Positions 1-64,000 of a stretch of DNA of 64,000 nucleotides are shown here, piece by piece. Both the position numbers and the translations under genes were made by a program. Every line of letters starts with the position of its first letter. The first letter of the stretch is position 1. The notes beneath the pieces are model-generated. The model saw only the letters and a list, made by a program, of their open reading frames with translations, ran no database searches and was not told where the DNA came from. This DNA comes from Ostrinia nubilalis. Taxonomy: Eukaryota > Arthropoda > Insecta > Lepidoptera > Crambidae. Where the stretch lies: contig NC_087112.1 of NCBI RefSeq assembly GCF_963855985.1, forward strand, positions 1,924,501 through 1,988,500, written 5' to 3'.

Positions 1-190
1 CACAAAGTGGACCGACGATCTGGTGAAAGTCACGGGAGGTGTCTGGATGCTGCTGAACATAGGCCTCTCCCAATGACTTCCACATCGCCCGGTTGGTAGC
101 GGCCTGTATCCAGCGCCTTCCTGCTACCTTTATGAGATCGTCGGTCCACCTTGTGGGTGGAAGTCTCACGCTGCGTTTTCCAGTGAGTGG
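1..190. repeat. RTE-like LINE 3'-end fragments, head-to-head
   Basis: Bases 1-49 read in the plus direction as the end of a non-LTR reverse transcriptase ORF (TKWTDDLVKV-like). From about base 50 to 190 the same family appears in the opposite orientation, with the hallmark CTGAACATAGGCCT and the GATCGTCGGTCCACCTTGTGGG block. The inverted junction suggests two fragments joined by rearrangement or twin priming. About ten more fragments of this family lie in the window. Confidence 0.75.
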
Positions 191-979
191 CCTCCACTTC
201 ATTGTAGCTTGTGTAGTACTAGCCATTATATCTTTTTGGGTGTATCTATGTTTTTCTCATTCCCCCAAAATTGCGTAAGTAAAAAGTGTCAAGACAAGTC
301 ATTGACTCAGAAGTTAGGTTTAGAATTGACTGTCACGCTAGAACTTGGTTCAAATTGAGGCTCTAACTTGGCGAAATGATTGTGTAACCGACGCGTTTAG
401 TTATCTAAATAGATTTTTGAAGGAACACGTTATTTGTTGTTACTTCTTTGTGTGTTTCCAAGTTATTGTTGCGTGCAATGCTTTTGCGCTTTATTTTGGA
501 GAATATACCTAAATAAACTTTTTTTTGCCAACGGCACAGTCTAGCTAGAAACTGGATATTGTGCTTCAAAGATATTTAAACACTAACTTCTTTAAAAAAA
601 ACTTGAATATACACGAAAATACCTAATATAAAAAAATTGATAGTCAAAGCGCTACTTTGAAAAGCAAGTATTTTGTAAGAAAATACAACAAAGGCAAAAA
701 GTATTACTGTAAATATTTACAGTAATACTTTTTGATAAAGACGTTAATAATGTTTCCTTTGTGCACAAAAAGAAGAAAAACATAATTACAGACACAACTC
801 AATTACACCTTAGTGTCTAAGGTTTTAATGACTAGTCTAAAAAAAGTTCAAACAATGTTGTTTTGGAACTTCTGATACCTACTCATAATTATTATATTGT
901 ATAGTAAGTATAGGTAGATAGATAGAACACACTTGATAGTACACCATACAAGACAAGAAAAGTAAGAGAAATATTTTAT
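191..979. other. No gene recognised; AT-rich sequence with one perfect palindrome
   Basis: I see no coding exon here. The only clear structure is a perfect 38-bp palindrome at 696-733 (two 19-nt arms, no loop). Confidence 0.5.
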
Positions 980-1062
980 CATCATCATCATTTCAGCCAC
1001 AGGACATCCACTGTTGAACGAATATAGGCCTCCACCACTGATTTCCTCATCACCCCATTGAT
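980..1062 (-). repeat. RTE-like LINE 3'-end fragment
   Basis: A (CAT)n run is followed by TTTCAGCCACAGGACATCCA and GAATATAGGCCTCC, the antisense 3' terminus of the RTE-like family. Only the terminal part remains. Confidence 0.7.
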
Positions 1063-1083
1063 AGCTAAAGGTTGATAAAGAAA

Positions 1084-1191
1084 TCCTCCGTGGTTGAGGA
1101 TTCCGGGTGAAGCTCGCTTCAACCTTCAGCCTGATCGTCACTTACCATCAGGTGAGATACAGGCCAAGAGCTTCCTCGTTGTGGATAAAAA
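1084..1191 (+). repeat. SINE family C, 3' fragment
   Basis: Contains GTGGTTGAGGATTCCGGGTG, then a CACTTACCATCAGGTGAGAT block and GAGCTTCCTCGTTGTGGAT before an A-run. It matches the 3' half of the full copy at 14884-15206; the tRNA-like head is missing. Confidence 0.7.
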
Positions 1192-2158
1192 AAAAAATTT
1201 CTTCTTCTTCTTCGCTACACTCTTGCCAGAGTGGTCGTGGTCGTCACACCTGGTCCGGTAACAAGCTTCACAATCCGTCACCATTCCTCCCGCATTGCAG
1301 CCTTTCTTGTGCACTCGTGGAGTGGACCATTGAGACCAAAGAAATATTTATACTATAAAATAATTTTCTCTGCGATAAATTTTAACTGAGGTGTAATGCT
1401 TCTACCATACCAACGCGTGCAGATCGCCATCGCCGGCGCGATCACGGCGCGATCGGAAATGACAGGTCGCGTGAACTGTCATGGGTCGCGCGACCTGTCA
1501 TTGGTGTAGTAAGTAGTTGAAGCTTTAGTTAAGGCATGTAGAGTTAGAAGCTTGGCTCTACATAAGATGATAACTTTTTCACAATGCGAGCCATACGGAT
1601 CGTCATGGCAACAAGTTTCCTGATTTTTTCTTTTAGTGGACAAATAATAACCACGATAAAGAAGGCAATTTCCTACATCAAACATCATAAAGTTCCACAA
1701 CATTCAATAAAGATGTATCGTGAAAAGACGTATACGTGAAGCTCTGAAGCAAATAAGGTTTTCGAAAAACTACTATGTAACAAATGCTGGGATAAAATAA
1801 ATCAAGTTTTCGGGAACTATTCACAAAAGGAAATTGTCCCAAATAGTCGTATAAATCTAACACAGAACCGTGGTCTGTGAACACATCCACTGTAAGCGAG
1901 GCTAAAGAGATAAATTGGAAAATTTTATAGTAAATATTTTATGGGTACGAAATCTTGGACAATTTTATACGAAAATTTTCTCACGGTTTCAATCTTACAT
2001 TAATATATTAAACAATCCTAATTAAGCACAAATACATAATATATAAATAAAAATATTATCAAAAGTAAAAGGTAATTTCAACTAACCATACCTCAATTCG
2101 GCACATGATGTAGGCAATACAAAAAAACTAGACTTTACTCTTTTTTTTAGCTGCTCTT

Positions 2159-2311
2159 TCAACTGCATATTCCTATATTAAACTCCGCCACAAGAGTGGC
2201 GTAATTGTCAGCAGCACTCATCAAATCCTCCTGAGTGCAGTTGCTTGGGCACTCAGGGCACGACATCAGGTGCTTCATCGACTGGGGAACAAAACCGCAC
2301 CTGCACTCCAT
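2159..2311 (-). pseudogene. LINE reverse-transcriptase C-terminal fragment
   Basis: The minus strand reads 50 codons from ATG (2311-2309) to TGA (2161-2159). The translation has the spaced Cys/His pattern CRCG, KHLMSCPEC and CTQEDL, which resembles the C-terminal zinc-knuckle-like tail of many insect non-LTR reverse transcriptases. The upstream RT domain is absent, so this is a 5'-truncated dead copy. The clade cannot be fixed from this tail. Confidence 0.65.
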
Positions 2312-2692
2312 GTTTAAGCCATCCAAGACCTGACCAGATAACTACTACTAAATGTATCTTCACTAATAAAGAAAGAATCCTCACAGATTTCACAGCCATC
2401 GCTTCGCTGTATGTGTAGGTAGTAGCACATAACAGGGTGTTATTGAAACCGCGGGTAATGGCCTGAAGCGGGGTGCTCCATCGGCAAATAGTTTTGGGGA
2501 CGTGTCGGGTTACCTGGCCCGATCCCCGGGGACAAAATTAAAGTTCCGGGATCATCTCTTTTGAACTGAAACTTAAGCTTTTCGTAAAATACAATAATAA
2601 ACAAATATGCATGAATTTTTGTTGGATGTATGCAGTAGCATACCTATAATTCTATCGAAATACACGTGAGCAAAACCTCAGAAAGACCATCT

Positions 2693-2850
2693 ACAGCTTG
2701 ACCGCCATAAAAACCCAACCAATGAAGGTCAAGTTTGTCCCGGGGGAAAGTTAAACTGTCATTGGACCCGCAACGAAATTAATCAGAAGAACATAGGAGT
2801 TCGAAATTAAGGTTCGACTTCAGAAACTAGTTCCGGGCTCGATTTCTTTC
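2693..2850 (+). repeat. Interspersed repeat family D
   Basis: Shares CTACAGCTTGACCGCC, GAAGGTCAAGTTTGTC and GGGGAAAGTTAAACTGTCAT with 4212-4360 and 14300-14408, and with minus-strand copies at 18479-18645 and 22765-22870. No coding capacity is visible. It may be the tail of a longer element. Confidence 0.7.
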
Positions 2851-4211
2851 GAGGCCTTTATATCGAGAGAGCAAATCTCCTGACACTGGCCTCTTGATAG
2901 AATGTAGATTCTGACATGGATGACAGAACTCTTGGCTTCACACTTGGCCCAAACGTTAGTCACAATGCCACGCATTCAACGTGTGTACTGTGTATCTAGA
3001 AAATAGTTATATGGCACCAACGTTGGGACAAGCAGTTTTGTAGATCCACACTGACTTACCAATGTTGGGGCCAACTTGTAAAGCCAGCCTTGAACAAAAG
3101 TGACGATAAAACAGCTGTGTTACGCCCTATAAATTTTCCCGATTCTCTCTTGTTTTCTTAAATATTACATCAGCTCTTTCATGATGACAGAAAAGATAAG
3201 ATAAACTTGAATTGTGTTTATTTATAAAGCAAATAGGTACATGTGCTTATCATTGTTATCACTTATCAATGACAATCAATCGCTTGAAGATGTTGGATAA
3301 GCTACATATAAAATGTTTTTATAAATTCCACTAGGTATATGGGTTCCATAGTACCCATATAATATAGTAGAGACTTTTCCTATTTAAAATTTCGTTAATT
3401 AACATTAATTTAACGAAATTTTTTAATAAATATTTGGTTACAATTAAAGGAGTAGAAATGAAACAACTTTTCTGTATCAAATAAAAGAGTAGCGATTTTA
3501 TTTTGTTTCATAAATTATTTAAAAAAATATTACATTCTTGTTGATATTCTTCATGACTAGGTGCCGATGCGAAAAATGTCTAACACAGTCTTCGTATATT
3601 TTCAACCTTCACTTGACAAAGAGTCTTGAACAAAAGAGTCTTAATTTAGTAAATTTTATGTACATAAGCAGGTTCATTATATAAAAATTAGGTAAGTATT
3701 TCTCAGCTAAATAGTTATTAATTAGAAGCTATTACCCTGGACAAAACATGTTGGACTTGACATTTTCTATCGACCATTTTGTTACCATGTTTCTGAGCAA
3801 ATAAATGATTTATTATTATTATTATTATTATTATGCTCATTTCGTCACAAAAATGCACTCATACTAAACCGTGTACCGTTTTGCTGCAATACGGAAGCCA
3901 TTACAAGTAACGCGTTTGCCTACAATATGCATATTATAATTTATAATATACTTTGGAATATTTATAGCTGGACTAGAAAAAATAATAACTCATCATTTTT
4001 CATGATCGTCTTCTATTTTATGGCTATACGACTTAATATTTTATCATAGAGATCAGTTTGGATCTTTAATAAAAGATTAAATAATTTAAATAATAGTAAT
4101 ATCTAATACCTATGCAAAATTGCGAAATAGTGAATGAATGTTTGCAAGTTTATCGTGGGAATAATGATTATAAATTTTTTAACAAGTAAGTTTTTTATCT
4201 TGAAACTTGTC
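2851..4211. other. No gene recognised
   Basis: AT-rich sequence without a convincing exon. A (TTA)n microsatellite lies near 3811-3834. Confidence 0.45.
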
Positions 4212-4360
4212 ATGATACGGGACTATTCCCACCTCTCGTACCCACCGCTGCAACTCCTGTGTAGCCAGGATCTACAGCTTGACCGCCAATAAATTAATCC
4301 AACCGGTGAAGGTCAAGTTTGTCTCGGGGGAAAGTTAAACTGTCATTGGACCCGTAAATT
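4212..4360 (+). repeat. Interspersed repeat family D
   Basis: The longest plus-strand copy. It begins with the CCGCTGCAACTCCTGTGTAG block and continues through the TTGACCGCC and AAGTTTGTC blocks to GTCATTGGACCCG. Confidence 0.7.
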
Positions 4361-4721
4361 GAATGTTAAACTTGTCATGATAATTCAGTGGAAGTCCTTT
4401 TCGGCTTTTTAGACAAGGTAATTAGATTGCAGTAAAACCATATTTTGACGTTTACTTTTTACTTACTGTGAATATTAAGCTTTCCTTTGAAAATGCCCTC
4501 ATACTCCTACAAATTGAAAGTTTCTTTTACATTTTACGAAAGATAAGAACCAGATGACGCTGTTCTCAAGGCTATGCCTGGCTTAAAACCTGTTTGACAT
4601 AGACAAACCTAAGACCGTCTGCTTTATGGGCTACGTAAACCTTGTTAAAAGGTAGTATTAAGGTGACAAACAACAAGATTTTGTTTACCTACTCTGTGTT
4701 ATTTTTACCCAACAAAAAGGG

Positions 4722-4990
4722 TCTTGGCCTGCATTTCACAATTCTCACATAAAAAGTGATGATCAGGTCGGAGGTGCTTTACCTGGAATCCTCAACCACA
4801 GAGGAACTGGCTATATTACCTCCAATTGCAGAAACAACAATACTGTTTACATTATTGTTATAGCTACTTACTTAGGTAAGATGACGGTAACTAGCCAGGC
4901 AGTGTAAGTCAATAACCAAACTCTACCCTAACCAAAAGCAGAAAATTTTGCCTCCACTGAGAATCGAACCCGTGACCTGTATGTCTGAAT
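4722..4990 (-). repeat. SINE family C, near full length, diverged
   Basis: The minus strand carries the family body, with the TCCTCAACCACAGAGGAACT and TTAGGTAAGATGACGGTA blocks seen in antisense. It ends in a decayed tRNA-like head whose B box shows as GAATCGAACCCGTGACC. Substitutions relative to 14884-15206 show it is old. Confidence 0.65.
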
Positions 4991-6086
4991 GAGGTGATTA
5001 TTAATTTAACTGCTTGTTCGAATATAGAGTTTAAAAAAACTTCCCCTTCTGCAGTCAAGTCAAATATTTTAACCATTACAGCCACAGGCAGTTTGTTATT
5101 TAAACATTTCCCCGCAAAGGTATTAAAATGAACTGTATTCGTGAGTAATTTATCGCGGAAGTAGTTCAAAGAAACCACAAAGTCACAGCTCAAAAGTTTC
5201 AGCCAGTGCTTTCTGATCAAAAATACATGCATCTTTAAAATACATTTTTAAGGAATCTATTTTTAGATGAAAAAACGTTAAATAACTGTAAGGATACATG
5301 ATATATTACACTCGTTACCTAAAATAACTAGTTCCTGTAAATTGAAATTTAGATTATTCAACAAAGTGACTTTCCCTTTGCAAAAACTGGGATATAATCT
5401 ATTACATGGCGTACCTAAATATGAATCACTCTATCGGTGAAATCTACATGAAAATCCGTACAGTAATTATTGGGTTTATCGTGGAAAGATGCAGCGGAAG
5501 ACTATGTTTTATAAAATGTAGTTAAAACAAAAGCAATAACTGAAAATATCAATTTAACCTGAAAATGCGTCGCCAAGTTAAAAGCTGGAGCAAATGAAGT
5601 CGTAATGTCACCAAATGGGTCTAATAACCCCATTAAATGTAGGAAATGAGCCTCATATAGGTTAAAGGTCTGGTCTGAAGTGCCGGTCGATAACCTAATA
5701 AAGGAGTTCAGATCGAAGCGCCATCTGTGTCACGAATACAGCTAACAAGGCATTATTGTGTAGGTATTTTTTTAGATGTCATTTATCAGTTACTAGTGTT
5801 AGGAACTTTTTAATATTGACTGTGTAAAACCTAGTTAATGGGTATTTAGATCTGTGTTTAAAATCCGATGAGATTTTTTTAAGATGCAGTTGCGAACAAT
5901 ATGCATTATTTTGTTTGTAGGTTTCATTCATTTATTCAAAGCTTTGCTTCGTTGGTGGATAATGGGTGGGACTGATTTAATAATTGACAAAATTAGAGTC
6001 AAGTATGCTACAGTTAATCTTATCAAAGTAAAAATAACCTGGTTGATTAAACATCATAGCTGGTTAGAATCTAAAAATAATCTAGA
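4991..6086. other. No gene recognised
   Basis: AT-rich sequence. Short ORFs are present, but none has a domain, codon bias or splice context that I would defend. Confidence 0.4.
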
Positions 6087-6216
6087 ATCTAAGGCTGACT
6101 TGCACCATCTTACTTTAACTTTAACAAACGTCAAACATCTGTCAAACTCCATACAAAAAACTCCGGATAAATGTTATAGTTACGGCAAAAGTAGGTAAGT
6201 TGATGCAATTTAGCCT
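6087..6216. repeat. MITE family F
   Basis: About 125 bp with inverted ends of the type GGCTGAGTTGCACCA next to TAA. Related copies lie at 22015-22125 and 27683-27802. The middle shares a CAAACTCCATACAAAAA block with them. TAA flanks both ends here, which fits a TWA target site. Confidence 0.6.
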
Positions 6217-6613
6217 AAATGTAGAGACTGTTTTGTCTGTAGCTATGTGCTGAATAATTTTGGTAGCTGTTCAAGGTCAAAACAATACACAATAATTATT
6301 TTGCTAACTTAGGAACATATTCAAAACTTGAGTATTTACTAAAATGGCTGTTTTGTACAGATTATGTCCGAGTTAAAGTTAACCGTATGCAACAACTAAC
6401 AAGTAAACTGGAACGGTAAATTGAGTTAAACGCTTTATTGCTCTATTACACGTTCGTTACACATAATGTCGTGTAAGTTTGAAAAACTTACATCATCATA
6501 AAATATAAAACTGACACGTAAAAAAAAAACTGAAATAAAATCTTGAAAGCTGTATCTTAATAACTTCTTAACACCAGTCTTGCTATAGTTTTTTCTTGAC
6601 ATCTATTTTTTAA

Positions 6614-6823
6614 TCTATACTAATATTATAAATGCGAAAATAACTCTGTCTGTCTTTCTTGCTTTCACGCCTAAACCACTGAACCGATTTTTATAAAATT
6701 TAGCATAGAGATAGTTTGTGTCCCGGGAAAGGAAAGTTTTTATCCCGATTTTTGAAACAGGGACGCGCGCAATAAAGTTAGTGACAAAATTCCACGCGGG
6801 CGAAGCCGCGGGCGGAAAGCTAG
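6614..6823 (+). mobile_element. Helitron-like non-autonomous element
   Basis: Starts TCTATACTAATATTATAAAT and ends GCGGGCGGAAAGCTAG. It sits between A and T, as expected for Helitron insertion into an AT dinucleotide. The GGGACGCGCGCAATAAAGTT body recurs antisense at 41351-41603. Confidence 0.75.
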
Positions 6824-7179
6824 TGAAAAATAATTAAAGAACAGTCTGTTGTCCCATTATAGGACAGCTATAAACATTGGAAAGACCAAGTGTTGAATTA
6901 GGACCTTTTAAATTCATCCATTTTTAAACTGAAAAAAAATTCAGAGCTGTGTCAATCGTTTTAGATTATTTATTTATATTACAAATGAATAGATTTACAA
7001 AGGATTTTACTTCCTTATACGAGGGTGGTCTGAAAAGTTTCCGACCTCAACGTGAAGATGGCAGCACACATCAATTAAAGTCAGGGAATGTAATTGTGCA
7101 TCTTTTGACAGCAACACTTCAAAGTTTCAGCCATTTTTGACGCGCGGTTTTTATTTGAAAGTCGTTTGAGTGAGTCGAT

Positions 7180-8300
7180 GTGAGTATTTTTGTGAAAATG
7201 GAAAAAATCGAGTATCGAGCTGTCATAAAATATTTGTTTTTGAAAGGGAATACCCCTACGCAAATCAAAGATGAGTTAGATTCTGTGTACGGGGACTCTT
7301 CACCGTCATTTACCACAGTAAAATTTTGGGCAGCCGAATTTAAACGTGGCCGTAAGAGCTTGGGAGATGATGATGAACGTTCGGGACGTCCAAAAACTGT
7401 AACTACTGACGATAACATCGCTAAAGTTCACCAAATGGTGTTAGACGACCGCCGAATTAAAGTGAGAGAGATAGCAGAGGCCATGAAAATGTCCAAAGAA
7501 CGTGTTTGTCACATATTAAATCAAGATTTAGGCATGAGAAAGCTGTCCGCGCGTTGGGTGCCGCGTTTGCTAACGTCAGACCAACGACCAGTGTTGCCAA
7601 CTTAGTGGATGTTCCACTAAATCTGGTGGTTTTGACTTACCTACTAGCGGACAAATATGGGTTTTAGTGGCTAGTGGATTTATTTAGTGGAATTTAAGAA
7701 TTAAGGCTTTTTTTTCTTAAACATTGGAACAACGATTATATGGTCCACTCGTATCGTTTTTGGAGTTTAATTTCATCGTGCAGGCAACACTGTTCGAGCT
7801 AGCGAGTAAAGAGACCTAAGAAAAATGACAATAAACTATTATCGGGGATTCCCTGAGTTCCCTTTCCTAAAGTCGCAATTTTCGTTCGCGCTCATTGTGT
7901 TGGTGGCTTAGATTAATAAAACCTAGATGGATAGTCTTCATACAAACGCTTCGTCAAGAGTGAGGCAAAAATCTTATGTCATTAGTGTCAATTTTGTTGG
8001 GGAGTGTAGACAGTGAAGGCGATTTTCCCGAAAGTAGGGAAATTTTTAATACGTTTTTAATTATTTTATAATGCCAGACAAAAAAATAGTGGAAAATTTA
8101 GCGATTTTTACGATGGTGCGATTTTTATTAGTGGATTTCTGGTGATTTTAGAGGTCAATTCTGGTGGGGAGCTTGATACTTCGTTGGCAACACTGCCAAC
8201 GACGTGTTCGAATGAACATTTCCAATGCTCTGTTGGCGCAGTTTAGGCGCAATAAATCCGAGTTTTGGCGCCGACTAATTACTGTAGATGAGACTATGTA
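7180..8300 (+). pseudogene. Mariner transposase, interrupted and truncated
   Basis: The product would bind the element ends and cut and join DNA with a DD34D-type catalytic domain. The likely start is the ATG at 7198 (MEKIEYRAV). The N-terminal helix-turn-helix DNA-binding region covers roughly the first 110 codons, with FWAAEFKRGR and the GRPKT linker. The frame runs to the nested MITE at 7589 and, once that is ignored, continues at 8204 with a QFRRNKSEFWRR-like segment and TVDET, the first catalytic Asp block. A stop follows within about two codons. The other two catalytic Asp residues are absent, so it is dead. Confidence 0.88.
7589..8195. mobile_element. hAT-type MITE nested in the mariner
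   Basis: The 13-bp inverted ends CAGTGTTGCCAAC (7589-7601) and GTTGGCAACACTG (8183-8195) are perfect. They are flanked by a perfect 8-bp duplication, CCAACGAC (7581-7588 and 8196-8203). End sequence and 8-bp duplication both fit the hAT superfamily. The 607-bp interior has no transposase ORF, so the element is non-autonomous. Confidence 0.9.
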
Positions 8301-8376
8301 GAAAAATAAAAATAAATTTTAAGAAAAAAAATCTTGTATCTATGTTAGGTCGGAAACTTTTCAGACCACCCTCGTA

Positions 8377-9470
8377 ATAGGTAAAAATAAGTTGAAAAAC
8401 CAATAATGATCGTTATTAGAATTTTTATTTGATTAATAGTGACAAGTTTGCCGGCTATTATAATTAAAACAATGCGGCTACGTTATTTTGACATTAATTA
8501 ACATCTAATTAACAGTTTCCAAATCATCGCGCCTGCGAAACCATTTAGCCGGCTCACGGAATGTTATTACTTCAGCCTCGAAACGAACCATTAGCATGTC
8601 GCCTTGTAAACACCGCTGTGCCCAATCAACCTAATTTTATTAGCGAGAGTCAGGCTCGACCCAATTTTTTGTATTGACAATAAAATACCCGCGCCCATCT
8701 CACCCATCCTAGTCCAAATATAGATTCAAAACCGCTGCCGCCACGCGAGCGGTCAGTGCGTGCGCCCCAGACTGTGGTATCGATCCCACCACCGCCGGCC
8801 ACCAGTCCCACCCGACTTCTTCTAGTCGGCCATCGCCCTGCGCTACAAACACACCACCAAACGCGACAACAAAAAACACCCAATTAAAAAAACAAACTGT
8901 CACTGTCAAAATCCGCGCCAATTTTTTTGACTCGATCGCGTGATCGCCCCGCCAAATTTTTTCGCAACTTTTTTACGCAAGTTTTGTGCCAGTGCCGTGA
9001 GAATATAGTGCCTAAAGTGTCTAACACTAACACCTTTGTTAATTGGACGCGATGAGGTGATTCATACTGCCCCAGTTGTTATCTCAATTTGCAGCAACGT
9101 TTCATAATTGCGCCTCGCGTAGAATGTTGGAGAGACTGCGAAATGGAATGAATTTCTTGTTGTAACGATAAGCAAAAGTTAGCCAAGGCTTTCACCGGAT
9201 GAATCCGTTATAACAATAGATTGCAAAAAGGAAATTATTATCAGCCGGCTATCAGATGCAAATTTTATCGGACCACTTATCTATTCCCCTCTAGGGAGAG
9301 CGAGAGGTTGGATATAGTCGTCTCGGCTGGCACACTAACCCGGCGGAGCGGAATAACAGAGTTTTCTTGCTGTTGCCACCTATCTATCAGCTGATTTAGT
9401 CATCGAGTAAGATAGTGGTAGAGAAAAACGCATGGGTACTAAACACGTCACTGTGGAATGAAACGTTGAG
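8377..9470. other. Upstream region of the MDM1 candidate first exon; no gene recognised
   Basis: Mixed AT-rich and moderately GC-rich sequence. ORFs on the minus strand near 8650-8921 show no recognisable domain. Confidence 0.4.
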
Positions 9471-9677
9471 TCAGAGGAGGTCGGCGCATGCGCGGTGCGG
9501 ACGCGAGCGATTACTTTTTTTGAGGAAGCAATTTTCTAAATTCAAAACCCCGCGCGTCTGTGCATAAAACGAATCGAACGACTTTTTTCGAAGTGTTTTT
9601 TTACGTAGATCCCTTTTGTGATATTGAGTGGTTTTATTGGTGTTTTTTACTGAAATGTTGTGATCTATTCGCTGATA
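9440..9677 (+). promoter_or_regulatory. Probable MDM1 promoter/5'UTR with NRF-1/EWG-type site
   Basis: A palindromic GCGCATGCGC lies at 9484-9493, about 185 bp upstream of the proposed ATG. It matches the known NRF-1/Erect-wing core. The patch is clearly more GC-rich than its surroundings, as at many constitutive promoters. The transcription start itself cannot be placed. Confidence 0.4.
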
Positions 9678-9728
9678 ATGGAAAGAAGTGTGCTGGCGGA
9701 CACCAGACACGTTCACTGGAGTTCTGAA
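9678..9728 (+). CDS. mdm1: MDM1 candidate exon 1 (start codon)
   Basis: ATG followed by 17 codons (MERSVLADTRHVHWSSE) and a textbook donor GTAAGTG. It ends in phase 0, which matches the phase-0 start of exon 2. It lies 22 kb upstream, so the link is inferred only from phase, donor quality and the nearby promoter-like patch. A different first exon inside or outside the window remains possible. Confidence 0.5.
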
Positions 9729-12700
9729 GTAAGTGTTCGAGCATTCACCTTTGACCCTTGGGGGTGAGTGTAGGTAAACATTTTCGCGAAGCATTTTCAT
9801 TCTTTGCCGGGCGATCTTGATACTTTTTGCGTCTTAAATAACCTTAAAGAACAATCCAGTAATCAATTTTACAGTAAAATTTGAAACATTTCATCAATTC
9901 ATACGAATACATAAAAGCGTTTTACAAACAATAAACAATTCTTTATTGTTGTAGAATAGTAAAGCGAGAAAGTATATTATTTATATTATATTTTTATGCT
10001 AGCAATACTTTCTCACGTGACTCCCAGCTTGATTTCGCAGCTCAATCATACTGGATATCTCTAATTAAAAATATTTCAAATATGGTATTAAATTTTTAAT
10101 TCCATTAAGTTAACACCTACTTGCTTCATTAATTTAAGTATGAAATTAATTTATTAACATACAAATTGGTATTTTTATAGAAACTAACGAAACAAATGGA
10201 GTGTTAGCAAAATAATTATTTCCAATTCGTTTTGGTTTGTTAGTTTTTGTTAATTTATTTAATTATCTATACTTTATTGCACATAATAAAATTAACTTTG
10301 CAATGGAGCACTTATCGATTTTCTTTTTCTAAAATTAACGATTTTATTTGACAACAAACCACAGACAACGAAAAAGGAGAAGTTTTTAAATTGTTTATTT
10401 CATTTGTATTTCAAACAAGGTCAACTTTTTGCTTTGCCTCTTGCCAGTTTCAAGTAAAAACTTATATTAGCTCATATTAAAGGGTCAAAACATGATTACC
10501 TACTTTTGAAAAAAAAAACTTACTTTTATAACTTTGAATGATGATGATTGTCGTTAGTTCTCACGAAGCTGTCAATTTACTTAGATAAGTAATCACTTTA
10601 TTCGTCTATTTAATGTCCTATTACGACATTTCGTAAATGCGTTGAAATTGCCTATTAAGTTTATGGATTTTATGATTTATCGGAAGCCCGGCTCGGCTAC
10701 GCACTATTGCGTTAAGAATGGTAATAGATGGCGCTGTACATATTTTATATCGCGCTACATAAATAATGCAAGAAGCGTCTGTAATTATTTTTTCAATTAT
10801 AATACCTATCATTCGATTTTATTAACATTTCAAAATACCATAAAGGGGAACTATTATTTTTTATTAACGGCTTTCAACTTTTTTTAATAATATTAGTAAT
10901 TTCTAAAACGGCCGTTTGATGTAGTGGTTCAGAACGGACTACTATGCCGAGAGGTGGAGGGTTCGATTCCCGGCCGGGCAGAAATTGAAATTATGAATTC
11001 TAATTTCTGTGACGGGTCTGGGTGGGTGTTTTCTTTGTATAATATGTATTTACAAAAAAAAAGTATTCAAGTATGTTTCTATCCGTTGTCTAGTACCCAT
11101 AGTACAAGCTTTGCTTAGTTTGGTACTAGAGGCGCAGTGTAAAATGTCCAAAGATATATTATATTTATTATTTTTATATTTGTTATTTATTATTAGGTCC
11201 CTTCAAATGTTCAATAGTTGATATATTTATTTTAAATGACTTTCTCATACATTGTACTGTTTAACGTGTGCCCTTGTCCGCAAATGGTTGGAATGTTAAT
11301 AGGACGTTACAACATTGGTGGTATTACATACATCCTGGCATATTATGTACTGTAGTCCTTTACATTATGAAAACTGTAATGGTTGTAAAAAAACCTATCA
11401 TTTCGATGAGTACTTTGTATTCTCTACATCTTCACGGTATTTTTTCTTTGGGACTACACTTGAGTAACTTATGGTCTTAGAGATATTGAAACTTCTTTGA
11501 TATATTTTTTTATAATAAACCATTTTAAACCAAAATTTATTTTTTTGCATTATGTGAGATTGTATGTTAGTCTCGTGAAAATATTTTGAATATATTGAAG
11601 AAAAGAATAGAAATTGGTGACAAATGTATACTCCTGCCGTCACCACATGGCAAAATGACAAAAGGGCTGTTGATGATGATGATGATGATTGAAGAAAAAA
11701 ATTGTACGAGTAGCACCTATAGAGAACAATATTACTGTTCCAAGGGCACACATGGAAGAAAATAAGACAGTGCCTATGCCTGCCAATCATTGTGAATTGG
11801 AAATTCCTATTGCCTACATAAACTCAAATCAAAACAAAAGCAAACGTCCCAATAAACATTTATTAACCTAGTTTTTGGACTGTTTACAGCTGGGTCTTAT
11901 CAACCTCATAAAACAGTCGAGGCCTGAAATATTTTGCCAGAACATCGAAGATAAATGAATGCCCTGAAAAAATATGTAGAGCGACACCATTTTTCAACGA
12001 TATCATGATGAATGTCTATACTTGACATTTAAAAATGTACACAACTCTGATAAATGTTATAACCACAACGAGGAGGTTCTTTGCTTGCATCTCATCTGAT
12101 GGAAAAGGAGGCTGGAGATGAATGCGGGAGTCCTCAACAATAGAGGATTGATCTTACTTCTGAACTGCACACACTTACGCCCGATGCATGCTTAAGTGAA
12201 GCGGCAAATCGAACGCGTTGGATAGACTCTGTGATTGGTTCGTGTGTCACCCTGTGCGTCCACGCGCACTGTGAGACCTCATAGTAATGTTTGTGAATAC
12301 GAGCGTTAGTATGCTATTGAAAGAAAGAAAAAAATATTTATTTGGTACTAAAAATAGAATGATACAATTTAATGATATTGACATTGTTATTATCGCGATA
12401 GAGTTAGCTGGGCTACTCCAAAACGCTGTTTACGTAGTTTCCGGTCTACCTGTCACTGTCACTCATGCTGGCATCTCGCTTTGCATGAGAGGGATGGCAA
12501 CATTCGAAACTTCGGCTAACATTTTTCAGAGTAGCCCCGCAGGTAACTTCAACGATGGCTGAACGGTGAAGGTGTTGGACTGGCTGACTCGTGATCAGGA
12601 ACGCGAGTTCGATTCCCTCTGCGCCCCTGGACTATTGTGATGAACTTACTCGTAACACAAGCATATTTAGCTTACCACGAGGGGTTAACGGGATTATTAG

Positions 12701-15700
12701 TAATTTTTATTTACAAATTGCTTAAAAAAATTGATCTGACCAACTGAACTGCTACAAACCACCAACCATTTATTTTATTCTTTTCGCAAAACCTATTTCA
12801 TGGATTTTGACGTCAGAATAGTGCACAAATTATGCTATTATTAGTTTTATTGAAGTATACACGTTTGAAGTCGCAGGGAAAACTAAACTATCCAACAGGG
12901 GTGAATATTATTATACCAACGCAATCATTAAAGAAAAGGGTTTTCCAAGGTTCACCCCTATAAGGGAACGGAATAAAATTTCACCATAGCATGGTGACCG
13001 TGGGCGTTGCCCCATGACGAATGCCACACATTTTGAATGGTATATTTGTATGAAATATTGATCGGTTTGGACTTACGCTTACGTGTTACATCTATAACGT
13101 AACCAAGGCTTGCGTTGATAAGAAAAAATAAAACGTGAAAACCAGACCAAATTCAATATCGAAATTTTCAAGAAAATTGGGAATTTACAGTAGAAAATAT
13201 TGAAATTATCCGATAATAATACTAAATTAAGTAGGCAGTGTATGTAGGCACCTCAAAATTGCGTCGCTTTCGTAATGAATAATTATTAAATAAGAAACAT
13301 TTACATATTATGCTTGTGTTAGAATTGGGTCCAACTAACTCCTTAACTTTAATCAACACCTTAAAATTCAGTAGCTGAAAAAAAATACTCGTTCATTTTA
13401 GTGGTTCTCTTTCTACCTATAGGTTCTACAATCAACCTACAAACATTATGTTCACCTGAAAGATGGTCCCCTTTAAATGTGCCACTTTAAATAATCCAAT
13501 AATTGGGTTCCTTGTCTCTTATGGGAACGAACTCGCCACTGCCTTATTTTACAAGTAAGGGGTGCCAGTAAATCAATACTTACGAATTCCTGAACTACTG
13601 ACCTTGTGTGACCGTAGCAACCGAAAGTCCTTTCAAAATATTAAGTTACGATTTAATAGACAAGTGATTGACATAATTCGTGAAAATGTAGGTCATATGG
13701 TATTAGGTTACCGCTTAATTGTTTTGTTTTACTTGGCTATACATTTCAGTTGAAACCAAAGAGCAATGGAATTCCTCCTTAAATAATCCCCCAATAAAAA
13801 AACTCACAAAATTCATTTTCTTGTGCAAGTAGGTTTTGAAAAACACTTTTACATGTCCCAGTATTAACCCTACCACTGCTTCAGGACAATAAATGAGTCA
13901 GTGCTGAGAAGAAGCAGCGCAAGAAACTCAATCACTTTAATTACTACTTTAACGACAATTTATTTTAAGGTTGTCGTTTGATGTTGACTTTTATTTTATA
14001 CCAGGACTATTCCCAAAAAAGTGACTATTCCACATTAATTTAGTGTACATTAAATTGGCTTACATGAGCATGTTTTTTGCTCTGTAAATGTACAAGGCTA
14101 AAAGTAACAGCCCGCATAATGAACTAACAAAAAATGCTATTATGTACCTTTTGAATTCACCAAAAAATACTAGCAGTTCCTGTAGGTAATATACAGTGCA
14201 GTCCAATTTTGGCGGTCTTATCGCTATAAAGCAATTTCCAGACAACCTAGAGGACAATATAAGATTTTGCAGTAAAAATTGTTAGTTAAAAACGTTTTCC
14301 TCCCGTTCCACCGTTGCAACTCCTGTGTAGCCAGGTCAATTTATTCTGAGGGGAAAAAACCCAACCAGTGAAGTTCAAGTTTGTCCCGGGGAAAAGTTAA
14401 ACTGTTAGTTACATACAAGATTACAAGAACCTTATGTGGATGTAAATAAATGTTATATTACAACAAAAACGATTAGCTACAATGGCGTCTTTTCCACAAT
14501 AGCCTTTGATTAACCAGCGGCGGCCATTTGTCTTGCTGTCCAGTCCCATCTACTATTTACCCCCCATCTTCCTGACTACTCATTGCGGCTGTAAATCTAT
14601 TGTTTGTGGTTACAATGTTGATTTGAGGGTATGAATTACTATAGCTTATGACCACAGGTATGATTGCGAAAGTTTGCTTAAGTGAAGCAGCAAATCGAAC
14701 GTACAGCATTGAATAGAGCTTTGTGATTGGTTCATGTGTCACCCTATGCATCCACGAGCACTGTGAGACCTCATAGTAATGTTTGTGAATATGGGCGAAT
14801 CTCCTTCACTAATTGCAGGACCATGCCGTCAGGTAGATCCGTCATACTCTATGGTCACTCTATGGTCATACTACGAGTAGATTTTTTTATCCACAACGAG
14901 GAAGCTCTTAGCCTGTATCTCACCTGATGGTAAGTGATGATCAGGCCGAAGGTGGAAGCGAGCTTCACCCGGAATCCTCAACCACGGAGGAACTGGCTAT
15001 CTTACCTAACTGCCGGAACACAACAATGCTGTTAACATTGTTGTTATGGCGACAGACTTAGGTAAGATGGTGGTAGCTAGCCAGGCGGACTTAGAACAAG
15101 GCCTACCGCCAGCCAAACAAAACAGAAAAATCTGCCCCCACTGGAAATCGAACCCGGGACCTCTGCGTCTGAAGCAGGTGGTCTTACCACTAGACCACAG
15201 AGGCGGTTGGAGTAGATTAGGCGATTATCACACTACACCGCGCTCCGCCGCGGTACGCGGGACGACAGATTTAATCATTGTATGCAAGTACCTCAGTTTG
15301 TATAGAAAACACGCGCGGCACAACACACTGACAACGCGTCTGCGCGCGGGATTTGTTAATGTAATCACGCGGACCGCGGCGGTGTGCGGTGCAGTGTGAT
15401 AATCGCCTTAGTATTTCGGAGTTCAATACTCTGTAGACTATTCAGATAGTCTAGATACAGTCTAGCTGTCATCATGGTGACCTTTTACTCATAGCACTAA
15501 CATGACGTGTGTGTACCTTCAAATCAAACGACTGACAGCGACCTTGCTTAGCTGAGTGGACAAGGTTGAGTCCTGCCACTAATAGAAGCGTGGTTTATTC
15601 AAGTTGCTTTCATCGAAATTGTATTGTTATTGTTTGTTTTGTGTAGCTGTGGGTTCAGAACGAGGAATTCTGATTCATAAAGTCTGACACTAGGAATTTG

Positions 15701-18700
15701 ACCTTCAAGTTGATTCAAATTATACGAAGAAACGAAGACTTATTCCTATCATTTCTTTGGGCCTTAAATACAAGCAGCACTTATGTGAAAATTTATAAAT
15801 CCCCTAATTAACGAAACAAACTTGTGATGAAATATACTTTAATCACAATGTCACAGTACCAATTTAGCAATTCCAGCAATTGCAATCCACCTCAAAGAAT
15901 ATTGCCTACACCATAGTGAGGTAATACTGAAACCTTTGCCAATAGTTCTGCCAAACTGCAGTTCTGTGCCAATATTGCTGAAACCAAAAAGTTCAATCGC
16001 TTGGCATGCGCCGAAGTTTTGTGAAGTAAAGGGAAAAAAGAATCGCGCTGTATTAAGTATTAGCTTTCGCCCCCGGCTTCGCGTGAATTTCCATCTTTCA
16101 GAAGGATAGTTTTTATCTTTTTTTTATTTATTTTTTATCCACAACGGGAAAGCTCTTGGCCTGTATCTCACCTGATGGTAATTGAAGATCAGGCCGAAGG
16201 TGGAAGCGAGCTTCACCCAGAATCCTCAACCACAGAGGAACTGGCTGTCTTGCCTCTAACTGCCGGAACACAACAATGCTGTTAACATTGCTGTTATGGC
16301 GACAGACTTAGGTAAGATGATGGTAGTAAAGTGGTGGTATTTGTTTTTTTTAAGAGGAGACATTCGCGCAATGAAGTCTGCTTTTAAAAAAACCGGGATG
16401 AAAAACTATCCTTAGTTTTTCTCGGGCTCTCAAGCTGTCTCTATACCAAATGTCATCTAAATTGGTTCAATTATTTAAAAACATGAATTGGGAAATGGTC
16501 AGACAGTCAGCCAGGTAAAGTGAATTTCGCGTTAAAATATGACTACGGATCGGGAGGTGTTTTTATTAGAAACTTGAAGATGCAAACTTTCAAATCAAAT
16601 AAATTTTATTGTCTGGGATACAAAATAGTTCTTATAGGCTTATCGAACTACCTATTACTATACTACTACAGCTACGCCAGAGGTCAAAAATTCCATTTCA
16701 TTCCAAAAAAAGAATTTCAGTAGGTATGTTTATTTTATATTAATTAATATCCGCTTTGTATATTCATACAATTACACACTTTATTTAGGGCTATATTGGT
16801 GTGATAATTAAAATAAATTAATAAATTTTAAACCATCATCAAATTTACATAATGCTATAACAAACCATTTTAATAACCAGGTGTTAACAAAAGTGCAGTT
16901 TACTGTAGTCTTAAATTGTTTCCCACATTTTCTAAAACAATTGTTGCTGCTCGCTCACCATTGTTGTAATTTCCCATGGTTTCACAATACATTGATAGTT
17001 ACATTGTACGAATTTATAAGTACACATAATAGAAAATTCATAAAGCTTTGCTGTATTTAAATCTGTCAGCCATAGGACGTCCACTACTGAACATAGGCCT
17101 CCCCCAATGCTTTCCATGTTGCCCGGTTGGTAGCGGCCTGCGTCCAGCGCCTTCGTGCTACCTTTACGATGTCGATGAAGTAATATTTTATGGCTAAACC
17201 ACTGACGATTTTCATAAATTTTGGTTCAAGTTTAGATGGGACCTGAAAATTTATAATTTTAGTGAGAAATCGAGTTATTGGATTGCTTGAAACACGATGG
17301 TTTCGATATCTTGTTGTTTTAGCTAAGTAGAATACGTCCACCCACCCCCACTTCTCGTGGATGTCGTAAAACGCCTTTTAGTCGCCACTTAAGAACAAAT
17401 ATTATGAACATCAGACCTCTCTAACATGTAGGCCGACTCCTCCATTAGGCCTGATAAATTAATTGAGGGTGGATCCTGTGGTAGAGACTAAATTACCTGA
17501 TGATGGTAGTGACTTTCTGTTTCAGAATGAAATTCACACAAACAAAGCAATGACCAGAAATTAGTCTTCTATAAAATGTAAATGTTTTACCGTGGTTTTA
17601 CTGGCGCTTAATTCGACGAAGATTTTCAATTGTTGCTTCGTTCGTTCGTTCCTTTCAGCCGAAAGACGTCCACTGCTGAACAAAGGCCTCCCCCAAGGAT
17701 TTCCACAAAGACCGGTCCTGCGCCGCTCGCATCCAGGCACCTCCCGCGACCCTCACCAGATCGTCGGTCCACCTAGTGGGAGGCCTGCCCACGCTACGTC
17801 TTCCGGCTCGTGGTCGCTACTCAAGAACTTTCCTGCCCCAGCGGCCATCAGCTCTACGAGCTATGTGCCCCGCCCATTGCCACTTGATTTTAGCGATTCT
17901 GCGGGCTATGTCAGTCACTCTAGTTCTCCTACGGATCTCCTCATTTCTGATTCGATCGTTGCTTAAATTAATATAAATAAATCAAAAGGTGTAATTACTG
18001 TACAAATAAATACAAATTGTAAAACAAGTATAAAAACTGCAATTTAATATCATCCCATTCATCGCGTTCCAGCAGCATTCCAGCTGAGTACCGAGTGACT
18101 GTAAAAGATTAAAAATAGTTATTTGCTGAGCTCTCAGTAAATACGAGGTCAGTCCCTAGGGCATAATCGTGGAATGAGTCTGAATAGGCTGTATGGACTA
18201 AATAGGCTTTAGTACGAACAATGGACGTAATATTACTGGACGTTTATCTATCTATACATATAAAATTCGTCCTTTGTGATGGTTCGTCAACGCACAGGTA
18301 AAACTACTAAAGCTGTATTAGGTTCACAAAATTAATGGATTTTGCAGTCAGTTTGAGTCATACATTCGATTTTTTTAACCAAAACGAGGAAGCTTTTGGC
18401 CTGCATCTCTTACCTGATGGTAAGTGATGATCAAGCCGAAGATGGAAGCGAGCTTCACCCCCCCCCCCCCCCCCCCCCTTTAACTTCGAACTCCTCTGAT
18501 TAATTTCGTTCCGGGTCCAATGACAGTTTAACTTTCCCCCGGGACAAACTTGACCTTCATTGGTTGGGTTTTTTATAGCGGTCAAGCTGTAGATCCTGGC
18601 TACACAGGAGTTGCAGCGGTGGGAAAGAGAGGTGGGAATAGTCCCGTATCTTACCCCTTTCCTTCTACTTATCTTAACGCCTGACGACGACCGAAGTCGG

Positions 18701-21700
18701 TTAAAAATTAACTAAAGATAACCGTATCTTACTTTTTCCTTTCCCCAAAAGGAAAAGCATCCCATTAGCCGTCTCTACCACTGTAGAGCACTAGTCTCAG
18801 CTGTACGAGGTTCTAGCCAACTCTAGCGGGTAACGCGACGCAACGAGCATTTGACCTAATTTGAAGAAAACTAGAGGTAGATAATTTTACAGAAGTTTTA
18901 ATGCATTTCATCTGCTTTTAAAATCTGAAAAAAATCTGCTTTTAAATTCGTGTTTTTTTGGTTATTTGATAAATTTCTCCAAAAAATGCCCCTATAACCG
19001 GTGGTTTTTATTACTTTGTATTATTCTCTATCGTATTACCTTCGTAAAACCAAAAATCGCATGTCTCTATCCCTATCACAACGTTTGCAATGATCGAAAA
19101 ATCTGCTTTTTTTAAAAGCAGATTTATTTCAAAAAGTATAATTTTTTATTATATTTTGTTGGCATTTTTTGTGCATTTTATGTGTTTTTTTAGTATTGCC
19201 TGCTATTTAGCATTATTACTGTTTTTATTTTATCAGGATATACCGCTTAGTTTAAAAGTTATTACGTTTTCTTTACAATAAGTAATTGGAAGAAAAAAAA
19301 ATCTATAAAAAATAAATCTCAAAAAAATTTTGACATCTTTTTTGTCGATAAAAATAGGTCTAGTTTCATCTATTTTCATATGTAAGTACACTTTAACGTG
19401 ACTCACACTGTATATAACTCAAAGGTGACTGACTGACTGACATAGTGATCTATCAACGCACAGCTCAAACCACTGGACGGATCGGGCTGAAAGGCATGCA
19501 GGTAGATGTTATGACGTAGGCAGACACTAAGAAATGATTTTACGAAACTCTACCGGTGGTAAAACGGGATCCACGCGTACGAAGTCGCGGGCGGCTGCTA
19601 GTGGTACCTACACATAAGCAAAATCCATATGCTTCTGCTAACAACAGAGTGTAGGTTCCGTCTCTACAACACATCCGACACCCAGTTCGGGTGCGAACAA
19701 AAGGTTTCTCGGTACAAGCATGGCGCAGTTGACCCCATTCCACATGTGTGGGGAGTGTGAATTCTTTGTATGAGCAATGTTAGACGCTAAGCTTTTGGAC
19801 TTGGTGCTAAAGCCCTGGCTTTAAGTTCATTTCAAATAGCTTAATAAATAATAGTTTTTTTTATGCATAACAAGGCAGATATTTGACCACAATTGCACCT
19901 GACGTTAAGTGGGATGCAGTCTAGGATGGTACATATCTGCCCTGTAAGTGCCTATTCAGTTTTAATATTTCAACGAAAATAATAATTGGTGGACTACCTC
20001 GATGCGGGTTGAACCTGGCTGCGGGCTGCGCAGAACCATTCATTATGAAAATCCGTGGGGGAGGCCTTTGTCCAGCAGTGGACGTCATTTGGCTGAAACG
20101 AACTAACGAATATAAATTACAAATCTTGAAACTCGGCCTTTACTGTGTTAGTTTTGGAGCTGCTTCCTCTCAGCACTCTACATTATTGTCCCTATTAACT
20201 AATAGTTTAAATGCAAAAATATTGGGACGTAAAGTTCTCTTTAAAATCCAACTGTAGAGATATATTGCAAGCTTGTTACGTAAATCGTTATAAATTATAG
20301 CATACTCGTATATGTTATTCTGATGTTTTATACAATAATACTGTAAAGTTACATCAAAATGTGTTCATTAGTTTTTGCGTGAAATAGTAACAAATATGTC
20401 ACATCCAGACATCCATACAAACTTTCGCATTTATAATATTAAGTATGATCTTTTTTGGAAAATAATCCTAATTGATGTCTTCTCGAAATATTCATTTATT
20501 TTAAAGTCATTCACTCCTGAAATATCGTATCAATACAGAGCAGTATTATTGACCTATAAAACACTAATTTCCTTATAAATATTAAAAGAAACGTGCGAAA
20601 CACTCGCCCCTTTTTCTGCAATCGGCTAAACACACAGCGCACGCCAACCGATGCCATCTTCACGCTGGCTGCCCATGTTCGCTTTATTGGCTACAAGAAG
20701 AAAAACAGCAAAAACAGCGGGTTTTGAACAGCTTTATAATTAAGTGTGGAGTAATCAAGTTACTTATTGCTATGTTAAGTCGGTCTATGGGAATAAATAA
20801 TAGGGTACTTTTATGAATTTACTAGCTTTTGCCCGTGGACTCGTTCGTATTCAAAGTCAAAGTCAAAATTTCTTTAATTGTATTAGACTATTTAAATAGA
20901 AAACGTCAAATATACAAATCAAATATTTTGCTCTTAAGGAGCCTCTACATCTAAATATATAAAACTCAAAGGTGACTGACTGACTGACTGACTGACATAG
21001 TGATCTATCAACGCACAGCCCAAACCACTGGACGGATCGGGCTGAAATTTGGCGTGCAGGTAGATGTTATGATGTAGGCATCCGCTAAGAAAGGATTTTA
21101 CGAAACTCCACCCCTAAGGGGGTAAAACGGGATCCACGCGTACGAAGTCGCGGGCGGCCGCTAGTGTATCATAATCTTTTTACCCTACCAGCGTTTCGAG
21201 ACCAACATTTGGCAAGTGCTGAGAAGAAGCGCCACAACAAACTCAGTCACCACTACATTTAAACTAAGAGCAATAGGAGTCAAACGTGACATTTACTATG
21301 TAGTAAATGATTAGGTAGCTTGACGTAGTCACAACAAGCAGTTAACTGTACTACCACAGGTACTACTAGTAAAATATCGCTTTAGAGCTCGGGTCCTAAT
21401 ACCACAGAATATAATAGTAGCAACTAATACCTTCAACTTCAAACGTAATAACATTCTTTATAAATCCTACAATTTGTTATAGACTTACTTCTGAATTCAA
21501 GCCACAAATTAATGTAAGATATCATTTCTTAGGGAGTTAGATCAGCTCCTACATACGACTATTTCCAATTCATCTTGATTGTTTATCAGTAACGGTGTTA
21601 AGATAAGTTAGATAACTAAACCAGATTAAGTACGAATCTCGAAATATATTGATGCGCATTTTTCACTATATTTTAGTAACAGCGGCACATGAAGTTAAAC

Positions 21701-24700
21701 ATCGAGTTAATTTATGTAGAGTTGCAATAGTTATTTTTAACAAAAATGTAGCCTGAAGTGTTACCATAGCTATACTAAATAGATTACCTATACTTACGCC
21801 CGTATTCACAATTTACAAACACTACTATGAGGTCTCACAGTGCGCGTGGCCGCACAGGGTGACACACGAACCAATCACAGAGCTCTATTCAACGATGTGC
21901 GTCCGATTTGCTGCTCCACTTAAGCAAGCATCGTTTGTGAATACTGCGTCCGATCGTTTGTGAATACGAGCGTTAGACTGGTCTGGTCGCACCACCTTTT
22001 TATTCTCTAAGTTACTTTAATTATAACAAACTTCAAAAATCTGTTAAAATCCATACAAAAAAATACCTGTTATCGTTCTAGTTACGGTTAAAGTTAGGTG
22101 ATGCAACTCAGCCTAATAATCTAGACACTGTTATGCAAGTCCTAGCATTCAGCTTAGGTAGACCTAATTAGTCAATAAATTATACTAATTGTGCCATTCT
22201 GCGCTCACTAGAGAGGAACCGGTCACGCGATACTTTAGTACCTAGTAATCGCTAACTGAATCACTAATAACGCTGTCACAGCTGATACGAGTGATTTTAA
22301 TGGGAAATTAGCGATTTCGATTGCTTTGTCTGGATTGGATACAGTTTAATCTACAATTTGAATACTCATTGAGATATTATATTCAGTACAATCAATATTT
22401 AAATCATCATTTTTCATCATCATCATCAGGCCAGGCAGGAAGAACCTTAACTTTAAACTCCTCCTAAAGTAAAAGTCAAAGTCAAAATTTCTTTATTATT
22501 GTATCGACTATTAAAAAGTTCTTACAAATCTACCTATGTCATCATCATCATCATTTCAGCCATAGGACGTCCACTGCTGAACATAGGCCTCCCCCAATGT
22601 TCTCTATATTGATCGATTGGTAGCGGCCTGCGTCCAGCACTTCACCGCTACCTTTATGAAGTCGTCGGTCCCCATTGTGGGTGGACGTCTCACGCTGCGT
22701 TTTCCGGTACGCGGCCTCCATTCCAGAACCTTGCTGCCCCATCAGCCGTCAGTTCTGCGTACTATATCCTCCTATGTTCTTCTGATTAACTTCGTTGCGG
22801 GTCCAATGACAATTTAACTTTCCCCGGGACAAACTTGACCTTCACTGACTAGGTTTTTATTGGCGGTCTCAAACTCTACAAGCCTATTCAAAGGAATATA
22901 GTGTCCTTTGATGCTCCGTGGAAGAGTCCAAGGAGCATCAAAGGTCACTCACTCATCACATCATCACTATCTTTCCTTGATCCATCTAGTCCCTCCTCAT
23001 CTTCTTCGTCTCGTCAGTCCATCGAACTGGAGTCAAGGATAATGTCTCCATCAGCCAATTTCTACGAATAATCACGTAATGCAAACTATATCGCGATGTG
23101 ACGCACAAATAAACAAACGGAATAATTTGATACATTCCCAGAGCTATCTACCAAGTAAACAGACGTGGGGAATGGGGATGTATTATTGAATCGTTCGAAT
23201 TCCCTAATAAAAGTATAAAAATACTCCGTGAATCTACACTGCTTATGAAATTGAAATTTATGAGTTCACATTTACTATGTACAGTCGACAGCACATCAGA
23301 CCCCTTATCATTTTTGTTGCAAAATAGCCCGTATTGCAACCAGATAAGACCCTCCTGTGTTTAGCTTGATGTGCTGTCGTCCGTACCTACTACTTCTAGC
23401 CAAACAAACTTTTCTAGCTTTTAGTTTATTTACGTGAAACATAAATAAGTACAGAATTATTTCATTTACATTTTTGGTGGATTGCAATAAAGAGTATTGT
23501 TTTCTTCAGTTCGTTAGCCAAATGAACCCAAGGATTTCCACAACTACGACATAGTTATCATTTTATGAATTTTTAATTGATCAGTGATTTGTTATATCAA
23601 CACTGACACAATTATGGTTCAAGAATACGTAAAATCAGCAGTAATTAAATTAAATCTCGTACGAGAAATGTTTTCGCACACAAGATGAGCATTGAATTCG
23701 AACGATTCCTGATTGAAACAAAACAACATCATTCGGAAAAATACATTCTGTATTCACGACAATCTTCCTTCAGTAAACACAAAATTGACGATACGAAAAT
23801 AACTTCTATTTCCTATTGGTATTATTTATTTAGGGATACCGTTACTATGGACACCTGGGTCCCGTACCCTTATCATAAATGATGAGAGGCCTTTGAGAAG
23901 CGTATTTCTATTTTGTATAGTATCCAAACTATATTAAATCTACTAGGTACGTTTCTACGCCTAAACTATTTTATTTATTTATTTAATTAAAATGCAGTTA
24001 AAGTTTTAACCAGTTGGATAATGGACATTAACCCAAAATCAAACTCTTTTATTAAAAAAATCAATTAAATATAAATTGAATAGTTTTCCATTTGCTGTAA
24101 AATTATACTTCTACTAGCTAAATCAATCAATCAAATCAACTAGCTTTTGGCCGCGGCTTCGCCCGCGTTCTGTCACAGAATGTCTTTATCCAATAGCCTA
24201 TGTTCATCACTATTTTTCAAATGGCCCAGTATTTTCAGAGCCTATTCACTACAAACAAATACAAACAAACAAACTAAAAAATCTTTCCTCTTGAAAATTT
24301 TATATTACTTACTCGTAAATGAGTGTAGTGTATTTTTTCGCTCAATGAACGTTATCGGTCTTTGAGCGTAACATGATACCCAAAATCAAAATCCATTGCA
24401 GTCTTCAAATGTAATTTAAAGAAGTTTTTTTTTCAATAACTAGATATCCGGTGTTTGAGTAGCTTTAAAGTAATGTAGATATTATTATTATTTTCTATCT
24501 GCTTCACACACACTCACACAAATACACTCATAGCACACAACACGCACCCATGCTCACCTAAGAGAGTACAATACGCCAGAAAAATCTAGGTATTTTTTGC
24601 AATAAAGAATAGATTTTATTTTATATTTTTAAGTGTTACATTTAGGTATGTAAAAGTTTATTAAAATGTTTAAGGTGAAATGCCAATTTTTATAGCGTCC

Positions 24701-27700
24701 CTCGTGACGCTCTTTTCAAAATGGTTCCTACAGAATACCAGCATCATGTTCTTTATGGAACATGATACAAGCTGAGTAGGAGCCATTTTGGTTCAATAAT
24801 TTATTTATAATTATTATTCAAATTGTGTTAATTACGTTTGAACCAAATAAACAATTTTTCTTTCTTTCTTCTTTCAAATAGTTAGACAATAGAGTTCGCA
24901 AATAGGTCATGCCTTGCAGTCAAGTGGAGACAAGTGACCTGATAAGTTACATGAAATATCACAGCTGAAAATATTGGTGCCAGTCTACCTAATATTACTG
25001 GCTAGGTAGTAACGGATCATTGCGGCGTGGAAGACCCGTGAAACGTACCCTAATATACTTAGTAGGGATGGGGTGTGATTTGGAGTTATCGATATTTAAT
25101 ACTAGCTTTTGCTCGCGACTTCGCCCGTGTATTTCGTAACGGCTATATTGTGCTATTCTGATGTTAGTGTAGATATAATGTTCTGACCCGCAGGGTAGCT
25201 ATGCAATTTCATGCACTTTTTCTTCAGAGAAAAAATTAAAAATAACATTGTAAAGTTTCATCAAAATCCATTAAATGGGTTTTGAGTGGAAAATTAACGA
25301 GCATTTTATCCGTCATCATAAATTCTCGCGTTAGAAAACAATCAAACAAAACAAAAACATTTTCAAAGTTACTTTATGAGAGAAATAAAAATTATTTCAA
25401 CCAAACCAACATTTCATCGCTGTATTTAAATCCAAAAAATACTAAAAAAATCCTACACCACTTATATCCCTTTCACCTTTTCAATATTCCCATCGATGCG
25501 CTCAGAGATAATCCGATTTGCATTGAAAAGCGCCACCAAGTGGCAATTTCGCGAAAAAAAGTAGGACAACCGGACCAACCTACATCGTGTGTTACTAGGG
25601 TAACCAGGCGTTCGGATTTTCCAAAACAAAGTTGGCACTTGCCCCAATTTTCGGGCGATTAAAATTTTCCGGTAAATACCTAAATACAGGGTGACTTTGC
25701 AATCAGTATCCAAATTTTTAGGAGCGACTCAGAATCAGTAACCTATCGATTTAAGTAAAGAAAATTTATTAATTATTTTTATATCCTCTGCGCGCGGTTT
25801 CAAAACTGGCACACGTGGATAATTAGCTTCCCTTATAGAAAAATGCGTACACACAATTAACTACATACAAAGCTTAGTAGACATAATGGTACATGAAAAT
25901 AAGCCTTTAAAAATTAAGATATTATGGGCACTGCAAATTAGGTTTTCAATATTTTTTTTCGCGAAAAATACGACGATATTTAAATTGTTCTGTAGAGCTT
26001 ATTAAAAAATGTTGGATACTGATTACAAAATCACCCTGTATAAATTCGATTTGGGTTCTATCATAACTTCGCTAGTCTCAAAATTAATGTTGTTACTTAA
26101 AGCACTTAAAGGCATTAATTATGATTAAATATAATTTAAGACGACTTGGCCCAAGAGTGTCAGTTCGAGGCTCAGTATAATTCGATCGCGTCAATCACTG
26201 GACTAAGTATTGTCGTGAACTTACTCCTTCTACCTATCACAAGAAGTTATTTTAGTTAGGCCGGATGGGTTAGCGGGAATATTAGTAATTTATGAACTGT
26301 GATATTTTAATATTTATTACAGATGAAACTAAAATAGGAGTTATGTAACTTTACCAAATCGATTGAATCGATAATTTAATACTTTCTTTTCAATAAAGTG
26401 TCAGTAGGTAATTTTTAATCCAATTAATACTGATGAGGCTACAGTGCTTACTGAAAACACCTTCTACACTCAGAAACGAACTTTCAATACAACAAGACTG
26501 ACTTTTTTATTACAGTTTAAAATAATTGTTTCTTCAAATATAATAGTTTTTTATTGTTTTTCATAATTTCTAATAAAAAATATTATTGTGCATGCCAAAA
26601 AACGGTTGACTGCAGGCAATTCGACTTGCTGTTACCAATGCATTCTGACAATCCCCGCTTGACGTGTCTGTACATCAGTAATTAAATAAAAGTAATTCAG
26701 TTATTTATTTTTAATGCGTAATAGATATAAAACACTTTCATGCTCTTCAACTTGATTAATTGGCTTGTTAACAGAAAGAAAGATACCGACTGATTTAGCG
26801 ACGCAATAAAGAATGCTTCTGCGTAGATTTGTGGGCTTTTTGAAGGAATGATTCATTTTAATCATTTTAACAATCCACGGATGATTTCAGTTGATGTTTG
26901 CGTCATCGGTAGAGAGCTGAAGTTTAAGGGGATAACCTTGTAATATTACAAAGATGTCACCTAGATTTCGGGCTAGAGCATGACTTGAATCAATTTAATA
27001 TTTTTCAACTCAAATGTTTCATATGTTTAACATTTCCTGAACATTAGCCTACTCTTGTTATTGTTGTTGATTCGAACATTTTCTACGCCTAACCCAGACT
27101 AATTAGAAACATACATATTTACTAACTGACCCGGCGAATTTCGTACCGCCTATGTTCATCAAAAATAACGTACGATTCTAATGGTGAAAGAACTTTTCAA
27201 ATCCATCCAGTAGTTTCTTAGCCTATTCAATAACAGTCAAATCTTTCCTCCTTATAATATTTGTTTGTGTAGATTATTTAGTACTATTGTAGAACATGAC
27301 CGTCCTAGAATAATAAATCCAAAGAATAGCTCAACATCCTAAATCTAGTACGTAGCAAATTTAATGCAAACTTTTTACAAAGATTGCGCGTCTCGCCAGC
27401 GATTACTCAACAAAGCTGACGTCACCCGAAGGTTGCAAAAAGACTTGTCACGGCTATCTATGCGTTATTAAACTCGTGTTTTACGGAGCCATTTTGTGCG
27501 CAGTCGTGCATTTTGGCTGCTCGAAATACCAAATATTCTGTCTTGGATAAAAACACGCACTGAAACGCTATTTTCGTTTCCTATGTAAATGGTACCTACG
27601 TTTTGACGTTTTTCTCATTCTACGTCTTTATTTGCATTCAATTCCTGTATTTAGTATCTTTATGTAATCTTCATGCTAAGGCTGAGTTGCACCACCTAAC

Positions 27701-30700
27701 TTTGACCATAACTATAACGATAACCGGTGTTTTTGTATGGAGTTTGACAGATTTTTGACGTTTGTAAAAGTTAAAGTAAGATGGTGCAACCCAGCCTTAG
27801 TAGTCTTTCACCATTATGACAATGTCTACGACAGTTTTTTTTATCTCGAGTAATACCAGGACGAGGTGTTGTTATTAATCTTAAATTAATGTCGTAACTA
27901 CAAAGATACTGACGAGAATACTTAATATAATAAAAAACATGCACTCTAATTGAGAACCTCCTCCTTTTTTTGAAGTCGGTTAAAAATATAAATAAATAAA
28001 TAACTAAATGTCCTTAAACAATTTACACTCCGCCTCTAGTCCCAAACTAAGCAAAGCTATGGGTATAAATTGCGTTAATAGTTAAATATTTAATGAAAAT
28101 TGTATCTCTTTAATCTCAAAAATAAAATCTATTATCTATTAAAACAGGCTTCGTTTAAACCTACTAAAATATTTAAGCAGAGTAGATATAATTAATCCTA
28201 CGTAAGGCTCTCATAAATATTGTAGACTTAGCGCGAGCAAACAAAAGTAAGCCAGATTTATTGAGCTTAAAACCTTAATTGTAAATAAACAATAGAAGGC
28301 ATGTGAAAAGAAAAAAGGCGGTGAGATTCAGGAAACTTTGGTTGTATTTAGCCATAAACGTGTAATGTAAAAGGTTTTCGAAGATAAGTGTTTTGGAAGT
28401 ATATCGTTTTATGTACAAATTTACATAATAGAAAGAGTTACCACAAGCTTCCAGCCAACTTTTTCAACATGCCTTTGGACGTGAGAAATACGAAAATTAA
28501 TAAAATGGAATAGAGTGATCTCTAGAGTTGTTGACTCATCATCATCATCATATACGTCAGCCACAGGACGTCCACTGCTGAACATAGGCCTCCCCCAGAG
28601 TTGTTGTATTGACTAATAGATAGGAATTTCGCCTGTAGATAATTTAACTATCTGTTAGTAATAAAATTTCAAGCTATAAATGGATTAAAATCGTACACAT
28701 CTTCTGTTTAGAACAACTTAGACATAATGTAGCAAAACGATTCAATTGTAAGCAATTCTCCTTTTTATATCATCAAAATACAAGACAACTGAGTTATCGA
28801 AGTTCTCTGAATTTTTTTTTACTCTACTACATACTACTAACTCTCATTTCAAAAACTAATAATATTTTAATTTTTCCTCATTTTTTCTAGAACAAGCCAC
28901 TCCATGGTCACCCTACTAATCTAGTTCCGTGCACAGAATAATTGACGAGTATGTCGATTTAATGGCGACCACGTGCTCCGAATGTTTATATTTGTCTCTG
29001 GCCCAATCGATATTTATAGACTGTGAAATGTTTTCACTGACTTTTAATATCTTTTGAACCATTTGATACAAACCAGTTCGCAAAAATATTTAGCTGCACG
29101 TAAAAAATATGTTGACATTGGATGACAGAGGAGCTGTAAACTAGTTCTAATATCATGTAATGTAATATTAGTATTTATAAATTCTTGTAACCAATTTTTA
29201 TAGAAAATCTCTTTTGACTCCTATAATATAAAATCGAATATTAAATACATAGTTTTTATAATCGATAAACTATAAAAGCTTTATGGGTTGTCAAAGTCTT
29301 CTAACCGATTATTCCAACTACTATGATGTTAGGCAAATGTGTTAATTCATCATTCATCATCATTTCAGCAATAGGACGTCCACTGCTGAACATAGGCCTC
29401 CCCCAATGCTTTCCATGTTGATCGATTGGTAGCGGCCTGCGTCCAGCGCTTCCCTGCTACCTTTACGATGTCGTCGGTCCACCTTGTAGGACGGACAATG
29501 TGTTAATTATTTTGATGTTTTAAGAATGTTGCTGTTTATTTACTTTATAAATAAAATAAAATAAGAAAATACCGAAAGAAATTATCTAGTAAACACATAC
29601 AACAACCAATACAGGAACACATTTCTTCTACAAAGAACCGTTTAACAAAACCCAGACACGAAACCTCGTATTCGACGCTATAAATCGTTTTCCCAATCGT
29701 TCATTCATCTCAGTCGAGTTTATCGATAAATCACTGTTTCCCATCCCTAGCGTGTCGAACCTAATCGTTTACAAGCCAATATCGATGTCGCCACCCAGTC
29801 GGCTGGAAAGATATCCCGCAAACTACCCTCGTATTTCGGGCTTATACCCGTAATATTTAGTCCCAGATTTGTGTACAGTTGACAGCACTTCAGCTTAAAT
29901 TTTGGTGCAAAATCGCACTATTTCAAGTTGTACACAAGAGGCCACAGTTTTTGCTTGACGTGACATCGTGGTCACGTTCGTTCGTTTCAGCCGAAAGACG
30001 TCCACTGCTGGACAAAGGCCTCCCACAAGGATTTATACAAAGACCGGTTCTGCGCCGCTCGCATCCAGGCACCTCCCGCGACATTCACCACCTAGTGGGG
30101 GGCCTGCCCACGCTACGTCTTCCAGCTCGTGGTCGCCACTCAGAACTTTCCTGCCCCAGCGGCCATCAGCTCTACGAGCTATGTGCCCCGCCCACTGCCA
30201 CTTTATTTTAGATATTCTGTGGGTTATGTCAGTCACTCTGGTTCTCCTACGGATCTCCTCATTTCTGATTCGATCACGCAGGGAAACTCCGAGCATAGCA
30301 CGCTCCGAGTATAGTCACACGATTCTGAAACTTCAAGAGGCAAAAATCAAAAACTTACAACCCACTGTTGATAGTAGCGCCCTCCTGTAAATGTCATAAT
30401 TATATTATGGATGTCCAACGTGGCAAAAAATTGGCATTAATAATCCAGTATAGATAGTAGCGCCCTTCTGACAATGTCATAGCTGGAACGGTTCATTGAT
30501 GGACATCTATACAATACAGGTCGGTTTATTGATGGCCTAATAAATTAATTGTTAAGACCGCAAAGGTACGACTAAACTCCTTGGCCGCTCACCTGGCCGG
30601 CGAGAAACTTCTTTTTATTTTTTTGTTCTATCGATTGTCACTTATTTTTCTGCACTTAAATTTTCTGCTGAACAATAGCTTGAACTAAACCAATCTCTTC

Positions 30701-33700
30701 TTTGCCCTAGCACTTGTGTTATGTGATTTTTTAAACAATTAATTCAATTTTCATATTTACACCATAAAAGCCAAAAAGACAAAATAAATCTCTCGTAGTG
30801 TCGGTGACGTACCTATTTCGTTCACGTTTCACGTTGTCTGACCGTTAAATATAATTTTAATTACTGGTAAAAACAATGAAAAGTGTTTGTCATTACTAAT
30901 TGCTTAATTTTGTCGTTCCAAGAATGGTTCCAAGTTTATTTCCAACCTTGACACATACTTCAAACTACTGGTCAAAGTTTAGTTGTGAGGTTTTTCCAAT
31001 CATTGTAAGAAATAAGTGGAACAAACTTTACATACGGGTAGATATGTACCACATACTTTTATAGTATTATCGTACGAATCTTGCTAAGCGAAAATAGATT
31101 TCTCAACACATAAAAAGCATTAGAGCAATTTGTATTTCTACGTTTGCTTCTCTGAGGTAATCCCGATCAAGATGGATAAGAAAAGTGTGTAGGTATAATA
31201 ATATTGTAGTTTCTGAAATGAAATAAACATGTATCTTTATTTAAGTTTCACCCAAGACATGAAAAAGGAAAGCCCGTAGAGTCCTTCTTTTTACAATGTC
31301 CCCTTTATCTTTTCTGCCCTTACCAGCAGTGCAGCGTTTCGAAGCAAACATTAAAGTCGCTCCCGCTGTCTGTGCGCTTAGATCTTAAACTACGCAACGG
31401 ATTTTAATCCAGTTTTCAGCAATAGATAAAGTGAATGTTTAATGTATTAATACATAGCACCTGTGCGAAGCCGGGGCGGATGGCTAGTTATGACATAACA
31501 ACGTGATAAACACAACAAGTTTATAGCATTAGTGTAATTAACAACTCAAAATGTATGTCAATGATTGTAGACTCAAGTAAGTACCCAAATATATCCTCCT
31601 AACATCAAGTCTGTTTTGTTACAGCTGCACTCGGAGTACCGCAGCACATACAGATGGCACGAGTACAAGGAGCAGCAGCAGGGCGTGATGAAGCAGCCGG
31701 CGCCCACGCCACCCAACGTGCTGCCTCTCACCAGGGGTGAGTGATACGTGATACACGACCTTGACGTCTCGTGGTCCGGCGATAGAGACCGCAACAGTTG
31801 TCGCGAGTACAAGGAGCAGCAGCAGGCAACGTGCTGCCTCTCACCAGGGGTGAGTGATACGTGATACACGACCTTGACATCTCCGTAGCTCGGGAGACCG
31901 CAGCACAGATGGCACGATTACAAGGAGCAGTAGCCGGCGCCCACGCCGCCCAACGTGCTGCCTCTCACCAGGAGTGAGTGATACAGGAGCATGGACGCTT
32001 CTGTAGCCCGGCGGGAGAGACCGCAGCACAGATGGCACGAGTACAAGGAGCAGCAGCAGGGCGTGATGAAGCAGCCGGCGCCCACGCCGCCCAACGCGCT
32101 GCTTCTCACCAGGGGTGAGTGATACAGGAGTACAGGACCATGGACGCTTCAATACCCCGGTGGTAGAGACCGCAGCATAGATGGCACGAGTACAAGGAGC
32201 AGCAGCAGGGCGTGATGAAGCAGCCGGCGCCGACGCCGCCCAACGTGCTGCCTCTCACCAGGGGTAAATGATACACGACCATAGCTGCTTCATTAGCCCG
32301 GCAGTAGAGACCACAGAACAGATGGTACGCAGTAGGGCGTCTGCCGCTCACCAGAGGTAAGTGATACAGGATGGACGCCTCCGTGGCCAGTAGTAGAGAC
32401 CGAAGCACAGATGGCACGAGTACAAGGAGCAGCAGCAGGGCGTGATGAAGCAGCCGGCACCCACGCCGCCCAACGTGCTGCCTCTCACCAGGGGTGAGTG
32501 ATACGTGATACACGACCTTGATATCTCCGTAGCTTGGGAGACCGAAGCACAGATGGCACGAGTACAAGGAGCAGTAGCCGGCGCCCACGCCGCCCAACGT
32601 GCTGCCTCTCACCAGGGGTGAGTGATACGTGATACACGACCTTGACGTCACGTGGTCCGGCGATAGAGACCGCAACAGTTGTCGCGAGTACAAGGAGCAG
32701 CAGCAGGCAACGTGCTGCCTCTCACCAGGGGTGAGTGATACAGGACCATGGTCTTCTCTGCTCTTAAGAGAGATACAATTTGGAGAGCCAAAATCATCAG
32801 TACATGGACGTCTCCTTGGCAAGAGAGACTCTCGATTTAGGTTTGATTCGAAGGTGGAACACCCATTGTATGAATTTAGATGGCTATCTAGTCTCCTACG
32901 TACTGGGTTAGTGTGTCAGAGGTCGCGAATACAATGTCCGCACAGTATCTGGATATTTTTAACCAAATTACATTGCTCATTGTCATAATTAAAGTCCTAT
33001 TACCAATTTTATTAACTGATAATCGCACGCACCTGAATGTCACTTGTGGTATTTCTCTTTCGACGCCCATAATGGCAAATCTTGCAACAGGAATACGCAC
33101 TAAAAGCTGCATGTTTCCAGGTCCCATGGAGCCGGCGATGCCCCGGCGCAAGAAGTACCCCGGCGTGGCGTACAAGACCAACGAGCTGTTCGACCCGGCG
33201 CCCGCCGACGACATCCGCCCGCAGCAGACCTCCGCCTTCGATAGAGCCAGGGTGAGGCCACAGCTCTTTATTCACTGGTCATCTTTGTAGTGTGGGACAG
33301 GGCGGGTCTAGTACAAGAGGTCCATGGGTCCAATATCCGCCCGCAGCAAACCTCCGCCTTCGATAGGGCCAGGGTGAAATGACAGCTCTTCCATCACTGG
33401 TAACCTGGTCTGAATCTGAAATAGAGTGTGGGTCTATTAAAGTTAAGGTGAGCCTCATTATCACTGAACCAGAGTAAGGAGATAGCTTTTAAGTCTCAGA
33501 AATAGGGTCTCTCTCTATCTTTAGTGTGTGATTTATGTCGGTCGCTCGTGTTAACGAAATACGAATCAGTCATGATCATTATTTAGTCTGCAGAAAGACC
33601 ACGGTCCTCAGAGGCAAATTGATTGATTGATTTGGGCATACACTCTCCCACGCTGGTCAGACGAGTTGGGGATGTTCATATTTAAAACGTCTAGAAGCGA

Positions 33701-36700
33701 GCAGCGTTGGATAGGTTTTTGTAAAATCCTCGAGCTCTCTGTGCAGCAATGCAATTATTTTGAGTTGAAACTCTTGAAACTTACGAAATGTGTTTGTTCC
33801 AGAGCGCTCAAAGGAACGATGCTGACAGGGCAGGCCGGCGCAGCAAGTCTGAAGGTCCTCGCCAACCGCGGTGGACGGACACCGTCGAACCAAAGGTAAT
33901 TTAGTTCTCAACAACTTTACCTAACAAAACTATTGTGTGTGTATTGACTGTGTGTACAAAAGGTTATTTATCGCAGTCAAAAACCTTGCTAGAAACCTTT
34001 ATTCCTATCTGGAATGTTCTTGGATTGCATTTTACCTGATAAAAAGAAAGTTCAAAATTCTTACTCACAGGAACTACATCCAAGTTCAGAAACATAATAA
34101 AGGCTGTTAACATTGCATAAAATAGATTAAAATTATTTTCTCTTTACAAAGAATACAAAAAGTTTTGGGTACAATTTGAGAGAGTACAAGATAAAACCTT
34201 GCAAGAGACTGGTGTCTAAACTAGGGTAATCCCTGTGTAAATAATACCCGAGGGCTTAGTGTGAATTTATATCAAACGTCGTCACTAGCGAGCGCGTAAA
34301 AAAACATATGAAATATTAATTCTTGAAAGTTTCCGCTAGCGTTGTACAATCCGTCATACTTTTTTACGCAGTCGATGTCGACTGACATCGAATGCGTTTG
34401 ACGTAAACTCACACTACGCCCCCAGACTATACAGATAAATGTCACACCTAGGTAATAACTACCATCATAATCACACCTTAAACAAGCCCTACCCCCAGTC
34501 CTGGATCTGTCAATAGGCCATATAGGCCGCGGCCCAGGGGCGGCAGATTTCAGATGACGCTTACTCGATTTCAGAAGATAAAAGTTAAATAAAGATCCAA
34601 CCCCACCCTAGCCTAGGGGTGGCAAAACTGTAAATCCGCCACTGCCTAAAGCCTGGTCCGTGAGCACGTAGAATTTTGTCCAATGACTCCAAGCTACCCA
34701 TCCTTATCGCTCGCGCGTAATTATGTTGCTGTCGCGCTCGCACACTCACTGCAGACGCCCGTCGCACAGTCGCAACAGCAATATAATTACTCGCGGGCGA
34801 CAAGGATGGGTAGCTTGGGGTCATTGGACAAAATTCTACGTGCTCACGGACCAGGCTTTACCACCGATCAACCTTTTCAGCAACACCAAACTGATCCTCT
34901 CATCGATCCCCAGGGCTCCACAGCCCTCGGCGACGTGGTGGCAGCGAAGGAGCCCGAGGTGGTGAGCACGGAGTACAGCCAGCAGTTCGCCTGGCCCAAG
35001 GACACCACGGATTCTGCCCCTCGGAAGAGCATCTCCATGGGAGCGCTGAAGAAGGCCGCCGTGGCTGAAGGTATACTAGCTTCCACTCCTATACTAACTT
35101 TAGTATCTTGTGTTTATAATCAGGTTATTAAATCTCCAATGAAGTAAGAATATACAAATACCTTAGCCCCTATGTTCATTATCAGGTCATGAAGTCTTCA
35201 ATGCAGTAGGACGACCCTTTCTAATTTAGAGTAGAGGCAAATTAAGGATTTGGCCTACAACTCCCACGCAGGCTATAGTCTGGTCTGCGAGCACGTAGAA
35301 TTTTGTCAAATGACCCCAAGCTACCCGTCCTTATCGCTCGCGCGTTATGAGGGCTATCGTTTTAGCGCTTACCAGTTGGCGCCACTGTAGAGTAAGGTCC
35401 TGTCACTTGCTAGTAGCGAAGACAGTGGCGCCAACTGGTGAGCGCTAAAGTGGTAGGAGGACTATCGCATTTGCACTCATCAAGATGGCGCCACTGTAGA
35501 GTAAGGTCCTGTCAATCGCCAGGGGTGCCAACTGTTAAGTATAAAAACGATAGCCCTCATTATATTGCTGTCGCGACTGTGCGACGGGTGCCCGCAATGA
35601 GTGTGCGAGCGCGACAGCAAGATAATTACGCGCGAGCGATAAGGATGGGTAGCTTGGGGTCATTGGACAAAATTCTACGTGCTCACAGACCGGGCTTTAG
35701 ACGGGTTGGGGAGGCTTGATGATTACATGTTTCTTTCTTAGTCGCCTCTTACGACATCCCAGTCCTCTACGTTATTGAAGGAACCAGAATTTATGAGGTC
35801 AAGTTGATCCTGAATCCAGGTTTCAATGAGTTGTAGCTGTAAGAATATGGGCTCTTTCCAGGTCAATTACACATCTTAAGTATAACCACTTCTTTGGGCC
35901 AACTTATCGGCTAAGGAAATGGCGGAAAATACTCAATCATATAACATAGGTATAGATTCATAAATAAGCAACATAAACTAGAATCTGGGATTTCGAGTTT
36001 AAATAATTGCGTCATCACATTAATATTTTGTCCCCCACGGGGTTCGAACCGCTACTACAGCTATTGTTCTACTTGATTATGCAAATTACGCAGCTACACT
36101 TTACTCATGACAAAGCCACAATTTAATTAGATCACGTGAGGAATTGTGTTTTAATTGTAAATCTAAATACAATTTTTCACTTTAAGGCAAACCTCCGATT
36201 CCAAAAAAAGTCCATAAATTACAAACCGCTTAGCATAACGAACCAGCTACAATTCACCGCTATTGTATAATTTGGGATGCACAAACTACCCACAGACAAT
36301 CCAAACTTAATGCCGGCGCCGGGAGCCCGGATGGCAACTTTATGCCATACATAAAACATAGGCCAATCCACCAAACTTTATCCGGCTGAAAAATTATAGT
36401 GCTGCCTGTAAACTACATGTCGATAATACTTTATTGCCATTTACGTAGGAAGGCAAACATAAAGTAATAAACATCGATAATATTCTCCATGCATGCTAAA
36501 CTCATTAAACTTTATCTATATCTCTTACAGAATATAAAAAAAGGTATTGGTTTGTAATGTAGATTTTAATAACTATCTAACGCAGTTTGAGTATCTAATA
36601 TTACAAATCGAATAAAATGCAAATGAAAACAAATTAAACTATAAAATGGTAATCTTTATTCACATAGTTATTCGATTTATCAATCTATATATAAAAGAAA

Positions 36701-39700
36701 GTCGTGTTAGTTACTCCACTTATAACTCAAGAACGGCTGAACCGATTTAGCTGAAAATTGTCAGGGAGGTAGTTTAGAGCCAGGAGAAGGACATAGGATA
36801 CTTTTTATCCCGTTCGAAATTAAAAAAAAAAGTCTGCTTATTTATTGCCATTAAGGCGGAACAAAGTTCGCCGGGTCAGCTAGTATTTTATATATCGAAG
36901 AATTGGCTACACTAGAAGAGTTATAAACTCCCTGTGCGTAAATTCCAAAATGGTTGATTGCTTTATTTAATGTTTGCAGTTTTCAGTTCTCTAAATTTTT
37001 AGGGTTTTCTTTTAAAAATGGTGAACTAAGTAAATAAAAAAATCCTACATGACATTGTTTTACCGTCCATCTCCCAGAGATAATAAATTCCATTATATTA
37101 GGTATTATTTGTTGATAATTAGTTAAAGCTCCAATTCAGCTACAACTGATTTTGACAAAATAACTCGTTTTGTACACATCTGGAGTCTTTTATGCAGTAA
37201 TAACTAACGGACATCAATTTAGGAAAGCGCATAACGACTATAATAGGTTAAACTATTCGTTTCAGCCAAATGACGTCCACTGCTGGACAAAGATCTCCCC
37301 CAAGGCTTTCCATAACGACCGCTGCACTGCCCGCATCCAGGTTCTTCCCGCGACCTTCACCAGATCGTGGGTCCACCTAGTAGGAGGCCTGTCCATGCTA
37401 CGTCTTCCGGCTCATGGTTGCCACTCGAGAACTTTTCTGCCCCACTCATAGCTCGTAGAGAGGTTTTTATACTAAGACGAAACTTTCCTAAGCTGAGGTT
37501 CGTTTTGGGCAGCCTTCGGGAGTGGACGTGCGCAACACGTGCGCTCCAGACGGTCCGACCCTAAAAGGCACTTACAAATGGCGTTTGACGCCGACGCGAC
37601 GGTGAAACACAAATGTTCTAACAGTGAAAATTACCCGAAATCATAGTCGTGATTAACTATTAACATAGTCAGCTGGTCAAATTAGTGGTATTTTTGAGTG
37701 AGAAAAACTGTAGGTGAGAAAAAAGCTGCGAGTACACAGTGACCAGCACAGCGCCTAAGCTAAAAGCCTAGAAAACTAATCCGACGAAACCCGGTGAGAT
37801 CTTTCCTTATCTTTCTTTCTTTATATTTATGTAAATATTTGGTGTCAATTATCTTGCCAAAAGCACTAAAGCAAAAGCATAATTATGATCTAGTATTTTC
37901 ATCTATATATATAAAAATGAAACCCGTTTCGCGTTGTCACGGCATCACGTGTGAACGGCTGAACCGATTTCGATAATTCTTTTTTTTAAATGTTTGTGGA
38001 AGTCCAAGGATGGTTCTTACGGAAAAAAATATTAAGAAAATCTCTACGCTAAGGCGGTACGAAGTTCGCCGGGTCAGCTAGTTTAAAATAATTATGTAAC
38101 ATAGATCGTAGTTTGTCAAATGAATAGCTCTAACTTTTGGTCCATAAACTTTACATTTTTATTAATAATTTTGATACATACAGATTCCACATGTACTCTA
38201 CATGTCTACATGTATGTAGAATACATTGTATTCTACTTCTTGCATGTCATTATAGTAGGTATAAATAATAATTGATAACAAAGAAAGATCCCTACAAAAC
38301 TTTCACCAAACACATTCTATAACAGACATCTATTGCACACAATTTCAAAGCGCGTACCAAGAAAGGTCAACATCTGGTCGCCATAAAAAGTTTCCAAAAG
38401 CAATAAAATTTAACTTCACTATTGCACTACCATTAGTAGATGGACACTTTAAACACATTTGCCACGAAATACACAAAAAAATATTTGAAACAACAGCTAG
38501 TAGAGATCCTTTGCTTTTAGTCACATCTGCACGTCGTAAACCATTCACCAACCAAAAGTACAACTCATACAAAAAAAGAGGTGGCCCGACTAACATTTTG
38601 TTGAAAGCAGGTTAAAAACAAAAGACTTGACGCTTTGACAATACAAAATACTATTAACACCTTAGTCATAATTCACTAACCCTCTAGTTATAAGCCCCTT
38701 TCTACAGCTAAAAAATGAAGGCATACACTTTAAAACTACCTGGCGATGGAAAATATCGACTTTGAGAAAGAGCTTACCAAATCAATGAACCTATGTATCC
38801 CAGACTTGATCAAAAAGCGGCCAGACAAGATCTTGTACATTTTAACGAGAAAAATATACCTAGTGGATGAAACAAGTGAATCACCAATCAAAGAGCAGAC
38901 CAGGTACCTGGAAAATCATCTAAGAAATTTTGAGCCTAAAAGAATCAGGATTTACTGCCATATTTACACATGCATAGATAAATACTATCAGATAGAACAT
39001 CAGCTTACCGGAATCGGAAAATTGAAAGAGTAACCGAACATAATACAGTTTTAAGAGACTTAAATGCACTGAGAAGTCAAGGAATTTTGCAAAGGGTCTT
39101 CATCATAGACAGAAGAGATATACTCCGCCTAAAAAACTCATTTAATAGCAAGAAAACTCAAAAACTGGAACCAAAACCATGCCATTGACCATTTAATAAC
39201 GAAATCCTATAGGAACCACAAAATATTCAAATCGATTGCAGAAACTACGTATTCCAATAAGAAACTTCAGATCGAAAGCAATTTAACCTACAGTGTACAC
39301 ATACAGCTCAACAAGCTCTGCTGCAACTTTGTCGGAAAACGGATTTCAACCAGAAAATTTGAATCTAATAAGATTTTTTTCAATGAGAATACATACTTTC
39401 ACCAAGAGCATAAAAACCTAATCCAACGAGGCAGTTAGCAATGTCTTTTGCCTTGAGAGGACAATATCATGTATATCTTGAAGACATCGGAAAATAATTT
39501 AAGTACTAAAAGAAATAAAAAATATCCACCGAAAAAAAATCAACGAAACAGTGAAAAAATAAAAACTTAATGGAAACGATGAAAGAAACTCAATGTAACA
39601 ATCACCCTGCATAAAGATCATTGAACTAAAAGAAATCATATTAGATTACACCAAGGCGAACCGTTTAATGTTAGGAAAATATGAAGACGCTCCTAAAAAT

Positions 39701-42700
39701 GCCGTTTTTAGTGGCCAGCCGTCCGCTTACCGCATCAAGCACAATCCAAGAAACGAAAGAGAGAAGACTAAATTAACCCACCATAAAAATAAATAAGAAA
39801 AGCAGCACAAGAAACACTAGATATGGAAAAATAATGTCAAAAGACAGCGAAAAAGACGACAAAAACCCAGAACCGCATAATATCGACTGAATAGTCAAAA
39901 GTGTAAATCAAATAATCGAAAAGAGAAGATTTATTTAGCCCAAGACAAAAAAAAAAAAAAAGAAATATTCGAATCAGGGAAAACAGACAACAAAGAAGAC
40001 GACAAAAAACCCAAAACCACAGTTATCGCCGTAGTAATTATTAAAAAAAAAAAACAAAAGGGTCAAGTTTTTCAGAGGTTGTGGATAAATGGAACTAAAA
40101 TTTAAATATCTACTATCCAAGAAATAGAAAAGAGTGAACTCAATTATGACACAGAGAAATGAAGCATAAGAAATATCTGACCCGGAACATGTAAAGGAAA
40201 GAAAACGTCAAAAACTCAGTAGGTACCTACCTAACACAGAACTCAGGAGAAAAAGGAACATAGCCTAGCAGCAGTACAAGAACCAAGACATCTCACCAAA
40301 GGCCAGACCGCCCGTCTCATCACAGAAACGCTCAGTCCTACCAACGATATCAAGAAAAGTAGCATAAAATTGGAAAAAAAATGAAGCTAGTCTTGTAGCA
40401 GTAGAACTAAGAAAAACCAAGCCGCCTCAACAAAAGCCAGACCGCCCATCGCATTGCATCAACGCTCAGTCCGACCACCAATATCAAGAAAAGAAGCATA
40501 AAATCGGAAGAACAATGATGCTAGTCTTGTAGCAGTACAAGAACTAAGAATAACCAAGCCGTCTCACTAAAAGCCAGATTAAGCTAAAGAAAAGAAATAC
40601 AAGAAATGTTTTACCTGGAGGAATATATAGGCAGAAAATAAGACGATACAATTGGGAGAACAATGAAGCTAGTCCAGTAGTAGTACGAGAACAAAGAATA
40701 AACAAGCCACCTCCCACACCAAAGGCTAGACCGCCCATCTCATCGCACCACGCATTTAGTTCTTCCAACGACACTAAGAAAAGAAGTAGAAGAAATAATT
40801 AATCTGGAAGATACAGAGACGACAAAAACTTAGTACCGCAGACATCAAGAGAACAACGAGGCTAGTCTAGCAGCAGTATATGAACCAAGAACAACCAAAG
40901 CCACCATCAAAGGCCAGACCGCCCATCTCATCGCATCAACGCTCAGTCCTATCAACGATAACCCGTCTTTACCTATTTTCCTAGACCAGGCTCAGGATGC
41001 ATATCTACTTGGTTGTGGTCGACCGGTTGCGGTTTAAAAGACGCAGCGGCTAGTCGGCCGTCCTCTCCCATCCCAGAGCGTGTCTTTCCTTAAAATCGTG
41101 CCCCCTGGTATACCGGTTTGACCGGGACAGGCCTCGTCCTGGCTGGGTCGGCACTATCGTATCGTATCGTATCGTAAGACGAAACTTTCCTAAGCTACAT
41201 GTGACTGGCCATGTTAGGTTTCACACCGGCCTTGAGTCTAGCCGCTGTCTGCCGCTAGCGTTTATTGCCTAAATCTATTTTTACGTAAATGGATCACCGT
41301 TAATCCTTATAACAGTGTAGCTTAGCACACTTTTATATTATTATTGTTACTAGCTTTCCGCCCGCGGCTTCGCCCGCGTCGAATTTTGTCTGTCACAGAA
41401 AAACTTTATCGCGCGCGTCCCTGTTTCAAAAACCGAGATAAAAACTATCCTATGTCCTTTCCCGGGACTATCTCTATGCCAAATTTCATCAAACTATCTC
41501 TATGCCAAATTTCATCAAAATCGGTTCAGTTGTTTAGGCGTGAAAGCAAGACAGACAGACAGACAAGAGTTACTTTCACATTTATAATATTAGTAAGTAT
41601 AGATTCGCGTTATAAACTACCTAGGCACACTCTTCTTTGTCATAAGTAAGTATAGAAATTGACACATACAAAAATATTTTTTTTTGCCAAAATCATAAAA
41701 TAACTTCAAAGAAAATGGTTTCTTTTCTATTCACTTGCTAACAGAAGTAGGCTACTTCTGCTGTCTGTCATACTGAAGACCAATACATACTTTTATAACT
41801 GTGAGGCCAGCTCAGTCAAGTGTGAGAGCGCCATTTTGTATCCTGTTGATTGGTTTTTGATGTTATTTTTTTATCTTGTAAGGATGTACTTGCACCAATT
41901 AAATACTTTTTCTTTCTTTCAAAAACGGAGTTATTTTCACTTTTATAATATTATCAGTTAGTAAAGAAGTAAATATTCAATTTAAAATGAAATCACTTCT
42001 AATCCCTCTAACTTATTCAAACCATCCTGACTGAGATTAAACTTGCTCCAGAAACTTTAGTTTTGCTCTCTCAGAAGAGATTTACGAAGTTCAGCTGTGA
42101 GGGTAGATTATACTTCAAAACCTCTATTCCTAATTATGATTAATCTCATTATTTAACTATTAAGCAGGTTGATTAAAGCTGAGAAGATAATTGTGAATTC
42201 TGTTCAAACACCCGCCTTCAATCAAAGTGTTTTAGGGGGAGAGTCTTCAAACAACTTTTATTGTTCACGTATTTATAGCCCAAACTTTGGTATTGAAAAA
42301 TTCAGCTAGGCGAAACTCTTCGGAATTCTATCTGTACTTAGACTGAAACTTCTTCGGATTTCATAATACATAAAACTCCTACGTGTATATACGTTTACCT
42401 ATTATTACATGTAACTACATAAGTTGATAAAAATAATGTGTTAATGAAGGAAAACAAACACACTAATCTTTACATAATGGGAATCAAATGTTTAAAGATC
42501 GAAAAGGAATTATAGGTACTATCAACAGAATATCGTCAAATCCCGCAAACTTTTCCAGGGTCGGTAGAAGCCGAACCTCTCATGAACCATGTGGACGACC
42601 ACGATGACCACAAGAGGTACATCGAAGACTACCTATGGAACGGCCAGAAGCCAGGAGTGCAGAGGTTAGTGCCCACTTAGAACCGATAATCGTGGATGGA

Positions 42701-45700
42701 AGTTGATTCGGTTATATCGATTTGGTTATCTAGATGATATTGTTATGATCTCTAAGAACTTTCAAAGACATTAAGGACAGTTAAATTCAAGAATGATGAA
42801 TTGTAATGTTTAACAGATTATTGGTCTTACAGTTTTCATGTAAACTTTCACCTTTTTATTAAAAAAATATCTAGTATTTTTAATAACAAACCAAATCAAA
42901 TAATTTTGCACAAGGATAAAATCATTACGTCATTTGTAGTAAAATTGAAAGTAATATTACAATACATGATTGAATAATGAATAACCAACTCGATTTAACC
43001 GACCAACTTCCATTTTAACTATGAAAGTTGAGCGCCTGTTTACATGGTTAAACTTGTTAACAAAACGTTGACTAGCGTGAGTTGAACTACCCACGTGCAA
43101 AGTTTGCCCATAAATATTATAGGGCGCCGTAACCAGGCGCTCAACAAAAGCTTCAGCTTAACCACACTCTCATGAAACGCTTCTCATATTTTTCTATAGT
43201 TCATATTATAAATTATGGATTGTTTCATTGGTATTTTATGATATTTTTCTTTTTAATACAAGCATGGTTTATTTTTTATAACATTAAACACTGAACATTC
43301 AAATCAATTCAAGAAACAGTCTGTAAATTTGCAAAACTATCACAGTATCTAAGGTCCTCACAAATGCTTTGCTTCGAGCTAAAGCAGCAGCTTCTTCGCA
43401 AGTAATCTCATCAAATCTAAAGGTTGTGGTCTAAAATTATACCCTTTTCTCATTCAGACACACACAGTCTCAAATTGTCTCACACTAACACACAACCCTA
43501 TCGTTATTTATTTTACAAAAATCCGTGAAATTCCGGACATCGTATCTAAATTTATGTAGATGATTATGTATGTATTATTAAAAATATAGTAGAACTGTAA
43601 ATACTAACATTTCAAAGATAATATTTTGGATTCCATAACTTTTCAGGTGAAGATTATTAAAGTTTTTTAAACAAAGTTACTGCTAATAGCTTCTGACTTT
43701 TTCTGTGTCTAGCTTTGTGTACTAACCCCTATCATGAAGGAAACTTTTATATTAAATTTAATTTCACCTCTTTACACTTTTAATTCAGTAATTAATCATA
43801 GAGGAATTGTTTGAGTTCATAAGATACACAACGACGTGATTCAATATTTGATTCATTTCATCTAAAGAAAGTGTCTGCCATTTTGTACTTCTCGTGAAAA
43901 TCAAATTTTGATGTTAACTTTATCTCTCAAACTTACACTTGAACACTTATTATGTCTCGAAAATTTGTCGATTCTCGCAGTAAATATTTTACAAGAGCTC
44001 TTCACAGTCCCATTGGGATGTAGTAGCTCGTATTGGGTCATTGCCCAACTTTTTTGGCAGACTGCAGGCTTTAACAGCAAAACGATGCAACTCCAGACAT
44101 GATTCATTACTGGTTCCCTGGCGCCAAGCCCAATTGGTAGCTCCCATCCTGCCGAAGTTTCCTTCATGTGTGTTCTGCCCCTAATTCTTTTCAAACAAGT
44201 ACTAACAGCAGAACAAGTCTAAATTTCGTTTTTGGTATTTGCTTACATTTCTCCTCACGGTGGCGGTGTGTAGGCCGAGTAGTTTTAGACGATACTAGTT
44301 CGGAATGACAGCTAATAGATACTTTTTAAATATCAATGTGTCCTGCACTTGTCGATGTGAACGTTCATACAGATTTTTGTTAGATTGTATGTCAATGTCT
44401 CACCCAACACTTCTATAACACTATTTTGGAATTAGTAGTCACTGGGCGGCGCCCACACGTCTGTCGGTCGACCTCTAGACTCTTCTCCGTCTGACATCCT
44501 AACTCACCATTGCGAGCTTGAAAATTATTTGAAGCATGTCTACCTTACTAACCCGGCTCGGCGCGAGCTGTTTCTTTTGCCGCATCATCATCGTAAACTC
44601 CAAGCGTCTAAGACTTAAAATGGAATTTTGCAGAAAATCGACGTTCCGTAGCGCGCTATCGGCCCTCATATCCAACGGGGAGGATCGTTCCAAAGATAAT
44701 AGGAAACGTTACAAAAGCGAGTACAAAAAGAAATTTAGACCGTTCTCTCAGTACGTGTATGAGGCGTCTAAAGGGACATTTACGAAATGCAGGGGGAAAG
44801 GAAAGACGAATGAGGAGGCGAGCGAGAGGATGCTGGGGGAGAAGCAAGTGGCAGGGGGGTCGGGGGAGGGCGCGGGGGCGGGGGCGGGGGCCGGGGCGCG
44901 GGCGGGGGCGGCGGGGCCCGCGGGGGCGGCGGGGCCCGCGGGGGAGGACAGCGCCAGCACGCTGCGCGCCGCCGGCCTGCAGCCGCTGGGGCTCGCGCAG
45001 GGCGACTCCTGGTACCGCGAAGTCCTGGACCTGCGCAAGCGCGCCGGCGAATACAAGGTCTGCGGCCATTTACAATAGAATACCACTAAATTCCCATTAA
45101 AAGAGGAGCGCCTAGCCGTATACTGAGATGTAAGGCTGAAGGAGCGAGGATACGTACGCTGTGAATACATCTCAGGATACGCCTAGAGATGTGATAGGTT
45201 TGATGCTAGTTTAGAGTTGCCAAAGAAACTGCCAGTACACTGTGAATATCTTGTGAACATAATTTTTGATGAATACAAGCGAAACACCGTTTAGACCCCC
45301 AAATATTTTTCCGTCCTGAATTAATTTGTTTTCTTACTCCTCTTATCCTTGAGCCACCATCCGAACGATCATAACAGTCGAGCTTAGTCATCATGCTTCG
45401 TCATTCTCAAAATTGCCATTATTCGACAGTACCGCGGCTGGGGAACCGAACTAGCTCCTGAACACATCACACAGCTTTACAATAAGCAAATCGAGCTCTG
45501 GTACCAAGTGTCGCGCCGGTCCTCGCTGTCAGCCCTATCACTTGCTTCCACCAATCACAAGTAAGTGATGCACCCGAGATTTATGAAGCAGGACATCCGG
45601 CTCGAAGGACCAACTAATATTTCCACTGTAGTTCTTATAAGGTCCTTTCAGCCGGACGTAATCCTGCTTAACATTATCATAAGTATAATTAGTAGCAAAA

Positions 45701-48700
45701 AGGCTGATGCAAAGCAAAGAATGGCTTGAATGGCAACAGAAAAGGCCATCGACATGCTAAGTAATGTAGTGTAGAGACAATCATCAGCCGTTTAGTTTTG
45801 GAATATGGAAGTTTGATGTCACATCGAGCCTTTCCATGGACACAGTAACTATAGCAATCACAAGTCAATGAAGACAGATACAGAGACAATAATGCACAAT
45901 AAATTAAATCGAACTATTTATTGGTTACTCCCATGAAGTTGTTAGTTTTATTTTTGTCGTATTATTGTCTCTATCATAAATAAAGAGATAAAATCAACTG
46001 TCTTTACAGTACCTTGCTTCTAAAGCCAAATCCAAATATTGTAAATCTGTAGCTTAAACTAATCATATGTCTTCTTCTGCAGGGCATTGCCTCGAGACGA
46101 AAAAGATGGCAAGGAGTCCAAGGGTACTTCCCCGAAGAAGTTCCGCTCGTTCCGCTCAGCGCCGCACCAGTCTATCCACGCCAAGCTGCAAGAGACGAAG
46201 GCGCTGGAGCGGTCCCCTCATAAAACCTCGCCTCAGAAGCAGAGGAAGAAGCTGCAGGGGCATAGCTTCGACGAAGGAGCTGCTCAAGACGGTGAGTAAT
46301 GTGGTACTGATCATTGTCACTAGTACCTCTCATGCATTTGACATCTAAGAAATCGCTAGCAGAATGGAGGTAATTGGGTGAGTGTGTTGTAGAGCTCCAT
46401 AAGCTTATAACATCATCATCAATTCAAAAAACAGGCTGTGAGCCATATTATATGACTAACTTGGCTGATAAATCTCGCCCAGTGCTTTGCACCTTTTATG
46501 ATGCGCACAGGCAAGGAGTAGAATTCCATAGAGCATTTATTCCTGAACAGCACAATTAAACAGCATCAGTCACTTTCTCAAAAATGTGATGTAACTAGTA
46601 AAGCTACTTAAAGCACGCTCTTCGGTCAATTAATGTTGAGGATTTGAATAGCGCTCGCCTTTTGCCAAGTCCCCATCGTAAAGTCGTAACCAGCAAGTAG
46701 TTTTCCGTAGCTGAACACCCCTACTATGTCACAGCACTATACATATACTCCAGCAAAATCCTCACGACTAACTAAACTGCGTTTGCCAAGTTACGATCTT
46801 CACTTTAGAACTTATGACCAGCCCAATGCTTCTTCAGCTTTGAAAGCTTCGGGAACATCGTTACTTTTTGATTGGATCAGAAATTCACTCTCCAAATTGT
46901 ATCTATCAGACAGATTGCCACAGCAGCTTCTAATCCTTTGGATTAGACTAGCTACTATTAGATTTGATCGGCCAAATTCATTCTCCAAATTATACCCTTC
47001 TTGCACCAGCTCCCTCCATCGCTAATACCGCTTGCAACCGGTTTCCAGGCGCCAAATCGGGCGAGAACCTATCGTTCCGGTCGCCGCGCCGCCGCCCACG
47101 CTCCGCCGACCCTGCGCCCGCGCACGGCTCTCCGCACGCCAAGCATCTGCCCAACGGCCACGAACCATCGCCAAGGCCCGCCAAGCCTACCGGTAAGTTG
47201 CTGTAATGTAGACGCTTCAGTAGCTGTCATAATTACGTTCTTGCCCCGTGTTACGGTCTTGCCCCAATCTAGGGGCAATACCGTAACTGATATTATTGTT
47301 ATTTTTGTTTTATGACTGAAGATAGTGAGAAAAATCATCATGTTAATGTCTTTCTTTTGGGATTTACATCTCTTTAATGTGTCTGTATTACCCAAAAAAG
47401 TAATGTGGTATAAAAGATGTGACACTGAACTGTATCAATAATATCAAGATTACAAATGAGTGTAGAATTAGAGCTACACGAATAACTGTAGAATTTTGAC
47501 GATAGGCAGATACATTACTAAGTCATAGAAGTTCGTTATAGATATGTGTCGCGGGACTTCTATTTCCTAGTGAGAGCATGGATTCAATGGGTCAAAACTG
47601 ACATTTACGCGTACGCGAAGATATGCGTGTAACCAGTAAAACGGCTTATGAAAGTCATCAAATTATCCAGCTCACATTTAATTCACTTCCAAATCATTTC
47701 AAATTATTATTTAATTAATTAATATTACTGGAACCATTCACATTATTTTGGCAATAAATAACATGCCATAATGATTGATTGATTGATGATTTTATTATTA
47801 GATAAAAATATTTCTTTGTATAGCCTGACCAGGAACATAAAAACCCTCGCCATGTTGCGGAAAATTAATGGTACTAATTTCTTTTAATGGCAACAGTAAC
47901 TGAAAACTTCATTGACATGTCACCATGCATGTCAGTCTATTGCTGTCAAAGTGTAAACAAACTTTATTTTAAATGTGCGCAATTGATTTTGTGAATTAAA
48001 TTGCTAAAATCTTTTTATAGTCGTGAAAGAAAAGTGGTTCACAATGTGTTAAAGTATTTGTCGAAGAGAAATACTAAGGGTTCGGACAATATTTTCATTG
48101 AATAATGTTTCCGACAAAGGTTGTCAAATTGACTGACATGTTTATCATATAGTACAGTCAACTATGAAAATTAGCTGTGGTTTGTTTCAACTACCTATTT
48201 TAAAGTTTTTTGTCACTTTGTAAGTATTGAATTTTATGGAATTGGGAAAGAAGTACCGAGTTTGAAGCGTTCATGAGCAGACATTGTAGTTGAATATTCA
48301 AGTTCAGAATTTGATTATTGATGAATAATAATAAAATCCTACTTGCTCGATTGATGGTTTCATTTAATTTATTTAAACCAGTTTACCTATAATATAATAT
48401 TTTTTTGTTAATTTATGAAAATATTAAATTAGCCTATAATCCTGAAACCTGATACATAAAGTTAGCCTATTAATTTAATACAGGTACGACTGTACCCAGT
48501 GTTGCACTATCAAATGCAATTGACGCGCCTCTATGCCAGGGTTTTTATGTTCCTGGTCAGGCTATAGAACTGAACTTAGACGAAAAGACGATTATTTTGA
48601 GATGAATGGAATAATTTTTACTTAGAGTTTATGTAAAATTAGACCTTGTTACTTCATTAATTAGTTTTAAAAACCTATAATCTGAAATACTTAGTTCTTC

Positions 48701-51700
48701 AGTAGAACTCTTGTTGAATAATTATTGCTAATTTGATGTGTATCTTGCCTTCAACTGTTAACTATCATTTAGTTAATGTCGTGTTCCTGCTTGATGCCTG
48801 CCCCTGACCCTGTGGATAAATTTGAGAATTGGCTCTATGTTCTAAAAACAAAACCTAATAACAGCTTTTCTTTAATCTACTTACCCTGGTAATTTCTATA
48901 CATCACGTTGGGGAAATTCCAACAAACCTATGCAACATTCGTCGCATGGGGCAAATTCGACAAATGACCTTTTTGGAATGTTAGCTAGGGAAACTTTGTA
49001 TAAAGTACTGTGTTTACAAAAATGGCTATCGTTTAGCCAAAATATATTACGTGCTTTACTATGCTCGTACCAAAATCTTAATTTTATTCACTTTATGTAA
49101 TGTAAAAGTCGAATAATTAAAAGGGACAATAAGGTCCTCCTACAGGATAACCATAACTTGTCATGGTACTTTAAAAGTTAGTTACCAATTTTCAGAGCCA
49201 ATTTCTCAAAAGCCACGAAAAATGTTCAGTAGCCAAATTTCTTTCTGTAGGTTTGCCGTTGAGTAGAGGGGCTAGTAATAGAGTTAGGTCTACATCCCGC
49301 GGGGGGCGGTCCCCCTCCGCGCCGAGCAAAGTGGCCCCCCTTACTAACGGGGTGGTGGCCCCTGGGGCCCTGGGGGCCACCGGGGCGCCGGGCAGGGGCC
49401 GCCGCAGCCGCAGCGTCTCGAAAGTGGGAATAAAGTTGGGTGCGTACGAGTGACGTTGCGTCGACGCTCTGTGTTGCACCGTGGGAGTGTTGCTTGTTGG
49501 ACGCCAATTACTGTGAACACATAATCAGTCTTGTTGGTGATTTTCTTGAAATACAGTTTAGGAGAAATTGCAAATTAAATTGACTGTCATACTATAGTCT
49601 GGTCCGGGAGCACGTAGAATGTTGTCCAATGACCCCAAGATTTACACTATGTAATCTGTTATTGTAACATACAACCTTCGCGAATGTTTGCAGTAACTGG
49701 CGCTCCAATAGTTGGTTGCTTTTTTAAACTTTTGTTTTATATTTTCCCTCTTTTCCAATTGGCAACATTCCTTTAATTTTGGCCTCTGGCTTTAAAATTC
49801 TGTCTTGCTTTTGTGATTTTGATTCTTCATTTGTTTATTGGTCAGTGCGTCTACGCAACCCCGTCACGTAATATCCTGGCACCGGAGGGAATGGCTTGTC
49901 ACGTCACTCGCGTGTCAGTGTCACCTCACAAACGTGAGTGTCACGCCACGCGACGTGGCTGTGTTTTTTGTCCGTCCGTGTGACACCTGCACCCTTCCAC
50001 TATAGATGTGAACGTTTTGTGGAGTTTCCTCATTGATGGGGATTTTTATACAATATTTTTAATTTATTCATTTCTTGACTGAAAATACTGAATGAAGCTC
50101 ATTCTTGTAATATTTTAAACGAACTTACGAAGAAACTTTGAGATTTAATAGAATACTTAGTAGGAATCACAAAAGTTTTTTGATGAAAATAACTGAAAAA
50201 AATAGTCACATTTCACAATAGCGCACAAATTAATAACTAAGTATAGACAAAATAGACAACTAGTAAAATTTACAATGTGTGCAATATTTATTTGTCAATG
50301 TTATAGATAGTGTGTGTATAGAATATTTCCTGTAAGTGCTCTATACTCATAGTCGTGTGAAATGGGGACATTTTGTTCAAAGTGGGGTTTGATTAATTTA
50401 TCTAAAATGAAAACTATCTGGTTTTACGCGATTATAAGTATGGAGTTACAATTATGTTCCTTAGAAAATTATTTGCATGCAGTGTGTTAATTTGATGTTA
50501 GCTGAATATCATTTAGATTTTCCAATTTGTGATGGGAACGGGAGTCTTGGTTATTGTAATTAGGTCTGTTTCCGTAATTATTTAATCTTCCTTGACTTAT
50601 TTTACTAGTGAATATTTTACAGGTTAAATATTTGTTGCCTTTAAGTAACTTTGAACTAAATTGAGTTCACTTACAACCGAATTTGAGAAATGCACCACTC
50701 ATTTCTAGGCCTATCTTTTACGACGGCTTTTCTATCCTCACTACAACCAAGCATGTATGTAAAATATTATTTAATTAACTAGAATATTTAAAAATTATGT
50801 AAAGACACTCACACTTTTGGATAGAATTTCTGTATTAAATTACTTAAATTTTAATCTACTTGGGATCGGCACATTTTATCGATAAAATTGCAAAAATGTC
50901 CCCAAATTTTGACATTAGACACAGAGCAGCAATATCGATCCTATTGATTCAAATATTAGGTAACAATAAAGTTTAAAATCTTAGCTATAACGTATACTTA
51001 CCACAACACCCACAAAATTCCAGATGACGAGATCCCGTCTCACCGGAGCGCGTCCGTGGCCAAAGACCACTTCTTCGACGACTCCCCTGTCGTGAAATCG
51101 CCCCCTGAACCTACCAGGGTGAAGTCCCCGGAGCAGATGAACATGCGGTCCCCTGACCCTGTCAACTGGACCGTTCCCCTGGACACGGGGAAAACCTTCA
51201 CAGTGACGCAAAACGTCAAGAGCGGTGAGTGCAGACTATTGAATAAGCTCGGGTATTGTAGCTAGATTAGTCGGGGCAAGTTTTCTGGTGGGGCTATATG
51301 GGAATATTTTGGGGCTATATGGTAATTGCGGATTTTTTTGAGTGTCATTATTCTGTCACTGTAACTTTTTGAGATATTGTCAGATGTGTTCTCGGGTCGT
51401 AATTTATCTATTTCATATTGAAAGAATGTATTTTTAAACTTACCTAACTTATTTATTTTTTTACTTTACGCGGCTATTTTAGTTAAAAAGGCATTGAAAA
51501 CGCATAAATATAATTTCTTCTTTAAATAAGTATTTAGTATAAGTTTAAGCTTTACTTAAGTTACTCAATAAGGTGAGGGAGTCAAAATTGTTAATTGCGA
51601 TAGCAAATTAAAAAGGAAAATATAAGAAAAATGACACGAAAATCCCGTAATTATCTAGAAAGATAGTACCTACTAATTATATCAGTATTTACTCAAAGGC

Positions 51701-54700
51701 CCACCAGAAGACTATTAAATTATATTATAAAGTATCTTGAAAGGGTGCCTTATTCTTGACATGATGAGATTTAAAACATCACTGGTGATGATTTTGGTGA
51801 AGGTTGATTCTTGGCCAGTGTATATTTGCTTCTGTATTTAAGTTAAACAAGCACCATTTGTAAAATTAATATTTCTAACTGCACCTATTTCCAATAAAAA
51901 TAAGTATTTTTTTTAATTAAGAGTGAAACTTTTTTCTTGTGAATATTTATTTAGAAGAAAAGTAAGCCAAGTACTTTTTTTATATTTGTAGGTACTTATT
52001 TACTTTGTGCTTTCACGAATTTTACAACTACCCACATTTTGTACGAGAAGTAAATCAAGTCACCATAGACAATTCTACAATCTCTGCCATGCCCTGAATA
52101 AGGCTCACTTTACATAAATTAAACTGCGGTTAACTGTAAGACCATTGACTTGTTAATGTAGGAACATTTAGGGACATCCCCAAACCATCACACAGTCATG
52201 TGACGTCATCACATTACACTGCTAGAACACACATCACACTCATTCTACCATCTAGGTATTCTCAAGTGTGTATAGCAACCCTACGTAGACGGTGTAGAAG
52301 GCTTGCAACACTGACACTCGTACTACAAGTCATCAAGCGAGTTTTATATTGAGTTTACACTCATTTTTTCATTCGACACATTGTCACACACTCAAAATTT
52401 GGTTTTACTCATCACATTAATATTGATTTCATTTTGTGATTATTGTTTTATTACAGTTGTATGTCCATTAAAATGTTTAAAGACAGTAAGAATAAAATTT
52501 GATTCCTTTGCCTGTTTAAAAAGTCACGATTGACATTAGATGGACATAGAACGTAACGTTCACGGCTCACGTCATCAACCATACAATTCGCTCGCCATTA
52601 TTTCAGATGAAAGCGTTAAGCGCCCTAGCTCTGAGTTTAAGGGTGGGTCCATAGCCGAGGAGGGCGCCACCGTGAAGCCGGCCGCCCCGGCAGGTACGAC
52701 GAACTCCGTCACCGCCTAGCTCGCCATCGGCCATACACTTTAACGAGTGTCACAGACAGTCATGCGACAGTGAACTTTAAACGCCAGACTCAAAGTCCAA
52801 TTAGAGGTCACTGCCACATAAGCACGACACACGATCGACACCAGAAAATATATAATCTGTTTTATATTATATCTATTGAATTATAGTTCATGATTAAATT
52901 GTGTTAATCCAATAATTGAGATGCTTTTATTTATTTTGACCGTACTCCGCTGAGGCGTCAACCACGTATGTATTCACTCGTCAGTGTGTGTGTCTGTTTC
53001 GATGTTTGCGTACACTCTCACTGTATGGCACTTGATATTATTATTGTTTCCCCATCTCATTCTCGTTCACTTTTGCATGCTGCCTGTCTCTGTCTCTCTT
53101 CGTCGGGAAGATGCTGTTTTTTAAATTTCAGACATTTATGCAAGCTTGGTGTTACAATGGCTTTATCAGATACTAAGATTTATGATAATTCACTTAAATA
53201 ACCTTTACTCAAGTATTCATAAAGTAACTGTTCTGTCATTAAACTTTTTCACATCTACATATCAGCTTAAAATTCATAGACGTAATGGTAATGTCTACAG
53301 GGTACATTGTATAAGAACAATGAATGATTGTTTGAATTATACCTCATACCTATGCTGAGTAACTAACGTTCATATTTTGAGCTTTCTCATCCTCAAATAA
53401 CAGCATCTTGTCGATCGATATCTAATCCTTCCTAATTAGGTAACTAGTGTCCTTAATTACTTTCTCATGAAACCATTTAACCATGTTCCATGCTAATTTG
53501 GCCCTAAATGTGTAAACTCATTTCAAGAGATAGATTGCATGATTCCTAGGTATCTGATACAGGATGGTGATTAATAAATTCGCTTTGATGTTTATGTAAA
53601 AAGATTAACTTGAGTTTGGGCTAAAGAACACCTGGATATTACGAGTATTACAGAATTATATAAATCATAATGAAATATAAAGTGTTTAACAAATAACCAA
53701 ACTCAAGTTACTTTACTAAAAGCATGATTTAATGTTAAAAATTAGAAGGTAGCATGTATCAGTGACAATAAAAAATATAATTACCTAATGAAATACATAA
53801 TATTAAATAATTAGTATATTATGCAGCGATTAGCTCTTATTCTTCGTGTAAATAGTGCATAATATCTTTAGAATTTCATTAGTTCTTATTAGACAATAAA
53901 TCTTTTATTGTACATAATAGTGAAATCGAATTAATTGTAAAAATCAACGACATTAATTCCAAAGTAAGTACTAAATAAAATACAATAAATTCATGTCGAA
54001 AACATCTAAGTGAATAAATAAAAGAATGGCATAAGAATAACGGCCAATTCAAAATAGATGATTAGAATTAGACCCTGTTGCTTGGGCTTTAAACCCATTT
54101 CAAAATAGTTGAAATATAAGTGTTAATTAGTATATTTTTCTGTGCCTTGTTGGTGTCTTCCAATGGGATTTTCAAATTCTCTCCTGTCTAATATTTCTAT
54201 CTTCAAAAACTGTTTCAAATCTTTGTACTTTTCACTGTAAATAAAATTGGGGATGGAATTTGAAACTCTCAGTCGTGCACGTTAAAATATTCGACTCAAA
54301 ATCGAAAACGCTTTTCCAGAAATCGCGCCAATCCACCACCAACAAATGTCTCCGATTCGCTCTTTGAAAAAGAGCGAGTCCCCGACCAGCCTGAGCAAGC
54401 GCACGGACAAGACTCCCACCACGCCCATCAGCCTCACCCCCATCGACGAGACCAAGGCTCTGGACATGAACAACGTTAACGGACTCAATGGCCTCAACGG
54501 GATCAACGGCACCAACGGAATTAACGGCAGTAACCAAATTACACCTGAAACGCCAACCCAAGAGCCGTTGAAGGAGAAAGAAGTCATCAAAAAGTCGACT
54601 GAAGCGACCCAAGTCGCACCGGGAGTGGTCGACACGACTGTGGTGAACGAGTCCACCGGTGGGCTGACGGCCTCCGAGGTGCTGGACCGCGCTCGCACGA

Positions 54701-54744
54701 GATTCGACAAGTTCTGGGGCAAAAAGGAAGAAGACAACGTTTAG
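9678..54744 (+). CDS. mdm1: Nuclear protein MDM1 homologue (14-exon gene, whole span)
   Basis: The vertebrate MDM1 family consists of microtubule-binding proteins of centrioles and nucleus that restrain centriole duplication. My joined model has exons 9678-9728, 31625-31736, 33121-33251, 33803-33895, 34881-35070, 42559-42664, 44634-45057, 45430-45560, 46083-46291, 47049-47192, 49251-49439, 51024-51224, 52607-52693 and 54320-54744. All introns are GT-AG and all phases agree; 2493 nt encode 830 aa. Family marks are SEYRSTYRW (20-28), KKYPG in exon 3, TEYSQQF (159-165), SEYKKKF then QYVY (256-270), WYREV (354-358) and FWGK (821-824). The [ST]EYxxxF motif is the known microtubule-binding repeat; the first copy has Tyr in place of Phe. 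The middle is Pro/Ser/Arg-rich and probably disordered. Length is close to the vertebrate protein. Identity is strong; exon 1 and minor splice choices are inferred. Confidence 0.88.
10909..11175 (+). repeat. tRNA-derived SINE, family A
   Basis: The head resembles a tRNA. An A-box-like TGATGTAGTGGTTCAGA is followed by a good B box, GGTTCGATTCC, inside GGAGGGTTCGATTCCCGGCC. The tail includes TAGTACCCATAGTACAAGCT, a TTTGCTTAGTTTGG block and an AT-rich end. The clover-leaf does not fold fully (no acceptor stem match), so it is a SINE and not a tRNA gene. Confidence 0.75.
12062..12165 (-). repeat. SINE family C fragment
   Basis: Antisense 3' part with ACAACGAGGAGGTTCTTTGC, CATCTCATCTGATGG and AGTCCTCAACAATAGAGGA. 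Diverged and short. Confidence 0.6.
12178..12305 (+). repeat. MITE family G (Harbinger-like)
   Basis: Flanked by TTA on both sides (12175-12177 and 12306-12308). It contains GTGAGACCTCATAGTAATGT and ends TTGTGAATACGAGCG, with inverted counterparts in the full copy at 21797-21972. The left end is partly decayed. The 3-bp TTA duplication fits PIF/Harbinger. Confidence 0.65.
12551..12715 (+). repeat. tRNA-derived SINE, family B
   Basis: Head GATGGCTGAACGGTGAAGG with B box GAGTTCGATTCCC, then a GGACTATTGTGATGAACTTA block, GGGTTAACGGGATTATTAGT and a T/A-rich end. A diverged second copy lies at 26140-26293. Confidence 0.7.
13836..13975. repeat. LINE-derived fragment
   Basis: Shares the AGTGCTGAGAAGAAGC motif with 21182-21260, and the ACCCTACCA..C(A/G)..TTC context also recurs near 31320. 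It looks like 3' debris of one non-LTR family. No ORF remains. Confidence 0.45.
14300..14408 (+). repeat. Interspersed repeat family D
   Basis: CCGTTGCAACTCCTGTGTAG and GTTCAAGTTTGTCCCGGGG match the other family D copies. The middle is altered, with part of the TTGACCGCC block lost. Confidence 0.65.
14665..14800 (+). repeat. MITE family G, diverged copy
   Basis: Shares CTTAAGTGAAGCAGCAAATC, GTGATTGGTTCATGTGTCAC and GTGAGACCTCATAGTAATGT with 12178-12305. The terminal repeats are worn and no target duplication is clear. Confidence 0.6.
14884..15206 (-). repeat. tRNA-derived SINE, family C, full length
   Basis: On the minus strand the head at 15206-15140 reads CTCTGTGGTCTAGTGGTAAG, an A-box-like start, then GGTTCGATTTCC, a B box. 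The body has a GTTAACAGCATTGTTGTGTT block, and the tail runs through CAGGTGAGATACAGG and CTTCCTCGTTGTGGAT into an A-run. This is the reference copy for five fragments in the window. Head similarity to a tRNA is visible, but the acceptor stem does not pair, so I do not call a functional tRNA. Confidence 0.8.
15220..15407 (+). repeat. GC-rich Harbinger-like MITE, copy 1
   Basis: The 188-bp element starts GGCGATTATCACACTACACC and ends with GTGTGATAATCGCC. A TTA duplication flanks it (15217-15219 and 15408-15410). The inverted ends extend about 40 bp into CG-rich sequence, so the element folds almost end to end. It is an isolated GC-rich island in AT-rich DNA. The second copy is at 60038-60230, in opposite orientation. 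Confidence 0.82.
16058..16516 (-). mobile_element. Helitron-like element split by a SINE C insertion
   Basis: The minus-strand 3' end is TAGCTTTCGCCCCCGGCTTC near 16062. The body resumes near 16365 (AAAACCGGGATGAAAAACTA) and ends near the CAGACAGTCAGCC block. The gap at 16123-16327 is a headless SINE C. The element is eroded and its 5' TC end is unclear. Confidence 0.6.
16123..16327 (-). repeat. SINE family C, truncated, nested
   Basis: Antisense tail-to-body segment from ATCCACAACGGGAAAGCTCT to TAGGTAAGATGATGGTAG. It is highly similar to 14884-15206 but lacks the tRNA-like head, as expected for 5' truncation during retrotransposition. It sits inside an older Helitron-like element. Confidence 0.75.
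17066..17170 (-). repeat. RTE-like LINE 3'-end fragment
   Basis: CAGCCATAGGACGTCCACTA, TGAACATAGGCCTCC and GCGGCCTGCGTCCAGCGCC identify the family, antisense. Confidence 0.75.
17654..17965 (-). pseudogene. RTE-like LINE reverse-transcriptase C-terminus, variant subfamily
   Basis: The minus strand encodes the end of an RT ORF (pieces resembling SNEEIRR, WAGHIA and RWTDDL). The 3' end reads TTTCAGCCGAAAGACGTCCA on the plus strand, a variant of the CATAGGACGT subfamily. Only the last about 100 codons remain. The same subfamily recurs at 29976-30315 and 37256-37446. Confidence 0.75.
18370..18460 (-). repeat. SINE family C 3' fragment ending in a C-tract
   Basis: AAAACGAGGAAGCTTTTGGC to GATGGAAGCGAGCTTCACC matches the family. 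It stops abruptly at a run of 21 C (18458-18478), beyond which a family D copy begins. Confidence 0.7.
18458..18478. repeat. Poly-C tract, 21 bp
   Basis: Uninterrupted C from 18458 to 18478, at the junction between two unrelated repeats. Confidence 0.95.
18479..18645 (-). repeat. Interspersed repeat family D
   Basis: Antisense copy: a TGACAGTTTAACTTTCCCCC block, ACAAACTTGACCTTCATTGG, GCGGTCAAGCTGTAGATCCT and CTACACAGGAGTTGCAGCGG. Confidence 0.75.
19408..19601 (+). mobile_element. Helitron-like element, GACTGACTGAC subfamily
   Basis: ATATAACTCAAAGGTGACTG, a GATCTATCAACGCACAG block and the end GGCGGCTGCTAG followed by T. It is about 90% alike to 20950-21164 over the alignable part, by eye. 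The 5' TC terminus is eroded. Confidence 0.7.
20005..20103 (+). repeat. RTE-like LINE 3'-end fragment, sense
   Basis: GGGGGAGGCCTTTGTCCAGC, AGTGGACGTCATTTGGCTGA is the sense form of the family terminus. It is one of the few plus-strand copies. Confidence 0.7.
20820..20947 (-). repeat. Helitron 3' tip and LINE tail fragment
   Basis: ACTAGCTTTTGCCCGTGGAC is the reverse of a Helitron CTAG end. It is followed by TCAAAGTCAAAATTTCTTTA, a non-LTR tail motif that recurs at 22467-22495. Confidence 0.5.
20950..21164 (+). mobile_element. Helitron-like element, GACTGACTGAC subfamily
   Basis: Starts TCTAAATATATAAAACTCAA and ends GCGGGCGGCCGCTAG, between A and T. No ORF. A GACTGACTGACTGACTGAC microsatellite sits near the 5' end. 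Confidence 0.75.
21797..21972 (-). repeat. MITE family G (Harbinger-like), full copy
   Basis: Inverted ends CGCCCGTATTCACAA and TTGTGAATACGAGCG, flanked by TTA (21794-21796 and 21973-21975). The interior matches the two other copies in reverse. An internal repeat of the TTTGTGAATAC end is present near 21950. Confidence 0.75.
22015..22125 (+). repeat. MITE family F, 5'-worn copy
   Basis: Contains TAATTATAACAAACTTCAAA, CATACAAAAAAATACC and ends GTGATGCAACTCAGCC before TAA. It matches 6087-6216 and 27683-27802. Confidence 0.55.
22539..22762 (-). repeat. RTE-like LINE 3'-end fragment
   Basis: Begins with a (CAT)n run and TTTCAGCCATAGGACGTCCA and extends to CCCCATCAGCCGTCAGTTCT. Antisense, about 220 bp, disrupted reading frame. 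Confidence 0.8.
22765..22870 (-). repeat. Interspersed repeat family D
   Basis: Antisense: GGGTCCAATGACAATTTAAC, a TTCCCCGGGACAAACTTGAC block and TTTTTATTGGCGGTC. It abuts the LINE fragment directly. Confidence 0.7.
24140..24300 (-). mobile_element. Helitron-like element fragment
   Basis: Minus-strand 3' end: CTAGCTTTTGGCCGCGGCTT CGCCC on the plus strand. The rest is diverged and the 5' end is not defined. Confidence 0.55.
24301..25101. other. No gene recognised; imperfect long hairpin
   Basis: AT-rich intronic sequence. AAAATGGTTCCTAC (24718-24731) pairs with GTAGGAGCCATTTT (24776-24789). Inside it, ATCATGTTC (24743-24751) pairs with GAACATGAT (24758-24766). Confidence 0.4.
25102..25320 (-). 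mobile_element. Helitron-like element, diverged
   Basis: CTAGCTTTTGCTCGCGACTT CGCCCG is the reverse of a Helitron 3' end. The body has GAAATTGC-type primed repeats typical of the family, much altered. Confidence 0.5.
25687..26038. repeat. TA-flanked MITE
   Basis: Inverted ends: CAGGGTGACTTTGCAATCAG at 25687 and the reverse form CTGATTACAAAATCACCCTG at 26019-26038. TA flanks both sides (25685-25686 and 26039-26040). 352 bp, no ORF; fits a Tc1/mariner-type MITE. Confidence 0.65.
26140..26293 (+). repeat. tRNA-derived SINE, family B, diverged
   Basis: The head is weak (GACGACTTGGCCCAAGAGTG). The tail is clear: CTGGACTAAGTATTGTCGTG, AACTTACTCCTTC and ATGGGTTAGCGGGAATATTA, which align with 12551-12715. 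Confidence 0.6.
27120..27290 (-). mobile_element. Helitron-like element, diverged
   Basis: CTGACCCGGCGAATTTCGTA CC is the reverse of the GCCGGGTCAG end seen at 36883 and 38081. The final CTAG has mutated to a GTTAG-like end. Confidence 0.5.
27683..27802. repeat. MITE family F, best copy
   Basis: Starts GGCTGAGTTGCACCACCTAA and ends AAGATGGTGCAACCCAGCC. It is flanked by TAA on the left and TTA on the right. 120 bp with near-complete self-complementarity at the ends. Confidence 0.7.
28008..28066 (-). repeat. SINE family A 3' fragment
   Basis: CTCTAGTCCCAAACTAAGCA AAGCTATGGGTA is the reverse of the family A tail at 11080-11140. Confidence 0.65.
28538..28606 (-). repeat. RTE-like LINE 3' tip
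   Basis: (CAT)n then CAGCCACAGGACGTCCACTG CTGAACATAGGCCTCCCCC; only the terminal 60-70 bp. Confidence 0.7.
29349..29497 (-). repeat. RTE-like LINE 3'-end fragment
   Basis: (CAT)n, a TTTCAGCAATAGGACGTCCA block, TAGCGGCCTGCGTCCAGCGC and TCGTCGGTCCACCTTGTAGG. Antisense. Confidence 0.75.
29976..30315 (-). pseudogene. RTE-like LINE reverse-transcriptase C-terminus
   Basis: The minus strand stays open for 87 codons from 30296. It shows MLGVSLRDRIRNEEIRRRT, KIKWQWAGHIARR and DGRWGRKVL, the conserved tail of this LINE family. A frameshift then breaks the downstream WTDDL segment. 5'-truncated and dead. Confidence 0.82.
31380..31487 (+). mobile_element. Helitron-like 3' end
   Basis: Ends GCGAAGCCGGGGCGGATGGC TAG followed by T. 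It lies 137 bp upstream of MDM1 exon 2. Confidence 0.55.
31625..31736 (+). CDS. mdm1: MDM1 exon 2
   Basis: Acceptor TTTTGTTACAG; donor G|GTGAGTGA; phases 0 in and 1 out. It encodes the first tubulin-binding-type motif SEYRSTYRW, then KEQQQGVMKQPAPTPPN and VLPLTR. Only this donor keeps the frame open: reading past it meets TGA three codons later. Confidence 0.88.
31625..32760 (+). repeat. Tandem array of MDM1 exon 2 3'-halves with splice donors
   Basis: Nine donor-like sites at 31737, 31850, 31974, 32115, 32264, 32357, 32494, 32618 and 32731 each follow a version of the exon 2 end (GTACAAGGAGCAGCAGCAGG to GTGCTGCCTCTCACCAGG). Spacings are 113, 124, 141, 149, 93, 137, 124 and 113 bp, so units differ by internal deletions. 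The first and last spacers (about 31757-31800 and 32636-32680) are nearly identical, indicating a second round of duplication. The copies lack the real acceptor and several carry in-frame stops or frame-breaking deletions, so they look non-coding. Confidence 0.93.
33121..33251 (+). CDS. mdm1: MDM1 exon 3
   Basis: Acceptor GCATGTTTCCAG; donor G|GTGAGG; phases 1 in and 0 out. It encodes GPMEPAMPRRKKYPGVAYKT and the NELFDPAPADDIRPQQ segment. The RKKYPG block matches the conserved N-terminal block that follows the first motif in MDM1 proteins. Confidence 0.9.
33337..33402 (+). repeat. Duplicate of the MDM1 exon 3 3' end plus donor
   Basis: ATCCGCCCGCAGCAAACCTC CGCCTTCGATAGGGCCAGGGTGA repeats 33213-33278 with few changes and extends into intron sequence (CAGCTCTT and CACTGG). 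There is no acceptor of its own nearby. Confidence 0.88.
33803..33895 (+). CDS. mdm1: MDM1 exon 4
   Basis: Acceptor TTTGTTCCAG; donor AAG|GTAATT; phase 0 on both sides, 31 codons. It encodes a basic, Arg/Ser-rich segment (SAQRNDADRAGRRSKSEG) ending TVEPK. No domain. Confidence 0.82.
34252..34421. repeat. Short inverted-repeat element in intron 4
   Basis: GGGCTTAGTGTGAATTTA at the left pairs with TAAACTCACACTACGCCC at the right. About 170 bp with no clear target duplication; likely a MITE. Confidence 0.5.
34649..34858. repeat. MITE family H, copy 1, next to exon 5
   Basis: A 210-bp element with long inverted ends (AAGCCTGGTCCGTGAGCACG on the left), flanked by TA (34647-34648 and 34859-34860). 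It folds nearly end to end. Its right edge lies 22 bp before the exon 5 acceptor. Confidence 0.85.
34881..35070 (+). CDS. mdm1: MDM1 exon 5
   Basis: Acceptor CAACCTTTTCAG at 34880 (preferred) or CATCGATCCCCAG at 34913; both are phase 0 and differ by 11 residues. Donor GAAG|GTATAC; phase 1 out. It encodes the second motif STEYSQQFAW (158-167) and KSISMGALKKAAVAEG. STEYSQQF is a perfect [ST]EYxxxF match. Confidence 0.88.
35276..35697. repeat. MITE family H, copy 2, carrying a nested MITE
   Basis: TA flanks at 35274-35275 and 35698-35699. Left end TAGTCTGGTCTGCGAGCACG; right end CGTGCTCACAGACCGGGCTT. Subtracting the nested element and its duplicated TTA leaves 207 bp, the size of copy 1. Confidence 0.85.
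35348..35559. repeat. Harbinger-like MITE nested in MITE H
   Basis: Inverted ends TGAGGGCTATCGTTTTA and TAAAAACGATAGCCCTCA, flanked by TTA (35345-35347 and 35560-35562). 212 bp. Inside, GGCGCCACTGTAGAGTAAGG occurs twice (near 35379 and 35487). Confidence 0.82.
36684..36883 (+). mobile_element. Helitron-like element
   Basis: Starts TCTATATATAAAAGAAAGTC and ends GTTCGCCGGGTCAGCTAG, between A and T. The AACGGCTGAACCGATTT core is shared with 37902-38081. Confidence 0.75.
37256..37446 (-). repeat. RTE-like LINE 3'-end fragment
   Basis: TTTCAGCCAAATGACGTCCA CTGCTGGACAAAG through CTTCCGGCTCATGGTTGCC, antisense, variant subfamily. It is truncated 30 bp before the retroelement target duplication. 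Confidence 0.75.
37902..38081 (+). mobile_element. Helitron-like element nested in the retroelement
   Basis: Starts TCTATATATATAAAAATGAA, ends GTTCGCCGGGTCAGCTAG, and sits between A and T. It is younger than its host insertion. Confidence 0.75.
40257..40975. repeat. Degenerate tandem repeat, about 130-190 bp period
   Basis: About five units, each with CTAGTC-GTAGCAGTA, AAGCC-CCTC and GCCAGACCGCCCATCTC followed by AACGCTCAGTCC. The phrase GCCAGACCGCCC occurs near 40303, 40436, 40722 and 40913. It forms the 3' part of the 37495-41174 element. Confidence 0.75.
41351..41603 (-). mobile_element. Helitron-like element
   Basis: Reverse of the 6614-6823 type: CTAGCTTTCCGCCCGCGGCT at the left and TTATAATATTAGTAAGTATA then GA at the right. 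It carries an internal 27-bp direct duplication around CAAACTATCTCTATGCC. Confidence 0.75.
42559..42664 (+). CDS. mdm1: MDM1 exon 6
   Basis: Acceptor AAACTTTTCCAG; donor AG|GTTAGT; phases 1 in and 2 out. It encodes GSVEAEPLMNHVDDHDDHKR and YIEDYLWNGQKPGVQR. The IEDYLW piece may be a degenerate relative of the EYxxxF/W repeats; that is inference. Confidence 0.85.
42665..44633 (+). other. MDM1 intron 6
   Basis: No recognised repeat of the families above until its last 150 bp, where an ORF from ATG 44536 runs in frame through the exon 7 acceptor. See the finding on an alternative start. Confidence 0.5.
44634..45057 (+). CDS. mdm1: MDM1 exon 7 (core motif exon)
   Basis: Acceptor GGAATTTTGCAG; donor AAG|GTCTGC, weaker than the others but with G at +5; phases 2 in and 0 out. 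It holds the most conserved block: SEYKKKFRPFSQYVYEASKG, then a 40-residue Gly/Ala-rich insert (about 302-331), then WYREVLDLRKRAGEYK. The same order, SEY..F..QY.Y then WY.EV..LR..A..Y, is found in vertebrate MDM1. The insert is nearly pure GC at the DNA level (44870-44945). Confidence 0.93.
45430..45560 (+). CDS. mdm1: MDM1 exon 8
   Basis: Acceptor TTATTCGACAG; donor AA|GTAAGT; phases 0 in and 2 out. It encodes YRGWGTELAPEHITQLYNKQ and IELWYQVSRRSSLSAL. It continues the helix begun by WYREV and ends in a Ser-rich stretch. Confidence 0.9.
46083..46291 (+). CDS. mdm1: MDM1 exon 9
   Basis: Acceptor TCTTCTGCAG; donor G|GTGAGTAA; phases 2 in and 1 out. A Lys/Ser-rich, probably disordered region: KALPRDEKDGKESKG, KKFRSFRSAPHQSIHA, SPQKQRKKLQGHSFDEG. 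Confidence 0.88.
47049..47192 (+). CDS. mdm1: MDM1 exon 10
   Basis: Acceptor CCGGTTTCCAG; donor G|GTAAGTTG; phases 1 in and 1 out. It encodes SGENLSFRSPRRRPRSADP and HLPNGHEPSPRPAKPTG. Basic Pro/Arg/Ser region. As a 1-1 exon of 144 nt it could be skipped without a frameshift. Confidence 0.87.
47250..47287. other. Short inverted repeat in intron 10
   Basis: GTTACGGTCTTGCCCC (47250-47265) pairs with GGGGCAATACCGTAAC (47272-47287) with one mismatch and a 6-nt loop. It lies 58 nt past the exon 10 donor. Confidence 0.7.
47821..48564. mobile_element. TA-flanked inverted-repeat element, 744 bp
   Basis: Perfect 27-bp inverted ends start TAGCCTGACCAGGAACATAA (47821-47847 and 48538-48564). They are flanked by TA (47819-47820 and 48565-48566). 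No transposase ORF. Fits a non-autonomous Tc1/mariner-type element. The clean ends suggest it is young. Confidence 0.85.
49251..49439 (+). CDS. mdm1: MDM1 exon 11
   Basis: Acceptor TTCTTTCTGTAG; donor G|GTGCGT; phases 1 in and 1 out, 189 nt. It encodes GLPLSRGASNRVRSTSRGG, SPSAPSKVAPLTNG and a Gly/Ala/Arg end. If the donor is not used, the frame stops at TGA (49451-49453) five codons on, giving a short isoform. Confidence 0.85.
49440..51023 (+). other. MDM1 intron 11
   Basis: Contains a 60-bp solo end of MITE family H (49590-49648, CTGGTCCGGGAGCACGTAGA). Otherwise no recognised element or exon. Confidence 0.5.
51024..51224 (+). CDS. mdm1: MDM1 exon 12
   Basis: Acceptor CAAAATTCCAG; donor G|GTGAGTGC; phases 1 in and 1 out, 201 nt. 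It encodes DDEIPSHRSASVAKDHFFDD, SPPEPTRVKSPEQ and MRSPDPVNWTVPLDTGKTFT. The last block is the most structured-looking part of the C-terminal half and is probably conserved across the family. Confidence 0.9.
51225..52606 (+). other. MDM1 intron 12
   Basis: AT-rich, with no recognised repeat or exon. Confidence 0.5.
52607..52693 (+). CDS. mdm1: MDM1 exon 13
   Basis: Acceptor CATTATTTCAG; donor G|GTACGA (weak); phases 1 in and 1 out, 87 nt. It encodes DESVKRPSSEFKGGSIAEE and GATVKPAAPAG. Read-through of the donor reaches TAG within ten codons. It can be skipped in frame. Confidence 0.82.
52694..54319 (+). other. MDM1 intron 13
   Basis: AT-rich, with no recognised repeat or exon. Confidence 0.5.
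54320..54744 (+). CDS. mdm1: MDM1 exon 14 (last coding exon)
   Basis: Acceptor CGCTTTTCCAG; phase 1 in; stop TAG at 54742-54744. It encodes a Ser/Thr-rich segment (MSPIRSLKKSESPTSLSK), an Asn-Gly-X repeat (about 743-760: NGLNGLNGINGTNGINGS), and the C-terminus ASEVLDRARTRFDKFWGK KEEDNV. The final RAR..F..FWGK closely resembles the vertebrate MDM1 C-terminus, which ends in RAKKRKENFWGK. Confidence 0.92.
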
Positions 54745-55416
54745 TCCAACCAAGTTTCACGCTTTTCACTGTAACCTGTGATTTTGAGATATTTTGTTAA
54801 CTTCCAAAATGATTCTCCACCATTGAAATCAAATTCTAATTCACATTAATATTTTCGCATTCAAAATCACAATTACAGTGCGAAAGTCGAAACTTATTAA
54901 AGAAAAGTAGGAAAATTAAAAGCGCGGTGTTTAACTGACAAAAATAAGAAAAAAGCTTCGCTTTATAACGACGACTGTAATGTGTATTTATTAATTTATT
55001 AGGTATTTTATTAATACGATCACTATCTATTTAATAGGAGTGTGGTGGCTTGTGATAGTAGTATGATGATTGGTGAATAGGAAAAATGAAAAGGATCCAT
55101 TAATAACCTCTGAATGGTACAGAAGTAGATTCCTCTCTTCGATTGTCCTTGGATCCTAAAGTTCTCTTGTTAATTTAACTACTTATCTTAATGTAATTTC
55201 TATTAACTGGAACTTATTATCATCTTAGCTACTCATCTGCTATTTAAAACAGGACTGACACGAAAATCAACAGAAAATGAATGATGCAAAGACTGGAATG
55301 TAGTAGTCATTAGATTTATCTACAATAATTCAAGGAAATAAATTTTATCTTGAAATTAACTAAAAAAAGTATTTGAAAAGAATTATTGAATTTCGTGATA
55401 GATCTGTAAAAATAAA
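54745..55416 (+). terminator. MDM1 3'UTR with candidate poly(A) signals
   Basis: The first AATAAA hexamers after the stop are at 55337-55342 and 55411-55416. Either would leave the next gene start (55867) outside this transcript. Confidence 0.5.
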
Positions 55417-55866
55417 TTTTAAATTGAAATACACAATTTACGTTCTATGGCCACGTGACATTTGCGTTCGAAACATGACGTAAATTATTTTGGATGGTAT
55501 TCGAAAAATAACAAAAATAAATAAGAAATATAAAATTACTCCCTTATAAAAATACTTAGCAACTGATAAAACCTACAAGGGCAATTGTATACACACAACT
55601 AAACCGTCCAACGTAGTATTTTTTGGCAAGTCATGTTTTCTTGGCTATTTATTCCAAAGTGTAGATTGTATTTCTGAACGTACATTTTTGATATTAACCA
55701 ATCCAAGCAAAGCGTCAGAATGACGTTTAAAAAACAACCAATCATAGAAGTTTAGCATTTTTGGCGGCATAATCATTTTAGTTTGCTCATCGCAAAAGTT
55801 TTTGGAGTTAACTTTTTCATTGATATTATAAATTGAGTCTCATAATATTTTTATATAAGTATAAAT

Positions 55867-56571
55867 ATGGAAATATCACGCAAATCCTGCCGTCTCTGTC
55901 TATCTGAAACCGAATTCAATGTTTCATTGTTTGGAAACTACTGTCGTAGAACGAATATGATCGAGAAAATCCTTGTTTGCTTGAAGTTGGTTATCGAAGA
56001 TAGCGATACGTTGGACACAATTTGTTACAAATGCGCCGAAAGCGTCGAGAGATATTACGATTTTGTCACACGCGTAAAGAAATGCCAGACGCGGTACAAA
56101 GACACCTGCCACGAGCATGAGCCTCGGCAGCGCAGCATGGAGCTCTCTCCGACTCATGTCAAGCGACACGTGACGTCCTACGTGAGAGAGCAAGTTTACG
56201 ACGCGGATTACACGTTTTCATTCCTTGAAATGCCGAACAACGACGAAAAGAAAGAGTCTAAGGTATCTAGTCCGTTCTTTTCTTATTTCTCCCCGCCGAA
56301 CGTGCTGGCGAAGCAACCTTGCGTCGAGCCGATGTGGAAGACGCCTAAGCCCCGCGAGAGCTCCCCAAAGAAGGAATTATTGAACGAAAATAGGTATAAA
56401 AGACCGTACAAACCTGAGAAAAGGTCGCGGCACCACTCCAGAGACCTCTTCGAGTCTCAGTCGCAGGACGTGGAGGAGCCCGAACCCAAGTCCCTCGACT
56501 GGAAACTGACCCCCGACGACAACCTAATCAAACGGGTCAGGGAAAAATGCTTTGGACGGTCCGATTTCTAA
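55867..56571 (+). CDS. ZAD-domain protein without zinc fingers
   Basis: Single-exon ORF of 234 aa; start ATG after ATAAAT, stop TAA. Residues 6-75 form a zinc-finger-associated domain (ZAD/zf-AD). It has the paired ligands C8xxC11 and C53xxC56, the helix MIEKILVCLKLVIED, and the CYKCAESVERYYDFVTRVKK end. ZADs are arthropod dimerisation modules, usually followed by C2H2 fingers in nuclear transcription factors. Here the remaining 160 residues are charged and low in complexity (KRPYKPEKRSRHHSRD), with no C2H2 pair. It may act as a dimerising partner or adaptor; that is inference. The gene lies 1.1 kb after MDM1 on the same strand and is probably an independent transcript. Confidence 0.9.
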   Translation: MEISRKSCRLCLSETEFNVSLFGNYCRRTNMIEKILVCLKLVIEDSDTLDTICYKCAESVERYYDFVTRVKKCQTRYKDTCHEHEPRQRSMELSPTHVKRHVTSYVREQVYDADYTFSFLEMPNNDEKKESKVSSPFFSYFSPPNVLAKQPCVEPMWKTPKPRESSPKKELLNENRYKRPYKPEKRSRHHSRDLFESQSQDVEEPEPKSLDWKLTPDDNLIKRVREKCFGRSDF

Positions 56572-56956
56572 CATTATTTCAATGTGATTATATTATTTAT
56601 TTACAATAAGTAATATTAATGATGTTACATTAAGTTGTAAGATTAATTTATTCAATGTTATTGTGTAATAATTTAAATATTGATGTTCGTGTAATTTCTA
56701 TGGAATTCTGTAGGAACAGGGTACTTAGAGAAATTGGTTTGTAAATCATTTTTGATGCAGTAGGTCTTCATAGGACGCCCGTTGTGTATGCTGACGGTGA
56801 TACATACTGAATTGAACTAATTGTATGTTATTGTTAAGAATATGCCTGCGAATGTTTTGTTTTTGTTTGTAATTTGTATTTAAAGTCTAGTCTACGTTTT
56901 TTTAATGTCAAAGTCCATCTTACATCCTTCCATCAACTTAAGTTTCTCTATTTTCA

Positions 56957-56962
56957 AATAAA
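56957..56962 (+). terminator. Candidate poly(A) signal of the ZAD gene
   Basis: AATAAA 386 bp after the stop, followed by a T-rich stretch (GATGTTATTTTTT). Another AATAAA lies near 57454. Confidence 0.5.
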
Positions 56963-57780
56963 GACGATGTTATTTTTTAAAAGCTTTTAATATTAATTGT
57001 AATAGAACTAGTTAATGTACTCTGAGTACGTTATTTAATTAAATAACGTGTGTAATGTCATAAGGAAGGTCATGAATGAATTAAATTTAATTGTTTGGAC
57101 TTATCCGCCGTTCAAATTATTCGTCAGGCGCTAAAAAGTTCTGGTTTATTAATGTTACGATATTTTAATAATATTATAATTTTATTTTGGGAAAGGTCTT
57201 ATGCGTTTAAAAATAATTTGTGTGTTTACACATGAAAATAGCACTGGTTTAATTTTAAATAAGTTCCTATTTTGAATATTGTTTTTTTGCGCACAAAACA
57301 TGTGAATTTGTTTTCGATAAGTAACAAGCCCTGCCCGAATAAAAATAATTTAGATATAGACTCCTCCATAGCTGGTAATTATGAAATTATAGCTTTGCTA
57401 CGGGTTTATAATAGCGTGTGTTAATTTTCAGTTGTTATACCAAATGAACACCTAAATAAACTTTTAAAAATGATTTTGTTTCATTCCTCTTTTCGTGAGA
57501 ATGGTGAAATGCACAAACGCAAATATTGTAAATACTAAATACTGGTAGGACCACTGAAAGGTACTTTTCTATGGCTCTAAGTTTAATAAAAGTTAATAAA
57601 AGTTATTAATAAAAGTTACACCCTAGTTGAACTTTGGCTTAAGTTATCATTCAGTATGGAAATGAATTTTTAATCCAGAGTTCATCCTAGGTGTAAATAT
57701 TTATTAATAACCCTTATTCCCCGATAGAGATTATCTTAATTATCAATAGTTTTTAATACAAATAAAACAAAATATAAGAA
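56963..57780. other. Intergenic, between convergent genes
   Basis: AT-rich; no gene or recognised repeat. Confidence 0.45.
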
Positions 57781-60700
57781 CGGTTAATTCATGACTTTAT
57801 TTCATATCCGTATCAATTCATACACATAATATTACTCTAGAGAAAATATTCCCTCGCTCACTATAGACACTATTTATAAATCACATTTAACATTTTAAAC
57901 ACTAAGTTATTTCTGCAGTTTAATTATGGCGGTCTACATAAATGTATGTGAACATCGAGATGAGAGTTAATACTACGCTAGGGACACACGAGCGGGCTAA
58001 CCTTACAAAGAAGCTCGCCTACCCCCATTCTGAGCGTTAGGGCAGCCGTAAGCATTTGCAAGGAAATACAACTAATCAGATATCTCAGTTTTCACTAAGC
58101 ATCTAGAATATGTTTATTGCAAGTGAGTACAAGACCTAACGCTCAGGGCACGAGCAAAACATTGAGTAACGATTACTCCTGGTCAGTAAATAGCGAAATT
58201 ATCGAATAAATACACATTTAAACAATTTAGCAATGGTCCCAAAACAATTTCATTTACTCCAATGCTAAAAATCCATTGTATCGTACTCCTGCATTTTCAA
58301 ATAGCGCTAGTACGTCATGAAATAATATTTATAGGGTACGTCGATATTACCCTGTGATACCATGCGTACAAAACAAAACCTCAACTTAATATATTCTTAA
58401 TTTACAATTAATTAATGAGTATTGCTTGAATACAATATTTTTCTAATTTAAAAAATAGTGGAACAAGCTTAATTTGACGTAGATAACATTGGTTTTTATA
58501 TACCTGACCAGAATATAGAAAATTAAGTTAATCTAAGTGCAGATTATAGTTGTTATATACCTTCAAGTTGTGAAACTTTAATACATAATATAAAATAATT
58601 TTAAAATGGAAAATAGATCACTTATCTACTCTTGCGCCAAGACAAGAAACACAAGTAACCTATTTTATTGTTAAATATACAAGTACAACCTTTGTATACA
58701 ATAGTGTACTATATTATAAAGGGACAATATTATGCGAATATTCTTCTATTTCTATCAAGTTGGAATGTTTGATGATTGGGATTAAAATAAATGTTTAATT
58801 ATAACATTGTTGTTAGCAAATAATTAAGTAAACAACATAACAAATAAACAGTTTGGGAAGACATTTCATGTGAGCCTCCGTTGTTTAAATATGAAGAAAT
58901 TTAATTATTAGGGATAAAAATGTCAAGATTGTATGTTAATTATTTAAATCAAGTACTTTTATGATAAGTACTTGTTTCAAGAAGGCTCAACTATGGCACC
59001 GCATTAATGATTTTAATTGAAAATTATTTAGCTCCAAGTTTCTATTATTATGTTTTTCGAATTGCAATTGATTAAAATCAAGTTTATTTCAAAGCAACAG
59101 TCAGTCAAACGTTTTTCTTTTTAATGTTTTGTTTGAAGAATCTGAAGTTAAACCATTGCCCAGCCAAACTTCACATACAAGAGAAAAAATTAAGGATATA
59201 CAATAAAAACACAATAATAATAAGTAGGAAAACAGCAAAAACAAACAGTCAAAAAGAAAACGTTAAAAGCTAAGTGTTTCTATGATTAAAAACATTAACA
59301 TATTAAAAAAACACTACCAAGCTTTAAAAATATATCACAATACGACCCTATCGGCTATAGATTTTTTTTTACAAAAAACACTAACTCCGAAAAGATTAAA
59401 GACTAAAATGAGATTAATAATAAAAAGAGATACGTTGATTTGATTGATTTCATTAGTATCTGTTTGAGATGTGTGTACACTGAACAATAAGGTATACTTT
59501 CGGATTAACGAAATAAAGTAAATTACAGATGTAAAGACACTTTAAATTGACTACCTTATTCGTTAAACTGAAAATTCGGCATGCAGATGTTATCAAGTCC
59601 GTGTGAACACCCCAAACAGAACAATTACGACAAAATGTTCAACGCATCACAATAAATCGCATAAATAAATCTTTTTAAAACCATGTACGCAACAATTCCT
59701 TGTTTTTAAACTAACAAAATACTAATTTATGTGCCTCAATATTGTAATACTGAAAACGCGAATTCAAACCGAAAGAGGGAGGCTAGGAAACGTTTAGTCG
59801 TCCTTATTTATTTATTTATTTATAACGAGACTAAAGCTATACACAGTCTAGGAAAAGCTTACAGCGAGATTTTTTTTACATTTTACGTTTAAAGTCTATG
59901 TTGATTCCACATCTTGTACATTTGGTTGGTTCGCTTTATAAATAATATTTTTGTACTTTTTCTTTGCTTGATATTCGGTGTACAGGTTAGTGATCTCACT
60001 TTATTTATTAGCTGTTGTCTTTCATCATTTTGACTAAGGCGATTATCACACTGCACCGCGCTCCGCCGCGGTCCGCGTCGCTACATATTATTATAGAGAA
60101 TCCCGCGCGCAGACGCGTTGTCAGTGTGTTGTGCCGCGCGTGTTTTCTATACAAACAGGTACTTGCATACAATGATTCAATCTGTCGTCCCGCGTACCGC
60201 GGCGGAGCGCGGTGCAGTGTGATAATCGCCTAAGTAACGATCTACAACGTCAACTGAAGAAGTAGACTCGAGGCAACAGTGCTGTACTGTACAAAAAATC
60301 GTCTCTTGCGAGATTTATGTGCAAAATTCATATCAAAAATGATTGTATAGACAATATGGACAATGCTAAAAGCTGGATCTGAACAAAACTGTACATAACT
60401 AATGCCGAATATAATATACAAGATATAGAATCAACTAGAAATGTTTTAATTTACTCAACACAACACCGAACACCGAATGATATTCCATAATGGATACACC
60501 TTAATCTAAGAAATACAGTTGTAGACATCAGACAAAATATATCGTATTCATTCATTCGTCTCACTAGATTGTATACCTGTCTCTTTCTCTGAACACTTCA
60601 CCATTAACACCATACATTTAAAGTCGAAATTCCATCAACATTAAGTTTTAAATAAGTACATTATTATAACCGTACATTCAAAACGCAGGGATTTAGTCGT

Positions 60701-61255
60701 TCAAAAGCGTTTAAATATTCGCTAAAATTATTAAATTGGTGAAGTTATGAAACCCTTAAACTACCACAAAACTCAAGCAATATTTACATACATCCATAAA
60801 ATTTTCAAAGTTAATTATAAAATACGACAAATCACTTTTAAAAGTATTTGAATACAAATTCAAATTCATAAACCAATCCCCACGTTTTCTTTCCCTTTAA
60901 AAGCGCAAAGCTTAATCTACGACATTCTAATTTCACATCGAAAACTACACATTTATCTGTCTTCGAAAATCTGAACAAGAATATATTTTTCTCAATACCT
61001 TCGTAAGGACGAGTGTCCTAAACACCTTACATTCGAATGAACAAAATGTTACTCTATATCAAGAGGAATAACGTGGTTTTTGGTGAGACAAATCTATGAC
61101 ACGAAATTGATGGTTAATATGTCGGTTAGAAAGAATATTTCAATTATGATTATAGTAATTGCGAAAATTGCAAGTCTGTTCCCTTCTTAGGTGTAAGTTT
61201 TAGAGTTGGTGTTATATTCTGAACCTTATTGAATCGTGTTGAGGTCGAAAATCGC
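57781..61255 (-). other. Probable long 3'UTR of the minus-strand gene
   Basis: It follows the TAA at 61258-61256. A minus-strand AATAAA lies at 57801-57796 (TTTATT on plus). The stretch is AT-rich, low in transposon remnants compared with the rest of the window, and lacks ORFs. Except for the MITE at 60038-60230 it looks like constrained UTR. Earlier poly(A) sites are possible. Confidence 0.45.
60038..60230 (-). repeat. GC-rich Harbinger-like MITE, copy 2
   Basis: Starts GGCGATTATCACACTGCACC and ends GTGTGATAATCGCC. TAA flanks both sides (60035-60037 and 60231-60233). The ends are more symmetric than in copy 1: CGCGCTCCGCCGCGG against CCGCGGCGGAGCGCG. The interior matches 15220-15407 in reverse. 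Confidence 0.85.
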
Positions 61256-61393
61256 TTACTTCTCGCCCGAGGAGGAGCTGGATGCGCGGCCACGCCCCTT
61301 CTTGCCTTTTTTGTCGTCTACTTCTGGTTTTTCCGACTTTTCCGCCACTACTTCTGGCGGTTTGGGCGGTTGTTGTGGAGGGGGGTTGTTGTT
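61256..61393 (-). CDS. Last coding exon of an unidentified minus-strand gene
   Basis: Acceptor on the minus strand TTTTCCTTACAG, phase 0 in; 45 codons and TAA. It encodes NNNPPPQQPPKPPEVVAEKS then EKPEVDDKKGKKGRGRAS and SSSSGEK, a low-complexity basic tail. Phase and style match the exon at 63351-63220. I do not recognise the protein. Confidence 0.75.
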   Translation of the reverse strand, partial: NNNPPPQQPPKPPEVVAEKSEKPEVDDKKGKKGRGRASSSSSGEK

Positions 61394-61487
61394 CTGTAAG
61401 GAAAAGTTTACTTTAGTAACGCCAATAAGTAGTTATTTTAAGATACACAGTTACAGTAAGTTACAGTTGGGTCAAAAGCCGATTTGT

Positions 61488-61715
61488 GGGTGAACGCATA
61501 CGCTACGTTTTCCGGTATGTGGCCTCCACTCCAGAACCTTGCTGCCCCATCGGCCGTCAGTTCTGCGTACTATGTGCCCTGCCCATTTCCACTTCAGTTT
61601 GCTAATCCGTCGGGCTATGTCAGCGACTTTAGTTCGTTTACAGATCTCCTCATATCTGATTCGTAAAGAAACCCCGAGCATAGTCCTCTCCATAGCACGC
61701 TGTGCAACTTTGAGC
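61488..61715 (-). pseudogene. RTE-like LINE reverse-transcriptase C-terminus
   Basis: The minus strand gives RTMLGVSLRIRYEEICKRT, RISKLKWKWAGHIVRRTDG and RWGSKVLEWRP. It is the same family as 29976-30315, here keeping the EWRP end. Dead 5'-truncated copy in the last intron of the minus-strand gene. Confidence 0.8.
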
Positions 61716-61858
61716 TTCTTTATAGGGCCTATAGTGAGAGGTCACGTTTCGTTTTCTGCCTCTACTTACTTGCTATTTAACCTTGCTATAAGCTAGCACT
61801 CCCCGAAGTATGAGCTAGCACTCACCCACTTCTTAGAGTTATGTTGACTCGCTGTCTA

Positions 61859-61921
61859 AAGTGCGGTCGCCGAGCAGATAGAATTTCGTCCAATGACCCC
61901 AAGCTACCCATCGTTATCACT
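61859..61921. repeat. MITE family H variant, left end only
   Basis: AAGTGCGGTCGCCGAGCAGA through AAGCTACCCATCGTTATCAC, after TA at 61857-61858. It breaks off into a GC-rich segment (about 61930-62230) with CGGGCAGCG-type repeats. Confidence 0.65.
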
Positions 61922-62328
61922 CGCACGTAAGGCACGCGGGCAACGAGCGGGCAGCGGCGAGGGAGCGGGCAACGAGCGGGCAGCGCACTCCTTCTTTTGC
62001 CCACAATAAATCGAGCGTTAGGAATAAATTTGAATCGAAATAAAATTGTCGCCATTGTTCAGACATTTCGTTTGCGAATAAAAACAAATATCTCGACAAC
62101 ACAACCCCGAACACAACACTTCGCCGCTAAAGCGCCGCGCGAGCTGCCCGCTTGTTTCGAGAACAGGTCTGCGTTGCCCGCCCCGCTCCAGCGCCGCCGC
62201 CGCTCCCGCCCCGCTGCCCGCTAAGTTCGAGGCTGAGGCCTAAGACTTGTATTTTCTCCCTATTTAGACTCTCATACCATCTAGGCTTAACTTACCCGCT
62301 TCTTAGACTTATGCTCACTCGCTGTCTA

Positions 62329-62534
62329 AAGTGCGGTCGCCGAGCAGATAGAATTTCGTCCAATGACCCCAAGCTACCCATTCTTATCACTCGCACGTAA
62401 CTATATTGCTTTCGTGACTGTGCGACGGGCGGGCGCAGTGAGTGTGCGAGCGCGACAGCAATATAATTACACGTGATAAGGATGGGTAGCTTGGGGTCAT
62501 TGGACGAAATTTTACCTGCTCGGTGGACGGACTT
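62329..62534. repeat. MITE family H variant, full copy
   Basis: 206 bp, TA on both sides (62327-62328 and 62535-62536). The left TCCAATGACCCCAAGCTACC block is mirrored on the right as GGTAGCTTGGGGTCATTGGA. Related to 34649-34858 with different outer ends. Confidence 0.8.
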
Positions 62535-62770
62535 TAAGCTAAAACTCCTACTTAAGACTTATTCTCACCTGCCGTTTATTCTTGTATTCTCTCCCTATTT
62601 AAGCTAACTCTTACCCACCATTCAGGCGTGCACTGACCCGTTTCTTATGCTTATACTCACCCGCTGTATAAGCTAGAACTCACCTACTGTTTTAAGACTT
62701 ATTCTCACCAGCTGTTTAGGCTTGTATTCTCTCTCTATTTAGGCTCTCATACCATCCAGGCTTAACTCAC

Positions 62771-62881
62771 CCGCTTCTTCGGCTTGTCCTTGGCGCGCGG
62801 GCGCTCGTCGTCGTCCCTGGTCGTCTTGCGGCCCATAACACCCAGTAACTTGCTGACCATGCTGCTGTTGCAGCGGGTGTC
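62771..62881 (-). pseudogene. Partial duplicate of the exon at 63220-63351
   Basis: The minus strand repeats the exon from GACACCCGC to AAGAAGCGG|GTGAGT. Changes are few (Arg to Cys at the CGCTGCAAC site, plus mostly silent changes). The 5' seven codons and the acceptor are replaced by unrelated sequence, and the only nearby AG would enter in the wrong phase. It is probably a dead exon copy, although the reading frame is intact. Confidence 0.82.
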
Positions 62882-62948
62882 GCCCGTTGTATAAGCTGTA
62901 TGAGCCAGCACTCACCCGCTTCTTAGACTTATACTCATTCGCTGTCTC

Positions 62949-63100
62949 AAGTCCGGTCGCCGAGCAGATAGAATTTCGTCCAATGACCCCAAGATACCCA
63001 TCCTTATCACTCGCACGTAAGTATATTGCTGTCGCGCTCGCACACTCACTGCGGCCGCCCGTCGCACAGTCACAACGGTATCTGCTCGGCGGCCGGACTT
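62949..63100. repeat. MITE family H variant, internally deleted
   Basis: AAGTCCGGTCGCCGAGCAGA at the left; TCTGCTCGGCGGCCGGACTT at the right. The centre is shortened and the TA flanks have mutated. Confidence 0.7.
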
Positions 63101-63219
63101 CAGGCTAGAACTCACCTACTGTTTTAAGACTTATTCTCACCTGCTGTTTAGGCTTGTATTCTCTCCCTATTTAGGCTAACTCCTAACCTGACCTAACCTA
63201 CCATTCAAGCTTAACTCAC

Positions 63220-63351
63220 CCGCTTCTTAGGCTTGTCCTTGGCGCGCGGGCGCTCGTCGTCGTCCCTGGTCGTCTTGCGGCCCATCACGCCGAGCAGCTT
63301 GCTGACCATGCTGCTGTTGCGGCGGGTGTCTCCCTCTGCTGCCTCGGGGGA
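63220..63351 (-). CDS. Penultimate recognisable exon of the minus-strand gene
   Basis: Acceptor CATTCCGTAG, donor CGG|GTGAGT, phase 0 on both sides, 44 codons. It encodes SPEAAEGDTRRNSSMVSKLL then GVMGRKTTRDDDERPRAKDK and PKKR. Basic and probably disordered, except for an SSMVSKLLGVMG helix. Joined to 61393-61256 it gives an 89-residue C-terminus. Upstream exons lie beyond the window or are not recognisable. Confidence 0.75.
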
Positions 63352-63364
63352 CTACGGAATGGGA

Positions 63365-63470
63365 CAAAAGATAGATAGATAAATGGTTTATTTGCAAAAC
63401 ACATTGACACACAAGAAGTAAAAAGTAAGATTAATAAACACAGGAGTAGCAGGAAAGATATAGTACATTA
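63365..63470 (-). repeat. LINE tail fragment
   Basis: (GATA)n then AAATGGTTTATTTGCAAAAC, an antisense non-LTR 3' tail (poly(A)-signal-like TTTATT). Confidence 0.4.
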
Positions 63471-63509
63471 CAAAGAGTAAGAAAGAAAATCCTGCGCCCT
63501 AAGGTATAA

Positions 63510-63758
63510 GTGTGCCGCAGCGATGCAAAAAAGCAGAGAGCTCAGTGTAGACACTGCTCTAAAATGAGCAGAACACTGATTTTCAGCTCTCAAAACGTTA
63601 TATTACGGCCAATAAAAATGTGTGTAAAACTGTTTAATAGGATCCCAAAGCAATTCAAACAAGGATGTTTAAAACTGATGACCAAGAATCTACGAGATTG
63701 GCTGATAAAAAAATGCTATTATAGTATTACGGAATTCCAAAATGATAATGTATGTTGA
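63510..63758 (+). pseudogene. Non-LTR reverse-transcriptase C-terminal remnant
   Basis: The frame ends KLFNRIPKQFKQGCLKLM then LRDWLIKKCYYSITEFQ before TGA. The pattern KLFN.LP..IK...L..FK..L+.WL....YYS..EF is the usual end of a common insect LINE RT ORF. The start is internal; the rest of the RT is missing. Confidence 0.65.
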
Positions 63759-63760
63759 CT

Positions 63761-64000
63761 TTTTGTGATTTGACTATTTCATAATTTGACATTATATTAT
63801 TTGTTCTATGAAAATACTGTTAAGGATAATAAATTTTAAATTGACATGATAAATAATTAATACGGAATACAATCATATATGAGTGGTAATCGTTAAATTA
63901 ATAATATTGTACTATCTAATTGAAAACTTATTGTAATTTATAAAAAGTCGTTTTAAGACGAAAATTTGCATGCTGTGTTATCATAGTTAAATAGGTGAAA
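63761..64000. other. AT-rich window end
   Basis: Probably the 3'UTR/tail of the LINE remnant, then unassigned sequence; nothing else is seen. Confidence 0.4.

Follow-up and report, generated by a model that had tools for sequence, protein, structure and literature searches.

Donor-bearing half-exon copies form a tandem array in an intron of Ostrinia nubilalis MDM1 and recur at other exon ends of the genome

How a row of near-identical 5' splice sites came to lie within one intron of a conserved gene, and how the gene's splicing tolerates it, is the question raised by a locus of Ostrinia nubilalis. The window analyzed here is a stretch of 64,000 nucleotides corresponding to C25:1924501-1988500 of the genome (495,445,069 bases, 52 contigs). 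A composite query built from the exons of the gene matched lepidopteran MDM1 proteins, and the exon at 44632-45066 matched PF15501; no Pfam match was obtained from the exon 2-5 or last-exon pieces alone. In an Ostrinia furnacalis protein, the last MDM1 exon was identical at 141 of 141 residues, and exon 2 had one residue changed. Judged from the PF15501 match and from homology along the gene, the gene carrying the array is MDM1. Exon 2 (31625..31736, plus strand, 112 nt) is preceded by an AG at 31623-31624 and is frame-compatible with exon 3 (LTRG-PMEP), like its lepidopteran homologues. Exon 3 (33121..33251, donor GT at 33252) and exon 4 (33803..33895), both on the plus strand, were placed by homology, and the intron that holds the array is about 1.4 kb long.

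An earlier note had described nine splice donors at a spacing of 93-149 bp, and all were reproduced, at positions 31737, 31850, 31974, 32115, 32264, 32357, 32494, 32618, and 32731, with successive spacings of 113, 124, 141, 149, 93, 137, 124, and 113. The array is beyond chance, with self-alignments down to an E value of about 1e-124. By inspection, a T-rich tract and AG precede 31625 alone, which bore out the claim of a single acceptor, at the first copy; no acceptor was seen inside the downstream units. The further claim that each copy carries the 3' half of exon 2 held fully for copies 4, 5, and 7 but needs correction for the others: an internal deletion interrupts copies 3 and 8, and only short stretches of exon survive in copies 2, 6, and 9. 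The present full unit comprises about 99 nt of exon and about 50 nt of intron. On the plus strand, donor 1 (31737..31742, GGG/GTGAGT, the slash marking the splice junction), which is expected to be the one in use, is followed by units U2 (31737..31849, ending at donor 2 at 31850), U3 (31850..31973, ending at donor 3 at 31974), U4 (31974..32114, ending at donor 4 at 32115), U5 (32115..32263, ending at donor 5 at 32264, a weaker site with GTAAAT), U6 (32264..32356, the most degraded unit, ending at donor 6 at 32357 with CAGAG/GTAAGT), U7 (32357..32493, ending at donor 7 at 32494), U8 (32494..32617, ending at donor 8 at 32618), and U9 (32618..32730, ending at donor 9 at 32731), after which the intron is unique.

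The array consists of head-to-tail copies, in register, of one local segment, as is characteristic of a tandem partial-exon duplication or minisatellite. All eight downstream copies lack the same 4 or more nt of exon 2, and they therefore descend from one founder; these 4 nt are needed for the frame in homologous proteins, and exon 2 itself is conserved in homologues. Alignment of the units gave two groups, U2/U3/U8/U9 and U4/U5/U7, with U6 degraded. Most units differ by 4 to 17% and U6 differs by 28 to 38%, whereas U2 and U9 differ by 0.9%, a single aligned difference. The proposal that a second round of duplication is visible in matching first and last spacers was upheld, since identity is 99.1% between U2 and U9 and 96.0% between U3 and U8. 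The matched pairs mirror each other across the array (U2 U3 ... U8 U9) while sharing one strand, which suggests at least two out-of-register exchanges. By eye, the start of the intron after donor 9 resembles that of the spacers at donors 3, 4, and 6. A second stretch of unique intron at 32804..32829 (plus strand; ATGGACG..TCC..TGGC..AGAGAC) resembles the end of a spacer and is the probable right breakpoint of the founder duplication. Because these two places resemble the start and the end of a spacer, the founder duplication probably spanned the segment between about 31638 in the exon and an intron base now near 32829.

The DNA of the MDM1 array had one match in the whole genome, which does not fit a dispersed repeat or an introner with copies at many unrelated loci. 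Introners are repeats with splice signals that lie in introns; the MDM1 array differs from them in being made of local tandem copies of the neighboring exon. A protein search with the 269-amino-acid minus-strand frame of the array found no independent record at an E value of ≤0.001 among 4,387 candidates, and Rfam and tRNA scans of the window returned just one tRNA-Leu, far from the array.

U1 pairing was predicted at -11.2 or -11.5 kcal/mol for seven of the nine donors and at -7.3 and -6.5 kcal/mol for donors 3 and 5, respectively; among 1,500 GT sites sampled from the window as a yardstick, the 1st percentile was -7.8 kcal/mol. The description of the array as a row of near-identical 5' splice sites was thus accurate, with most of them strong and donors 3 and 5 weaker. 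The statement that only the first donor keeps the frame was right in effect, since extension of exon 2 to any of donors 2 to 9 includes an in-frame TGA just past donor 1 (31742-31744, plus strand, codon 40 of the extended exon), so that use of any of these donors would give a premature stop. We infer that donor 1 is the donor used. Donor 6 is the strongest U1 match, slightly above donor 1, and is the only donor in the array with AG/GT; the 17 nt before it are 65% pyrimidine. Recursive splicing uses AG/GT ratchet points, and, from its sequence, donor 6 could serve in this way and leave the mRNA unchanged. Recursive splicing, which the earlier note had raised as a possible consequence of the array, is unlikely as its basis or as that of such arrays in general: within the MDM1 array AG/GT occurs only at donor 6, and in 13 of 21 inspected arrays the first donor lacks an AG immediately before the GT. 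The length of the MDM1 intron, about 1.4 kb, also sets it apart from known recursive splicing. The last count also speaks against AG/GT-based intron gain as a common basis. Mutually exclusive duplicated exons do not describe the locus, as the units contain no acceptor, nor does intron gain by AG/GY tandem duplication, since exon 2 ends in GGG/GT and no second acceptor was seen.

The same gene holds a second, smaller case. The end of exon 3 recurs, donor included, at 33335..33401 (plus strand), 122 nt downstream of its source at 33213-33279, with 86.6% identity over 67 nt and a weaker donor at 33374. Self-alignment of the window gave no copy of the end of exon 4. Elsewhere in the window, a later MDM1 intron contains an AT-rich tandem array of about 134 bp units at 40250-40960 that is not evidently derived from an exon. 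Self-alignment also showed a short palindromic family resembling a mobile element (34646-34860, 35273-35348, 35559-35700, 49592-49639, and 61808-63076); by eye, a stretch resembling it lies inside a half-exon array at C2:2090631. An open frame at 7174-7605 resembles what we take to be the N terminus of a mariner-type transposase, an open frame at 55846-56571 in a neighboring zinc finger gene has a zf-AD domain (PF07776), and the predicted tRNA-Leu(CAG) at 15133-15204 (minus strand) adjoins dispersed repeats.

Kinase and myosin-head exons of the same genome were examined at the DNA level for local duplications at an offset of 30 to 800, of at least 40 nt and with at least 72% identity. A case was called donor type when the upstream arm held the 3' end of the exon without its 5' end and acceptor type when the downstream arm held the 5' end without the 3' end. 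Donor-type copies were found at 14 of 122 exon matches (10 of 76 kinase and 4 of 46 myosin matches) and acceptor-type copies at none in either family, although some regions had less than 400 nt upstream of the exon, so that acceptor copies at larger offsets could escape. The counts draw on 76 of 138 kinase and 46 of 79 myosin table rows (48 myosin rows were entered, and the 2 without fetched sequence dropped out); the first look had scored 125 of 666 kinase and 65 of 140 myosin candidates, so that many-copy exons may be overrepresented. Sampling of intron-split kinase rows followed the order of the table, except that six earlier rows were skipped and rows after C27:1173522 were included only where fetched regions contained them. 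Matches inside an already counted array were not recounted (C2:10898843 and C18:4176513 were classed otherwise), and a C9 myosin match (13830847), downstream of which part of an exon recurs, was left out. The donor-type regions are L039, L044, L045, L046, L087, L088, L091, L092, L093, and L099 for kinases and L060, L063, L071, and L055 for myosins; dynein and SNF2 copies lie in L102 to L106. The sequences read show exon 3' parts repeated together with their donors, twice in the smallest cases and at least seven times in the largest. In 13 of the 14 cases the aligned donor GT is intact in at least one copy, the exception being Mhc C8, whose copy has lost it. The genes with arrays include what we presume to be PKG, PAK, Hippo, and brm, and some near-identical half-exon copies in these other genes are probably young.

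Four further families, in which every first-look candidate was scored (DHC_N2, 78/78; AAA_8, 59/59; SNF2, 83/83; Cpn60_TCP1, 77/77), gave the same asymmetry. Matches were grouped by profile range into 208 exon groups, a protein-level view in which donors are invisible, and a group was called donor type when downstream copies shared its 3' end and lacked its 5' part. Of these groups, 189 were single, 15 donor type, 0 acceptor type, 2 whole, and 2 other (sign test on 15:0, P = 6e-5). Two donor-type groups are ambiguous, C17:8603526 ending at the profile end and C14:4454862 overlapping its partner; without both, the ratio was 13:0 (P = 2e-4). The donor was carried in all four groups whose DNA was read, and the other 11 of the 15 rest on the protein profile. 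One "whole" group, L105, proved to be donor type on the DNA, its copies starting a few nucleotides inside the exon without an acceptor. In that region (1-701, minus strand), a dynein-family exon has two in-frame, stop-free 180-nt copies, and it is the sole inspected case in which downstream donors could yield longer in-frame proteins. On C2, an SNF2 exon is followed by 13 copies, 12 of them spaced 163 nt apart and the last 178. Arrays thus reach about 14 copies and occur in conserved genes that include the dynein, SNF2, and CCT families. Together, these results (14/122 and 15/208) speak against the view that the array is peculiar to MDM1, since donor-side half-exon copies recur across the genome.

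Whether donor-type arrays exceed what local duplication would supply was judged against a background. Of the 30 local arrays in the 254,747 bases examined (L002 to L102), 16 touch kinase or myosin matches and 14 do not; removal of a dynein array from the 14 left 13 arrays in about 203.5 kb, some of which may sit at unrecognized exons. With a target of 126 nt, about 0.008 arrays are expected per donor, so that the background alone would supply 1.0 array where 14 of 122 were seen and 1.7 where 15 of 208 were; a generous 400-nt target raises the expectations to 3.1 and 5.3, respectively. For acceptor-type copies, the background predicts about 1 to 3 in 122, compared with none observed; because so few are expected, the zero is not itself proof of purging. 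The donor excess is therefore the firmer half of the asymmetry, the acceptor count being near the background or slightly below it.

In 21 arrays, a count that takes in seven of the eight downstream donors of MDM1 exon 2, use of 56 downstream donors would give a premature stop in 50 cases and a changed frame in 4; only 2 would escape both. Since the genes are conserved while most later donors give stops, splicing presumably uses the first donor. We consider it likely that the MDM1 array is an intronic minisatellite that arose from a duplication straddling the donor, that it belongs to a genome-wide class, drawn here from a single assembly of a single species, and that use of the first donor spares donor-side copies. 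By this account, a tandem duplication across the exon 2 donor would have created the founder copy in the intron, and unequal exchange or template switching would have enlarged it into an array; more generally, exon ends in O. nubilalis would duplicate into the next intron and may then expand. The first-transcribed donor, which is the authentic one, would pair with the upstream acceptor, and later copies would stay intronic and harmless, whereas a duplicated acceptor would place the wrong copy first and be harmful. Such a first-committed-donor rule, tolerating duplicated donors but not duplicated acceptors, would account for the one-sidedness; the near-neutrality of the arrays and this reason for the survival of one orientation are our inference. 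A splicing filter alone is insufficient, however, because donor arrays exceed the background, and exon ends must also be prone to duplication. Speculatively, a donor-linked process, with a paused polymerase and U1 or with R-loops, could make them so.

In the strongest rival explanation, which we regard as unlikely, that mutational process would do nearly all the work, through breaks or repriming at a U1-paused polymerase or through R-loops at GC-rich exon ends, with little selection. Donor arrays stand about 3- to 14-fold over the local background, depending on the sample and on a target of 126 to 400 nt. Copies straddling the stop codon were absent from all 29 long kinase frames in which a stop was located (some of these stops may not end real genes), compared with donor copies in 10 of 46 intron-split kinase matches (Fisher P = 0.0055), although the kinase sample may be biased. 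Among 55 long-frame rows, the one with a stop-straddling copy was the Mhc C8 donor case; a general fragility of exon ends is accordingly not borne out by stop-straddling copies. In favor of the process, many arrays have, by a hand tally, only a short piece of intron in the unit (about 14 to 60 nt), but most two-copy cases include about 83 to 560 nt of intron, so that a short intron part is no universal rule, and the process itself left no direct sign. Units were exon rich in at least 12 arrays and intron rich in 6 (a hand tally without a statistical test); by eye and post hoc, exon-rich units were found in 12 of 12 arrays with three or more copies and in 1 of 7 two-copy arrays, a tally that leaves out C1:1546662 and the SNF2 array, both exon rich.

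It is quite improbable that the extra donors are functional decoys, selected because they tune MDM1 output through nonsense-mediated decay (NMD) isoforms or U1 sequestration. Across 20 arrays, 54 of 57 copies retain the GT, the U1 match of donor 6 slightly exceeds that of donor 1, and a gap-free comparison of related copies showed the fewest differences in donor columns (5.9%, compared with 8.7% in exon and 17.8% in intron). The difference between donor and exon is nevertheless small, for which the youth of the copies suffices, and we rejected selection on decoy donors as weakly founded; the genes concerned are also conserved and diverse, and some copies degrade freely (U6, and Mhc C8, which lacks the GT). 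Finally, assembly stutter or a wrong copy number, for which the near-identical units of some arrays (C2:10899203 and SNF2 on C2) could leave room, is very improbable at MDM1, because the assembly was built from PacBio HiFi reads (44-fold, QV 68.8, 21.96 Gb in 1.50 million reads [PMC11851004]) that, at about 14.6 kb, far exceed a 1.1-kb array of mostly diverged units.

The donor-straddling minisatellite that we favor has relatives among known systems. GC-rich minisatellites and variable-number tandem repeats (VNTRs) occur in introns; the arrays resemble them in unit length, variant units, and unequal exchange and differ in that the unit is a coding exon end with a donor of working strength, the class being situated at the 3' ends of exons of many genes. 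Described in Drosophila (PMC2891723) and reportedly in potato RdRp, intron gain by tandem duplication is similar in involving a tandem partial exon with a splice signal within the unit and in a discussion of NMD as a backstop; there, however, an AG/GY unit makes a new intron within an exon, whereas in Ostrinia copies of a donor already present accumulate within its own intron, and no new intron was observed. Reed and Maniatis are said to have placed competing identical 5' splice sites in cis in duplicated splice site constructs in the 1980s; the Ostrinia arrays are natural, reach about 14 copies, and lie in conserved genes, where evolution has settled the outcome. Among titles and the beginnings of abstracts, subscription papers excepted, we found no paper on genome-wide, one-sided arrays of donor-bearing half-exons. 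Partial exon duplication and minisatellites, by contrast, are both familiar.

A bolder reading, which we offer tentatively and think less likely than not, is that exon 3' ends in this moth are hotspots of transcription- or splicing-linked duplication, such that about one conserved exon in fourteen (15/208) would carry spare donors that a robust rule of first donor wins disregards. How a cell chooses among equivalent 5' splice sites has long been asked and has been tested mostly in constructs; this genome supplies natural arrays in which "first donor wins" can be set against "donor nearest the acceptor wins." Their one-sided placement bears on how duplications of exon ends originate or are purged, and the half-exon copies are a warning for those who annotate genes.
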